Source: an uncultured Clostridia bacterium (GTDB lineage Bacteria > Bacillota > Clostridia > Oscillospirales > Ruminococcaceae). From it: a stretch of 54,301 nt of DNA. The notes under the pieces were generated by a model, which searched no databases, had not been told where the DNA came from, and saw nothing but the letters and a program-made list of their open reading frames with translations. The translations under genes were made by a program, and so were the position numbers. Each line of letters starts with the position of its first letter. Position 1 is the first letter of the stretch. Location: NCBI GenBank assembly GCA_947627235.1, contig CANQVG010000013.1, positions 1-54,301 of the forward strand, given 5' to 3'. Positions 1 to 54,301 of this stretch are shown here, in pieces.

Positions 1-86
1 CAGCCTGCGGGCTGCGCCGAGGGGCGCCGCCCCTCGACCCCGCGAGCCTTTTGAAAAAGGCTCGACCGAAAACTTTTTGTTTTATG
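1..86 (-). repeat. Intergenic repeat family E, copy 1 (cut by window edge)
   Basis: Read on the minus strand, this stretch matches the first ~85 bases of the copy at 34320-34500 with only a few differences. Its order of parts is an A/T-rich start, a GAGCCTTTT/AAAAGGCTC hairpin, a GAGGGGC/GCCCCTC hairpin and a CAGCC/GGCTG hairpin. The copy continues beyond the left edge. It lies downstream of the proS terminator and contains no gene I can support. Confidence 0.8.
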
Positions 87-247
87 CATTCAAACCGTAC
101 ACGTCCGAAAATCTCCGGCAAAACCCGCCCGCCGACGCTTTAGCGCCGTATCAAAAATCATTATTACGCCTATATGATAATTATATTCAATATAGCAGAA
201 AAAGCGCGTCAAGTCAATCAAACGCGCAAATGTTCGGCATTGATTAC

Positions 248-287
248 AAAAATAACCGACCTTGTGGGCGCAAGGTCGGTTATTTTG
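248..287 (-). terminator. Rho-independent terminator of proS
   Basis: A perfect stem AAATAACCGACCTTG / CAAGGTCGGTTATTT with a six-base loop has A-runs on the left and T-runs on the right, so it would act in either direction. It lies about 30 bases past the proS stop codon. The stretch between it and the repeat at 1-86 shows nothing else. Confidence 0.9.
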
Positions 288-315
288 TCGTTATAAATAT
301 GTCTGACGCTTATAA

Positions 316-1758
316 TCAGTATGCTTTTCCCCAGATTACCATACACTTAGCGGGCTTTCCGCAGCAGACGCACTTGTCGTCGATATGCTCCTGCTCAAAG
401 GGTATGCACCTCGAACCCGCGCCGGTCAGCTCCTTGACCTTGTCCTCGCAGGCTTCGTCGCCGCACCACATCGCCTTGACAAAGCCGTCGCCTTTTTCGG
501 CAAGAGCTTTGTTTATCTCGTCGGTCGAGCGGCAGGCGTAGGTTCTGCGTTCCTGATTTTCGAGAGCCTTCCGATACATTCCGTCGTGGACGGCTTTGAG
601 CCTTTCGTTGACCTTTTCTACGAGCTCCCCGAACGGTATGAACGTCTTGTTGCGGTTGTGGCGCTCCACTGCCACGCAGTGACCCTCCTCGATATCTCTC
701 GGACCGACCTCTATTCTGAGCGGAACGCCTTTCATCTCGTATTCGGAATATTTCCATCCCGGCGACTGCTCGCTGTCGTCGAGCTTTACTCTTATGCCGG
801 CTGCTTTAAGCTCGTTATAAAGCTCGTTTGCCTTTTCAAGCACGCCTTCCTTATGCTGCGCGACGGGGATTATCACGACCTGAATCGGCGCAACGGCGGG
901 CGGCAAAACCAAACCGTTGTCGTCGCCGTGGGTCATAATTATCGCTCCGATGAGTCGGGTGGTTACGCCCCATGAGGTCTGATGAGGGGTTCTGACGGTG
1001 TTGTTCTGGTCGGTATAGGTGATGCCGAACGCCTTTGCGAACCCGTCGCCGAAGTAGTGGGAGGTTCCAGCCTGAAGCGCCTTACCGTCGTGCATAAGAG
1101 CTTCTATCGCGTAGGTCGAAACCGCGCCGGCGAACTTGTCGCTTTCGGTCTTCTTGCCCTTGACTACAGGCATCGCGAGCGCCTGCTCGCAGAAGTCGGC
1201 GTATACGTTGAGCATACGCTCCGTCTCTTCTATTGCCTCCTCGGCGGTGGCGTGAATGGTGTGACCCTCCTGCCAGAGAAATTCGCGCGACCTGAGGAAC
1301 GGTCTTGTGGTCTTTTCCCACCTCACGACCGAAACCCACTGGTTGTAAAGCTTAGGCAGGTCGCGGTAACTGTGGACGATGTTGGCATAATGCTCGCAGA
1401 AAAGGGTCTCGGATGTTGGGCGGACGCAGAGGCGCTCCTCAAGCTTTTCGGAGCCGCCCTGAGTGACCCAAGCCACCTCGGGGGCAAAGCCTTTGACGTG
1501 ATCTTTTTCCTTGTTGAGCAGGCTTTCGGGGATAAACATAGGCATACATACGTTTTCGTGGCCGAGCTCTTTAAAGCGGGCGTCGAGTATCTTCTGCATA
1601 TTCTCCCAGATCGCGTAGCCGTACGGACGAATGACCATGCAGCCCTTCACCGAGGTGTATTCAATGAGGCCGGCTTTCTTTACGATGTCGGTGTACCACT
1701 GCGCAAAGTCCTCGTCCATCGAGGTTATTGATTCGACTAATTTCTCGTTTTTAGACAT
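316..1758 (-). CDS. proS: Prolyl-tRNA synthetase, short (archaeal/eukaryote-like) form
   Basis: ProRS attaches proline to tRNA-Pro in the cytoplasm. The 480-residue protein has the class II motif 2 region with RPTSET (residues 113-118) and [12 protein letters not shown] (156-167), then motif 3 with GVTTRLIGA, followed by an anticodon-binding domain. The C-terminal ~55 residues carry several cysteines (CGDEAC, CVCCGK), the zinc-binding-like end of ProS type 3. At 480 residues it lacks the INS editing insertion that makes the classical bacterial enzyme about 570 residues. The ATG is preceded by GGGAG at a good distance. It follows the small membrane protein gene by 22 bases and is probably cotranscribed with it. 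Confidence 0.97.
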
Positions 1759-1780
1759 AATTCTATACTCCCAATAATAT

Positions 1781-2014
1781 TTATTTTAAATTCGACTCAG
1801 TGTTATCATCATCGCCGGTATTTTCGGCGGAATTTTCTTCATTTTCATCATCTTGCACCCTTTCGGGTCGAGGCTCCTCGGGGACGCCGCCGTTTTTGCG
1901 GCGTCTGTCGATAAACGCAGCAAGTCTGGGCGTGAGTATTATGATGACATACACGCCCGCGAAAAGTATCGCGAGCTTTAAAAAGAACTCTCCCCACATT
2001 CCGAGCCGTTCCAT
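1781..2014 (-). CDS. Small single-pass membrane protein, unknown function
   Basis: This is a 77-residue protein. Residues 9-27 form one hydrophobic helix ([18 protein letters not shown]), followed by a basic stretch (DRRRK) and a very acidic, Asn-rich tail. By the positive-inside rule the tail is probably cytoplasmic. The open frame runs further upstream into a GC-rich repeat, but the ATG at 2014 is preceded by GGGGAGG and begins the plausible protein. It lies 22 bases upstream of proS in the same direction. I do not recognise the family. The acidic tail suggests a protein- or RNA-contact role, which is only inference. Confidence 0.75.
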
Positions 2015-2075
2015 CTTTTGTCCTCCCCTATGGATTGTTATCTGTGTGCGGGTGTCCGCAGTTTGCGCGGCAGGC

Positions 2076-2168
2076 GGGGCGAAGCCCGGCGCGGCTAAAG
2101 CCGCGCCCGCCGGAGCCGCAGGCTCCGGCGCACGAAAACCGCGGAGCGGTTTTCGGGGGCTTCGCCCC
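2076..2168. repeat. Palindrome-mosaic element, family GGCGAAGCC, copy A
   Basis: The element is bounded by GGGGCGAAGCCC (2076-2087) and GGGGCTTCGCCCC (2156-2168), which are inverted repeats of each other. Between them are three perfect hairpins: GCGCGGCT/AGCCGCGC, GCCGGAGCC-GCA-GGCTCCGGC and AAAACCGC-GGA-GCGGTTTT. It lies between the MATE gene and the small membrane protein gene. A promoter over the MATE stop codon would place it inside the 5' leader of the proS transcript. Frames open through it only because it is GC-rich. Confidence 0.85.
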
Positions 2169-2200
2169 ACCGCACGCGCACTGCCTGCGTGTCAAACACC

Positions 2201-2229
2201 AATATATCACACTTTGGTTTGATTTGCAA
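2201..2229 (-). promoter_or_regulatory. SigA-type promoter for small membrane protein-proS
   Basis: On the minus strand, TTGCAA (2224-2229) and TATATT (2201-2206) are 17 bases apart. It overlaps the 3' end of the MATE gene. Transcription would start near 2194 and run through palindrome element A before reaching the small gene and proS. Confidence 0.55.
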
Positions 2230-3703
2230 CACTTTCCTGTTCGGAATACTCTTTTTTCATCGCGCCGAGTACCTGCAAGCCTATAGGAAGCGCAATCGCA
2301 AAGGCGAGCGCGTCCGCGACAAGCTGCGCAAGCTCAAGTCCGAGCAGCGGTTCAAAGCCAAGCGCTCTCATAAGGAGCGGCAGACCGAGTACCACGGGTA
2401 TAAACGTCAGTCCCTGCCTTGTCATCGCGACGAGGGTAGCTCTTCCGGTCATTCCTATGTTCTGGAGCATCATATTTGATAGCGTTACCCAAGACATGAG
2501 CGGAAAGATTGAAAGCTGCGCCCTCAGAGTGAACGCCGCTATTGACTGCGCAAGCTCGCTCGAACCGGCAAGAGCAGCCGTTATGGGTTTTGCGAAGACG
2601 ATTCCCGCAGCGGAAAGCACGAGCAACACGATAAAGCTTATCCTGAAGCAGAAATAATATGCTTTTCTCACGCGGTCATAGCGCTTTGCGCCGTAATTGA
2701 AGCCGCAGACGGGCTGGAATCCCTGCCCGAAGCCTATCAGCGCCGAGGCAGCGAAGTTCATAAGCTTTGAGACGCCCGTCATAGCCGCCTGCACAGCGTC
2801 GATAATCTCACCGTCGGAGATGTAAATTCCGACAGCGTGGTTGAGGGTGGTGGTCGCTATGCTCGAAAGCCCCTGTCGAACCAGAGAGGGAAGTCCGCCC
2901 TGAACGATGCCTTTAAAATAGTAGGGCTTAAAGGAAAAGTTTTTCAGATTTATTTTTATATTATCACTGAAGCGGATACCTACCGATAGCACCGCGAAGC
3001 TTACAATCTGACTCAAAGCCGTAGCGAGCGCCGCTCCCCCTACGCCCATTCCGATTCCGAACGGAACAGTAACCGCCCCGCCGAAGAGAGCGTCGCCTTT
3101 TTTAAAGATGAACACGGGATCCAAAATAAGATTGAGAATTGCGCCTGATGTGAGTCCGAGCATAGCAAAGAAGGCGTTGCCCTGCATTCTGAGCTGGTTG
3201 TTCATAACTATCGCGCCGGTCATAAAGGGCGCCGCGAGGAGAATCCAGCCCATATAATCGGAGGTCGCCGAGGCTGCCGCTTCGGTCTTAGCGCCGAGGA
3301 GCGTGACAAGCGGATTTTTGAATATCAGTCCGAATACGCATATTGCGAGACCGAACATCACTGCGTAGCCGAATCCCGTTGCCGCCATTTTTTCCGCGTC
3401 GGCGTAATCGCGTCTGCCGAATGCCCGGGAAATGTAGTTTCCAGAGCCGTGGCCGCAGAAGAACCCGAAGGACTGTATTATCGCCATCAGCGGGAAGACT
3501 ATTCCCACGGCGGCTATCATAGAGTCGCTCTCAAGCTGCCGGACAAAAAAGGTATCGGCAAGGTTATAAAACGAGGTGACGAGCATACTTATAACCGTGG
3601 GAACGGCGAGTACCGCCACGAGCTTTTCCACCGGTTCGGTGGTCATTTTCACGTATTTTGCGTCCGATGCCGCTTTCTGCGCGGCGAGCTTTTCATCGTT
3701 CAT
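2207..3703 (-). CDS. MATE family multidrug/metabolite exporter
   Basis: The 498-residue polytopic inner-membrane protein is of the multidrug and toxic compound extrusion family. Such proteins export cationic compounds or metabolites using a Na+ or H+ gradient. It shows twelve hydrophobic segments in two halves. The N-terminal signature reads PTVISMLVTSFYNLADTFFV, and the second half has the related GGLPSLVRQG...A and GFQPVCGFNYGA segments. The open frame extends into repeat B, but the ATG at 3703 follows AGGAG and gives the usual N-terminus. It is flanked on both sides by palindrome-mosaic elements (A and B). The substrate cannot be told from sequence. Confidence 0.93.
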   Translation of the reverse strand: MNDEKLAAQKAASDAKYVKMTTEPVEKLVAVLAVPTVISMLVTSFYNLADTFFVRQLESDSMIAAVGIVFPLMAIIQSFGFFCGHGSGNYISRAFGRRDYADAEKMAATGFGYAVMFGLAICVFGLIFKNPLVTLLGAKTEAAASATSDYMGWILLAAPFMTGAIVMNNQLRMQGNAFFAMLGLTSGAILNLILDPVFIFKKGDALFGGAVTVPFGIGMGVGGAALATALSQIVSFAVLSVGIRFSDNIKINLKNFSFKPYYFKGIVQGGLPSLVRQGLSSIATTTLNHAVGIYISDGEIIDAVQAAMTGVSKLMNFAASALIGFGQGFQPVCGFNYGAKRYDRVRKAYYFCFRISFIVLLVLSAAGIVFAKPITAALAGSSELAQSIAAFTLRAQLSIFPLMSWVTLSNMMLQNIGMTGRATLVAMTRQGLTFIPVVLGLPLLMRALGFEPLLGLELAQLVADALAFAIALPIGLQVLGAMKKEYSEQESVANQTKV

Positions 3704-3741
3704 TTTATCTCCTGTCTTATAGTCAAGATTGCGCGCTGTGA

Positions 3742-3833
3742 GGGGCGAAGCCCCAAAACCGCGAAGCGGTTTTGCCGCGCCGCCCTGCGGGCGGCGCGTG
3801 CGCGCGGGCGCAGCCCGCGCGGGGCTTCGCCCC
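3742..3833. repeat. Palindrome-mosaic element, family GGCGAAGCC, copy B
   Basis: Ends are GGGGCGAAGCCCC (3742-3754) and GGGGCTTCGCCCC (3821-3833). Inside are AAAACC-GCGAAGC-GGTTTT, GCGCCGCCC-TGC-GGGCGGCGC and GCGCGGGC-GCA-GCCCGCGC, all perfect stems. It sits between the spermidine-synthase-like gene and the MATE gene, all on the minus strand. No promoter is clear here. Confidence 0.85.
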
Positions 3834-3870
3834 AGCACCGAGGCACATCGCTTTATTTTTGCGCCTGCTG

Positions 3871-5472
3871 TTACGTCAGACTGTTAATAAGCCCGCGGAA
3901 TCCTCCCTGACGGAACACCGCCCTGTAGTATTCCGCCTCGTCGAATATCAGCGAATCAATGGCTTTCATTCCGAGAAGCTCTACGGGCGCGCGGTCGTCG
4001 GTCATTATCCTGTCGCCCGCAGGGTATTTTATAAGGTTCTCCGAAATACTTTCCATAAGCGCGGCAAGCTTTGGGTTTTTCTCAAGTGAGGTGTTCTCCG
4101 ACATAGTTTCGAGAAGGTCGGGACTGTCGGAGGCAAAAAGCTCAACGTTCGACGTCCTTGCGACGTTTACCGTGTAAACTTCCCCGAAGACCGCCGACAC
4201 CGTGTCGCTGAGATAGGCGTTTATGCCGTCCTCGCCGCCCGCGCGCATATTCATATTCATCACCATAACCCCGCCTTCGCGCAGGTGCTGCTTTACAAGC
4301 GTGAAGAACTCTACCGTCGACATCTGAAACGGAATCGTTATGTCCTGATAGGCGTCGACCATAATTATGTCGTACTTTTCACTGTCGGCGTTGAGATACG
4401 CTCTGCCGTCATAAAGCTCTACGTTTACCGATTCCGGCAGCTCGAAATACTTTCGGGAAAGTTCGATTATCTTTTCGTCTATCTCAACTCCCTTGAAGTT
4501 CAGGTTGTCAAAATATCTCGAACACTGCGTTGCATAGGTGCCGGTTCCCATTCCGAGAATCAGGACGTCGAGGCTGTCCTTTTGGTAGACCCCTGCCATA
4601 TACGGCGCCGTCATCGCGTAATCGTAATACATACCCGTCAGCCCGCCCGACTTTTCAAGCATCGACTGAACGCCGAACAGCACGTTGGTCGACAGAATGA
4701 CCTCGTTGTCGTCTTCGGTGACCTGTAAGTAATTGTAGATTGATTCTCCCTCGTATTCGATGTCGGGCTGCCAGAAGGCGAAGCTGCCGACCGCGCCGAA
4801 AACGCAGCAGAGAACGGTTATCAGCGCGGCTATGGCGATGTGCGCGAGCCTGCGTCTCTCGGATATGAAGTAAACCGCCGCGAGTAAAAGAAGTATCCCC
4901 GCGAATATGAGAAACGTCGCCGAGGTGCCTACGGACGGAATCGTCACAAACGTCGGGACAAAGGTTCCGATGATGCTTCCTATCGTGTTGGAGGCGTTGA
5001 GTATGCCTACGGTGCGGCCGCTGCTGTCGAGGCTGTCTACGGTGTATTTGACAAGCGACGGGGTGACGGTTCCGAGCAGGAACAGCGGAAAGACGAAGAT
5101 TATCATACAGGCGGCGAACGCTGCCCAGATTAGCAGGTTTGAGTTGACCGCGAAAATCATCACGCCTGAGATGCCTACGATTATGTATTTTCCGAGTACG
5201 GGTATCGCCGCAAGCCATACCGCCGCAAAGGTTATTCTGAGATAGAGCCTGTCCGGGTCAGGGTTTTTGTCAGCCGAGCGTCCGCCCCAGAGGTTTCCGA
5301 GAGCCATAGCTATCATTATAGTACCGATGATTATCGTCCAGACAATCTGCGACGAGCTGAAATACGGCGCCAGAAGTCTTGACGCGCCGAGCTCCGCCGC
5401 CATAACCGACATTCCGGCGAAAAACTCCGTCATATAGAGGTAGATTTTATTTTTGAGAATTTTGCCTTTCAT
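3871..5472 (-). CDS. Membrane-fused spermidine-synthase-like protein
   Basis: The 533-residue protein has two parts. Residues ~10-225 form about seven membrane helices resembling the transporter-like half of 'fused MFS/spermidine synthase' proteins. Residues ~255-533 form a soluble Rossmann methyltransferase-fold domain of the aminopropyltransferase family, with LILGMGTGTYATQ (nucleotide loop), GVEID and IIMVDAYQD. The active-site acid of the family is seen in VDAYQD. The frame opens with TTG at 5499, but the ATG at 5472 has AGGAG six to seven bases upstream. It has its own promoter. True polyamine synthesis is uncertain, because many fused members have unknown substrates and no speD or speE partner is visible here. 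Confidence 0.85.
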   Translation of the reverse strand: MKGKILKNKIYLYMTEFFAGMSVMAAELGASRLLAPYFSSSQIVWTIIIGTIMIAMALGNLWGGRSADKNPDPDRLYLRITFAAVWLAAIPVLGKYIIVGISGVMIFAVNSNLLIWAAFAACMIIFVFPLFLLGTVTPSLVKYTVDSLDSSGRTVGILNASNTIGSIIGTFVPTFVTIPSVGTSATFLIFAGILLLLAAVYFISERRRLAHIAIAALITVLCCVFGAVGSFAFWQPDIEYEGESIYNYLQVTEDDNEVILSTNVLFGVQSMLEKSGGLTGMYYDYAMTAPYMAGVYQKDSLDVLILGMGTGTYATQCSRYFDNLNFKGVEIDEKIIELSRKYFELPESVNVELYDGRAYLNADSEKYDIIMVDAYQDITIPFQMSTVEFFTLVKQHLREGGVMVMNMNMRAGGEDGINAYLSDTVSAVFGEVYTVNVARTSNVELFASDSPDLLETMSENTSLEKNPKLAALMESISENLIKYPAGDRIMTDDRAPVELLGMKAIDSLIFDEAEYYRAVFRQGGFRGLINSLT

Positions 5473-5512
5473 TACGCGGCTCCTTTCCGAAAAATTCAAA
5501 ATACACCGGATA

Positions 5513-5541
5513 ATTATACATCATCGCGGCGAATAAATCAA
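5513..5541 (-). promoter_or_regulatory. SigA-type promoter for the spermidine-synthase-like gene
   Basis: On the minus strand, TTGATT (5536-5541), a 17-base spacer and TATAAT (5513-5518). The start codon is about 40 bases downstream. Confidence 0.7.
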
Positions 5542-5597
5542 GAGTGAAAAGACGAAGTTATGTCCGAAGCTTCAGAGCTGCAATTATTGTGTATTGA

Positions 5598-8744
<3,147 letters not shown>

Positions 8745-8764
8745 TGTTTTTTCCGCGTCGGCAT

Positions 8765-8793
8765 CGGGGAGACTCTTGCCTTGGGTCTCCCCG
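8765..8793 (+). terminator. Hairpin after lacZ, possible terminator
   Basis: The perfect stem CGGGGAGAC / GTCTCCCCG has an 11-base loop and lies 20 bases past the lacZ stop. It has no clear T-run, so termination is only possible. Confidence 0.4.
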
Positions 8794-8829
8794 CCCGGCA
8801 TATAAGCCGTCAACCCGACTAAACAAATG

Positions 8830-8857
8830 TTGACAATTTCGCGATGCGTGCTATAAT
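8830..8857 (+). promoter_or_regulatory. SigA-type promoter of the ATP synthase operon
   Basis: TTGACA (8830-8835), a 16-base spacer and TATAAT (8852-8857), a near-consensus pair. Transcription would begin near 8864. The ATG at 8869 would then be almost leaderless, which supports the start at 8965 for atpB and a leader of about 100 bases. Confidence 0.85.
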
Positions 8858-8964
8858 AGAGAAATCAAATGGACAGGAAGCGAGCTTTGGCACGGCGTGC
8901 CGCGATGCAACGACGTATCGCGCCGATGTTAAGAGCCGTTTTTTGTATAATAGGCGGTGATATT

Positions 8965-9792
8965 TTGAGTAAAAAGCAAAAAATAGTGAGCGCCGTTATT
9001 TTTTCAGTCGTTATCATAGCTTTGCTTATAGGGGCTCTTCTTGCGCCGTCGCAGCAAAAGGAGCCGATAAAAGAAGCTATGCGGGAGGCGGTGCTTCACG
9101 AGCACATAAAGGTCAGCCTGTTCGGACTTATCGACGTGAACCCGGCGGTAATATCCGCTTTTGCGGTTACTGCGGTTATAATTGTCTTCTGCCTTATCGT
9201 GAGGATTTTCGTGATACCGAGATTCACCGAAATTCCGGGAAAATTCCAGCTTGTTTTGGAGCAGGCTGTAAAGTATTTTTCAAACCTTGCGAAAACCAAC
9301 AGTCCTCATCGCAATAATCTTTTGGGCGCATATGTTTTTGCGGCGGGCGTGTATGTCTTTATAAGTACGCTTTGGGAGCTTTTGGGCTTTCAGGCGGTTT
9401 CCACCGACGGCCGCTCGGTGACTCTCGCCGCTCCGCTTGCCGATATCAACGGCGCGATAGCTATGGGCTTTATGTCCTATATGTTCATATTGATAAGCGG
9501 TATAATCTGCGGCAAGGCTCACGGCGCTATAAACGCCCTTAAAGACTTCTCTCTCCCGATATCTATGAGCTTTAGGCTTTTCGGAGCGCTTCTCAGCGGA
9601 GCGCTTGTCACCGACCTTGTATATCACTACTTTGCGCTGAGCTTTGTTCTGCCCGTATTTATCGGAGTGATGTTCACACTGCTTCACGCAATAATCCAGA
9701 CCTACGTTTTAACGATGCTCGTGAGCGTATTTTACGGCGAGAGCACCGAACCGCACGAAAAAAAGAAAAGAAAAAAAGCTTCGGCTTCTTGA
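8965..9792 (+). CDS. atpB: ATP synthase Fo subunit a
   Basis: Subunit a forms the two ion half-channels next to the c-ring in the membrane. The 275-residue form has about six hydrophobic segments. The essential arginine is seen in SFRLFGALLSGALV, the counterpart of E. coli RLFGNMYAG. The frame is open from an ATG at 8869, but that would lie five bases after the predicted transcript start with no ribosome binding site and adds a basic, non-conserved stretch. The TTG at 8965 is preceded by AGGCGGTGA and starts MSKKQKIV. It is the first gene of the operon. No atpI is visible. The C-terminus is a run of Lys/Glu. Confidence 0.93.
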   Translation: MSKKQKIVSAVIFSVVIIALLIGALLAPSQQKEPIKEAMREAVLHEHIKVSLFGLIDVNPAVISAFAVTAVIIVFCLIVRIFVIPRFTEIPGKFQLVLEQAVKYFSNLAKTNSPHRNNLLGAYVFAAGVYVFISTLWELLGFQAVSTDGRSVTLAAPLADINGAIAMGFMSYMFILISGIICGKAHGAINALKDFSLPISMSFRLFGALLSGALVTDLVYHYFALSFVLPVFIGVMFTLLHAIIQTYVLTMLVSVFYGESTEPHEKKKRKKASAS

Positions 9793-9824
9793 TAAAATCA
9801 TCGACCTGAAAGGATTTGATTACT

Positions 9825-10187
9825 GTGAAAATGCTGAAAATTATTCTTATATCCGTTACGGTGCTTCTTATGGCGGCGCTTATGACTACGGCGGTATTTG
9901 CCGAGTCCGAAGCCCCTGCGCCGGCAGAAGCGTCAGCGGTATCCGCCGACGGAGAGAACACCGTCCGCGACTATAAGGCGATTTCCGCCGCCGTTATAAT
10001 CGGCATAGTCGCGGCTTCGGGAGCCATAGCTATGGCTCTTACGATTATGAAGACCATTGATGGAATCGCGCGTCAGCCCGAGGCTTCGGGAAACATACGC
10101 GGAGCTATGATGCTCGGACTTGTGTTTATAGAGACCGCCATAATCTACGCGCTTATCGTCGCCATACTTGTGGTGTTCGTCCTGTAA
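9825..10187 (+). CDS. atpE: ATP synthase Fo subunit c with N-terminal extension and Ala/Ser helix motif
   Basis: This is the rotor-ring subunit. It is 120 residues, against the usual 70-90. Residues 1-26 look like a signal peptide or extra helix (MLKIILISVTVLLMAALMTTAVFA), then an Ala/Pro/Glu-rich linker, then the classic hairpin at ~50-120. The loop ARQPEA is at 82-87. The ion-carrying Glu is E103 in FIETAIIY, with Thr104 and Tyr108 at the Na+-ligand spacing. The helix-1 positions that are usually GxGxGxG read A63, S65, A67, A69, A71, and the usual Na+-ligand Gln position is Met70. Ion specificity is therefore unclear. The start is GTG, with AGG 11 bases upstream. Confidence 0.92.
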   Translation: MKMLKIILISVTVLLMAALMTTAVFAESEAPAPAEASAVSADGENTVRDYKAISAAVIIGIVAASGAIAMALTIMKTIDGIARQPEASGNIRGAMMLGLVFIETAIIYALIVAILVVFVL

Positions 10188-10205
10188 CCGAAAAAGGAGT
10201 GCCGA

Positions 10206-10697
10206 ATGAATCTTCCACTGAATATTGATTTACAGCAGATTCTGCTGCATATGTTCAACTTCGCGATACTTTTCGCGGCGCTCTACTTTTTGCTGTACAA
10301 GCCCGTGAAGAAGTATATCGACGCCCGCGAGGACGAGTATAAAAAGGCGTCGGACGAGGCAAAAGCAAAGCTCAGGGAAGCCGAGGAAGCCAAGGAAAAA
10401 CTCGGCGGCGAGCTTTCGGAGATGAGAGAGGAAGCAAGGCGCGAATGTTCCGAAATGGCGCAAAACGCCCAGAAGCAGTATCAGAAGAGGATATCCGAAG
10501 CCGAGGAGCAGGCCGAAAAGATAATTTCCGACGCCGAGGAGCAGGCGCAGGCAATAAAGCGCAAGGCTCTGAAAGACAGCGGAAAGGATATCGCCGAGCT
10601 TGTTAAGGAATCGGTCGGAAAAGCCGTTATCGGCAGCGCCGACGAGGCTTTTGAAGCTTTCCTGTCGTCGGTCGAAAAGGGCGGAGAAGATGAGTGA
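10206..10697 (+). CDS. atpF: ATP synthase Fo subunit b
   Basis: Subunit b is the peripheral stalk that holds F1 still. The 163-residue protein has one N-terminal membrane helix (residues ~11-28), the YKPVKKYIDARED segment typical after the helix, and a long charged coiled coil rich in Glu, Ala and Lys to the end. The length is normal. AAGGAG precedes the ATG. Its stop codon overlaps the start of the next gene, so translation is probably coupled. The partner that normally caps b, a free delta subunit, is missing from the operon (see the next gene). Confidence 0.95.
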   Translation: MNLPLNIDLQQILLHMFNFAILFAALYFLLYKPVKKYIDAREDEYKKASDEAKAKLREAEEAKEKLGGELSEMREEARRECSEMAQNAQKQYQKRISEAEEQAEKIISDAEEQAQAIKRKALKDSGKDIAELVKESVGKAVIGSADEAFEAFLSSVEKGGEDE

Positions 10698-12423
10698 CAA
10701 AAAAATTTCCGCGAGGATATACTCGCCCGAAAAGCCGAGCGAGGAACAGGCGCGGCGTTTCGAGCGATTCATAAAGCAGCGCTATAAAAGGGACTGCGGT
10801 CTCGAATGGATATGCGACGAAGACATAAGCGGGGGCTTCAGGCTCGAGGTCGGCTCCGATGTTTACGACTGGAGCGTGGAGGGTAGGCTCGCACAGCTTC
10901 AGGACGCCATATCGTCGGTCAAAGCGGCTCCGGGCGAAGACGTAATACCGCTTTTGAAAAGCGCCGTCGGGGACTGGACGCCCAAAGCGCTTTCAGAACA
11001 GACGGGAACCGTCGTCACAGTAGGCGACGGCGTGGCGACCGTAAAGGGTCTTTACGACGCCGAATACGGAGAAATTCTGCTCTTTGACGGCGGAGTCAGG
11101 GGAATGGTCCAGAATATCACCCGCCAAAGCCTCGGCTGTATGCTATTTGACGACGGAGATTCCGTCAAGGCGGGCGGCAAGGTGAAGCGCACGGGAAGCT
11201 CGGCGGGAGTTCCCGTCGGCGAGTGCTTTATCGGCAGAGTCACCGACGCTCTCGGCGTCCCGATAGACGGCAAGGGCGAGATTATCGCCTCGGGCTACCG
11301 TCCCGTGGAGAGCCCCGCGCCCGGTATCGCGGCGCGCCAGCCCGTCAACCGTCCGCTCAAAACGGGCATACTCGCCGTCGACGCTATGTTCCCGATAGGC
11401 AGAGGTCAGCGCGAGCTTATCATCGGCGACCGCCAGACCGGTAAAACCGCCATTGCAATCGACGCTATTCTGAATCAGAAGAACAGCGGCGTTATCTGCA
11501 TATACGTAGCGATAGGGCAAAAGGCAAGCTCGGTGCGGCAGATTGTCAGAACTCTCGAAGAAAACGGCGCTATGAGCTACACTACGGTTGTGTCCGCCCC
11601 TGCGAGCGACCCCGCGCCTTTGCAATACATCGCGCCGTATGCCGGCTGCGCTATGGCGGAATACTTTATGCGCAAGGGTCAGGACGTCCTCATAGTGTAT
11701 GACGACCTCTCGAAGCACGCCGTAGCTTACCGCTCTCTGAGCCTTGTGCTCGGCAGAAGCCCGGGACGCGAAGCATACCCCGGCGACGTTTTCTATCTTC
11801 ATTCAAGACTTCTCGAACGCTCGGCGAGGCTGAGCGCGGCATACGGCGGCGGAAGCATAACTGCTCTTCCGATAGTCGAGACCCTCGCGGGCAACGTTTC
11901 GTCCTATATTCCTACAAATATAATCTCTATTACCGACGGTCAGATTTTCCTCGACACTTCTTTGTTCAGAGCCGGACAGAGACCGGCGGTAAACGTCGGG
12001 CTTTCCGTATCGCGTGTCGGCGGCGACGCTATGACCCCCTGTCTTAAATCAGTTTCGGGAACGCTTCGGCTCGAGCTTGCGCAGTACCGTGAGATGAAGA
12101 TTTTCACGCAGTTTGCCAATTACCTCGACGACGAGATGCAAAAAAGCCTGCGCTTCGGCGAAATTCTGATGAATATTCTCAGGCAGGAGCAGTACCGTCC
12201 TTACGAGGAGTGGGAGCAGGCTTTCATCATCACGGCGGCTTCGTCGCGGAGTCTCGACTGGCTTCCCGACGAGGACTTTGAGGACACCCTTAGGGGCATC
12301 TGTCAAAGCTTTGCGGCGGCGCGTCCCGACGTTATCGAGAGAATCAACGGCGGCTCGAAGCTTTCGGAGGAAGACCGCGCAATCATAGCGGAGTTTGCAA
12401 AGGCGGCGCAAAATGCTCAGTGA
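10690..12423 (+). CDS. atpA: ATP synthase delta C-terminal domain fused to subunit alpha
   Basis: The 577-residue protein has two parts. Residues 1-76 match the C-terminal domain of delta/OSCP: ISARIYSPEKPSEEQ, then GGFRLEVGSDVYDWS and GRLAQL (48-70). Residues ~85-577 are a normal alpha subunit: TGTVVTVGDGVATVKG, Walker A GDRQTGKT (246-253), and the arginine finger R442 in SVSRVGGDA. The N-terminal helical domain of delta, which normally binds the alpha N-terminus, is absent, and no separate atpH exists between b and alpha. The ATG at 10690 overlaps the atpF stop. An in-frame TTG at 10954 could in principle start a free alpha, but it lacks a good ribosome binding site. Alpha function is near certain. 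The fusion is read directly from one uninterrupted frame. Confidence 0.95.
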   Translation: MSDKKISARIYSPEKPSEEQARRFERFIKQRYKRDCGLEWICDEDISGGFRLEVGSDVYDWSVEGRLAQLQDAISSVKAAPGEDVIPLLKSAVGDWTPKALSEQTGTVVTVGDGVATVKGLYDAEYGEILLFDGGVRGMVQNITRQSLGCMLFDDGDSVKAGGKVKRTGSSAGVPVGECFIGRVTDALGVPIDGKGEIIASGYRPVESPAPGIAARQPVNRPLKTGILAVDAMFPIGRGQRELIIGDRQTGKTAIAIDAILNQKNSGVICIYVAIGQKASSVRQIVRTLEENGAMSYTTVVSAPASDPAPLQYIAPYAGCAMAEYFMRKGQDVLIVYDDLSKHAVAYRSLSLVLGRSPGREAYPGDVFYLHSRLLERSARLSAAYGGGSITALPIVETLAGNVSSYIPTNIISITDGQIFLDTSLFRAGQRPAVNVGLSVSRVGGDAMTPCLKSVSGTLRLELAQYREMKIFTQFANYLDDEMQKSLRFGEILMNILRQEQYRPYEEWEQAFIITAASSRSLDWLPDEDFEDTLRGICQSFAAARPDVIERINGGSKLSEEDRAIIAEFAKAAQNAQ

Positions 12424-13300
12424 ATTTGAACTCAGAAGCCGCATAGCTTCGATAGGAGAGACTCAGAAGATAACCGGCGCTATGTATCTTATCGCCTCTA
12501 ACGAGCTTCGGCGCGCCAAGGACGCCTTTGACGAAACAAGACCGTATTTTGAGCTTCTGAGAGCGCAGATGAAGAGAATTTTCCGATGCGTCGGCAACAT
12601 CGAGAGCAGGTTTTTATACCCCGCCGACGGCAGCCACATTCCCGATGGCACCAACGGAATCTTGGTCATAACCGCCGACAAGGGTCTTGCGGGGTCGTAT
12701 AATATGAACGTCCTCAGAGAGGCGGAACGCGTCGTCAGGGAGCATCCGAATTTCAGGATTTACGCAGTGGGGAGCTTCGGCAGAAAATATTTTGCGGCAA
12801 AAAAGATAAAGGTTGAGGACGGCTTTGAATTTTCGGCTCAGAGCCCTACGCTTCACCGCGCCCGCAAAATCGCGTATTTCCTGCTTGATAAATTCGAGTC
12901 GGGAGAAATCGACAAGCTGTTTGTCATTTACACGCACTTTCACAACGACGCGGTTATGGACGTCCGCTCCGAGCGGATACTGCCCTTCCACCGCGGCGAA
13001 TTTGACGACGGGTCGGGGGTAATGACGGAAAGGTTTTCGTTTTACCCGTCGCCCAAGACTGCTCTTGAGGCGACCGTGCCGAGCTATGTCTGCGGATACA
13101 TCTACAGCGCGCTCAGCGACAGCTATCTGAGCGAACAGCGCTCGCGAATGGCAGCTATGGAGTCGGCTGACAAGAGTGCAAGAGATATGCTCGACGAGCT
13201 TGATTTTGAATACAACAGACTCCGCCAGAGCGAGATAACCCGTGAAATCACCGAGATATCCGCCGCGGCGAAATTCCAGCGTGAACACAAAAATGCCTGA
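12413..13300 (+). CDS. atpG: ATP synthase F1 subunit gamma
   Basis: Gamma is the central rotating shaft of F1. The 295-residue protein has the N-terminal coiled-coil signature IASIGETQKITGAMYLIAS, where most bacteria read KITKAMxMVA. It also has ITADKGLAGSYN in the middle and the C-terminal helix with RSRMAAMESADKSARDML and ITREITEI. The ATG overlaps the end of the preceding gene by 11 bases. The earlier in-frame ATG at 12395 lacks a better ribosome site and adds a basic stretch. Length and order in the operon are normal. Confidence 0.95.
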   Translation: MLSEFELRSRIASIGETQKITGAMYLIASNELRRAKDAFDETRPYFELLRAQMKRIFRCVGNIESRFLYPADGSHIPDGTNGILVITADKGLAGSYNMNVLREAERVVREHPNFRIYAVGSFGRKYFAAKKIKVEDGFEFSAQSPTLHRARKIAYFLLDKFESGEIDKLFVIYTHFHNDAVMDVRSERILPFHRGEFDDGSGVMTERFSFYPSPKTALEATVPSYVCGYIYSALSDSYLSEQRSRMAAMESADKSARDMLDELDFEYNRLRQSEITREITEISAAAKFQREHKNA

Positions 13301-15117
<1,817 letters not shown>

Positions 15118-15130
15118 AATTCAAGAATAA

Positions 15131-15155
15131 ACCCCGCGCATCGACGCGGGGTTTT
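15131..15155 (+). terminator. Terminator of the ATP synthase operon
   Basis: The perfect stem ACCCCGCG / CGCGGGGT has a six-base loop followed by TTT. It lies between the convergent atpC and ldhA genes. Confidence 0.92.
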
Positions 15156-15211
15156 CGCTGCCCAAAGAAAACCGCACTCCCGGCGGTTATGACTACGGCT
15201 TGCCGCCGGGT

Positions 15212-16243
15212 TCAGAAGCACCTCTCCCGGCGCTCCTTTTTGCAGGTCTCTATTTTGCCGCAGCGGTAGCATAGCTCGTTATCGCATACGCCTTCGCCAA
15301 AGTAGGAGGCGATGTTTTTCACCGTCGTCTCGGCTATGTTGTCGAGCGCTTCCTCGGTCAGAAAAGCCTGATGCGAAGTGACTATCACGTTCGGCATCGA
15401 GATGAGCCGCGCGAGGACGTCGTCGCTCATAATGTGTCCCGAAAAGTCGCGGAAGAAAACGTCCGACTCCTCCTCGTAAACGTCGAGACACGCCGCTCCG
15501 ACCTTTCGCGACTTTATGCCCTCAAGCAGAGCTTCGGCGTCTATCAGCGCGCCACGCGAGGTGTTGATTATCACGGCGCCCTTTTTGAGACGCTCTATCG
15601 CCCTTTCGTCAATAAGGTGGTGGGTCTCTTCGGTCAGCGGGCAGTGAAGCGAGATGATGTCGCTTCTTTCAAACAGCTCGTCGAGGGTCACGTATTCTAT
15701 TCCGGCATTTTCGGCGGGGAACTTATCGTAAGCTATAACTTTCATACCGAAACCGCGGCAGATGTCGATAAACACCCTGCCTATCCTGCCGGTGCCGATT
15801 ACGCCGACGGTTTTTCCGTGAAGGTCAAATCCGGTAAGCCCCGCAAGTGAAAAGTTGAAGTCTTTGGTGCGGTTATACGCCTTGTGAATCCGCCGTATCG
15901 AGGTTAAGAGCAGCGCCATTGCGTGTTCCGCGACGGCGTAGGGAGAATACGCCGGAACGTGAACGACATGTATCCTGCCGAAAGCGTGTGAGAGGTCGAC
16001 GTTGTTGTAACCCGCGCACCGCAGCGCTATAAGCTTTACGCCCATTTCGCACAGACGGTCTATTACCGGCGCGTCGAGAACGTCGTTTACAAACACGCAG
16101 ACGGCCTCGCACCCCGCCGCAAGCGTAACTGTGCCGATGTTTAGCTTGGTATCGTAAAAGCTGAACTTCATTCCCTGCTCGGCGCCGTATTTTTCAAAGG
16201 CGGGCATGTCGTAGGGCTTGGCATCAAAAAAGGCAATTCTCAT
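15212..16243 (-). CDS. ldhA: D-lactate dehydrogenase (NAD-dependent) with Cys-rich tail
   Basis: The enzyme reduces pyruvate to D-lactate and regenerates NAD+ in fermentation. The 343-residue protein belongs to the D-2-hydroxyacid dehydrogenase family. It has RCAGYNNVDL near residue 75, VPAYSPYAVAEH typical of LdhA, the nucleotide motif GTGRIG (150-155), the catalytic Arg in NTSRGALID (R230), Glu in DVYEEES, and His in SHQAFLTEEA (H291). The last ~25 residues carry five cysteines (C320, C325, C328, C334, C342), which is unusual and might bind metal. The ATG follows GAGGAGG. It has its own promoter and is divergent from the feo operon. Confidence 0.93.
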   Translation of the reverse strand: MRIAFFDAKPYDMPAFEKYGAEQGMKFSFYDTKLNIGTVTLAAGCEAVCVFVNDVLDAPVIDRLCEMGVKLIALRCAGYNNVDLSHAFGRIHVVHVPAYSPYAVAEHAMALLLTSIRRIHKAYNRTKDFNFSLAGLTGFDLHGKTVGVIGTGRIGRVFIDICRGFGMKVIAYDKFPAENAGIEYVTLDELFERSDIISLHCPLTEETHHLIDERAIERLKKGAVIINTSRGALIDAEALLEGIKSRKVGAACLDVYEEESDVFFRDFSGHIMSDDVLARLISMPNVIVTSHQAFLTEEALDNIAETTVKNIASYFGEGVCDNELCYRCGKIETCKKERRERCF

Positions 16244-16268
16244 AATATCATCCTCCTCGTTTTTCTTT

Positions 16269-16297
16269 ATTTTAACACGTAAGGTCAAAAATATCAA
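16269..16297 (-). promoter_or_regulatory. SigA-type promoter of ldhA
   Basis: On the minus strand, TTGATA (16292-16297), a 17-base spacer and TAAAAT (16269-16274). The ATG at 16243 is 26 bases downstream. Confidence 0.7.
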
Positions 16298-16363
16298 CAA
16301 TCGGGACTGAAAGTAAACGGTCGGCTTTTTCGCGAACGGTCGCAGAAATATGCACAAAGCCAA

Positions 16364-16379
16364 GTTAGCGACAGCTAAC
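16364..16379. promoter_or_regulatory. Candidate iron operator 1
   Basis: The perfect palindrome GTTAGC-GACA-GCTAAC is the first of three with the same half-sites around the two feoA genes. It resembles the central part of DtxR/IdeR-type iron boxes. It lies between the divergent ldhA and feo promoters. Confidence 0.65.
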
Positions 16380-16426
16380 TCATTTTGTTGAAGACGCCGA
16401 TTTTTGAAAAAGCGGCAGAAAAACAG

Positions 16427-16454
16427 TTGACAAATTCGCGAAGATGAATAAAAT
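16427..16454 (+). promoter_or_regulatory. SigA-type promoter of the feo operon
   Basis: TTGACA (16427-16432), a 16-base spacer and TAAAAT (16449-16454). Operator 2 begins eight bases after the -10 element, so a bound repressor would cover the transcription start. Confidence 0.75.
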
Positions 16455-16461
16455 ATAGATA

Positions 16462-16477
16462 GTTAGCAAGCGCTAAC
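16462..16477. promoter_or_regulatory. Candidate iron operator 2, over the feo transcription start
   Basis: The perfect palindrome GTTAGC-AAGC-GCTAAC lies just downstream of the feo -10 element. Its position fits repression by an iron-loaded DtxR/IdeR-family protein. The regulator gene is not in this window. Confidence 0.75.
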
Positions 16478-16514
16478 CAAGCACAACGTCATCCGGCGGG
16501 AAAGGAACGGGCTT

Positions 16515-16727
16515 ATGATACCTCTGACATTTGCCGACGTAGGTAGCGAAATTATAATAAAAAAGGTCGGCGGCAGTCCGGAAGTCAAGCAGCACCTTGC
16601 GGATCTCGGGTTTGTGGTCGGCGGAACCGTTACGCTGATATCCGATCTGGGAGGAAATCTGATCGTCAAGGTAAAGGATTCAAGAGTGGCGGTCAGCCGC
16701 GAAATGGCGGCAAAGATAATGGTTTGA
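16515..16727 (+). CDS. feoA: FeoA domain protein (first copy)
   Basis: FeoA is a small cytosolic SH3-like protein that works with FeoB in ferrous iron uptake. The 70-residue protein has the family pattern: a short helix with VKQHLADLGFVVGGTV, then beta strands ending in VAVSREMAAKIMV. AAAGGA lies 11-16 bases before the ATG. It shares limited identity with the second FeoA, so the two are likely separate binding partners and not a fresh duplication. It is directly under the iron operator. Confidence 0.9.
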   Translation: MIPLTFADVGSEIIIKKVGGSPEVKQHLADLGFVVGGTVTLISDLGGNLIVKVKDSRVAVSREMAAKIMV

Positions 16728-16777
16728 CCGCGTTGTAAAATCCGGGGGATTATGTCCCCCGAAATTAACGCCGGCGC

Positions 16778-16793
16778 GTTAGCCTTGGCTAAC
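16778..16793. promoter_or_regulatory. Candidate iron operator 3, between the feoA genes
   Basis: The perfect palindrome GTTAGC-CTTG-GCTAAC lies 36 bases before the second feoA. Just upstream, 16743-16761 holds a GGGGGA/TCCCCC hairpin without a T-run. A good promoter between the genes is not obvious, so this box may act on a weak internal promoter or as a roadblock. Confidence 0.65.
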
Positions 16794-16828
16794 CGCTTGC
16801 AATCAGTTTATCACAAGGAGGAGCAGCT

Positions 16829-17050
16829 ATGAGAACACTGAATCAGGTAAAAGTAGGCGACACGGTAAAGGTCGTCAAGCTTCACGGCGAGGGCGCGGTC
16901 AAGCGCCGAATAATGGATATGGGCATCACCAAGGGCGTAGAGGTCTATGTGCGCAAGGTGGCGCCGCTGGGCGATCCGTTTGAGGTGAACGTCCGCGGCT
17001 ACGAACTGAGTCTGAGAAAAGCCGACGCCGAGATGATAGAAGTAGAGTAG
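16829..17050 (+). CDS. feoA: FeoA domain protein (second copy)
   Basis: The 73-residue SH3-like FeoA protein shows VGDTVKVVKLHGEGAVKRRIMDMGITKGVEVYV and ends ELSLRKADAEMIEVE, the classic FeoA pattern with the MGI turn. AAGGAGGAG lies a few bases before the ATG. It is 51 bases ahead of feoB, so it is the FeoA most tightly tied to FeoB expression. Confidence 0.93.
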   Translation: MRTLNQVKVGDTVKVVKLHGEGAVKRRIMDMGITKGVEVYVRKVAPLGDPFEVNVRGYELSLRKADAEMIEVE

Positions 17051-17101
17051 TAAACGGCGAAAATTCGGCATATCTATTTATAAAGAAAAGAGGACAAGAC
17101 A

Positions 17102-19573
17102 ATGAGTATAAGAATAGCCCTCGCGGGCAACCCAAACAGCGGAAAAACGACGCTTTTCAACGCGCTGACCGGTTCCAACCAGTTTGTAGGCAACTGGCCG
17201 GGTGTAACGGTTGAAAAGAAGGAGGGAAAGCTTCGCAGACACGATGGCGTGACTGTCACCGACCTGCCCGGAATCTACTCGCTTTCACCCTACACGCTCG
17301 AGGAGGTCGTGGCGAGAAACTACCTGATAGAGGAGCGTCCCGACGCGATTCTCAACATTATCGACGGAACCAATCTTGAAAGGAATCTCTATCTTACGAC
17401 GCAGCTTACGGAGCTGGGTATTCCCGTGGTGGCGGCTGTCAATATGATGGATGTCGTGGAAAAGAACGGAGATAAAATCAACACCAAGGAACTTTCAAAG
17501 CGGCTCGGGTGCAGGATAGTGGAGATCTCCGCCCTAAAGGGAGACGGCGTTATGGAGGCGGCGGAAGCCGCTATAGAGGCTGCAAACGGCGGCAAAACCG
17601 TCCCGATGCACACGTTTTCGGGAGTTGTGGAACACGCCCTCGCACACATCGAGGAAGCAGCAGTTCACGGTCTTCCCGCCGAACAGCAGAGATGGTACGC
17701 CATAAAGATTTTCGAGCGGGATTCAAAGGTGCTGGAAAAGCTCAGTATTCCCGAAAACGTCCTCGCGCACATTGAGGAAGACATCAGGTCCGCCGAAGCC
17801 GAGCTTGACGACGACGCCGAATCAATCATAACCAACGAAAGGTACGTCTACATAGCCGAGGTGATAAAGGGCTGCTCAAAAAAAGCGGGAGCGGGCCGCC
17901 TGACTGTTTCGGATAAGATAGACAAGGTTGTTACCAACCGCTGGCTCGCGCTTCCGATATTTGCGGTGGTAATGATAATCGTCTACGCCGTTTCCGTGAC
18001 TACGCTCGGCGGTATTCTCACCGACTGGGCAAACGACGGAGTGTTCGGCGACGGCTGGCATCTGTTCGGAATAGGCACGGGTGCTTACGAAGAAGCCGCC
18101 GAAGAATACGGCGAGGCTGTAAACGCCATCGACGCCTTTGCAGGGCAGTACGGAGTAGAGGCGCCCGACCTTGAAACGGCGGACAAAGCGGCTGTAGACG
18201 AGTTTGCCGCGCAGTTCTCCGCAGGAGATACGGCGGTTCTCACCGTTGTCGACGAGGAGACCCTTGCCGAAGAAGAGGTAGTCTACACCGGCGAAGACCT
18301 CGCTCTTGCGGGTACAGTCCTCGATAAATACGGCTTTGCGGAGCCGGACTCCGCCGAGTACGGCGTGTGGATACCGGGCATACCCGTGTTTGTAGAGTCG
18401 GCGCTCGACGCAATCAACTGCGCCGACTGGCTCAAGGGACTTATACTCGACGGCATTGTCGCGGGTGTCGGAGCGGTTCTGGGCTTCGTCCCACAGATGC
18501 TGATACTGTTCATCTTCCTCGCGTTTCTCGAAAGCTGCGGATATATGGCGAGAATCGCGTTCGTTATGGACAGAATCTTCCGCAAATTCGGTCTTTCGGG
18601 CAAGTCGTTCATACCTATGCTCATCGGTTCGGGCTGCGGAGTTCCGGGAATTATGGCTTCGCGCACGATTGAAAACGAGCGTGACCGCAGAATGACCATT
18701 ATGACCACGACTTTTATCCCCTGCGGTGCTAAGCTTCCCTTTATAGCTATGATTGCGGGAGCCATATTCGGCGGCGCATGGTGGGTGGCGCCGTCGGCTT
18801 ACTTCCTCGGCGTTGCGGCGATAATCGTGTCCGGCATTATGCTCAAAAAGACAAAAATGTTTTCCGGAGATCCAGCACCCTTTGTTATGGAGCTTCCTGC
18901 TTACCACTGGCCGACTGTCTCAAACGTTATGCGTTCGATGTGGGAGCGCGGCTGGAGCTTTATCAAAAAGGCGGGAACGATAATTTTGCTTTCGACTATC
19001 GTCGTGTGGTTTGCCACCTACTTCGGCTTTGTCGACGGGAGCTTCCGTATGCTCGCCGAGGACGAGATAAGTCATTCCCTTCTTGCAACTCTCGGCGGCG
19101 CTATCGCGTGGATATTCGCGCCTCTCGGCTGGGGCAACTGGCAGGCGGCGGTGGCTTCGATTACGGGACTTGTAGCCAAGGAGAATATAGTCGGCACGCT
19201 CGGCATACTCTACGGCGGCGGAGAATCCTCGGTCTACGCGGCTATGGGGACGGCGTTTACGGCGGTCAGCGGATACGCGTTTTTGGCGTTCAATCTGCTC
19301 TGCGCGCCCTGCTTCGCGGCGATAGGCGCCATACGCAGAGAAATGAACAGCGCAAAGTGGACGTGGTTTGCAATAGGATATCAGAGTGCGTTTGCTTACG
19401 CAGTTGCGTTGATGATAAATCAGTTCGGGCTTCTGTTTACGGGTACGCCCAACCTCATAGGACTTGCCGCGTCGGTGCTTATAGCCGTCCTGATGATTTA
19501 CATGCTGTTCAGACCCTATAGGGAAGCAACGGTTTTCACCGCCGATAAAAAGGTGAAAGTAACTGCAAGGTAA
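17102..19573 (+). CDS. feoB: Ferrous iron transporter FeoB with acidic insertion
   Basis: FeoB imports Fe2+ across the cytoplasmic membrane using an N-terminal GTPase. The 823-residue protein has G1 GNPNSGKT (9-16), G3 DLPG (54-57) and G4 NMMD (114-117), a helical spacer, then two Gate repeats and Core helices (GVGAVLGFVPQMLILF, IPMLIGSGCGVPGIMASR, MTIMTTTFIPCGAKLPF). After the first core helix, residues ~317-425 form a ~105-residue, very acidic, non-membrane insertion that ordinary FeoB lacks. By topology it would lie outside the cell. The remaining length and motifs are intact. Confidence 0.96.
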   Translation: MSIRIALAGNPNSGKTTLFNALTGSNQFVGNWPGVTVEKKEGKLRRHDGVTVTDLPGIYSLSPYTLEEVVARNYLIEERPDAILNIIDGTNLERNLYLTTQLTELGIPVVAAVNMMDVVEKNGDKINTKELSKRLGCRIVEISALKGDGVMEAAEAAIEAANGGKTVPMHTFSGVVEHALAHIEEAAVHGLPAEQQRWYAIKIFERDSKVLEKLSIPENVLAHIEEDIRSAEAELDDDAESIITNERYVYIAEVIKGCSKKAGAGRLTVSDKIDKVVTNRWLALPIFAVVMIIVYAVSVTTLGGILTDWANDGVFGDGWHLFGIGTGAYEEAAEEYGEAVNAIDAFAGQYGVEAPDLETADKAAVDEFAAQFSAGDTAVLTVVDEETLAEEEVVYTGEDLALAGTVLDKYGFAEPDSAEYGVWIPGIPVFVESALDAINCADWLKGLILDGIVAGVGAVLGFVPQMLILFIFLAFLESCGYMARIAFVMDRIFRKFGLSGKSFIPMLIGSGCGVPGIMASRTIENERDRRMTIMTTTFIPCGAKLPFIAMIAGAIFGGAWWVAPSAYFLGVAAIIVSGIMLKKTKMFSGDPAPFVMELPAYHWPTVSNVMRSMWERGWSFIKKAGTIILLSTIVVWFATYFGFVDGSFRMLAEDEISHSLLATLGGAIAWIFAPLGWGNWQAAVASITGLVAKENIVGTLGILYGGGESSVYAAMGTAFTAVSGYAFLAFNLLCAPCFAAIGAIRREMNSAKWTWFAIGYQSAFAYAVALMINQFGLLFTGTPNLIGLAASVLIAVLMIYMLFRPYREATVFTADKKVKVTAR

Positions 19574-19586
19574 GCGGGGTGACATT

Positions 19587-19760
19587 ATGACTTGGCTGGT
19601 TTCAAATCTCGGAACGCTGATAGTGCTGATTATAGTGGCTGCGGTCGTCGCGGCGGTGTTCCTTTCGATGATAAAGGACAAAAAGTCGGGCAAGGGCGGC
19701 TGCGGGTGCGGCTGTGAAAACTGCGCGCTCCACGGGCAGTGCCACAAAGCAAAGCAATGA
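19587..19760 (+). CDS. FeoB-associated Cys-rich membrane protein
   Basis: This is a 57-residue peptide too short for most gene finders. One membrane helix (residues ~9-28) is followed by a basic stretch and a Cys-rich end, GGCGCGCENCALHGQCH. This matches the small Cys-rich membrane proteins that follow feoB in Firmicutes. A role in iron handling is inferred from its place. GGGGTG precedes the ATG, 13 bases after the feoB stop. Confidence 0.9.
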   Translation: MTWLVSNLGTLIVLIIVAAVVAAVFLSMIKDKKSGKGGCGCGCENCALHGQCHKAKQ

Positions 19761-19868
19761 ATTTTTCACACTGTTTTATATACCTTCAGACGAGGGGAGA
19801 GCATCAGCTTTCCCCTTGCTGTTATGTAAAAATTAATAAATGATTTTGTGATTTTTTGCCGTAAAGTC

Positions 19869-19897
19869 TTGTAATCCAAAGAAAAATAGTATATAAT
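19869..19897 (+). promoter_or_regulatory. SigA-type promoter of the sigma factor operon
   Basis: TTGTAA (19869-19874), a 17-base spacer and TATAAT (19892-19897). Transcription would start near 19904, giving a ~150-base leader. The rest of the gap from 19761 shows no gene. Confidence 0.65.
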
Positions 19898-19906
19898 AAA
19901 TGCGTA

Positions 19907-20041
19907 TGCACCGCTGAAGGGGAAATATTCCCGAGGGTAATAATTACCGAAGTTTTACAAAAAATAATTTTTTCACGGTGCAACAAAAACGCGCAATTTT
20001 GACACTTACTATACAGAAGCCCCGCGATGCGGTTCTGTATG
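19907..20041 (+). ncRNA. Structured 5' leader of the sigma factor operon (unidentified)
   Basis: The leader begins almost at the predicted transcript start. An outer stem TGCACCG (19907-19913) pairs with CGGTGCA (19976-19982). Inside are GGGAA-ATA-TTCCC (19920-19932), GGTAA-TAA-TTACC (19936-19948) and an A6/T6 pair (about 19959-19973), which together could form a four-way junction. A further hairpin ATACAGAA / TTCTGTAT lies at about 20009-20040. The ribosome site GAGGTGAG follows unpaired. I do not match it to a riboswitch class I know. It could instead be a set of DNA operators. Confidence 0.45.
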
Positions 20042-20063
20042 GCTGCAAAGCGAGGTGAGAGAA

Positions 20064-20618
20064 TTGAATTCCGGCTTTTCGGGGCTTGTTAAAAAAGCTC
20101 AGAAGGGCGACAGCGCGGCGTTTGCCGAGCTTTATTCCGCCATTTACAAAGAGCTTTATTACTACGCCCTATGCAACCTCAACAATCAGGACGACGCGGC
20201 AGACGCCGTTCAGGACGCCGTGCTCGATGCGTTCGTAGGCATAAAGAACCTGCGCAACGAAGAAGCTTTCAAGGGCTGGATGATAAGAATCCTCACCGCC
20301 AAGATAAAGCGAAAGCAGGCGGAATATATCGCCGAGAGGGAAAACCTCACCTATATATCCGAGGGCTACGGCAATTCGGATGACGACGACAACAAGGAGT
20401 TCGATATACCCTACAGAGAGTCAAAATATGAGGGAATCGAGCTTTTAGACCATATAGAGAGCCTGAGCAAGACCGAAAAGCTATGCTTCTCGCTCAACGC
20501 GATTTACGGTTACACAAGCGAAGAAATCAGTAAGATTACAGGAATCAATTCCGCCACCGTCAGAACCCATCTGGCGCGCGGCAAAACCAAGCTTAGAAAG
20601 CTTTTGGACGATACTTAA
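20064..20618 (+). CDS. RNA polymerase sigma factor, ECF/SigA-like group 4
   Basis: The ~184-residue protein has sigma region 2 (AFAELYSAIYKELYYYA...DDAADAVQDAVLDAF) and region 4 (SLSKTEKLCFSLNAIYGYTSEEISKITGINSATVRTHLARGKTKL), joined by an acidic linker, with no regions 1 or 3. This is the ECF layout, so it should direct RNA polymerase to a stress or envelope regulon. The start is either GTG at 20055 or TTG at 20064. The TTG is five bases after AGGTGA, so it is preferred. The gene downstream looks like its membrane-bound partner. Confidence 0.92.
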   Translation: MNSGFSGLVKKAQKGDSAAFAELYSAIYKELYYYALCNLNNQDDAADAVQDAVLDAFVGIKNLRNEEAFKGWMIRILTAKIKRKQAEYIAERENLTYISEGYGNSDDDDNKEFDIPYRESKYEGIELLDHIESLSKTEKLCFSLNAIYGYTSEEISKITGINSATVRTHLARGKTKLRKLLDDT

Positions 20619-20637
20619 AACGAAAGGGGGACTTAAC

Positions 20638-22812
20638 GTGGCGAACAAGGCAAACAACATATATACCGAGCTGTTTGAATCAATACCGATTCCGTCGAGG
20701 CTCGAGCCGGAGAATATCGCCGCGATGCTTGACGAGCGTATGGGCGTAAAGACCGTTCGCGCGGAAGAAGTCCCCGGTAAGCAGACAAAAGCCGAGAAAA
20801 CCGTAAGAGCGGTCGAGGAGGCTGCGTCAGAACGCAGGATTGAAGTTTCCGCGGGCGGAAAGCGCAGAACGTCTTCTCTTTACCGCACTGTGGCGGCTAT
20901 GGCAGCCTGTGCAGCTCTTGCCATCGGAGTAATCGGATATATGGGAATAGGAGATACCGCTCTTCCCTCCGAAGACACGCCCGACGGCGGCGCTTACGCT
21001 TCCGATTACAACGACGTTCACAAGACCTTTGAGCAGTATTATGTGGATACAACCGGCAAAAAGACCCTCGACTCCGCTATAAAGGATATCGAACATTCAT
21101 ATAACGAAAACGACAACGAATCTCAGAGCGCTCAACCCTCGAACCCGACGGTTACGGACGCTCCCGAACCTGCCGGGCCTTTGGTGTCTTCCGATGCTTC
21201 TGAGCCCGCTGTTCCCGACGAGCCCAAGCCCCCCGTTTCTGAGCCCGATGAGCCTAAGACCCCTGCGGTCACCCCGAACGAGACGGTTGACGATACCGTT
21301 TTGCTCCCTTCCTCCGACGCGGTCTACGATAATTCGGATATAGTTTTCGGTGACGGCTTTATTCTCAGAAAAGAGCAGAACACGGTGAGAATTATTGTCA
21401 CCTCCGCCGGCTCCCTTGATTATACAGGAAACATCTTCCCGATATACGAGGAAATGACCTCCAAGACTCTTGCGGGGCTTTATGCGGACGGAAGCAGAGT
21501 TATCGCGGTATACTCGGTTGCAAGGAACGGTGCGCCGTATGCAAACGACCCCGTAAACGGTCTTATTGACAGTCTTTACGGTTCGCCCTCCGAGCCGCGC
21601 AGCTCGGTTGAGGTGTGCGTTTACAACATTCAGGACGGCGCCGCGTATCCCGTATCGGTCACATCTCAGAGCGGCAGCCTTGTTGATATGACTTATGCGA
21701 GCGGTTCGCTTTACCTCGTAACCGCCTATAACGATTACCGTGTCGCGCCGATAATCGGCGTCGAAGACCTTGAAAGCTATGTTCCGAGCTATACCGTCAA
21801 CGGAGAAAAGCGTTACATTCAGGCTTCGGACATTATGATACCCGATTACATCTCAACTACCGACTATACCGTCATTTCCGGCATAAGCCTTGACGGAAAC
21901 GTTTCGATGAAAGCGGTCCTCGGATATGAGGGCAGAGTGATACTTCGCGACGGCGCGGTTTATCTCTTCGGATATGACAGCTCCGTTTTGGGCGACCGTA
22001 CATCGGTGCGGGTATTCAGCCTTTCGGGAGGGAACGTAAGCTATGCCAGATGTGTTTACATTGACGGCGTGGCGCTCGGAGGCGACGGAATCTCCTGCTT
22101 TGGCAATGCCATAGCAGTGGCGGCAATAGAGCATGTCAATGATTCTTATGTCACCAATCTCGGCGTTTACGACGGAACCGACGGGACTATGAATATGATT
22201 TCACGCGCGGTTATTCCGGGCGCCCTGACCACTGCGGAAAAGGTTGACTCAAGGCTTTATCTCAGCGGTGCGCAGCGCAGATACGGAATAGACCTCAGCA
22301 ATCCGTCGAAGCCGTTTGAGATCACGGAAGAACCTAAGCCCGACCCGGCGAAAGGACTTGTCGGGTTCGACGGCGGATACGTCACCCTCACAAAAGCTTC
22401 CGACGGCAGCCTGCAACTCGCGAAGATAATCAAGAACGCTTCCGGAGAACTCAGGCTTGAATATAAGACCACTGTCTGCGATGAACCGTCATGTGTCTCA
22501 AAGGCTCTTGAAAACAACGGCTTGCTGTTTGTGAGCGGCAACATCGTCGGCTTGCCATACGGCTATTACGACGGCTATGACTACTGTTACAGATACGCGC
22601 TTTACCGTGCGGCAAACGGCAGCTTCAGCCCGATGGGCGAGATAGAGTTCCATGAAACTGACGACGTATACGAATTCGGAAAGTCTATTCTTAACGGAGG
22701 AGTGCTGTATATCTTCTCTGACGGAAGAATCAGTTCGGCGGTGGTCGGAGATTCGCTGACGCTTGTCGACTCTGCTCAAATCGTTGAAAGCGCTTACAGC
22801 GGTCATCACTGA
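20638..22812 (+). CDS. Membrane-anchored beta-propeller protein, probable anti-sigma partner
   Basis: The 724-residue protein has a cytoplasmic N-terminus of ~80 residues with a short conserved helix (IPSRLEPENIAAMLDERM), one membrane helix (~83-104), a Pro/Glu/Ser-rich linker (~160-225) and an outer region of ~490 residues. The outer region resembles the 'beta-propeller domain' family of Firmicutes (FILRKEQNTVRIIV, GLYADGSRVIAVYS, repeated blade-like strands). Position and single-pass topology suggest that the N-terminus holds the ECF sigma and the propeller senses something outside. That is inference. The start is GTG, preceded by AAAGGGGGA. Confidence 0.8.
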   Translation: MANKANNIYTELFESIPIPSRLEPENIAAMLDERMGVKTVRAEEVPGKQTKAEKTVRAVEEAASERRIEVSAGGKRRTSSLYRTVAAMAACAALAIGVIGYMGIGDTALPSEDTPDGGAYASDYNDVHKTFEQYYVDTTGKKTLDSAIKDIEHSYNENDNESQSAQPSNPTVTDAPEPAGPLVSSDASEPAVPDEPKPPVSEPDEPKTPAVTPNETVDDTVLLPSSDAVYDNSDIVFGDGFILRKEQNTVRIIVTSAGSLDYTGNIFPIYEEMTSKTLAGLYADGSRVIAVYSVARNGAPYANDPVNGLIDSLYGSPSEPRSSVEVCVYNIQDGAAYPVSVTSQSGSLVDMTYASGSLYLVTAYNDYRVAPIIGVEDLESYVPSYTVNGEKRYIQASDIMIPDYISTTDYTVISGISLDGNVSMKAVLGYEGRVILRDGAVYLFGYDSSVLGDRTSVRVFSLSGGNVSYARCVYIDGVALGGDGISCFGNAIAVAAIEHVNDSYVTNLGVYDGTDGTMNMISRAVIPGALTTAEKVDSRLYLSGAQRRYGIDLSNPSKPFEITEEPKPDPAKGLVGFDGGYVTLTKASDGSLQLAKIIKNASGELRLEYKTTVCDEPSCVSKALENNGLLFVSGNIVGLPYGYYDGYDYCYRYALYRAANGSFSPMGEIEFHETDDVYEFGKSILNGGVLYIFSDGRISSAVVGDSLTLVDSAQIVESAYSGHH

Positions 22813-22825
22813 TCAGCAAAAACTA

Positions 22826-22862
22826 CGCCGGTGCGAATGGGTTTTCGTGCCGGCGTTTTTAA
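22826..22862 (+). terminator. Terminator of the sigma factor operon
   Basis: CGCCGGTGCGA pairs with TCGTGCCGGCG (two G-U pairs) and is followed by a T5 run. Confidence 0.85.
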
Positions 22863-22908
22863 TTTTGAAAGCGCGGAGAAAAAATTTGCGGAAATTTTAA
22901 AAAAGCGC

Positions 22909-22937
22909 TTGACATTTTCGGTCGGGTATGGTAATAT
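22909..22937 (+). promoter_or_regulatory. SigA-type promoter of the tRNA pair
   Basis: TTGACA (22909-22914), a 17-base spacer and TAATAT (22932-22937). tRNA-Thr begins about 20 bases after the expected start. Confidence 0.85.
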
Positions 22938-22961
22938 AGCAACGTTGCGAATGCACCCAAT

Positions 22962-23037
22962 GCCGGTGTAGCTCAGTTGGTAGAGCAGCTGATTTGTAAT
23001 CAGCAGGTCGGGGGTTCGAGTCCGTCCACCGGCTCCA
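22962..23037 (+). tRNA. tRNA-Thr (anticodon TGT)
   Basis: The 76-base cloverleaf has acceptor GCCGGTG / CACCGGC, a D-arm with AGCTCAGTTGGTAGAGC, anticodon arm GCTGA-TTTGTAA-TCAGC and T-arm GGTTCGAGTCC. CCA is encoded. It reads ACA codons. Confidence 0.97.
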
Positions 23038-23054
23038 CCAATATAATTGAATAT

Positions 23055-23139
23055 GGGAGAGTTCCCGAGTGGCCAAAGGGGGCAGACTGTAAATCTGTTG
23101 CGCAACGCTTCGATGGTTCAAATCCATCCTCTCCCACCA
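23055..23139 (+). tRNA. tRNA-Tyr (anticodon GTA)
   Basis: The 85-base tRNA has a long variable arm. The acceptor is GGGAGAG / CTCTCCC, the anticodon arm CAGA-CTGTAAA-TCTG, the variable arm around TGCGCAACGCTTCG and the T-arm GGTTCAAATCC. CCA is encoded. It is 17 bases after tRNA-Thr and likely in the same transcript. Confidence 0.97.
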
Positions 23140-23141
23140 CT

Positions 23142-23169
23142 AAAAAAGCACCCAACGGGTGCTTTTTTA
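23142..23169 (+). terminator. Terminator after tRNA-Tyr
   Basis: AAAAAAGCACCC-AAC-GGGTGCTTTTTT is a perfect stem with a T6 run, two bases after the tRNA. Confidence 0.95.
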
Positions 23170-23296
23170 GTGGTCGAACGTGGGTGTCTGAGAAGCATCC
23201 GCCAAAGCGCCCGAAAAGTCGGCAAGCAGCAGGAAGTATGAAAGCTACGAATAACATAAAAGAGCAAAAGTACGAGCGCTTTGGCATATGTACGCG

Positions 23297-23350
23297 ATTA
23301 TTTCTCCGTGAGCTCCGCGAGCGAGAGTGAACGGCAAGAAATAACGCTTA
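23297..23350. repeat. 54-base repeat, copy 1
   Basis: The unit starts ATTATTTCTCCG, ends AAATAACGCTTA and contains GAACGG 18 bases before its end. The ends can pair (TTATTT / AAATAA). An equally long relative is at 23466-23519. The stretch 23170-23296 before it shows nothing I can name. Confidence 0.7.
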
Positions 23351-23354
23351 CATT

Positions 23355-23383
23355 ATGGTTACAAATCCATCCTCTCCCACCAC
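23355..23383 (+). pseudogene. Duplicated 3' tail of tRNA-Tyr
   Basis: Twenty-two bases (23362-23383) are identical to the last 21 bases of tRNA-Tyr plus one beyond (23119-23140). The six bases before, ATGGTT, also match after one inserted A. There is no 5' part of a tRNA. It is a fragment, not a working gene. Confidence 0.85.
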
Positions 23384-23419
23384 GGCGTCGCAAGCTACGT
23401 ATCGCTTGCGGCGTTTTTT
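23384..23419 (+). terminator. Terminator behind the tRNA-Tyr fragment
   Basis: GGCGTCGCAAGC pairs with GCTTGCGGCG(TT) and is followed by a T6 run. Its position behind the tRNA tail copies the arrangement of the true tRNA-Tyr. Confidence 0.85.
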
Positions 23420-23465
23420 GCTTCGCATTTAAAAACGCCGCTGCACTCGCTTCGCGCGCACACGA

Positions 23466-23519
23466 ATTATTTCTCCGCAAGACGACCGTGGGAGGTCGAA
23501 CGGATTAAAATAACGCTTA
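23466..23519. repeat. 54-base repeat, copy 2
   Basis: It has the same length and ends as the copy at 23297-23350 (ATTATTTCTCCG ... GAACGG ... AAATAACGCTTA) with a different centre. The stretch 23520-23650 after it shows no gene. Confidence 0.7.
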
Positions 23520-23650
23520 TGTTTTTGCCTTTTTCCACGGTCTTGCAGTCGTTCTTCAGCCTTGTTTCCACTTGAAAATGCACATTTATACAAAAATCCT
23601 GCAAAAATCCTCGGAATATGCACGTCCATATAGTTCAAAACGCCAAAGTA

Positions 23651-23676
23651 TGAATAATCAAGTGCAAATTTATTCA
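23651..23676. promoter_or_regulatory. Inverted repeat upstream of citrate synthase promoter
   Basis: TGAATAA-N12-TTATTCA ends seven bases before the -35 element. It could be an operator for a regulator of citrate synthase. The half-sites contain ATAA/TTAT like CcpC boxes, but the spacing differs, so the regulator is not assigned. Confidence 0.4.
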
Positions 23677-23683
23677 AAATCGG

Positions 23684-23712
23684 TTGACAGCGGGGCTGTA
23701 CTATGTTAAAAT
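23684..23712 (+). promoter_or_regulatory. SigA-type promoter of citrate synthase
   Basis: TTGACA (23684-23689), a 17-base spacer and TAAAAT (23707-23712). Confidence 0.85.
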
Positions 23713-23754
23713 AAAAACAATCCACCCCATGTGCTTTTGACGAAAGGATAACCG

Positions 23755-25113
23755 ATGAGACTGATAATCGACGAACAAACCAAAAAGTCTTTGAGCGACA
23801 GAATATACGACAGCAACCGCATTGACCCTAAGTATTACCAGCGCTATGACGTCAAGCGCGGTTTGAGAAACGCCGACGGCACCGGCGTCGTGGCGGGCAT
23901 CACAAATATATGCAACGTTCACGGATATGTTATGAACGAGGGTGAAAAGCAGAACATAGACGGCGAGCTTTACTACCGCGGCTACAGTATCAACGATATC
24001 GTCGACTCGATTGAAAAGGACGGTCGCTTCGGATTTGAGGAGGTGGCATATCTCCTTTTGATGGGAGAACTGCCGTCTGTTGAGCAGCTTCGCAGCTTCA
24101 ACACCGCGCTTTCCCTAAACCGCGAGCTTCCCGACGGCTTTTTTGAGGATATGATGCTCAAGGCGCCTTCGAGAGACATTATGAATAAACTTGCGCGTTC
24201 GATTCTGGCGCTCTATTCCTATGACGAGTCGCCCGAGACGAAAACTCCCGAAGACGAGCTGATGACCGCTATCTCGATAATTGCGAAACTGCCGGTTATA
24301 GTGGCGTCGGCGTATCAGGTCAAGCGCCGCTTCTATGAAGGCAAGACTATGTATTTGCATCAGGTGCGCCCGGAGGAGACCACCGCAGAGGCTCTTTTGT
24401 CGCTTCTGAGGTTTGACCGCAATTTCACCTATGAAGAAGCGCGGCTTTTAGACCTTATGCTTATGCTTCATGCCGAGCACGGCGGAGGCAATAACTCAGC
24501 CTTTGCATGTCGGGTTCTCACGTCGTCGGGTACCGATCCTTACTCTGCATATTCCGCAGCGATAGGAGCGCTGAAAGGTCCCCGCCACGGCGGCGCGAAT
24601 ATCAAGGTTCTTGAACAGCTTGACTATCTCAAAGCCAATATCCGTGACTGGAACGATGAGGGCGAAATACGTGATATGCTACGAAAGATTCTTCTCAAAG
24701 AGGCGGGCGACCGTTCGGGACTCATACACGGTATGGGTCATGCGGTTTACACGATTTCCGACCCGCGCGCGGTCATACTCAAGCGCGAGGCAAGAAAGCT
24801 TGCCGAGGGTACCCCGTATGAGGATGAACTTAGGCTTCTTGAAGCGGTTGAGCGCAACACCGGTGAGATTTTCACCGAAGTCACCGGCAACGAGAAGACG
24901 CTATGTGCCAATGTAGACATGTATTCCGGCATCTGCTACAGGATGCTCAGGATTCCCGATGAGCTTGCGACGGCGCTGTTTGCAACAGCGAGAATCGCGG
25001 GTTGGTCGGCGCACAGAATTGAGGAGCGTCTGACCGGTGCGAGAATAATACGTCCGGCGTACAAGGCTGTGGAAAAGCCGAGAAAGTATACGCCGCTGGC
25101 GAAAAGAGGATAA
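23755..25113 (+). CDS. gltA: Citrate synthase
   Basis: The enzyme joins acetyl-CoA and oxaloacetate to citrate. The 452-residue protein is the longer form common in Clostridia, with an ~60-residue N-terminal extension before the conserved YRGYSINDI. Catalytic elements are MLHAEHGGGNNS (H239, H242), GPRHGGAN, GHAVYTISDPRA and the acid in NVDMYSGICY. AAAGGA precedes the ATG. It is a single-gene transcript with its own promoter and terminator. No aconitase or isocitrate dehydrogenase gene is next to it. It probably serves glutamate synthesis, which is inference. Confidence 0.96.
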   Translation: MRLIIDEQTKKSLSDRIYDSNRIDPKYYQRYDVKRGLRNADGTGVVAGITNICNVHGYVMNEGEKQNIDGELYYRGYSINDIVDSIEKDGRFGFEEVAYLLLMGELPSVEQLRSFNTALSLNRELPDGFFEDMMLKAPSRDIMNKLARSILALYSYDESPETKTPEDELMTAISIIAKLPVIVASAYQVKRRFYEGKTMYLHQVRPEETTAEALLSLLRFDRNFTYEEARLLDLMLMLHAEHGGGNNSAFACRVLTSSGTDPYSAYSAAIGALKGPRHGGANIKVLEQLDYLKANIRDWNDEGEIRDMLRKILLKEAGDRSGLIHGMGHAVYTISDPRAVILKREARKLAEGTPYEDELRLLEAVERNTGEIFTEVTGNEKTLCANVDMYSGICYRMLRIPDELATALFATARIAGWSAHRIEERLTGARIIRPAYKAVEKPRKYTPLAKRG

Positions 25114-25120
25114 TTTCAGA

Positions 25121-25151
25121 GCAGGGAGAGATCAGCGCTCCCTGCTTTTTT
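25121..25151 (+). terminator. Terminator of citrate synthase
   Basis: GCAGGGAG / CTCCCTGC stem with a T6 run. Confidence 0.93.
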
Positions 25152-25236
25152 ATTTGCAAGAGAACGACTGCCGCAAGCGTTTCAAAGGAAAAACCCTAAG
25201 GCAATCTCAAGATAAGCATTAAATTTGCAATATCGC

Positions 25237-25265
25237 TTGCAACCTGAGAATATTTGTGATAAAAT
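25237..25265 (+). promoter_or_regulatory. SigA-type promoter of the lipoprotein/two-component operon
   Basis: TTGCAA (25237-25242), a 17-base spacer and TAAAAT (25260-25265). Confidence 0.65.
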
Positions 25266-25311
25266 GAAATAAGGCGTTTTATGCCCTGTCTGATTTTTGG
25301 GAGGCGATTGC

Positions 25312-26592
25312 TTGAAAAGGCTGGCGATACTCTTTCTGTGCATAATTCTGACCGGCTGTCAGGCGATTACCTTTTCTGTGGACGGGCTGCTGAGCGCGCC
25401 CAATGTGGCAGACGAGCAGTCGGCGATATATCAGGCGCTTATAGAAAGCGCAGGCAGAAGCATCACTCTTGAGTATCCGCGCAACGGCGACTACCGTTCG
25501 GCGTTTGTTTTATACGATATCGACGGCGACCGCGCCGAGGAAACGCTTGCGTTTTATTCTGTCAGCTCGGTGAACGAATCCAACGTCAAAATATCGGTGC
25601 TTGACAGCGGCGCAGACGGGCGCTGGCGCTCTATGTACGAAGTCGCGGGAGCCGGAAGCTCCGTGGACAAGGTGATGTTTTCCGGACGCGACCTCATAGT
25701 CGGTTATTCGTCGCAGGATTACGAGGACAATGCCGTAAGAATGTACCGCTATTCCGAGGGAATGCTCGAACCGATTTATGAGGACACCTATTCAGTACTT
25801 GAAAAGGCTGACCTCGACGGTTGCGGAACAGAGGAAACGCTTGTTGTAAAAAGAAGCGGCGTCGGCATAGGAGTAGACGTGCTGAAGCCGTCTGAGAGCG
25901 AGGTTTACGGTCATTATTTTACCGAGATACCGCTCGGCACTGGTACCATTGCGGGATACGGCTTTTCACAGCTTGACGGCGTCAACGCCCTTTATATCGA
26001 CTTTGCGCTTGAATCATACGGGATTCTGACCGAAATAATATATCTTGACGACGGGATAGTCGCGCCGATTTCTCAAAACGGACTGCTCTATATGACGCAG
26101 CGTCCGACCGGCTATCTTTCGCGCGATTATGACGGCGACGGAATTATTGAAATACCGCTTCTTCAGCCGTTTACCGGCTACGAGACCGCCAACTGGGGCG
26201 AGGCGGAATATCTTACGGGGCTTTACTGCTACAACGCTGCGGATATGTCCCTTGAATTAAAGGCAAACGCCTACCTCAGTCTCGACGGAGGCTACGGCTT
26301 TACAATTCCCAACCGTTGGATGAATGTGGTCACAGTTGCAAAAGACCGCGGTACCGGAGAAATCACGTTCTATAAATACGACCCGTCGGTGGAAAAGATT
26401 TCGGACATGACTCCGCTTATAAGCTTCGCTTCTGCCGACAGTCAGGCGTCGGCGGCGTATGATTCGGCAGGGTATACCGAAATATCCGAAACCGACCTCA
26501 GAACCTACTATGTTAAGATTATAGCCGGCGAGGACGAGCCTTTGGTGCTGACTATGGACGAAATACGCGACAATTTTCATATAATCGAATAG
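25312..26592 (+). CDS. Lipoprotein with DxDGD repeats, unknown function
   Basis: The 426-residue secreted lipoprotein has a short signal ending in the lipobox LTGC, so it is anchored to the outer face of the membrane. Three segments resemble FG-GAP/VCBS calcium loops: YDIDGDRAEE, DLDGCGTEE and DYDGDGIIE, spaced through the protein, which suggests a beta-propeller-like fold. TTG is the start codon, five bases after GGGAGGCGA. The earlier frame start would overlap the ribosome site. It is first in an operon with a response regulator and sensor kinase, so it may be a sensory accessory. The family is not recognised. Confidence 0.8.
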   Translation: MKRLAILFLCIILTGCQAITFSVDGLLSAPNVADEQSAIYQALIESAGRSITLEYPRNGDYRSAFVLYDIDGDRAEETLAFYSVSSVNESNVKISVLDSGADGRWRSMYEVAGAGSSVDKVMFSGRDLIVGYSSQDYEDNAVRMYRYSEGMLEPIYEDTYSVLEKADLDGCGTEETLVVKRSGVGIGVDVLKPSESEVYGHYFTEIPLGTGTIAGYGFSQLDGVNALYIDFALESYGILTEIIYLDDGIVAPISQNGLLYMTQRPTGYLSRDYDGDGIIEIPLLQPFTGYETANWGEAEYLTGLYCYNAADMSLELKANAYLSLDGGYGFTIPNRWMNVVTVAKDRGTGEITFYKYDPSVEKISDMTPLISFASADSQASAAYDSAGYTEISETDLRTYYVKIIAGEDEPLVLTMDEIRDNFHIIE

Positions 26593-26609
26593 TTCGGAGA
26601 TGACGTGAC

Positions 26610-27317
26610 ATGAAAAGAATAATTGTATGTGAGGACGAGGCTTCGATAAGGGAATTTATAGTCCTCAATCTCAAGAGAAGCGGCTATGACGTGACCGATG
26701 TCGATTGCGGAGAAGCGGCTATAAAAGCGTTTGAAGACGCCGGAGGGGATTTTGACGCCGCGCTTCTGGATATTATGATGCCGGGAATAGACGGTTTTGA
26801 GGTCTGCAAGAGGCTGCGTGAAATGTCGGACAAGATAGGTATAATTATGCTTTCTGCCAAGTCGCAGGAGATAGATAAGGTAAGCTCGCTTATGATGGGC
26901 GCCGACGATTATATTACCAAGCCGTTTTCCGTCACGGAGCTGATAGCGAGGGTCGACGCCGTCTGCCGCAGGGTGAGTATGACCGCGGGGCGTCCCGCCG
27001 ACCTCTCGGGTACGATAGAGTCGGGACCGTTTGTAATCGACCTTAGAAGCCGTACGCTGAGAAAAAACGGCGAACCCGTAGACCTCACGCAGGTCGAATA
27101 TCAGATAATGGAGTATTTTCTCAAGAATCAGAACACCGCTCTCGACAGAATGAGCATTTTAAAGCATATATGGGGCGAAAGCTACTACGGCGTAGAGAAG
27201 ATAGTAGACGTGAATATAAGAAGAATAAGGATGAAGATAGAGGACGAGCCTTCAAATCCGAAATATATCACCACCATATGGGGATACGGTTATAAATGGT
27301 GCTCGCCCGAGGAGTAA
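26610..27317 (+). CDS. Response regulator, OmpR/PhoB family
   Basis: The 235-residue transcription factor has a receiver domain (1-120) with acid pair E8/D9, phospho-acceptor D54 in LLDIMMPG, S82 and K104. The C-terminal winged helix binds DNA (RKNGEPVDLTQVEYQIMEYFLKNQ ... VDVNIRRIRMKIEDEP). It begins 17 bases after the lipoprotein gene and is followed six bases later by its sensor kinase. Target genes are unknown, but autoregulation of the operon is common for this family. Confidence 0.96.
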   Translation: MKRIIVCEDEASIREFIVLNLKRSGYDVTDVDCGEAAIKAFEDAGGDFDAALLDIMMPGIDGFEVCKRLREMSDKIGIIMLSAKSQEIDKVSSLMMGADDYITKPFSVTELIARVDAVCRRVSMTAGRPADLSGTIESGPFVIDLRSRTLRKNGEPVDLTQVEYQIMEYFLKNQNTALDRMSILKHIWGESYYGVEKIVDVNIRRIRMKIEDEPSNPKYITTIWGYGYKWCSPEE

Positions 27318-27323
27318 TATCCG

Positions 27324-28754
27324 ATGCAGAAAATCGGCATAAAAAGGTCAATAACAATACGCTGGGCGGTAAACACCCTCGGTCTTGTGATAGTAATACT
27401 GCTCGTTGTCGCGGCGATGTTTCTTATAATGGCGAAAAACTATTATATCAGCACTACCGAGCAGTACCTGATTTCGAGGATGGAGACCATAAACTCCGCG
27501 CTTTCGAGGTTCACCTCCGCAAACGCTTACCGTTCCGAGGTCAGAAGCATTGTCGAAAAGTTTACCGAAAAGGATAAATTCGAGCTTCTGGTACTGAATT
27601 CCGACGGTATAGTAACAATAACAAGCTCCGGTTTTCAGCCCTCGGACTGGGTGCGAACCGGCGACTTCTGGGTGGCGGAGTCCTCTGAGGACGGTACCGC
27701 CGTCTCGGACACGACGCTTCAGAGCGGCGAACACGTTATGTATTACACCGCGATGCTTCCCGCGCTCGCGCAGGAGTATTCGGCGATGATGATAATGACC
27801 TCGCTCGACAATATCGACACTCAGCTTACCGAGCTGGGACTGCTTTTGGCGGGAGTCGCCGCGTTGATAGTGCTTCTGATGCTCGCTTCGGGGCTTTACT
27901 TTGTAAAGTCGATAGTTCTGCCAGTGAGGCAGATAAGCGAGACCGCACGCGATTATGCGCACGGGGATTTTTCGGACAGAATCGAGAAGCGAAGCGACGA
28001 CGAGCTTGGCGACCTCTGCGACTCTATAAACTATATGGCGGAGGCTCTTGAAAACACCGATAAGATGAAAAACGAGTTTATTTCGTCGGTGTCGCACGAG
28101 CTTAGGACTCCGCTTACCGCGATAAAGGGGTGGAGCGAAACTCTCTGCGAAATGGGAGACGACCCCGAAACTTTCCAAAAGGGAATGAGAGTAATAACCG
28201 GTGAGACCGAGCGTCTTTCCGAAATGGTGGAGGAGCTTTTGGACTTCTCGCGTATTCAGGACGGACGGTTTTCGCTCACAAAGGAGCCTACGGATATTCT
28301 CGCCGAGCTGGGCGACGCCGTGCTGATATACACCGAGCGCGCAAGGGAGCTCGGCATAGAGATAGAATACTTCGAGCCTGAGATGCTGCCGTTTGTCTAC
28401 GGCGACGCTTCGAGGCTGCGGCAGGTGTTTATAAACATCATCGACAACGCCGTCAAGTATTCAAACGAGGGCGGGAAGGTCTCTATAGAGGCTTACGCCG
28501 ACGGCGGAAATATAATCGTGCTGATTTCCGACATAGGGGTCGGGATATCGGCGGAGGATCTGCCGAAAGTAAAGGAAAAATTCTATAAGGCGAACCATAC
28601 GCGCCGCGGTTCGGGGATAGGACTTGCGGTCGCTAACGAAATAGTTGAAATGCACGGCGGAAGCCTTATCATAAACAGTGAACTCGGAAAGGGTACCACG
28701 GTTATGATAACCCTACCCGCTATGAGCGGAAATAAACCCGCGAAAGGAGATTAA
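27324..28754 (+). CDS. Sensor histidine kinase
   Basis: The 476-residue membrane kinase has helices at ~17-38 and ~171-195 enclosing a ~130-residue extracellular sensor domain. A HAMP linker follows (LPVRQISETARDYAHGD), then HisKA with the phospho-accepting H258 in SSVSHELRTPL. The ATPase domain has N-box NIIDNAVKYS, G1 DIGVGI and G2 GSGIGLAVANEIVEMHGG. All key residues are present. It is the partner of the response regulator just upstream. The signal sensed is unknown. Confidence 0.96.
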   Translation: MQKIGIKRSITIRWAVNTLGLVIVILLVVAAMFLIMAKNYYISTTEQYLISRMETINSALSRFTSANAYRSEVRSIVEKFTEKDKFELLVLNSDGIVTITSSGFQPSDWVRTGDFWVAESSEDGTAVSDTTLQSGEHVMYYTAMLPALAQEYSAMMIMTSLDNIDTQLTELGLLLAGVAALIVLLMLASGLYFVKSIVLPVRQISETARDYAHGDFSDRIEKRSDDELGDLCDSINYMAEALENTDKMKNEFISSVSHELRTPLTAIKGWSETLCEMGDDPETFQKGMRVITGETERLSEMVEELLDFSRIQDGRFSLTKEPTDILAELGDAVLIYTERARELGIEIEYFEPEMLPFVYGDASRLRQVFINIIDNAVKYSNEGGKVSIEAYADGGNIIVLISDIGVGISAEDLPKVKEKFYKANHTRRGSGIGLAVANEIVEMHGGSLIINSELGKGTTVMITLPAMSGNKPAKGD

Positions 28755-28755
28755 A

Positions 28756-29694
28756 ATGGCTGAAAAAGCAAAATTCAAGACCCAGATAGGCGGTCAGGCG
28801 CTTATCGAGGGTGTTATGATGCGCGGACCCGAGGTCGAGGCGATGGCGGTGAGACTGCCGAGCGGCGAAATGGACGTCGAGCAGTGGAACCTAAAGCCCG
28901 CGAAATGGTACCGCAAGACACCGTTTATCAGAGGACCTTTCAACTTTGTTGTTTCGATGGTCGACGGTTACAAATGTCTCTCGAAGTCGGCGGACAAGTC
29001 GATGCAGGGAATCGAGGAGGAGCCGTCGAAGTTTGAAAAGTGGCTGACCGATAAGCTGGGTGACAAGCTTATGGCGATAATTATGGTCATAGCCTCGGTA
29101 CTCGGCGTGGCTATGGCGCTTGCGCTGTTCATATGGCTCCCCGCGCTTATAACAAAGGGAATCTCGCTTCTTGTCGCGCTGCCCGACTTCGCAAAAACCT
29201 GCATAGAGGGCGTCATAAAGATAGCCATTTTCATCGGATATATCGCTCTTACCGCGCTTCTAAAAGACATACGCCGCACCTATGAGTATCACGGCGCCGA
29301 ACACAAGACGATAGCCTGCTACGAGGCCGGCGACGAGCTGACCGTTGAGAACGTTAAGAAGCACTGCCGCTTCCATCCCCGCTGCGGGACTTCGTTTATG
29401 TTCCTCGTGCTGTTTATAAGCATAATCGTATTCACCGTTTTCAGGGTGCCGTGGGACAATATCGCTCTCAGGGTGCTGATAAAACTGTGCGTTCTTCCGG
29501 TGATAGTTTCGCTCGCGTACGAACTTATAAAGCTCGCCGGCAGATACGACAATATCTTCACAAAGATAGTTTCCGCACCGGGGCTCTGGATACAGCGTCT
29601 CACCACCCGCGAACCCGACGATTCTCAGATAGAGTGCGCCATAGCGGCGTTCAAGCCCTGCATCCCCAAGGAAAAAGGTGCGGATAAGTGGTAA
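28756..29694 (+). CDS. DUF1385 family membrane protein
   Basis: The 312-residue protein starts with KTQIGGQALIEGVMMRGPE, the hallmark of DUF1385 (Bacillus YqhQ type). It has two membrane regions around ~105-165 and ~210-250, and between them the conserved EYHGAEHKTIACYE and RFHPRCGTSF, whose His and Cys could bind a metal. The biochemical role is unknown. It starts one base after the kinase stop and overlaps prmC by seven bases. DUF1385-prmC is a common Clostridia pairing. Confidence 0.92.
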   Translation: MAEKAKFKTQIGGQALIEGVMMRGPEVEAMAVRLPSGEMDVEQWNLKPAKWYRKTPFIRGPFNFVVSMVDGYKCLSKSADKSMQGIEEEPSKFEKWLTDKLGDKLMAIIMVIASVLGVAMALALFIWLPALITKGISLLVALPDFAKTCIEGVIKIAIFIGYIALTALLKDIRRTYEYHGAEHKTIACYEAGDELTVENVKKHCRFHPRCGTSFMFLVLFISIIVFTVFRVPWDNIALRVLIKLCVLPVIVSLAYELIKLAGRYDNIFTKIVSAPGLWIQRLTTREPDDSQIECAIAAFKPCIPKEKGADKW

Positions 29695-30524
29695 AACGGC
29701 TTTTTCGTGAGCTTACCGGCTGTTTATCCGGGATTACTCAGGACGCGCGCTTTGAGGCGGACGTGATTTTTCAGACCGTCTTCGGACGCGACTGGCGACT
29801 TAGGGAGCTTTCCGGAAAGCTTGCAAAACCGTCTGTCGCGGAGCTTGAAAGGCTCAGGGAGCTTTCAAAAAGGCGTCTTTTGGGCGAACCGCTGCAATAT
29901 ATCGTCGGAGAATGGGAATTTTACGGGCTTAGGCTTAAGGTCTCAAAGGGAGTGCTGATACCGCGGCAGGACACCGAGCGGCTTGTCGACGTTTCGCTTG
30001 AGCTGATAAAGGATATCTCGTCTCCGCGCGTACTCGACCTCTGCTCCGGCACGGGATGCGTCGCTCTCGCGATAAAAAGCCGCCGTGCAGACGCCGATAT
30101 GACGGCGCTCGAACTCATACCCGAGGCGTATGAGGTGCTTTCGGAAAACTGCCGCAGATACGGCGGCGTGACACCTCTTTGCGCCGACGCGCTCGCTGAA
30201 AAAACTGCCGAAGGCTTTTCGGGGCTCGACCTAATTACCGCAAACCCGCCGTATCTTGACGCCGATGATATGAAAAATCTTCAGCGCGAAGTGAAATTTG
30301 AGCCTAAAACAGCGCTTTTCGGCGGCGATGACGGTCTGGATTTTTACCGCGCGTTCGCGAAAATATGGCGCGGCGCACTGCGCGAGGGCGGTTACATTGC
30401 GCTTGAAATAGGGTTGGGTCAGAAGGAAGCGGTAGGTCTTATTTTCAAAAAAGCCGGCTGGCGTGAGGTTCGCTTTGAAGACGACCTGACGGGAAAGCCG
30501 CGTGTGGCGACGGCACAGAAATAA
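29688..30524 (+). CDS. prmC: Peptide chain release factor N5-glutamine methyltransferase
   Basis: PrmC (HemK) methylates the Gln of the GGQ motif in release factors RF1 and RF2. The 278-residue protein has the helical N-terminal domain with EPLQYIVGEWEFYG (67-80), the SAM site LDLCSGTGCVALAI (117-129) and the catalytic NPPY (186-189). The GTG start lies inside the end of the DUF1385 gene. The stop codon lies in a hairpin, 30521-30544. prfA, often beside it, is not here. Confidence 0.94.
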   Translation: MVKRLFRELTGCLSGITQDARFEADVIFQTVFGRDWRLRELSGKLAKPSVAELERLRELSKRRLLGEPLQYIVGEWEFYGLRLKVSKGVLIPRQDTERLVDVSLELIKDISSPRVLDLCSGTGCVALAIKSRRADADMTALELIPEAYEVLSENCRRYGGVTPLCADALAEKTAEGFSGLDLITANPPYLDADDMKNLQREVKFEPKTALFGGDDGLDFYRAFAKIWRGALREGGYIALEIGLGQKEAVGLIFKKAGWREVRFEDDLTGKPRVATAQK

Positions 30525-30544
30525 GTCCGTATTTTCGGACTTAT
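30521..30544 (+). terminator. Hairpin at the prmC stop codon
   Basis: ATAAGTCCG / CGGACTTAT is a perfect stem with a six-base loop that includes the prmC stop. It has no T-run, so it may be a weak terminator or an mRNA 3' end protector. Confidence 0.45.
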
Positions 30545-30608
30545 GATATGATATCGTATATATGGGCGGCACGCCCGAATGTGAAATATATTTTACGGAG
30601 GACAGATT

Positions 30609-31796
30609 ATGGCAAGTAAAAAACCCGCCGAAAAAAAGGCAATGCCGATAGCGGCAACCAAGGAGGAAAAGCAGAAGGCTCTCGAGACGGCGATTCAGCA
30701 GCTTGAGAAGACTTACGGTGCGGGCGCGGTTATGCGTCTCGGGCAGACTCAGACCCTCAACGTCGAGGCTATATCCACGGGTTCGCTTACCCTCGATATG
30801 GCGCTCGGGATAGGCGGCGTGCCGAGAGGAAGGATAGTTGAGATATACGGTCCCGAAAGCTCGGGCAAGACCACCGTAGCGCTTCACATAATCGCCGAAG
30901 CTCAGAAGCTGGGCGGCGAGGTGGCGTTCATCGACGTTGAGCACGCGTTGGACCCCGTTTATGCCGAGCAGCTCGGTGTCAACATTGACTCGATGCTTGT
31001 CTCTCAGCCCGACAGCGGTGAGCAGGCGCTTGAAATCGCCGAGGCGTTGGTCCGTTCAGGAGCTATTGACGTTATAGTTCTCGACTCGGTCGCAGCAATG
31101 GTCACTCGCGCCGAAATCGACGGCGAAATGGGCGACACTCACGTCGGACAGCTTGCGAGGCTTATGTCTCAGGCGATGAGAAAGCTCACAAGCGTGATTT
31201 CAAAGTCAAACTGCGTTGCGATATTCATAAATCAGGTTCGCGACAAAATAGGAGTTATATACGGTAACCCCGAAACCACTCCCGGCGGACGCGCTCTCAA
31301 GTTTTACTCCTCGGTCAGAATCGAGGTCAGAAAGGGCGAGCTTTTGAAGAACGGTTCGGAGCCGATAGGCAACCGCACCCGCTGCAAGGTTGTGAAGAAT
31401 AAAGTCGCCCCGCCGTTCAAGGAAGCCGAGTTCGATATGATTTACGGAAAGGGCATTTCGCGTATCGGCGAGATAGTCGACCTCGCGACCGACCTCGATA
31501 TCATACACAAGTCGGGCGCGTGGTTCAGTTACGACGGCAACAAGATAGGTCAGGGACGCGAAAACACCAAGACGTTTCTTGCGGAACACCCCGATATCCG
31601 CGACGAGATTGAGAAGAAGATACTCAGCAACCGCGACGCCGTTGTGATAGCCACAAAGAACGCGAGAAAGGAAGCCGAGCTGAGCGCTGCGGCGTCTTCG
31701 GCGGCTGCGGCTCAAAACAGCGGAAACGGCGGGTTCTCCGTGGTAGTAGACCCCGAGGACGATTTTGAGGAATTTACTCCCGTGACCGAGGAGTAA
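30609..31796 (+). CDS. recA: Recombinase RecA
   Basis: RecA forms filaments on single-stranded DNA for strand exchange and SOS signalling. The 395-residue protein has Walker A GPESSGKT (81-88), [19 protein letters not shown] (loop L1 region), the L2 region [20 protein letters not shown] and an acidic C-terminal tail. The N-terminus is ~15 residues longer than usual and Lys-rich. AAGGAGG-like GGAGGA precedes the ATG. The leader holds a GGGCG-GCA-CGCCC hairpin (30564-30576). I see no Firmicutes LexA box (GAACNNNNGTTC) upstream. Confidence 0.98.
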
Positions 31797-31797
31797 T

Positions 31798-32409
31798 ATG
31801 GATTACAGAGTCGAGGAGGTCTCGCAATTCAAAGGCGAGACCCTCAGAATTGATTTTGACTGCCGCGAGCCGATTTTTATAAACTCGTCGGTGGCAGGAA
31901 GTCTCGGCATACGTGCGGGGAAGCTTATGAGCGAGGAGGACGTTGAGGACGCCGTCAGGCGCAACGATTTCCGCCGTGCCCGCGAGAGGGCGCTGTATCT
32001 TCTTGACGAGCGCGACTACGGTTACGTCGAGATGTTTAAAAAGCTCGAAAACAATTATCCGGAGGAAATCTGCTACGGTGTGGTCAACGACCTTGCGCGT
32101 CTCGGGCTTATTGACGACAGAAGATATGCCGCAAAGTGCGCGGAGTATTTTCTGACCCGCAAGCTCTGGGGCAAATACCGCGCCCGCGAGGAAATGCGCC
32201 GCAGGGGGATTCCCGCCGAGCTTATAGACGAAGCGCTTGAGGAATACGACGACGGCAGCCAAGACAGACTGCGGGAGCTTGTGGAAAAGAAGTATGCGCG
32301 CAAGCTTTCGGAGGAGAACGGGGTAAACAAGGTAAAGGCGGCGCTTGCGCGTCAGGGGTTTTCCTACGACGAAATTAAGCGTGTGCTTGCCGAATATGAG
32401 GAGGAGTAA
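31798..32409 (+). CDS. recX: RecA regulatory protein RecX
   Basis: RecX limits RecA filament growth. The 203-residue protein is all-helical with the repeated three-helix pattern, RARERALYLLDERDYGYVEMFKKLE and LGLIDDRRYAAKCAEYFLTRKLWGKYRAREEMRRRGI, then QGFSYDEIKRVL near the end. The ATG lies one base after the recA stop, so the two are translated together. AGGAG lies inside the recA end. Confidence 0.93.
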   Translation: MDYRVEEVSQFKGETLRIDFDCREPIFINSSVAGSLGIRAGKLMSEEDVEDAVRRNDFRRARERALYLLDERDYGYVEMFKKLENNYPEEICYGVVNDLARLGLIDDRRYAAKCAEYFLTRKLWGKYRAREEMRRRGIPAELIDEALEEYDDGSQDRLRELVEKKYARKLSEENGVNKVKAALARQGFSYDEIKRVLAEYEEE

Positions 32410-32410
32410 A

Positions 32411-33748
32411 ATGTCGGTGAGAGTGGGACTGGTGTCGCTGGGATGCCCGAAAAATCAGGTCGACGCCGAGCATATCGTCTATAATCTCCGCGAGGAGGGC
32501 TATGAAATAATCCCAGACGCCGCGCTTGCTGACGTCGCGGTGATAAACACCTGCGGCTTTATCGAGAGCGCCAAGCAGGAAGCAATAGACACGATACTTG
32601 AGTTCTGCACCTTAAAGTCGGAGGGGAGAATAAAAGCGGTAGTAGTTACCGGCTGTCTCGCCGAAAGGTATAAATCCGAAATAAGAAGCGAGCTTCCCGA
32701 GGTGGACGCCGTTGTAGGACTCGGCGCCAATGAGCTTTTGGGCGAGATAATAAAAAAAGTCCTTGCAGGTGAGACCGTCGATATGGGCGGCGACAAGTAT
32801 TCGATGATAATAGATGCCCGCAGGATTGTCTCAACCGAGACATTTGCCTATCTCAAAATAGCGGAGGGGTGCGACAATCACTGTACATACTGCGCCATAC
32901 CTTCAATACGCGGCAGGCTCAGGAGCCGCAGAATCGAGAGCATTGTCGACGAGGCGAAATGGCTTGCAAAGGTTGGTTTTAAAGAGATAATCCTTGTCGC
33001 TCAGGACACTACCGTCTACGGTCTCGACCTCTACGGCAGACCTATGATATGCGAGCTTCTTGGGGAGCTTTGCAAAATCGACGGACTGAAGTGGATACGC
33101 ACTCTGTACAGTTATCCCGAGCGCATCACCGACGAGCTTATAGACCTCATCGCTTCGGAGGAAAAACTCGTGAAGTATCTCGACATTCCGATTCAGCACT
33201 GCTGCGACCGGATTCTTAAGCGTATGAACAGAAAGAGTACCAAGGCAGAGCTTGTGAGTCTCGTAAAAAAGCTCCGTGAGCGGATACCCGGAGTGGTTCT
33301 CAGGACCACGCTCATCGCGGGCTTCCCGGGGGAGACCGAGGAGGAATTTGAGGAGCTGTGCGAGTTTGTCAACGAAATGCGCTTTGACCGTCTCGGATGC
33401 TTTGCATATTCTCAGGAGGAGGGAACCCCTGCCGCGCTCCTGCCCGACCAGATTGACGATGATGAAAAAATCCGCCGCGCGGAGATAGTCACCGATACGC
33501 AGATGCTTATAAGCGACAGGCTCAATTCCGACCGCATAGGGCAGGATATCGAGGTGGTAGTCGAAGGCTGGGACAAGTGGGCAGACTGCTACTTCGGCAG
33601 AAGCTTTGCCGAGGCTCCCGAGATTGACGGAAAGATATTCTTTACGTCAGAGAACCCGCGCACCGTCGGAGAGTATGTGAAGGTCCGCATCGGTGAGACT
33701 ATGGATTATGACCTGTTAGGAAGTGTTATAAATGAACCTGCCGAATAA
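32411..33748 (+). CDS. rimO: Ribosomal protein S12 methylthiotransferase
   Basis: RimO is a radical-SAM enzyme that methylthiolates an aspartate of ribosomal protein S12. The 445-residue protein has the N-terminal MTTase domain (SLGCPKNQVDAE, NTCGFIESAKQEAIDTI), the radical-SAM cluster CDNHCTYCAIPSIRG, the RimO-like RGRLRSR and a C-terminal TRAM domain. NQVDAE replaces the usual NLVDSE. The frame is open 22 codons upstream, but the ATG at 32411 follows GAGGAGGAG and begins the conserved protein. It overlaps pgsA by 17 bases. Confidence 0.95.
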   Translation: MSVRVGLVSLGCPKNQVDAEHIVYNLREEGYEIIPDAALADVAVINTCGFIESAKQEAIDTILEFCTLKSEGRIKAVVVTGCLAERYKSEIRSELPEVDAVVGLGANELLGEIIKKVLAGETVDMGGDKYSMIIDARRIVSTETFAYLKIAEGCDNHCTYCAIPSIRGRLRSRRIESIVDEAKWLAKVGFKEIILVAQDTTVYGLDLYGRPMICELLGELCKIDGLKWIRTLYSYPERITDELIDLIASEEKLVKYLDIPIQHCCDRILKRMNRKSTKAELVSLVKKLRERIPGVVLRTTLIAGFPGETEEEFEELCEFVNEMRFDRLGCFAYSQEEGTPAALLPDQIDDDEKIRRAEIVTDTQMLISDRLNSDRIGQDIEVVVEGWDKWADCYFGRSFAEAPEIDGKIFFTSENPRTVGEYVKVRIGETMDYDLLGSVINEPAE

Positions 33749-34295
33749 GCTCACTCTTTTAAGAGTTATTCTGATACCGTTTTTTGTACTGTTTTTGCTG
33801 TGGCATTTCACGGCGTGGAACGTTTTGATATCGCTTGCGATATTTGCCGCGGCGTCGCTGACGGACCTCTTTGACGGCAAAATAGCGCGCAAGCGCGGTC
33901 TTGTGACCGACTTCGGGAAGTTTCTCGACCCCCTTGCCGACAAAGCGCTTGTAATGGCGGCGCTCGTCGGGTTTGTGGGACTTGGGTGGTGTTCGGCGGT
34001 AGCGGTTATGATAATTTTGTTCCGCGAGTTTATGGTATCCGCTCTGCGGCTCGTGGTGAAATCCGGCGACGGAGTTGTGGTGCCGGCGGGGTGGTTCGGA
34101 AAGATAAAAACCGCCTTTACTATGACTTCTGTTATTGTGATACTGCTTTTGCGCGGGATTGAAGCGCTGGGTGCTGCGGTTCCGTATATTTACGCCGTTT
34201 CCGCAGTGCTTATATGGGCTTCGGCGGCACTGACCGTCGGCTCCGGGCTTCAGTATCTCAAGGCGTACTGGAAGGTAATCGACCCGAATAAATGA
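33732..34295 (+). CDS. pgsA: CDP-diacylglycerol--glycerol-3-phosphate 3-phosphatidyltransferase
   Basis: PgsA makes phosphatidylglycerol phosphate, the first step to phosphatidylglycerol, in the membrane. The 187-residue protein has four to five helices and the CDP-alcohol phosphotransferase motif D-G-x2-A-R-x8-G-x3-D-x3-D, seen as DLFDGKIAR then GKFLDPLADK. The ATG lies inside the end of rimO. rimO-pgsA is a common Firmicutes order. It is the last gene of the recA operon. Confidence 0.95.
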   Translation: MNLPNKLTLLRVILIPFFVLFLLWHFTAWNVLISLAIFAAASLTDLFDGKIARKRGLVTDFGKFLDPLADKALVMAALVGFVGLGWCSAVAVMIILFREFMVSALRLVVKSGDGVVVPAGWFGKIKTAFTMTSVIVILLLRGIEALGAAVPYIYAVSAVLIWASAALTVGSGLQYLKAYWKVIDPNK

Positions 34296-34319
34296 GCAGG
34301 TGAGCGTTCGTTTTGAGTT

Positions 34320-34500
34320 CATAAAATAAAAAGTTTTCGGTCGAGCCTTTTTCAAAAGGCTCGCGGGGTCGAGGGGCGGCACCCCTCGGCGCAGCCCGCA
34401 GGCTGCGAAATCCTTGCGCAGCGAAGCGCAGGAGGGTAGGCAAAACAGTCCAGCGGACTGTTTTGCCGTAGGGAACCCTCGCCGGGGGTTCCCTGAAAAA
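34320..34500 (+). repeat. Intergenic repeat family E, copy 2 (longest)
   Basis: This ~180-base element fills most of the gap between pgsA and the first GH5 gene. In order it has an A/T start, GAGCCTTTT/AAAAGGCTC, GAGGGG/CCCCTC, GCAGCC/GGCTGC, CTTGCGC/GCGCAGG, CAAAACAGTCC-AGC-GGACTGTTTTG and GGGAACCC/GGGTTCCC hairpins. Its first ~85 bases match 1-86 on the opposite strand. Parts of it also match 37942-38065. There is no coding signal. Confidence 0.85.
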
Positions 34501-34547
34501 TGTGCTGAGTGCATATTCCTAATGAGCATAAAATTATTGACATATTC

Positions 34548-34580
34548 AAAGAACCGAATTATAATAAATTCGGTTCTTTT
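34548..34580 (+). terminator. Terminator between repeat E and the GH5 gene
   Basis: AAAGAACCGAATT / AATTCGGTTCTTT is a perfect 13-base stem ending in T4. It ends any transcript running through the repeat from pgsA. Confidence 0.9.
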
Positions 34581-34629
34581 GTTAATATTCTGTAACGATA
34601 TTGCAGTTTTTCGAAAGGAAGATGTAAAT

Positions 34630-35811
34630 ATGAAAAAGCTGCTTGCGCTTATTACAGCATTTCTGCTGACGGTCTTGTCCGCCTCCTGCTCGTCCGGCGG
34701 AGCTGCCTCAAATGTCCATTCCGACCCGACCGCAGATTCGGAAAAATACACCGTATCAGAGCTTATGGAGCAGATGAAAATAGGCTGGAACCTCGGTAAC
34801 ACCCTTGACGCTCCAGAGGGCGAAACGGCTTGGGGTCAGCCGGTCACCACTCACGAGATGATAGATAAGATCCACGAACTCGGATTTAATACAATTCGTA
34901 TTCCCGTGTCGTGGGGACTCCACACGAGCGGCGCGCCCGATTATACCGTAGACGCCGATTTTATGGACAGGGTCGAGGAGGTAGTCAACTACGCGCTCGA
35001 CAACGATATGTTTGTCATTATCAATTCTCATCACGACAACGATTATTACTACCCCTCGCGCGAGCACGAGGAGGAGACCTATAACTACATAGAAAAGCTC
35101 TGGACGCAGATTGCAGAACGCTTTAAGGATTACGACCAGCACCTTATTTTCCAGTCTATGAACGAGCCGCGGCTGACCGGTACCAACTACGAGTGGTGGA
35201 TAGACTATAATAACCGGCAGTGTCTTGACGCGCTCGAAATCATCAGCAACTGCAATCAGAAGTTTCTGAACGCCGTGCGGGCCTCCGGCGGAAAAAATGC
35301 CGACCGCTTCCTTTTGTGCGGGGTATACTGCGGTTCGCCCTACTATTCCTTACAGGAGCCGTATAAGCTCCCCGAGGACACCGTAGAGGGAAAGCTTCTG
35401 GTATCCGTTCACGCATATAGTCCCTACAATCTGGCTATGAACGCCGATATGAGATACACCGAGTTTGACCAAGCCTGCCGCAGCGACATCGACGATTTTA
35501 TGACAAAGCATTACGAGAAGTATGTCAAAAACGGCGTCGGTGTGATAATAGACGAAATGGGAATTATCAACAAGAACAACCCATATGCCCGTCAGGACTG
35601 GGCGACGTATTATGTCGCGAAGGCAAAGAGTCTCGGCATTGTCTGCTGCTGGTGGGACAACGGAGGAATCAATACCGGTTCCGAGTCGTTCGGGCTGTTT
35701 GACAGAACAAAGCTCGAGATTTATCCCTCCGGAAAAGCCCCTTATAACGGGCTGATGGCAGGACTTGAGACTCCTCTTGACGAGATAAAGTTTTCGGAGC
35801 CTGAAAAATAG
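34630..35811 (+). CDS. Secreted lipoprotein endoglucanase-like glycoside hydrolase, family 5
   Basis: The 393-residue enzyme has a signal peptide ending in LSASC (Cys20, lipobox), so it is tethered outside the membrane. The GH5 barrel starts with KIGWNLGNTLDAPEGETAWG (50-69). The acid/base is E179 in QSMNEPRL and the nucleophile is E309 in IIDEMGI. HHDND (134-138) and CCWWDNGG are also typical. Substrates of this subfamily are beta-1,4-glucans such as cellulose, xyloglucan or mixed-linkage glucan. AAGGAAG precedes the ATG. It is followed 24 bases later by a related gene lacking the signal peptide. Confidence 0.93.
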   Translation: MKKLLALITAFLLTVLSASCSSGGAASNVHSDPTADSEKYTVSELMEQMKIGWNLGNTLDAPEGETAWGQPVTTHEMIDKIHELGFNTIRIPVSWGLHTSGAPDYTVDADFMDRVEEVVNYALDNDMFVIINSHHDNDYYYPSREHEEETYNYIEKLWTQIAERFKDYDQHLIFQSMNEPRLTGTNYEWWIDYNNRQCLDALEIISNCNQKFLNAVRASGGKNADRFLLCGVYCGSPYYSLQEPYKLPEDTVEGKLLVSVHAYSPYNLAMNADMRYTEFDQACRSDIDDFMTKHYEKYVKNGVGVIIDEMGIINKNNPYARQDWATYYVAKAKSLGIVCCWWDNGGINTGSESFGLFDRTKLEIYPSGKAPYNGLMAGLETPLDEIKFSEPEK

Positions 35812-35835
35812 GCGCTTTTGTGAAAGGAGTCGGAT

Positions 35836-36849
35836 ATGGACAGACAGGAAGCAATGCGGTTTGCAGAAAAAATCGGACTCGGCTGGAACCTCGGCAACAC
35901 TCTCGACGCGCCGATGGGAGAGACTTCTTGGCACAACCCTGTTACAACGCGTGAGATGATTCTCAAAATACACAGTCTCGGGTTTAATACTCTCAGGCTC
36001 CCTGTATCGTGGCACCGCCATATGGACGAAAGCTTCAGGATTGACGCCGAGTGGCTCGACAGGGTAAACGAGGTCGTAGACTACGCCTACGGCGACGGAA
36101 TGTATGTGATTCTCAATACCCACCACGACGACATCTGCTTTCAGCCCACCGCAGAGGGCTTTGAACACGGAAAGAGCTATCTTAGGGCTTTGTGGTCGCA
36201 GCTTACTTCTCGCTTTGAGGGATACGGCGAACGGCTGATATTTGAAGCGATGAACGAGCCGAGAATATTGCGCAGCAAATATGAGTGGAAGCTCGATTTT
36301 TCTGAGAAGGTTTGCCTTGACGCGCTGGAATACGTCAACAAATACAATCAGATTTTTGTAAACACCGTAAGAGCCGGTGAGAAGGGCGAGCCGCGGCTTC
36401 TGATGACGCCCTCTTATGACGCCGCGCCGCATCACGCATATATTCCGGAGTTCAGGGTCGCAAACGACCCGGCGGACAGGCTGATAGTTTCGGTTCATTC
36501 CTATGAGCCTATCGACCTCTGCCTCACGCCTAAGCAGGATATCCGAGAGTTTAACGCCGAGGGCGAGCAGATTATAGACAGCTTTACCCAAAAGCTGTAT
36601 GACCGTTTTATTGCAAACGGGATTCCCGTCGTAATCGGCGAAATGGGCATTTGGGACAAGAATAATCCCGACGATAGATACAGGTGGGCGAAATATTTTG
36701 TGAGACGTGCGCGCGAGTGCAAAATAGCCTGCTGTTGGTGGGACAACGGCGGCAGGGAATATAAGCTTTTTGACCGTGAGAATCTGAGAGTCTGTGAGTG
36801 CGCAGAGCCGGTAATGCGCGGTCTGCTCGAGGGACTGAATAGCGAATAA
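35836..36849 (+). CDS. Cytosolic glycoside hydrolase, family 5
   Basis: The 337-residue enzyme is closely related to the preceding one: GLGWNLGNTLDAPMGETSW (14-32), acid/base E141 in EAMNEPRI, nucleophile E269 in VIGEMGIW, and CCWWDNGG. It lacks a signal peptide and lipobox, so it should act inside the cell on short imported beta-glucans. The two genes look like a tandem duplication specialised for outside and inside. GAAAGGAG precedes the ATG. The end is convergent with the GT8 gene, and the ~100-base gap shows no clear terminator. Confidence 0.92.
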   Translation: MDRQEAMRFAEKIGLGWNLGNTLDAPMGETSWHNPVTTREMILKIHSLGFNTLRLPVSWHRHMDESFRIDAEWLDRVNEVVDYAYGDGMYVILNTHHDDICFQPTAEGFEHGKSYLRALWSQLTSRFEGYGERLIFEAMNEPRILRSKYEWKLDFSEKVCLDALEYVNKYNQIFVNTVRAGEKGEPRLLMTPSYDAAPHHAYIPEFRVANDPADRLIVSVHSYEPIDLCLTPKQDIREFNAEGEQIIDSFTQKLYDRFIANGIPVVIGEMGIWDKNNPDDRYRWAKYFVRRARECKIACCWWDNGGREYKLFDRENLRVCECAEPVMRGLLEGLNSE

Positions 36850-36953
36850 GATGATATTTCAGTCCCCTTTCAGGGAGAGGACCTGTTTATATGGGTCAGG
36901 CGGAATATGCAAAGCCGAAAAGGAGTCATGGCGTTTTTGCACCGGCGGAGGGT

Positions 36954-37790
36954 TTAAATCTCTGACTCGGACTTCATTTTTGCGACAGCTTCTTTGTAAA
37001 AAACGTCAAGCTGACCGTGGTAGTTTTCTTTCCAGGGCTTGTTGCGCCCGCAGTAATGAATAATAATTGCGTTTTTGCGTATCCATTCAAGATTAAGAGA
37101 CTTCTCAAACGGCGCGTGAAGCTGATACAGACGCTCGGTCATATTGTAGCGGAAAGCGTCAAGAGCATAGATTTTGCTGCCATAAAGCGCGCTGATAATG
37201 TCCTGATCCGGCAGCATTAAAAAATTCTTTCTCTTTTCGATAAATCGGAGAACCTCCGCATAATCCTGTTCTTTTCTTAAAAGCGAGAGATTCATCATCA
37301 TAACGCCGGAATTGATGTATGGGCTGTCTTCGTCCATATCAAGCCTCAGAGCGTTGGCTTTTTGCAGCAAAAGACCTGTGTGCGACGCAGCGGCGAAGTA
37401 ATAATCGTCCATCTGCATACGATACAGATTGAGCAGCGAGCCGTTTATCACAAGGTCGGGGTCGAGATAAAGCACGCGGTCTACGGTCTTGGGCAGATAA
37501 TGCGCGGCGAAGATTCTGAAATAAATTTCTCTCGGGTAACGCTGAGTTGTGGGAGCGTCGCCGAGGGCAAGGTCTTTTATTTGTATCGGAATAAGAATAC
37601 CGTTTTCTCCGATTACACTTTTTGTTGGAAGCAGAGCGTTCTCGCGTATTTCGGAGTGGAGCAGGTACACGTTAAAACGGCAGTCGGGGTTAAAGCGTAT
37701 AAGTGTGGAAAGCATTACGTTCAGGTATGGGATATAGTTCTCGTCCAGCGTAACGAGGATATTCATTTCATTTTTTTCGGCTTGATTCAT
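36954..37790 (-). CDS. Glycosyltransferase family 8
   Basis: The 278-residue cytosolic glycosyltransferase transfers a sugar from a nucleotide sugar, typically glucose or galactose, to a cell-surface glycan. It has the GT-A start MNILVTLDENYIPYLNVMLSTL, the metal-binding DxD in YLDPDLVI, INSGVMMMNL, PDQDIIS and the C-terminal HYCGRNKPWKE (usual: HFxGxxKPW). The frame is open further upstream, but the ATG at 37790 has AGGAG eight bases before it. Acceptor unknown. It is alone and convergent with the GH5 pair. Confidence 0.93.
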   Translation of the reverse strand: MNQAEKNEMNILVTLDENYIPYLNVMLSTLIRFNPDCRFNVYLLHSEIRENALLPTKSVIGENGILIPIQIKDLALGDAPTTQRYPREIYFRIFAAHYLPKTVDRVLYLDPDLVINGSLLNLYRMQMDDYYFAAASHTGLLLQKANALRLDMDEDSPYINSGVMMMNLSLLRKEQDYAEVLRFIEKRKNFLMLPDQDIISALYGSKIYALDAFRYNMTERLYQLHAPFEKSLNLEWIRKNAIIIHYCGRNKPWKENYHGQLDVFYKEAVAKMKSESEI

Positions 37791-37845
37791 TTTGTTCACT
37801 CCTGAAATAGGCTCATTTTCGGGCGACCGTACCCGATTATTTAAC

Positions 37846-37851
37846 ATTATA
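37846..37851 (-). promoter_or_regulatory. Extended -10 promoter of the GT8 gene
   Basis: On the minus strand TGGTATAAT gives an extended -10 element. The -35 region is poor. Confidence 0.5.
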
Positions 37852-37941
37852 CCACCTGAAAGTGAAGAAATCCATAGTTTGTTAAGGCGATTTATCAAGT
37901 GTTTGCTTTCTGACAGACGAATGCAGGGGAGGGTTCACACA

Positions 37942-38065
37942 GTTTTGCCTACTGCCCTGCGCTTCGCAAGTTTTTCGGGTCAATCCAAGACGGTGAGAAA
38001 GAGCGAGTAGCAGGAAACAACAGTTTTCTTTTTAAAAAAGCTCGATCTGAAACTTTTTCTTTATG
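37942..38065 (-). repeat. Intergenic repeat family E, copy 3 (degenerate)
   Basis: Read on the minus strand, 38024-38065 resembles the first part of copy 2 (A/T start, GAGC hairpin), and 37942-37970 resembles its later part (CTTGC...GCGCAGG...GGCAAAAC). The middle, with the GAGGGG and GCAGCC hairpins, is gone. The rest of the 340-base gap holds the GT8 promoter and a terminator. Confidence 0.65.
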
Positions 38066-38093
38066 TATTTGCAACGGACATTCTCCGATAAAA

Positions 38094-38124
38094 AAAACAG
38101 CAGTCTTTTTGAGACTGCTGTTTT
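38094..38124 (-). terminator. Terminator of the M23 peptidase gene
   Basis: AAAACAGCAGTCT / AGACTGCTGTTTT is a perfect stem with T-runs on the minus strand, six bases after the stop. Confidence 0.92.
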
Positions 38125-38130
38125 GGGTTT

Positions 38131-38874
38131 TTACTTCATCGGTTCGATATACCCTATGGGATCGATCCACTGATTCTGATACTTCAAGGCAAAGTGAATG
38201 TGTGAGCCGAGATCCGACTCTATATCGGCGGTGTTGCCTACGGAGCCTATTACGTCGCCGGCGTTTACAGCCTGTCCCTCCGCAACGGCGGGAGCGGCGG
38301 AAAGACCGAAGTAATATCCCGACATTGTGTTGCCGTGGTCGACCACTACGCAGGTTCCCCAAAGAGGATCGTCATATACCTGTGTTACTGTCCCCGAGGT
38401 CATAGCCTTTACCGACGAGCCTTCGTCAGCGGCTATGTCGATTCCGTCGTGGGTGCGCCATACTCCGCCCGAGGATTTTACAAGCTCGCCGTCAGAATAT
38501 GCGTTTACGATCTCGCCGTTTACCGGCATCATAATGGCCTGCTCGTAATAGAGCGCTTCAAGCTCGTCGGTGATATCGACTATGGCTTCATCAGTGGGAG
38601 TGTTCGGCGCGGGAGTGTCAGACGGCGGTTCCACTGCCGCGTTGCCAAGGGCGTCCGCTTCGTCTTTTTGGATTCCGTCAAGGACGGCGTCCACCGCGGA
38701 GTAGTCGATATCGGGGATATCCGCTTCGTCTTGTTGGGTAATCAGACCGTCGGTTATGGAATTGACGGCCGCGCGGTATCCGGCAACCGAAGCGATGCCT
38801 ACCGCAAGTATGCCTACGCAAAGTGTGATATAAAGCGCTTTGCTTCCGGGATGTCTGAATTTAACCTTTTTCAT
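38131..38874 (-). CDS. M23 family metallopeptidase, SpoIIQ-like
   Basis: The 247-residue protein has one N-terminal membrane helix (~13-32), an acidic/Pro linker and an extracytoplasmic LytM/M23 domain (~118-240). Zinc and catalytic residues are present: H142 and D146 in THDGID, and H225/H227 in SHIHFAL. M23 enzymes cut peptide cross-links in peptidoglycan. Size and layout fit SpoIIQ, the forespore membrane protein of sporulation. Unlike Bacillus SpoIIQ, the zinc site is intact, as in clostridia. A weak SigF-like promoter lies upstream. GGAGG precedes the ATG. The sporulation role is inference. Confidence 0.85.
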   Translation of the reverse strand: MKKVKFRHPGSKALYITLCVGILAVGIASVAGYRAAVNSITDGLITQQDEADIPDIDYSAVDAVLDGIQKDEADALGNAAVEPPSDTPAPNTPTDEAIVDITDELEALYYEQAIMMPVNGEIVNAYSDGELVKSSGGVWRTHDGIDIAADEGSSVKAMTSGTVTQVYDDPLWGTCVVVDHGNTMSGYYFGLSAAPAVAEGQAVNAGDVIGSVGNTADIESDLGSHIHFALKYQNQWIDPIGYIEPMK

Positions 38875-38928
38875 AGCTACCTCCAAGGATAAACTTGATA
38901 CATGCTAACAGTCTTTGCTGTTCAAGTT

Positions 38929-38957
38929 AAGTATTAGCGGGATTTTCAATTTTATGC
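38929..38957 (-). promoter_or_regulatory. Possible SigF-like promoter of the M23 gene
   Basis: On the minus strand GCATA (38953-38957), 14 bases, then GCTAATACTT (38929-38938) approximates the SigF pattern GYATA-N15-GGNNANANT with one mismatch and a one-base-short spacer. It is weak evidence. Confidence 0.3.
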
Positions 38958-38993
38958 AGGGCATCTGACATTTTATTGAAATAAGAATATCTA

Positions 38994-39022
38994 TTGACAA
39001 ACACCGGGACAGGTGCTATACT
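38994..39022 (+). promoter_or_regulatory. SigA-type promoter of queT
   Basis: TTGACA (38994-38999), a 17-base spacer and TATACT (39017-39022). The riboswitch candidate begins a few bases after the expected start. Confidence 0.85.
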
Positions 39023-39029
39023 GTCTGTC

Positions 39030-39113
39030 GTTGGGGTGTCACCTTGAAAACCACCCCGAAATAAAAAAACAAGGGGTAAATACTCATTCGGCGGATTTTT
39101 CCGCGATGAGTAA
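39030..39113 (+). ncRNA. Candidate preQ1 riboswitch, class III type
   Basis: P1 pairs GGGGTG (39033-39038) with CACCCC (39052-39057). Its loop CCTTG (39042-39046) can pair with CAAGG (39070-39074) across an A-rich linker, an H-type pseudoknot as in preQ1 riboswitches. A further long hairpin ACTCAT ... ATGAGT (39082-39111) follows, as in class III, which is known from Ruminococcaceae upstream of queT. The downstream terminator CCCCTGA could compete for AAGGGG. The class assignment rests on structure and on the queT gene, not on a model search. Confidence 0.7.
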
Positions 39114-39132
39114 ACGTTTTTTCGCAAATAAG

Positions 39133-39164
39133 CCCCTGAATCCCAAAAGGAATCAGGGGTTTTT
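39133..39164 (+). terminator. Riboswitch-controlled terminator before queT
   Basis: CCCCTGAATCC / GGAATCAGGGG with one mismatch is followed by T5. It ends 31 bases before queT. Ligand binding would probably favour it. Confidence 0.85.
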
Positions 39165-39195
39165 GAATGTGAAGCGTTGCCCGAAAGGAGAAATT

Positions 39196-39690
39196 ATGTC
39201 AGAGAAAAAACAGACCGGAAAATTTTCAACCAAAAGGTTGGTAAAGCTTGCGTTTGTCGCGGCGGTATACGTTGCTCTCACATACGCGCTCGGCTTTATG
39301 GCATACGGGAACATTCAGTTTAGGGTTGCGGAAGCGCTTATGCTTCTTTGCTTCTACAAGAAGGACTACGGAATTGCGCTTACGGTGGGGTGCTTCATCG
39401 CAAATATGTTCAGTCCGATGGCGCTTGATATGGTCTTCGGAACCGCCGCCACGGTGCTCGCAGTGCTTCTTATCTACATAAGCCCGAACATTTTCGTCGC
39501 ATCGCTGGCGCCCGTTTTCACAAACGCCGTTATAGTGGGCGCTGAGCTGAGTTACTGCTTTGAGACTCCGTTCTGGATAAACGCATTCGAGGTTGCGTTC
39601 GGCGAATTTGTCTGCGTTTCCGTCGTCGGGGTTATCGTCTTCAAGCTCGTCGAGAAAAACGCTGCCGTTATGAGACTAATAGCCGAATAA
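39196..39690 (+). CDS. queT: QueT family queuosine-precursor transporter
   Basis: The 164-residue integral membrane protein has about five to six helices and the QueT pattern YGNIQFRVAEALMLLCFY near residue 45. QueT proteins act as the substrate-binding (S) part of ECF transporters that import preQ1 or related bases for tRNA queuosine. AAAGGAG precedes the ATG. The frame is open upstream through the riboswitch but lacks a ribosome site there. The energising ECF module is not in this window. Confidence 0.93.
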   Translation: MSEKKQTGKFSTKRLVKLAFVAAVYVALTYALGFMAYGNIQFRVAEALMLLCFYKKDYGIALTVGCFIANMFSPMALDMVFGTAATVLAVLLIYISPNIFVASLAPVFTNAVIVGAELSYCFETPFWINAFEVAFGEFVCVSVVGVIVFKLVEKNAAVMRLIAE

Positions 39691-39783
39691 AAAATTTTTT
39701 GCTGTGCAACATTTTACGCCGCTCGCGCGTATTATATATGAGGACTTGGGTCAGACTTCTGCCCTCTCCTGCAATACGTTTCA

Positions 39784-39813
39784 GACCCCCGGGCCGAAAA
39801 AGCATCGGGGGTC
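39784..39813. terminator. Bidirectional terminator between queT and the RadC-like gene
   Basis: GACCCCCG / CGGGGGTC has a 14-base loop and ATTTT after it on the plus strand. It serves two convergent genes. Confidence 0.75.
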
Positions 39814-39816
39814 ATT

Positions 39817-40482
39817 TTATCTGTACATTTTCAGGGTTGTTATTTCGTTTTCGCTCATTATAAAGTATTCCTCCACCACGGCGTGAACCGCGCGTACGGA
39901 GTTTATTATTTTTTCGGCGGCTTCAAGCTCGGCGCTTGTCAGGCTCAGTCCCGACGGTCTGTAATGCGCGATTATACATCGGCAGCCGTAATTTTCCGAT
40001 ATGGCGGCGAGAATGTTTCTCACTGCGGCGTCGCACTGCAAAACAGGGTTCTTATAGCCGAACTTTTTCGTGAGAATTACCGCAAGTCCGTCGTCCACGA
40101 GCGTAACCGCAAGCTGTTCGCCGTCTGACGGCCTGAAAATGTTGCCGTAATATGCGTCGGCGATAAAGCGGTTGCTCAGACAAATCCTTCTTTTTTCTCC
40201 GACTCCGTATTCCGGATACACCTCGGACGCCGCTTTTATCAGAATGGCTGTGCTTTCGCCTACTCCGTTCACCGTCATAAGCTCCTCAAAGGAAGCGTCG
40301 AGCACGCCCGAAAGGCTGCCGAAGCGGTTTATCAGCGCGTGCGAGAGACCGTTGGTATCTTTCTGAGGAATGGCATAAAACAGCAGCAGTTCGAGTATCT
40401 GATGAGGGTAGAGGCTGTCGATGCCGTTTTTTAAAAACTGCCGGCGCAGTCTGCTGCGATGCCCTGCGTGTTCGTTTGCCAC
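39817..40482 (-). CDS. RadC-like protein with eroded JAMM motif
   Basis: The 221-residue protein matches RadC in length and order. The N-terminal helix-hairpin-helix region has LELLLFYAIPQKDTNGLSHALINRFGSLSGVL and VNGVGESTAI. The C-terminal domain is of the JAB/MPN type. The metal motif, which in RadC reads HNHPSG...PS..D, is AHYRPSG (H173, R175) ... TS..E here, so two ligands are changed and zinc binding is doubtful. The GTG start is seven bases after GGAGG. RadC function is itself poorly known. This copy may be a non-enzymatic DNA-binding relative. Confidence 0.85.
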   Translation of the reverse strand: MANEHAGHRSRLRRQFLKNGIDSLYPHQILELLLFYAIPQKDTNGLSHALINRFGSLSGVLDASFEELMTVNGVGESTAILIKAASEVYPEYGVGEKRRICLSNRFIADAYYGNIFRPSDGEQLAVTLVDDGLAVILTKKFGYKNPVLQCDAAVRNILAAISENYGCRCIIAHYRPSGLSLTSAELEAAEKIINSVRAVHAVVEEYFIMSENEITTLKMYR

Positions 40483-40638
40483 AGTTATGCCTCCTTACGA
40501 TTTTCTGTATATAATTATCCTAAAAACGCGTCGAATTGTCAAGAGCTTTTTGTCCGGACGGCTTTATCTGCGGCATCTCTTGCAAAACGCGATAAAAAGT
40601 TATATAATTATACCGATATTCAAACGGGAGGCGAAAAA

Positions 40639-42657
40639 ATGGCAAAGCTTGATGACAGCGTGAAATATCTGAAAGGCGTCGGACCGAAGCGCGCGGAGCT
40701 GTTTGAAAAGCTCGGCATAAATACCGTCCGCGACCTTATTTATCACCTTCCGAGAAGCTATATGGATTTCACGTCTCCTACGGCAATCGCGTCGGCGGTT
40801 CTCGACGAGGTCAATGTCGTGGAGGCGGAGGTGGTAAAAAAAGAGCGTCCGGCTATGATACGCAAGGGTATGACTCTTTACAAGCTTCTTGTCACCGACG
40901 GCTCGGACGATATGAATGTGACGATATTCAACTCGCAGTACCTTTTTGATTCCGTGAAAGTCGGAGAAAAATACATCTTCTGCGGCAAGGTGACAGGCAA
41001 TCTCACCCGACGCGAAATGTCTTCGCCGACGGTTCAAAAAAGCTCATCGGGCGACAGAATCCAGCCGATTTATCCGCTGACTGCCGGACTTACGCAGAAT
41101 ATTCTTAGGAGCTGCGTGAAGTCGGCGCTTTCGGCGGTCACGCAGGCTGAGGTTGAAACACTTCCCAATGATATTCTGAAAAAATATTCCCTTATGCCGG
41201 AGTCTGAGGCGCTCGTGAAGATACACTTCCCGAAAGAGCGGGAAGACGTCTTTCCGGCGCGGCGCAGACTCTCCTTTGACGAGCTTTTGACTCTCAGGCT
41301 CGGAATGATGCGGCTTCGGGAGAGAGTGCGCAGTTTAACCGCGTATTCTATGAAAAAGGTAGATATGAGCGGCTTTACTTCGGCGCTGCCTTTTAAGCTT
41401 ACGGGGGCGCAGAGCCGCGCCGTTTCGGAGTGTATGGCGGATATGGAGAAGTCCGCGCCGATGAACAGGCTGATTCTCGGCGACGTGGGTTCGGGGAAAA
41501 CCGCCGTTGCGGCTGCCTGCTGCTACATAGCCGCGAAAAACGGCGCGCAGGCGGTGCTTATGGCGCCGACCGAAATCCTCGCGCTTCAGCATTACGACTC
41601 TCTGAGGACTTTTTTGGAGCCGTCGGGACTCAGGGTCGGACTGCTGACCGGCTCGCTCACGAAAAAGAAAAAATCCGAGGTCTCGGAGGCTGCCTCGCGG
41701 GGCGAATACGACGTTATCGTCGGCACCCACGCGGTGTTTCAGGAGAGCGCGGGTTATGAACGCCTCGGACTTGTAATCACCGACGAGCAGCACCGTTTCG
41801 GCGTTGCTCAGCGCACGGCGCTTGCAAAAAAAGGGAACAATCCTCACCGGCTTGTTATGTCGGCGACGCCTATTCCGCGCACTTTGGCGCTTATGATTTA
41901 CGGTGAGCTTGACATTTCGGTGCTCGACGAGCTTCCGGCGGGTCGCGCAAAGACCGAGACTTACGCCGTTACCGGAAAACTGAGAAGCCGAGCCTGCGCT
42001 TTCGTCAGAAAGGAACTTGACCGCAAAGGTCAGGCATATGTGGTCTGTCCGGCAGTGGAAGAGGGAACCGCAGACATAAAAAACGTCACCGATTACGCAA
42101 AAGAACTTGAGCGGGGCGAGTTTTCAGGCTACAGGATAGGAGTGCTTCACGGTCAGCTTCCCGCCGCAAAAAAAGAAGAAGTGATGCGCAGATTCAAGGA
42201 CGGAGAGCTTGATGTTCTGGTCTGCACGACGGTTGTGGAGGTCGGGGTAGACGTGCCGAACGCGTCGGTTATGATGGTAGAAAATGCCGACCGCTTCGGG
42301 CTTTCGCAGCTTCATCAGCTTCGCGGACGTGTCGGGCGTGGTTCGAGAAACTCATACTGTATTCTCATTACCGACAACGTTTCGGAGGAAAGCAGAAAGC
42401 GCCTTAAAATACTCAGCTCCACTTCCGACGGCTTTGAGATATCCGAAGCCGACCTCGAACTGCGCGGTCCCGGAGATTTCTTCGGCTCGGCACAGCACGG
42501 TCTGCCGCCTCTCAAAATAGCCGACCTCGCTGCGGACGCCGAGCTTGTGAAGCTTGCTCAGGACGCTGCGGAGCTTTTAAACGAAAGATTTCAGCTTTCT
42601 GAGTGCGACTCGCTGCGAAAAAGGGTGGAGGCGCTCTTTGCACGCGGGGAATGGTAA
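40639..42657 (+). CDS. recG: ATP-dependent DNA helicase RecG
   Basis: RecG remodels stalled replication forks and Holliday junctions. The 672-residue protein has the N-terminal wedge/OB domain (VKYLKGVGPKRAELFEKLGI, near 10-30), Walker A GDVGSGKT (281-288), DEQHRFG (382-388), SATPIPRTLAL, and the C-terminal helicase half with EVGVDVPNASVMMVENADRFG and LHQLRGRVGRG. The frame is open upstream, but the ATG at 40639 is preceded by GGGAGG. Length and motifs are normal. It is divergent from the RadC-like gene. Confidence 0.97.
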   Translation: MAKLDDSVKYLKGVGPKRAELFEKLGINTVRDLIYHLPRSYMDFTSPTAIASAVLDEVNVVEAEVVKKERPAMIRKGMTLYKLLVTDGSDDMNVTIFNSQYLFDSVKVGEKYIFCGKVTGNLTRREMSSPTVQKSSSGDRIQPIYPLTAGLTQNILRSCVKSALSAVTQAEVETLPNDILKKYSLMPESEALVKIHFPKEREDVFPARRRLSFDELLTLRLGMMRLRERVRSLTAYSMKKVDMSGFTSALPFKLTGAQSRAVSECMADMEKSAPMNRLILGDVGSGKTAVAAACCYIAAKNGAQAVLMAPTEILALQHYDSLRTFLEPSGLRVGLLTGSLTKKKKSEVSEAASRGEYDVIVGTHAVFQESAGYERLGLVITDEQHRFGVAQRTALAKKGNNPHRLVMSATPIPRTLALMIYGELDISVLDELPAGRAKTETYAVTGKLRSRACAFVRKELDRKGQAYVVCPAVEEGTADIKNVTDYAKELERGEFSGYRIGVLHGQLPAAKKEEVMRRFKDGELDVLVCTTVVEVGVDVPNASVMMVENADRFGLSQLHQLRGRVGRGSRNSYCILITDNVSEESRKRLKILSSTSDGFEISEADLELRGPGDFFGSAQHGLPPLKIADLAADAELVKLAQDAAELLNERFQLSECDSLRKRVEALFARGEW

Positions 42658-42675
42658 GCGGCGCTGCTTTTTAAA

Positions 42676-42704
42676 TTGACATTTTGCTATATCGGTGGTA
42701 AAAT
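42676..42704 (+). promoter_or_regulatory. SigA-type promoter of the DUF4097-like gene
   Basis: TTGACA (42676-42681), a 17-base spacer and TAAAAT (42699-42704), starting 19 bases after the recG stop. Confidence 0.85.
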
Positions 42705-42735
42705 ATGTTAAGTATTACGGAACGGAGGACTTATT

Positions 42736-43572
42736 ATGAAAAGAGGAAATCGACCGACGGGAGAAATCGTCGCAATTATACTTTCGGTAATAGCCGCCGT
42801 CGCGCTTGTCGTCGGCGGAATCGTAGTGGCGGGGATACTCGTTGTGGGGACGGTCCTCAACGTTCAGACGAAGCTCGGTTTGTGGGCGTCGGACTACATA
42901 GAATATACCTACGGCGGCGCCGACAGATATACTGCAAGCTCCGACTTCACTGTCGACGATAACATAAGCAATATAAAAATCGACTGGATCGCGGGGGACA
43001 TAACCGTAAAAACGGGCGAGGGCGACTCGGTACGAGTTTACGAAAGCTCGGATTCCGAAGACCCCGAGGACATAATGCGCCACAAGACCGACGGCGAAAG
43101 GCTGACGGTAAAATTCCGAGCGTCGGGATATTATGCCGTCATGTATAAAAAGGATCTCACCGTGGAGATTCCCGCCTCGCTTGAAATAAAAAGCATAGTT
43201 ATCAACACCGTTAGCTCGGAGATAACCTTTGAGGGCGGCTCCTTCGGCGATATTACGGTCAGTGACGTGAGCGGGTCGGTGAATCTTGAGGACGTGAAAT
43301 GTCGCGAGCTTGACGTCGACAGCGTCTCGGGTGAAGTGAGCGCTGTTTTTGCCTCTCAGCCTCACGAGGTCGATATAAAATCCGTCTCCGGAGACGTGAA
43401 GCTGACTCTTCCGCGCGAGCCGGAGGACGTTGACCTTGAAAGCGTGGGCGGAAAGCTGAACGTCAACGGGGCCGAGACACTCCTGAAATATGAGTCGGAA
43501 AGCCATTCGGGTTCGGGTGAGGTTGAAGTTGACACCGTTTCGGGGGATATAACAATAGAAACACTTGGTTAA
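42736..43572 (+). CDS. Membrane-anchored beta-strand repeat protein, DUF4097-like
   Basis: The 278-residue protein has one N-terminal membrane helix (~12-40) and an outer region of repeating beta-solenoid-like strands (ITVKTGEGDSVRV, VNTVSSEITFEGGSFGDITVSDVSGSVNL, DVDSVSGEVSAVF, DIKSVSGDVKLTL, VDTVSGDITIETL). The repeated VSG(D/E) turns are characteristic of DUF4097/LiaG-type proteins, which are linked to cell-envelope stress in Firmicutes. No PspC or regulator gene is next to it, so its partner is unknown. GGAGG precedes the ATG. It is a monocistronic gene. Confidence 0.85.
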   Translation: MKRGNRPTGEIVAIILSVIAAVALVVGGIVVAGILVVGTVLNVQTKLGLWASDYIEYTYGGADRYTASSDFTVDDNISNIKIDWIAGDITVKTGEGDSVRVYESSDSEDPEDIMRHKTDGERLTVKFRASGYYAVMYKKDLTVEIPASLEIKSIVINTVSSEITFEGGSFGDITVSDVSGSVNLEDVKCRELDVDSVSGEVSAVFASQPHEVDIKSVSGDVKLTLPREPEDVDLESVGGKLNVNGAETLLKYESESHSGSGEVEVDTVSGDITIETLG

Positions 43573-43578
43573 AAACGC

Positions 43579-43607
43579 TTGACAAAACGGCTGTGAGCCG
43601 CTATAAT
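43579..43607 (+). promoter_or_regulatory. SigA-type promoter of alaS
   Basis: TTGACA (43579-43584), a 17-base spacer and TATAAT (43602-43607), full consensus. Confidence 0.95.
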
Positions 43608-43614
43608 CATATAG

Positions 43615-43826
43615 GCAAATGCGTTGACGGGATTGACCGAAAAGTGATCATTCAGAGAGCGGGCGGCAGGTGAAAGCCCGTTGTGAGCTTTCGGGTGCTT
43701 CCCCCGAGCACCGCGGCAAACCGCGGCGTATTCCGCGTTAAGGAGCAAAGAGGCCGCCTCGGCGGCGAATTTGGGTGGTACAGCGACTGACACTCGCCCC
43801 AAGCTTTTTGGGACGAGTGTTTTTAT
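43615..43826 (+). ncRNA. T-box leader (tRNA-Ala sensing) of alaS
   Basis: The leader contains the conserved T-box sequence GGGTGGTACAGCG (starting at 43773), an AGAGAG-containing stem I (near 43652) and a terminator/antiterminator pair. Uncharged tRNA pairs with the T-box bulge and lets transcription proceed. Gene context indicates alanine. Candidate GCT specifier triplets are at 43687-43689 and 43697-43699, which I cannot tell apart by eye. Confidence 0.92.
43789..43826 (+). terminator. T-box terminator before alaS
   Basis: ACACTCG and CCCAA pair with TTGGG and CGAGTGT around a single-base offset, followed by T5. It is part of the T-box expression platform. Confidence 0.9.
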
Positions 43827-43856
43827 TTTCAGAAAAGTTGAAAGGATTTGATAAAA

Positions 43857-46505
43857 ATGAAATGGACCGGTCTTAACGAGCTTCGGGAAAGCTACCTTAA
43901 GTTCTTTGAGTCCAAGGGCTGCTTAAGGCACAAGAGCTTCCCGCTTGTTCCGCAGAACGACAAGAGCCTCCTGCTCATAAATGCGGGTATGGCTCCTCTG
44001 AAGCCCTATTTTACTAAGCAGGAGGTCCCGCCGAGAACAAGAATGACCACCTGTCAGAAGTGCATCAGGACAAACGATATCGAAAACGTCGGCAAGACCG
44101 CGCGCCATGGCACCTTCTTCGAGATGCTCGGCAACTTCTCCTTCGGCGACTACTTCAAAAAAGAGGCGATATCGTGGGCGTGGGAGTATTTTACAAAGGT
44201 GCTTGAAATCCCCGAAGAACGGCTTTACGTCTCGGTATTTGAGGAAGACGACGAGGCGCGCGAAATATGGCACGAGGTAGCGGGACTGCCCTATGAAAAG
44301 ATTTTCAGAATGGGCAGGGAAGACAACTTCTGGGAGGCTGGCATCGACGGTCCCTGCGGTCCCTGTTCAGAGATTTATTACGACCGCGGTCCCGAATACG
44401 GCTGCGGCAAGCCCGACTGCACCGTCGGCTGCGACTGCGACCGCTATATGGAGGTCTGGAACCTCGTATTTACTCAGTATGAGCGCCACGAGGACGGCAC
44501 CTACACTCCGCTCGAGCAGAAGAATATCGACACCGGAATGGGTCTTGAAAGGCTTGCGGCTCTTATGCAGGGCGTCGACTCGATATTCGACGTTGACACC
44601 GTAAAGGCGATAAGGGACCACATCTGCCGCATAGCAGGCTGCGAATACGGCGCGGAGTATAAAAAGGACGTTTCTATACGCGTCATCACTGACCATATAC
44701 GCACCGTCACCTTTATGGCTTCGGACGGCGTTCTGCCGTCGAACGAGGGCAGGGGATACGTTATGCGCAGACTGCTCCGCAGAGCTGTCCGCCACGGCAA
44801 GCTTCTCGGAATCGAAGGGCTGTTCCTCAAAGACCTCGTTAAAACCGTCGTGGACTGCTCGAAGTGCGAATATCCCGAGCTTGAGGAAAAATACGACTAT
44901 ATCGTGAAGCTTCTTACCAACGAGGAGCGCAATTTTAACGAAACCATAGACCGCGGATTGGTTATGCTTAACGGCTATATCGACGAAATGTCCGAAAACG
45001 GCGAGAAAGTTCTCGACGGCAAAAGGTGCTTCTTCCTCTCTGATACCTACGGGTTCCCCATCGACCTCACCCGTGAGATACTCGGCGAAAGGGGTCTTGA
45101 ATGTGACGAGGAGGGCTTTAAGCAGGCGCTTCAGGTTCAGAAGGACACTGCGAGGGCGGCGCGCGGCGGCTCGAAATATATGGGAGCCGACGAAACCGTA
45201 TTTCATAAGATTGACCGCGAGTATTCAACCGAGTTCGTGGGATATGAAAAGCTCGAGGCGGAGTCGGTCATCGACTTCATTGCGACCGACGACGAGCTTG
45301 TAGAAGCGGCGGGCGCAGGCGACGAGGTTTATATCGTCTCAAAGCTGACGCCTTTTTACGCCGAAAGCGGCGGACAGGTCGGCGATATCGGCGAGATATC
45401 CACTAAGACCGGCAGATGCGAAGTGCTCGACACCCAGAAGGCAGTCGGCGGCAAGACTGCGCACAAGGTAAGAGTTGTCGAGGGGGCAATAGAGGTCGGT
45501 CAGACCGCCGAGTTCAGGGTCGACCGCGAATACCGCCTTTCGGTTATGAGAAACCACTCCTGCGCTCACCTTTTGCAGGCTGCTCTGAGAACGGTTCTGG
45601 GCGATCACGTTCATCAGGCGGGTCAACTCGTGAACGCCGAGCGTCTGAGGTTTGACTTCTCGCACTTCAGCGCGATGAGCCTCGACGAAATCCAGCGCAC
45701 CGAGATGCTCGTAAACAGCTTTATCCTCCGCGCACTCGACATCACCACGCAGGTTCTGCCGATAGATGAGGCAAGAAAGCTTGGCGCTATGGCACTCTTT
45801 GGAGAAAAATACGGCGAGACCGTAAGGGTTGTTTCTATGGGAAATGCCTCTATGGAATTTTGCGGAGGCACTCATCTCGACAACACTTCAAAGATAGGTC
45901 TTTTCAAGATAGTTTCGGAAAGCTCGGTGGCGGCGGGTGTAAGAAGAATCGAAGCCGTGACCGGCAAGGGCGTCCTCGACGTTATGGGGCATCAGATAGA
46001 TATGCTCAACGAGGCGTCAGGACTTCTGAAGCTCACTAATCAGAACGAGCTTGTAGCCCGGGTCAAGGGACTAATGGAGGAGATAAGGGCGCTCGAAAGA
46101 GACAAGAACGAGCTGAGCTCCACCATTGCCGAGATGCGCTCGAAGTCGCTTTTGGACCACACCGTAGACGTCAAGGGCGTCAAACTCATCACCGCGATGT
46201 TCAATCCGATGAAGCCGGACGAAATAAGGCTTCTCGCCGAAAAGATACGCGACGCTCACCCAGAAATAGTCTGTGTGGTCGCGGGTGTGAACGGCAAGGC
46301 GGCGAATATCTGCGTCACCGCGGGTAAGGAAGCGGTCGCAAAGGGAATAAACGCGGGCAAAGCCGTCGGAAAGATAGCCGCTGTTACCGGTGGCAGAGGC
46401 GGCGGACGTCCCGACAGCGCTATGGCGGGAGTCGGCGACATTTTCAAGATAGACGAAGCCCTCGCCGCCGCTCAGGATATTGTTGCTGAATTTATTAAGG
46501 TCTGA
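43857..46505 (+). CDS. alaS: Alanyl-tRNA synthetase
   Basis: AlaRS charges tRNA-Ala and edits mischarged Ser and Gly. The 882-residue protein has the class II catalytic core (FFESKGCLRHKSFPLVPQND, GHTFFEMLGNFSFGDYFK-like RHGTFFEMLGNFSFGDYF), the editing domain with HSCAH and FCGGTHLDNT (zinc ligands) and the C-terminal coiled coil and DHHA1 domain (GGRGGGRPDSAMAG). The frame opens at TTG 43848, but the ATG at 43857 has AAAGGA at proper distance. Expression is under the T-box leader. Confidence 0.97.
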   Translation: MKWTGLNELRESYLKFFESKGCLRHKSFPLVPQNDKSLLLINAGMAPLKPYFTKQEVPPRTRMTTCQKCIRTNDIENVGKTARHGTFFEMLGNFSFGDYFKKEAISWAWEYFTKVLEIPEERLYVSVFEEDDEAREIWHEVAGLPYEKIFRMGREDNFWEAGIDGPCGPCSEIYYDRGPEYGCGKPDCTVGCDCDRYMEVWNLVFTQYERHEDGTYTPLEQKNIDTGMGLERLAALMQGVDSIFDVDTVKAIRDHICRIAGCEYGAEYKKDVSIRVITDHIRTVTFMASDGVLPSNEGRGYVMRRLLRRAVRHGKLLGIEGLFLKDLVKTVVDCSKCEYPELEEKYDYIVKLLTNEERNFNETIDRGLVMLNGYIDEMSENGEKVLDGKRCFFLSDTYGFPIDLTREILGERGLECDEEGFKQALQVQKDTARAARGGSKYMGADETVFHKIDREYSTEFVGYEKLEAESVIDFIATDDELVEAAGAGDEVYIVSKLTPFYAESGGQVGDIGEISTKTGRCEVLDTQKAVGGKTAHKVRVVEGAIEVGQTAEFRVDREYRLSVMRNHSCAHLLQAALRTVLGDHVHQAGQLVNAERLRFDFSHFSAMSLDEIQRTEMLVNSFILRALDITTQVLPIDEARKLGAMALFGEKYGETVRVVSMGNASMEFCGGTHLDNTSKIGLFKIVSESSVAAGVRRIEAVTGKGVLDVMGHQIDMLNEASGLLKLTNQNELVARVKGLMEEIRALERDKNELSSTIAEMRSKSLLDHTVDVKGVKLITAMFNPMKPDEIRLLAEKIRDAHPEIVCVVAGVNGKAANICVTAGKEAVAKGINAGKAVGKIAAVTGGRGGGRPDSAMAGVGDIFKIDEALAAAQDIVAEFIKV

Positions 46506-46522
46506 TTGAAAGGAAGATGATT

Positions 46523-46867
46523 ATGTCCGACTGTCTGTTCTGCAAAATAGTTTCGGGGGAGATTCCCTCAAAAAAGGTGTATGAGGACGACTGCTGCTAT
46601 GCCTTCGAGGATATAGCGCCGGTAGCGCCCGTTCACATTCTGTTTGTACCCAAGAAGCATATCGCCTCCGCTGCCGGGATAAATTCCGAAAACTCAGAGG
46701 TTGTCTCAAAAATCTACGAGGCGATAGCAAAAGTCGCAAAGGAAAAGAAGCTCGACGGAGGCTGGCGGGTTGTTTCTAACTGCGGAGCCGACGCCGGTCA
46801 GACAGTTTTTCACTTGCACTTCCACCTGTTGGGCGGAAAACCGCTCGGGGTTATGTGTGACGATTGA
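46523..46867 (+). CDS. HIT family nucleotide-binding protein
   Basis: The 114-residue protein is a histidine triad hydrolase of the HinT type that acts on nucleoside phosphoramidates. CLFCKIVSGEIPS and the zinc-like Cys pair open the protein. The catalytic triad is HLHFHLLGG near the C-terminus. ATG codons lie at 46517 and 46523. The second leaves room for AGGAAG. It follows alaS by 17 bases and may be cotranscribed. Confidence 0.93.
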   Translation: MSDCLFCKIVSGEIPSKKVYEDDCCYAFEDIAPVAPVHILFVPKKHIASAAGINSENSEVVSKIYEAIAKVAKEKKLDGGWRVVSNCGADAGQTVFHLHFHLLGGKPLGVMCDD

Positions 46868-46879
46868 GGAGGATAAAAT

Positions 46880-47425
46880 ATGGCGGATTATTACAATCTT
46901 AAGGTTGCGGGGCTTGAGCGCAGGCTCACTCTCTGCGAAGTAAACGAGCATCTTGACATCGCGGGGTTCATTATGTTCTCCGACGTCGAGCTTACGGTCG
47001 CATGCGCCGAGGCGCTTCTGAAAAAGGTTCCGGAATTTGACGTTATCGTGACGGCTGAATCCAAGGGAATCCCGCTCGCTTACGAAATGGCGCGTCAGGT
47101 AGGCGGCGGTATGAAATACATCGTCGCAAGAAAGATGGCAAAGCTGTATATGAAGGAACCTATCTGTGTTGAGGTGCGCTCGATAACCACCGCCGCGCAG
47201 CAGAAGCTCTGGCTTGACAAAAACGAGGCGGACTATCTCAATGGCAAGAGGATTCTCATTGTCGACGACGTCGTTTCGACGGGAGAATCTCTCGAAGCGC
47301 TAAATAAGCTCATCTCCCACACCGGCGGCAGGATTGTCGGTCAGGCAGCGGTACTCGCCGAGGGCGACGCCGCTAAGCGCGACGACATCATCTTTTTGGA
47401 GGAGCTTCCGTTATTCTTCAAGTGA
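46880..47425 (+). CDS. Type I phosphoribosyltransferase (adenine/xanthine-like)
   Basis: The 181-residue protein has the PRPP-binding loop ILIVDDVVSTGES and the earlier VIVTAESKGIPLAYEMAR, the pattern of purine phosphoribosyltransferases of the Apt/Xpt type. These salvage a purine base into its nucleotide. Which base is used cannot be read by eye, and a regulatory role is also possible. GAGGAGG precedes the ATG. It is 12 bases after the HIT gene. A HIT-PRT pair fits purine nucleotide salvage. Confidence 0.88.
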   Translation: MADYYNLKVAGLERRLTLCEVNEHLDIAGFIMFSDVELTVACAEALLKKVPEFDVIVTAESKGIPLAYEMARQVGGGMKYIVARKMAKLYMKEPICVEVRSITTAAQQKLWLDKNEADYLNGKRILIVDDVVSTGESLEALNKLISHTGGRIVGQAAVLAEGDAAKRDDIIFLEELPLFFK

Positions 47426-47518
47426 TACAGCAGCTCGCGGCTCCGTGCGAAAGCGCGGGGCCGATTTGATGCTATATGTTGTGTATTAGTTTTGTGAAGC
47501 CGAAGACTGTGCCTTGAC

Positions 47519-47598
47519 GGCGAAGCCCGCCGCGCGCAGCGCGGGAGCACGGCTTCGCCGTGCTCCGGACCGCCTGCGGCGGTCCGCGGGCTTCGCCC
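47519..47598. repeat. Palindrome-mosaic element, family GGCGAAGCC, copy C
   Basis: Ends are GGCGAAGCCC (47519-47528) and GGGCTTCGCCC (47588-47598). Inside are CCGCGC-GCA-GCGCGG, GAGCACGGC-TTC-GCCGTGCTC and CGGACCGCC-TGC-GGCGGTCCG. CCCGCAGATG follows at 47610-47619, a string also found after copy D. The gap 47426-47740 otherwise holds only the comEC promoter. Confidence 0.85.
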
Positions 47599-47683
47599 TC
47601 ACTTTGGCTCCCGCAGATGCTTTATAAGCGCGTTATCACAGGCGCGAAATGTGCCTTACTTACGAAGGCTTTCGCCGACGCAG

Positions 47684-47712
47684 TTGACGGCTTTACCGAT
47701 GAGCTGTATAAT
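47684..47712 (+). promoter_or_regulatory. SigA-type promoter of comEC
   Basis: TTGACG (47684-47689), a 17-base spacer and TATAAT (47707-47712). Confidence 0.8.
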
Positions 47713-47740
47713 ATAATCACCATTTTAAGGGGGCGATGCC

Positions 47741-49726
47741 GTGACAAGACGTATGATACCGCTCGGCGCGGGCTACTTCGCGGGACTGTTTGCGGCGTTT
47801 TACCTGTGCGTAAACGGCCTTTTGGGCAGAGCCGGATTTATTGTTCTCACCGTGTGCGCGCTCTTTTTAGGATTCTTATCGCTGGTATTTAAAATGAAAT
47901 TTCGCGCGCGGGTTATGCTGTTTTGCTCGGCGTTTGCGGCAGCGACGGCGTGTTCCGCGGTATATGCCTGTACGCGGCTTTGGCCGCTCGAGGCGCTCGA
48001 CGGAAGCGAAGCCGAAGTATCGGGAAGAATCATTTCTTATACCGAGGACGACCTCTCGGCAGTGGTGATAAAGGGCAGCGTCGACGGGATTCCCGCTAAG
48101 TCAGTCATATATGTCGGCGGGTTTTCGGGAAGATGCGGCGATTTTGTGAGACTGACAGCGCGGGTCGGAAAAATCAAGGACACGCCTTTTTTCAGAGCGC
48201 GTGAATATTATCTTCCGGACGGGATACTTCTTTCGGGAACCGCGATCGGGGATGTGAATATAACGCGCTCGGGGCAGACGGCAATAGCAGCGCTTCGTGA
48301 ATACAGCAGAAAAGTATCGCTTAATATACGAAGAAGCGTAGGAGGCGAAGCGGGTGAGCTTTTAAGCGCCCTTCTTACCGGCGACCGCTCCTCTTTTTCC
48401 GACGGACTCAGATTAAAGCTCAACCGCTCCGGAACTGCACATCTTGCTGCTGTCTCCGGACTTCATGTCACCGTGGTGTCGCTTTTTGTTGTCACGATTC
48501 TTAAAAGGCTGAAAGCCCCGCGATGGCTGTCTGCGGCGGTGACGATAGCTTTTGTCATGGCGTTTATTGTTTTCTCGGGAGCGAGGGTGTCGGCGATAAG
48601 GGCAGGCATTATGACCGCTATTTCGGTGGCGTCGGCGCTCGCAAAGCGCAGAACCGACGCATTTAATACGATATGTATATGTGCGGTCGCGATGACCCTT
48701 TTTAATCCGTTTGCTGCGGCGGACAGTTCTCTTTGCCTGTCGCTTGCGGGAGTTTTCGGGGTATCGGTCGCGGCTCCAGCCATAATAAAAGAGTTCGGAA
48801 TAAAAGCAAAGCTTTTGAGTGCGGGTGTGGTTTCACTCTGCGCAAGCACCGTAACCGCGCCGTTCGTGATGCTGTGGTTCAACGAGATTTCGCTCGTCTC
48901 TCCGATAACCAATATAGCCGCCGTGCCTTTATGTTCTGCGGCTCTTGTTTTGGGAATGATATACGCCGCGACGCTAAGTGTCTTCACTCCGATAATAAAG
49001 CTCGCCGGAATTTTCTGCGGGGCGGCGGTAAAGCTGAGCGAAGCGGTTTCGTCTCTCGGGTTTACATATATCCCGCTCGGAACGCGGATTGTGGGGACTG
49101 CGGTGATGTGCGGTGCGGCGTTTACGGCTGCGTCTTATCTCATAACCAAAAAGCCTCGGGTATGCGCGTTTGCCGCGGCGCTTTGCACTGCGCTTGTAAT
49201 GACTTTTTACAGCGTGCGGACAGTTTCTGCCGAGAAAAACCTGTATCTTACGGTAATGAGCCGTTCGGATTATCAGGCTTTGGTATTGCGAAAAGGCGGA
49301 GAATGTATTATAATTGACTTTGACGGAAGAATGTCCTCTGAAGCCGAGAATTTTATCGAGCGCTTCGGAGTCTCGGATATACGCGCGGTGGTTCTGCTTG
49401 ACGGAACAGACTCGGGATATTCCGCGTATCTTTCATTAAACCCCGACGCCGTTTACTGTTACGGCGGGGCGTATGTTTTTGGCGAAGAAGTGCCGCAGTA
49501 CGGCATATACGGCGGTTCGTCGGCAGAAATATTCGGCGCGGAGCTGTTGTTTGAAAAAGACTGCGTGAAAATTTTCTGTAATGAAAAGAACGCAACGGTC
49601 TGTAAAGGACGCGCCGCCGACGGCGACGGGCTTTGCATAAGTTTGCTCGACGGTCTTACAGTGATAAACGACGGTGAAGACACGGATATTTTCAGAGACG
49701 GATTTATTAAAGAATTTAGGATGTGA
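47741..49726 (+). CDS. comEC: ComEC/Rec2 DNA-uptake channel with degenerate MBL domain
   Basis: ComEC moves single-stranded DNA across the membrane in natural transformation. The 661-residue protein has N-terminal helices, the OB-like outer domain (EVSGRIISYTEDDLSAVVIKG), the competence core LNRSGTAHLAAVSGLHVTVVS with VSAIRAG, about ten membrane helices, and a C-terminal metallo-beta-lactamase-like domain. In that domain the usual DVGQGDA and HxHxDH are replaced by VMSRSDYQA and LLDGTDSGY, so metal ligands are lost. The GTG start follows GGGGGCGA. It ends in overlap with holA. No comEA is next to it. Confidence 0.92.
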   Translation: MTRRMIPLGAGYFAGLFAAFYLCVNGLLGRAGFIVLTVCALFLGFLSLVFKMKFRARVMLFCSAFAAATACSAVYACTRLWPLEALDGSEAEVSGRIISYTEDDLSAVVIKGSVDGIPAKSVIYVGGFSGRCGDFVRLTARVGKIKDTPFFRAREYYLPDGILLSGTAIGDVNITRSGQTAIAALREYSRKVSLNIRRSVGGEAGELLSALLTGDRSSFSDGLRLKLNRSGTAHLAAVSGLHVTVVSLFVVTILKRLKAPRWLSAAVTIAFVMAFIVFSGARVSAIRAGIMTAISVASALAKRRTDAFNTICICAVAMTLFNPFAAADSSLCLSLAGVFGVSVAAPAIIKEFGIKAKLLSAGVVSLCASTVTAPFVMLWFNEISLVSPITNIAAVPLCSAALVLGMIYAATLSVFTPIIKLAGIFCGAAVKLSEAVSSLGFTYIPLGTRIVGTAVMCGAAFTAASYLITKKPRVCAFAAALCTALVMTFYSVRTVSAEKNLYLTVMSRSDYQALVLRKGGECIIIDFDGRMSSEAENFIERFGVSDIRAVVLLDGTDSGYSAYLSLNPDAVYCYGGAYVFGEEVPQYGIYGGSSAEIFGAELLFEKDCVKIFCNEKNATVCKGRAADGDGLCISLLDGLTVINDGEDTDIFRDGFIKEFRM

Positions 49727-50784
49727 TGACTTTGGCGCTGATACTTACCGAGGAGACCGCACTGTACCGCCAGATACGTTCGGGACAGATAAAGCCTTGC
49801 TATTTCTTCTTCGGCAGGGACGTGGCGACGCTTGAAAGCGTGGTAAAAAGGCTTATTGCAAAGCTTGTGCCGGAGGAAGAGCGGACGCTTAATTATCACT
49901 TTTTCCCGGCTTCGGAAATGAGCTTTTCGGAGCTTGCCGATGTTTGCGCTTCGCTGCCGATGTTTTCAGACAGAATAGTGGCGTCGGTCAACGATTTTAA
50001 TGCCGAAACCGCAAGGGCTGACGACCTGAAGCTTCTGAAAAGCATTATCGCCGACATTGACCCCGAAACTACTACGGTGATATTTTACGCAACCGGCGTC
50101 GACCTTTGCGGAGGCAAAAAGCAGCTCACAAAAAAGAATCTTGCTTTTGCGGAATATATCGGGGAAAAAGGCGGCACGGTCGTTGAATTTGCGTACAAAA
50201 AGCCGCAGGAGCTTGTGAAATATATCCGTTCGAGAATCGAAAAGGGAGGCGCGTCCATAACCGATGGCGCGGCGCTGAGTCTTGCACAGGCGTGCCTTTG
50301 CAACGTCCTTATGATAAATAACGAGGTGGACAAGCTCTGCGCTTACCGAGCAGGGGAATGTGTGACCGAGGAGGACGTCTCGCTGATGGCGGCGGGTCAG
50401 CTCAACACCGACGCCTACAAGCTTGCAAAGGCCATAGCGTCGGGAAACAGGACGGATTCTTTTGCGATGCTTTCTGAGCTTTATAACCGTCAACAGGAAT
50501 CGGTGCAGCTTCTCGCGGTGATAGGGACGGCATTTCTGGATTTGTACCGCGCAAAACTCGCGCTTATGAGCGGGCGCGGCGAAAAAGACGTCATCGCCGA
50601 CTTTGATTACCGCAACCGCAGCTTTGCAGTGCGCAACGCGCTTAGAGACTGCTCGGGAGTAAGCGTCGACAGGCTCAGAAGGTGCTTGCGGGTGATTTCC
50701 GACTGCGACGCCGATCTGAAGTCGAAGCGGACAGACAAAAGAGTGCTCCTTGAGACCGCGGTGACAAAGCTTTTGAGCGACTGA
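49726..50784 (+). CDS. holA: DNA polymerase III subunit delta
   Basis: Delta is the clamp-loader wrench that opens the beta clamp. The protein is ~352 residues: N-terminal AAA-like domain with IKPCYFFFGRDVATLESVVKRL and FSDRIVASVNDF, a lid domain with GASITDGAALSLAQACLCNVLMINNEVDKLCAY, and a C-terminal helical collar with RNRSFAVRNALRDCSGVSVDRLRRCLRVISDCDADLKS. It lacks a working Walker A, as in all delta subunits. GTG 49723 and ATG 49726 are both possible starts. ATG fits AGG at 49718. comEC-holA is the usual Firmicutes order. Confidence 0.93.
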   Translation: MTLALILTEETALYRQIRSGQIKPCYFFFGRDVATLESVVKRLIAKLVPEEERTLNYHFFPASEMSFSELADVCASLPMFSDRIVASVNDFNAETARADDLKLLKSIIADIDPETTTVIFYATGVDLCGGKKQLTKKNLAFAEYIGEKGGTVVEFAYKKPQELVKYIRSRIEKGGASITDGAALSLAQACLCNVLMINNEVDKLCAYRAGECVTEEDVSLMAAGQLNTDAYKLAKAIASGNRTDSFAMLSELYNRQQESVQLLAVIGTAFLDLYRAKLALMSGRGEKDVIADFDYRNRSFAVRNALRDCSGVSVDRLRRCLRVISDCDADLKSKRTDKRVLLETAVTKLLSD

Positions 50785-50811
50785 TTGCGCCCGCGCCGGA
50801 GAGAGCCGTGC

Positions 50812-50899
50812 GGCGAAGCCCGCCCGTCCGCCGCCGGCGGACGGGCGCCCCGCTTCGCGGGACGGCAGCCCCTTTATGGGGCTGCCGGGGCTTCGCCCC
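50812..50899. repeat. Palindrome-mosaic element, family GGCGAAGCC, copy D
   Basis: Ends are GGCGAAGCCC (50812-50821) and GGGGCTTCGCCCC (50887-50899). Inside are CCCGTCCGCC/GGCGGACGGG, CCCGC-TTC-GCGGG and GGCAGCCCC-TTTAT-GGGGCTGCC. CCCGCAGATG follows at 50898-50907. It fills most of the gap between holA and the TOPRIM gene. No promoter is clear. Confidence 0.85.
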
Positions 50900-50982
50900 C
50901 GCAGATGTGCGGATTTACGGCAAATGTTGGGTCAGGAAACATCGTTAGCGCGCGGGCGGGGAGCAAACAAAAGAGGATAGAT

Positions 50983-51561
50983 ATGATACATATTGACGGA
51001 GCGATAGTCGTCGAGGGAAAGTACGACAAGATAAAGCTTTCGCAGGTTGTGGACTGCCCGATAATCACAACGGGCGGCTTCGGCGTGTTCAAAAGCGCCG
51101 AGACAAAGTCGCTGCTCAGGTGGTACGCTCGCAACGGCGGGATTACTATACTTACCGACAGCGATTCCGCAGGCTTTAAAATTCGCGGCTATATAAAGGG
51201 AATAGTATCGAAGGGCGTGGTACGCAACGCCTATATCCCCGACGTGTTCGGCAAGGAGAGACGCAAGGAAAAGCCGTCTGCCGAGGGCAAGCTCGGGGTC
51301 GAGGGGATAGATATCGCGCTTTTGCGGGAGTGTCTTGAAAAGGCGGGCGTCTGCGGGACATCGGCTGAGAATAAGCGCCGCATCGGGCGGCAGGATTTAT
51401 ATGAGGACGGGCTTTTCGGCGGCGAGGATTCCTCGAAAAAGCGCGCCGCGCTGCTCAAAAGTCTCGGTTTGCCCGAGAGGCTTTCGACGTCCGGTCTTAT
51501 CGACGTTCTCAACTGCGCTTATACCTACGAAGCCTACAAAGAGGCTGTTTCAAAGCTTTAG
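50983..51561 (+). CDS. rnmV: TOPRIM protein, ribonuclease M5-like
   Basis: The 192-residue protein has the TOPRIM signature: IVVEGKYDKIKL (E11), TTGGFG and ILTDSDSAGFKIR (D59, D61). RNase M5 has this fold and trims 5S rRNA precursors. The C-terminal half is a DUF4093-type domain (GVEGIDIALLRECLEKAGV, SSKKRAALLKSLGLPERLSTSGLIDVLN), as in clostridial RnmV relatives. The usual neighbour ksgA is not here. The frame is open upstream through element D, but the ATG at 50983 follows AGAGGA. Confidence 0.88.
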   Translation: MIHIDGAIVVEGKYDKIKLSQVVDCPIITTGGFGVFKSAETKSLLRWYARNGGITILTDSDSAGFKIRGYIKGIVSKGVVRNAYIPDVFGKERRKEKPSAEGKLGVEGIDIALLRECLEKAGVCGTSAENKRRIGRQDLYEDGLFGGEDSSKKRAALLKSLGLPERLSTSGLIDVLNCAYTYEAYKEAVSKL

Positions 51562-51581
51562 AAAGGAGAGGAGGGGGATAT

Positions 51582-53000
51582 ATGGTATTTTCATCGGTGG
51601 AATTTCTGTATTTTTATCTTCCTGTTGTGACGGCTTTATACTGCGTGTGTCCCAAGAGATTCAGAAATGCTCTTTTGTTTGCGACGGGACTTGTGTTTTA
51701 CGCTTTCGGCGAACCGATGTACGTTTTTGTGCTGCTTCTTTCCTGCCTTATAGACTACTTTGCGGGAATCGTTATGACAAAATACTCCGAAAATACAAAA
51801 ATAAGAAAGCTCTGCCTTATCACATCGGTGGTTATGAACCTCGGTTTGCTGGGAATCTTTAAGTACACACCTTTTATAATAAGCAATATCAACGCCGTAT
51901 TCGGCACGTCGCTTGTCTCGTCGCTGCCGCTGCCGATAGGCATTTCTTTTTTCACGTTTCAGAGCATGTCCTACACGATAGACCTCTATCGCGGAAATAT
52001 CGGGGTACAGCGCAGCTTTGTAGACTTTGCCGCGTATGTCACAATGTTTCCGCAGATAGTCGCAGGACCGATAGTCAGATATAAGGACGTCGAGTCTGAG
52101 CTTTCCGACAGGCGGCTGACAGTTGTCGGCTTCTCCGACGGAATAAGCAGGTTTGTGAGAGGTCTTGCTAAAAAGGTGCTTCTTGCCAACAATATCGGCG
52201 CGCTCTGGGAGGAGGTCAAAGCTTTAGACTACTCCACTCTTCCCGCGCTGACCGCGTGGCTCGGCATAGTCGCGTTCACTCTTCAGCTCTATTTCGACTT
52301 TTCCGGCTATTCCGATATGGCAATCGGACTCGGCAAGATGCTGGGATTCAGATTTCCTGAGAACTTCGATCATCCCTATGTATCAAAGAGCGTGCGCGAG
52401 TTTTGGCGCAGATGGCACATCACTCTCGGCGAGTGGTTTAAGAATTATCTCTATATTCCCCTTGGAGGGAGCAGAGGCGGTACTTTCAAGACCGTCCGCA
52501 ATCTTGCGATAGTCTGGCTTCTTACCGGACTATGGCACGGCGCAAGCTGGAACTTTGTGCTGTGGGGCGCGTGGTTCGGATTACTGATAATTGCGGAAAG
52601 GCTGTTTTTGGGAAAGCTCCTCGAAAAGCTGCCCGGATTTTTCAGTTGGCTTTATACTATGCTCGCCGTCATATTCGGGTGGGTGCTTTTTGAGACCGAC
52701 AGTATACCTTCGGCGCTGAATTTTATCGGGGCGATGTTCGGAGCGTCAGGCTCATTCAGCGACGTCCACTCATTCTGGCTTCTTTGCGAATATTCGCTGA
52801 CGATATCCGTCTGCGTTTTCTTTGCGTCGCAGGCTCCCGAAAACTTTCGCCAAAGGCTTGAAAGTCTCATTTCGGGAATCGGTCTTAGAGCCGACGTTTT
52901 CAGACTCGCCGAGCCGTTGATAACGTTTGTTTTTCTAATGGCGTCCACGGCCTACCTTGTGAATCAGAGCTACAACCCGTTCCTGTACTTCAACTTTTAG
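51582..53000 (+). CDS. MBOAT family O-acyltransferase (AlgI/DltB-like)
   Basis: The 472-residue polytopic membrane enzyme moves an acyl, usually acetyl, group across the membrane onto an extracellular glycan or wall polymer. Seen are FFTFQSMSYTIDLYRG, FPQIVAGPIVRY, FDFSGYSDMAIGLGKMLGF, REFWRRWHITLGEWFKNYLYIPLGG, and the catalytic His in TGLWHGASWNFVLWG (H319). These are AlgI-type motifs. AAAGGAGAGGAGG precedes the ATG. The next gene encodes a DHHW-domain protein, the usual partner. The acceptor glycan is unknown. Confidence 0.95.
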   Translation: MVFSSVEFLYFYLPVVTALYCVCPKRFRNALLFATGLVFYAFGEPMYVFVLLLSCLIDYFAGIVMTKYSENTKIRKLCLITSVVMNLGLLGIFKYTPFIISNINAVFGTSLVSSLPLPIGISFFTFQSMSYTIDLYRGNIGVQRSFVDFAAYVTMFPQIVAGPIVRYKDVESELSDRRLTVVGFSDGISRFVRGLAKKVLLANNIGALWEEVKALDYSTLPALTAWLGIVAFTLQLYFDFSGYSDMAIGLGKMLGFRFPENFDHPYVSKSVREFWRRWHITLGEWFKNYLYIPLGGSRGGTFKTVRNLAIVWLLTGLWHGASWNFVLWGAWFGLLIIAERLFLGKLLEKLPGFFSWLYTMLAVIFGWVLFETDSIPSALNFIGAMFGASGSFSDVHSFWLLCEYSLTISVCVFFASQAPENFRQRLESLISGIGLRADVFRLAEPLITFVFLMASTAYLVNQSYNPFLYFNF

Positions 53001-53018
53001 GGGATAGGAGGAGACTTT

Positions 53019-54155
53019 ATGAAGCTGAAAAAGCTCATTGCGGCAGTAAACACCGCGCTGTTTTTCGGAATAATCGTCATACTGGCTGTGGCGACGCTTC
53101 TTATGCCGAAGTCGGACTTTTCGGAACTCGAAAACCGCTTTCTTGCCGAAAAGCCGGCGTTGAGCTTAAGGTCGTGGTTTTCGGAAGATTACTCAAGAAA
53201 CCTCGGAAAGTATTTGCAGGAGCATTTTGCGCTTCGCCCGCGCTGGATATCTCTGCGCACTTCTCTTGAACGCCTCGCCGGTCACGATGAAGTGAACGGA
53301 GTTTATTTTGCCGACGGCAGGTTTTTCGAGGCGTCGGAGCCGATAGACTACTCGCGTATCGACCGCTCCGTCGAGGCAATAAACTCGTTTGCCGAGAAGC
53401 TTGACGGCAGACTCAGCGTGATGATAGTCCCGACCTCAGCACAGATATACGTCGACCGTCTGCCCGACTATTCACCCGAACAGGGTCAGCGGCGTATGAT
53501 AAATTACGTCTATTCCGCGCTCTCGGAAGACGTTCGTACAATAGACGTCTACGACCTTCTTTACCGTTCGCGCGAGGATTATATTTATTACCGCACCGAT
53601 CACCATTGGACAACAGGCGGCGCATATATCGCCTACGGCGAGTTTGTCCGCAGAATCGGATACAGTCCGGTGAGCCTTGACAAAATCAACATTGAGCATG
53701 CAAGCCACGATTTTTTGGGCTCCTACTATTCCAAGGTGATTTCCGACGAGGCGGAACCCGACACCGTTGATATCTACACTTCAGGCGGCGCCGAGGTCAC
53801 GTCCGTCAGGGTGACTGACGCAGACGGAAACACTTCTGAGCATAAATCGGTATATTTCAGGGAATATCTCGAAAATAAAGACAAATATCTTACGTTTCTC
53901 GGCGAAAACTCGCCTCTTGTTGAGATAGAGTCGGACGCCGGCGGCGGGTCGCTCCTTATAATAAAGGACTCCTATGCAAACTGTTTTGCGCCATTTTTAA
54001 CAAAGCATTTTTCAAAGGTAGCGCTTGTCGACCTCAGATATATGATGAATCTCTCGGACTATGTCAACGTCTCGGAATATGACAGCGTTCTGATACTGTA
54101 CAATGCCTCGACGTTTGCGCTTGACGCAAATATAGTAAAACTTTTGGCAAAATAG
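53019..54155 (+). CDS. DHHW-domain protein (SGNH/AlgX-like), O-acetylation partner
   Basis: The 378-residue protein has an N-terminal signal anchor (~10-30) and an extracytoplasmic SGNH-like domain with YRTDHHWTTGGAYIAY (DHHW at 194-197) and a late IIKDSYANCFAPFL block, both typical of AlgX/AlgJ and DHHW proteins that pass acetyl groups from an MBOAT protein to a polysaccharide. It begins 18 bases after the MBOAT gene with GATAGGAGGAG before the ATG. The two form a module for surface-glycan O-acetylation. Confidence 0.92.
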   Translation: MKLKKLIAAVNTALFFGIIVILAVATLLMPKSDFSELENRFLAEKPALSLRSWFSEDYSRNLGKYLQEHFALRPRWISLRTSLERLAGHDEVNGVYFADGRFFEASEPIDYSRIDRSVEAINSFAEKLDGRLSVMIVPTSAQIYVDRLPDYSPEQGQRRMINYVYSALSEDVRTIDVYDLLYRSREDYIYYRTDHHWTTGGAYIAYGEFVRRIGYSPVSLDKINIEHASHDFLGSYYSKVISDEAEPDTVDIYTSGGAEVTSVRVTDADGNTSEHKSVYFREYLENKDKYLTFLGENSPLVEIESDAGGGSLLIIKDSYANCFAPFLTKHFSKVALVDLRYMMNLSDYVNVSEYDSVLILYNASTFALDANIVKLLAK

Positions 54156-54180
54156 TAAAAAACCGGTTGACTTTCGTCGG

Positions 54181-54206
54181 AAAAATCGCGCAAATTGCGA
54201 TTTTTA
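54181..54206 (+). terminator. Terminator of the O-acetylation pair
   Basis: AAAATCGC / GCGATTTT with a seven-base loop and a T-run. Confidence 0.8.
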
Positions 54207-54226
54207 AAAAATTTTTGATTTTTAGC

Positions 54227-54255
54227 TTGACAACTTATTAAAAACGTGGTATAGT
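54227..54255 (+). promoter_or_regulatory. SigA-type promoter at the right edge
   Basis: TTGACA (54227-54232), a 17-base spacer and TATAGT (54250-54255). The 40 bases after it up to the window end can fold GCTGT...ACAGC with an inner AAGC-GAAAAA-GCTT hairpin, so the next gene may have a structured leader. No coding start is visible. Confidence 0.8.
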
Positions 54256-54301
54256 AACGAAGCTGTCTCCGAGGGATGGTGAAGCGAAAAAGCTTTACAG
54301 C

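Follow-up and report, generated by a model that had tools for sequence, protein, structure and literature searches.

The window, i.e. the whole 54,301-nucleotide stretch of DNA analysed here (contig C13 of a gut bacterium's genome, assembled to 1.65 Mb in 37 contigs with 97.6% completeness), encodes an F-type ATP synthase in which the C-terminal domain of subunit delta (deltaC) is fused to the N-terminus of subunit alpha. By analogy with an engineered enzyme, from which we infer the stalk number, this is most likely a natural multi-stalk F-ATPase. The kind itself is already known, because Ueno et al. 2025 engineered a deltaDeltaN-alpha fusion in Bacillus PS3 (PDB 9jc1) and also report natural genes (PMC12229609); judged by its sequence, the window gene is a further natural case. 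The first-pass annotation, made from the DNA letters, knew of no described delta-alpha stator, a view that this paper overturns.

The deltaC-alpha gene and its operon

A Pfam search identifies, in the frame 10690–12423, an OSCP match at residues 4-73 with 41.0 bits (cut-off 22.3) and an E value of 2.8e-10; the barrel, nucleotide-binding and C-terminal domains of alpha come after it, and TIGR00962 yields 668.7 bits against a cut-off of 484.45. The first-pass annotation had read this frame as a delta/OSCP C-terminal domain (residues 1-76) covalently tethered to a complete alpha, and the coordinates, the domain call and the tether are all borne out by these searches. The features of the locus are the following:

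8965..9792, + strand: atpB, subunit a (PF00119, 59.4 bits; start codon uncertain)
9825..10187, + strand: atpE, subunit c (PF00137, 40.0 bits; start uncertain, GTG 9825 or TTG 9816)
10206..10697, + strand: atpF, subunit b, 163 residues (PF00430, 48.6 bits)
10690..12423, + strand: deltaC-alpha fusion, 577 residues (ATG at 10690, stop at 12421-12423)
10699..10908, + strand: delta/OSCP C-terminal domain, residues 4-73 of the fusion (PF00213 positions 101-171 of 172)
10936..10971, + strand: alpha N-terminal helix, EDVIPLLKSAV... (predicted helix 85-94; aligned with the PS3 alpha N-terminus in 9jc1)
11005..12420, + strand: alpha core (TIGR00962; P-loop GDRQTGKT and SRVGG arginine region present)
12413..13300, + strand: atpG, subunit gamma (PF00231, 262.4 bits)
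13316..14704, + strand: atpD, subunit beta (TIGR01039, 770.7 bits, cut-off 462.85; P-loop present)
14701..15117, + strand: atpC, subunit epsilon (PF02823, 62.1 bits)
15132..15155, + strand: terminator-like hairpin CCCCGCG...CGCGGGGTTTT after epsilon, read by eye

Subunits a, b, c, alpha, beta, gamma and epsilon of an F-type ATP synthase are encoded together in the order a-c-b-[deltaC-alpha]-gamma-beta-epsilon, with the atpA and atpD equivalog cut-offs passed. The C-terminal helices of epsilon are apparently present (PF00401, 23.1 bits, below the cut-off of 24.6), and the C-terminus of b keeps a similar pattern, as judged by eye. No match to atpI or to a separate two-domain delta (atpH) is found in the window operon, where the deltaC fused to alpha is the sole delta part; the delta N-terminal domain (deltaN) is absent from this enzyme, as first annotated. 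Further downstream, two small FeoA-like frames and an 823-residue FeoB-like frame can be recognised by eye (window 16515-19573).

The start codon at 10690 is preceded by the word GGCGGAG and lies in an 8-base overlap with the b stop. In an AlphaFold2 model of the fusion (mean pLDDT 73, pTM 0.68; 77-88 for residues 11-70 in blocks of ten), deltaC has a predicted strand-helix-three strands-helix arrangement (strands 7-12, 37-42, 51-54 and 57-60; helices 18-32 and 63-75). The N-terminal helix segment of alpha that follows is the one that meets delta in ordinary enzymes. A Foldseek search started with this model identifies chains I, K and J of 9jc1 as ranks 1-3 among 350,542 PDB chains, with 570-571 alignment columns; residues 10-531 of the window protein align with 9jc1_I, and its linker is two residues shorter.

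In comparisons of the window with its two closest relatives (L037 and L045), deltaC has a dN/dS of 0.135, and the values of alpha are 0.047 and 0.037. The other computable pairs with the window, at mostly saturated synonymous sites, give 0.12-0.42 for deltaC and 0.09-0.145 for alpha, and two pairs among the relatives give about 0.33 and 0.28 for deltaC. Since the values are below 1 in every computable pair, deltaC is kept by selection, less strictly than the more slowly evolving alpha.

The a subunit of the window keeps the channel arginine (FRLFG), and the asparagine that comes next in other a subunits is replaced by alanine (RLFGA). In an alignment of 32 a subunits, RLFGA is present in all 17 window-type sequences, two of them from loci with a tandem deltaC, and the remaining 15 read RLFGN, RLYGN or RMFGN; given that these include three loci with deltaC-alpha (L042, L118 and L135), the alanine goes with the window's clade and not with the fusion as such. 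In the alignment of c subunits, those of the window and its clade have a hydrophobic N-terminal extension; in the window c (9816-10187) it places about 50 residues ahead of the hairpin, ends near AFAES and resembles a signal peptide. At the position where Na+ rings have Gln, the window c has Met, with Thr and Tyr near the carboxylate. RLFGA and the c extension are both located in the membrane motor, and any relation to the type of ion or to the packing of more than one a subunit is speculation.

The same genome encodes a second, ordinary F-ATPase. Contig C4 carries a full-length atpH (179 residues; OSCP at 2-171, 148.5 bits) within a complete operon of atpI, a, c, b, delta, alpha, a GNAT-like gene, gamma, beta and epsilon, so the initial reading that there is no separate atpH applies to the window operon and fails for the genome. 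The GNAT-like acetyltransferase gene between alpha and gamma (L036:7196-7771, + strand) was assigned its function by eye. Only four alpha/beta-type ATPase domains are found in the genome, all from the fused and the ordinary enzymes. In 13 of 30 congeners, a second OSCP match lies in an open frame of 583-619 residues beside a full-length delta (in one of the 13, G016, this second match is under the Pfam cut-off); G021, a congener outside the 13, has two OSCP matches that resemble the halves of one split delta. The coexistence of a fused and an ordinary F-ATPase in one genome is new here.

Architectures in related genomes and their history

The survey covered this genome and related loci, an alpha being tabulated if it had at least 440 residues and more than 350 bits; distinct alphas are those with different alpha cores, so that some rows share an assembly (L076, L102). 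Pieces of the window genome already present (L001-L006) and duplicates (L056, L057, L058, L061 and L086) were left out, and two alphas missed by the P-loop pattern were dropped (L134, and L154, which looks like deltaC-alpha). The combination of OSCP and alpha domains in the deltaC-alpha form is found in 64 of the 142 distinct alphas, the window included. The rest comprise 6 full delta-alpha fusions, 4 tandem deltaC-deltaC-alpha, 9 b'-deltaC-alpha, 5 with a stand-alone deltaC, single cases of delta-deltaC and b-deltaC, one uncertain and three unclassified rows (L009, L120 and L127), and 48 ordinary alphas with a separate delta, among them L105, in which delta is fused to b; these counts are not frequencies, because many loci were picked for their odd look. 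Going by their titles, the named records among the deltaC-alpha rows come from goat, sheep, reindeer, horse, chicken and rumen samples and include Mogibacterium, Lachnospiraceae, Christensenellaceae, 'Clostridia' and Caldicoprobacter algeriensis. Of the deltaC-alpha rows, 7 escaped a delta profile based on 30 full-length deltas; a further profile, derived from the remaining 57 and hence circular for these, found the 7 at E 4.3e-27 or better.

This distribution bears on the possibility that the fusion is an artefact, with an assembly error or frameshift joining a broken atpH to atpA, or that the operon is decaying. The nearest named relatives are metagenome assemblies, but the form recurs in so many distinct alphas, including that of Caldicoprobacter algeriensis TH7C1 (L118), that assembly error or frameshift as its source is ruled out by conservation. 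The dN/dS values and the match of the other operon subunits to their families also argue against decay or artefact, for which we see hardly any room.

An OSCP match is found in 171 of the 297 genomes of the window's order. In 50 of these (counted by hand), the top match falls short of E 1e-15, which every full-length delta among the matches listed surpasses; for 19 of the 50, the match is among those listed, and all 19 start at profile position 86 or beyond, while the remaining 31 could include divergent full-length deltas. Across the class, OSCP matches occur in 168 of 293 genomes; among the matches listed, frames of 604-611 residues match from profile position 100 or beyond and frames of 671-691 residues from positions 18-35. 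The breadth of deltaC-alpha among the relatives is new here.

The b'-deltaC-alpha triple fusions (L038, L039, L108 and L136-L141; 736-759 residues) have a hydrophobic segment within the first 28 residues, with a 19-residue Kyte-Doolittle maximum of 2.0-2.7, compared with no more than 0.73 beyond it; deltaC follows from residue 151-176. Pfam searches with five of them all identify an N-terminal ATP-synt_B domain (26.2-36.9 bits, two below the 28-bit cut-off) in addition to OSCP and alpha. The model of L108 (mean pLDDT 71; under 50 at 107-146) contains a single helix at residues 6-114 and more helix up to 169, followed by deltaC and alpha. A separate b gene is located just upstream in all nine loci. 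The triple fusion belongs to the only rotary ATPase found in four of the eight genomes searched (G054, G286, G235 and G087), on the basis that only two alpha/beta-type matches exceed the cut-off, both from this enzyme, with G286 and G235 being only 91% complete; the other four genomes (G055, G137, G252 and G115) have two further alpha/beta-type matches.

The tandem fusions (L101, L103, L104 and L148) correspond to up to six deltaC per F1. In L142-L147 (668-697 residues), a full or nearly full delta with both domains is fused to alpha, and in L040, L149, L150, L151 and L133 a stand-alone deltaC of 71-80 residues is encoded by a separate gene between b and alpha. No description of the triple, tandem, full delta-alpha or stand-alone deltaC forms was found in the literature covered, a search with few fusion-specific terms that had most subscription journals and preprints outside its range.

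Several single loci are unusual in other respects. L152:4899-5654 (- strand) encodes, in 251 residues, delta followed by a second deltaC, that is, one N-terminal domain and two b-binding domains. In L153:1385-3709 (- strand), gamma and beta share one 774-residue frame, joining rotor to stator, in an operon that also has a b-deltaC fusion; this frame may result from a lost stop or an assembly error. L105:3366-5207 (+ strand), from uncultured Ruminococcus sp. RUG11801, encodes an F-type c subunit of 613 residues with eight tandem hairpins, followed by a 331-residue b-delta fusion; when such a c subunit was sought across 60 genomes from a single family, no frame among the matches listed exceeded 222 residues.

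A tree was built from 73 alphas, thinned to 85% identity within each architecture and with the unclassified rows left out; its root was not inferred, so that any wording in terms of loss rests on the ordinary delta being the common state. In the clade of the window (bootstrap 100, SH-aLRT 98), full delta-alpha fusions are near the base and the main group of deltaC-alpha and tandem fusions is nested inside (100/99), which suggests that the fusion came first and the N-terminal domain was lost later. The exceptions to this order are L105, with a separate alpha and a b-delta fusion, and the deltaC-alpha of L155, which sits apart. The triple fusions form a clade of their own (100/98), and a third clade (98/93) unites the Caldicoprobacter-type fusion, the stand-alone deltaC, b-deltaC and two more deltaC-alpha rows. 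At a minimum, four changes are needed between the full and the N-terminal-less delta and six between fused and separate alpha; the minimum of four between a full delta and deltaC alone is new here. The AU test rejects a single origin of all delta-alpha fusions (p 3.7e-5) and of all rows without the N-terminal domain (p 0.00086), the p values being somewhat optimistic as the groups were named after the first tree had been seen.

The number of peripheral stalks

The textbook F-ATPase has one peripheral stalk and one a subunit, and its number of ions per ATP is the size of the c-ring over three. Ueno et al. removed the N-terminal domain of PS3 delta and joined its C-terminal domain to alpha, on the reasoning that the N-terminal domain, located on the threefold axis, permits one stalk only (PMC12229609). 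In the engineered enzyme, as many as three b2 stalks are present, about two on average, and every stalk has its own a subunit; three-stalk particles are very few, for which the authors blame sample preparation. Its H+/ATP ratio is 5.8 versus 3.0, and it makes ATP from a weaker ion gradient. The Discussion of that paper names natural deltaDeltaN-alpha genes (Acidaminococcus fermentans; UniProt G4Q3K6 and A0A1I2C5T3); the authors predict several stalks for the natural genes and leave their natural use as an open question (PMC12229609).

For the window enzyme, a comparable mechanism can be proposed. The stator adaptor is reduced to the b-binding deltaC at the alpha N-terminus; given that alpha is present in three copies and the symmetry-breaking deltaN is gone, F1 would offer three equivalent b2 docking sites, and the complex would take up two or even three peripheral stalks. 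An a subunit would come with each stalk, and the more a subunits there are, the more ions would be moved per ATP. ATP could then be made, or a gradient poised, at an ion-motive force below the one that the cell's ordinary enzyme requires. As a joint explanation, a second F-ATP synthase with deltaC-alpha, more than one stalk (up to three), an a subunit with each and more ions per ATP appears reasonably probable. Extrapolation from PS3 is not direct, because the a and c subunits of the window are divergent, and the native number of stalks could be one or two, as the engineered average is about two. The expectation in the first-pass annotation that three b-binding domains per F1 should be present follows from the tether of deltaC to alpha; its suggestion that the extra ones contact b holds for the engineered equivalent with its up to three b2 stalks (PMC12229609), and for the window it is something that we infer.

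If free alpha were made, there would be fewer deltaC per F1. Within residues 2-110, the window gene has two more in-frame starts, GTG 63 in deltaC and, in the junction, TTG 89, both lacking a Shine-Dalgarno-like word, and residues 64-110 include no ATG or GTG; internal initiation thus appears unlikely to yield free alpha in the window, and three deltaC per F1 are the default expectation, short of proteolysis. A plausible internal start, defined as an ATG or GTG in the 36-codon junction accompanied by a Shine-Dalgarno-like word of at least four bases, is found in 10 of the 64 deltaC-alpha rows, in all 4 tandem rows, in 1 of the 9 triple fusions and in none of the 6 full delta-alpha rows, and at the corresponding place in 32 of the 48 ordinary alphas. 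On these counts, free alpha is disfavoured in the window and in most of the deltaC-alpha rows, but not in the tandem ones.

The triple fusions would tie a membrane stalk to every alpha. As alpha is present three times per F1 and b' is fused to it, each alpha would bring its own stalk, and fewer than three stalks would be difficult to obtain unless the fusion is cleaved or free alpha is made. All nine, each with its separate b gene, lend indirect support to several stalks.

The window operon contains single genes for a and b, which would be expected whether the enzyme has one stalk or three. Such single genes, as in ordinary operons, are also compatible with a one-stalk enzyme in which the fusion is a tether for assembly or strength, one deltaC binds b2, and the other two are idle or packed on the crown, replacing deltaN. 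The full delta-alpha fusions, in which three N-terminal domains cannot all be on the axis, keep that domain, so that fusion is possible with it and need not by itself mean three stalks; moreover, three-stalk particles are scarce in the engineered enzyme (PMC12229609). Against a single stalk, the engineered equivalent took up extra b and a (PMC12229609), the b'-deltaC-alpha fusions give each alpha its own stalk, and deltaC is still recognised by a profile in 64 of 64 deltaC-alpha rows, 57 of these being in the profile. We consider the one-stalk enzyme rather unlikely.

In window-like genomes, the N-terminal domain of the ordinary delta might dock on the fused alphas. Both proteins are encoded in the window genome and the 13 congeners, and a full-length delta placing this domain on the axis of the fused alphas would give a one-stalk hybrid. 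However, four genomes with deltaC-alpha (G038, G053, G213 and G239) have one OSCP match and one a-subunit match each, both of the fused enzyme, and no other OSCP match, so we regard the mixed complex as quite improbable.

With several stalks as the preferred reading, a broader scenario can be put forward tentatively, namely that Clostridia and their kin repeatedly dropped the stalk-limiting delta domain, which would have given rise to natural multi-stalk, multi-a enzymes, with three stalks obligatory in b'-deltaC-alpha, the window enzyme following the same principle with b free, and two gearings side by side in the cell. Should two or three a subunits be present in natural deltaC-alpha enzymes, energy conversion would be geared far more flexibly than assumed, and this would suit fermenters on small ion gradients. 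Candidate natural enzymes are frequent among the window's relatives. Caldicoprobacter algeriensis is a cultured thermophile, and in the named strain TH7C1 the L118 enzyme could be purified directly.

Comparison with known rotary ATPases

Like the engineered PS3 enzyme, the window protein consists of deltaC, a short linker and alpha, with no deltaN and no separate delta in the operon, the ordinary delta being encoded in another operon; in domain architecture it is of the deltaDeltaN-alpha type of Ueno et al. Unlike the engineered enzyme, it is natural, is accompanied by a divergent a (RLFGA) and c (N-terminal extension), and apparently has the C-terminal helices of epsilon, which are lacking in the former. 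Going by the Discussion of PMC12229609 alone, the domain order is the same in the natural genes named there, and that Discussion makes no mention of a second, ordinary enzyme or of the other architectures.

The mycobacterial b-delta protein (PDB 7jg5 chain d) is likewise a covalent stator fusion that involves the same delta domain. In the window, delta is not on a b-like C-terminus, and b is encoded by a separate gene of 163 residues. Mycobacterial delta is joined to b and is present in one copy per enzyme.

N-ATPase operons include the extra genes atpQ and atpR, and their gene order begins with beta-epsilon, unlike the order a-c-b-alpha-gamma-beta-epsilon of the window. N-ATPases resemble the window enzyme in being F-type without a separate delta, and they are said to lack delta and to have a longer b (PMC5706428), whereas the window has deltaC and the b of the above length. 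An identity with N-ATPases was rejected, the alt_F1F0 models scoring below their cut-offs (alpha 586.9 versus 750.5, beta 594.5 versus 752).

The eukaryotic V-ATPase has a single a subunit, and its stalk attachment is unrelated to that of the window enzyme. With its three EG stalks, it nevertheless carries several stalks on one catalytic ring (PMC6131620), the kind of arrangement that is proposed here for the window enzyme.
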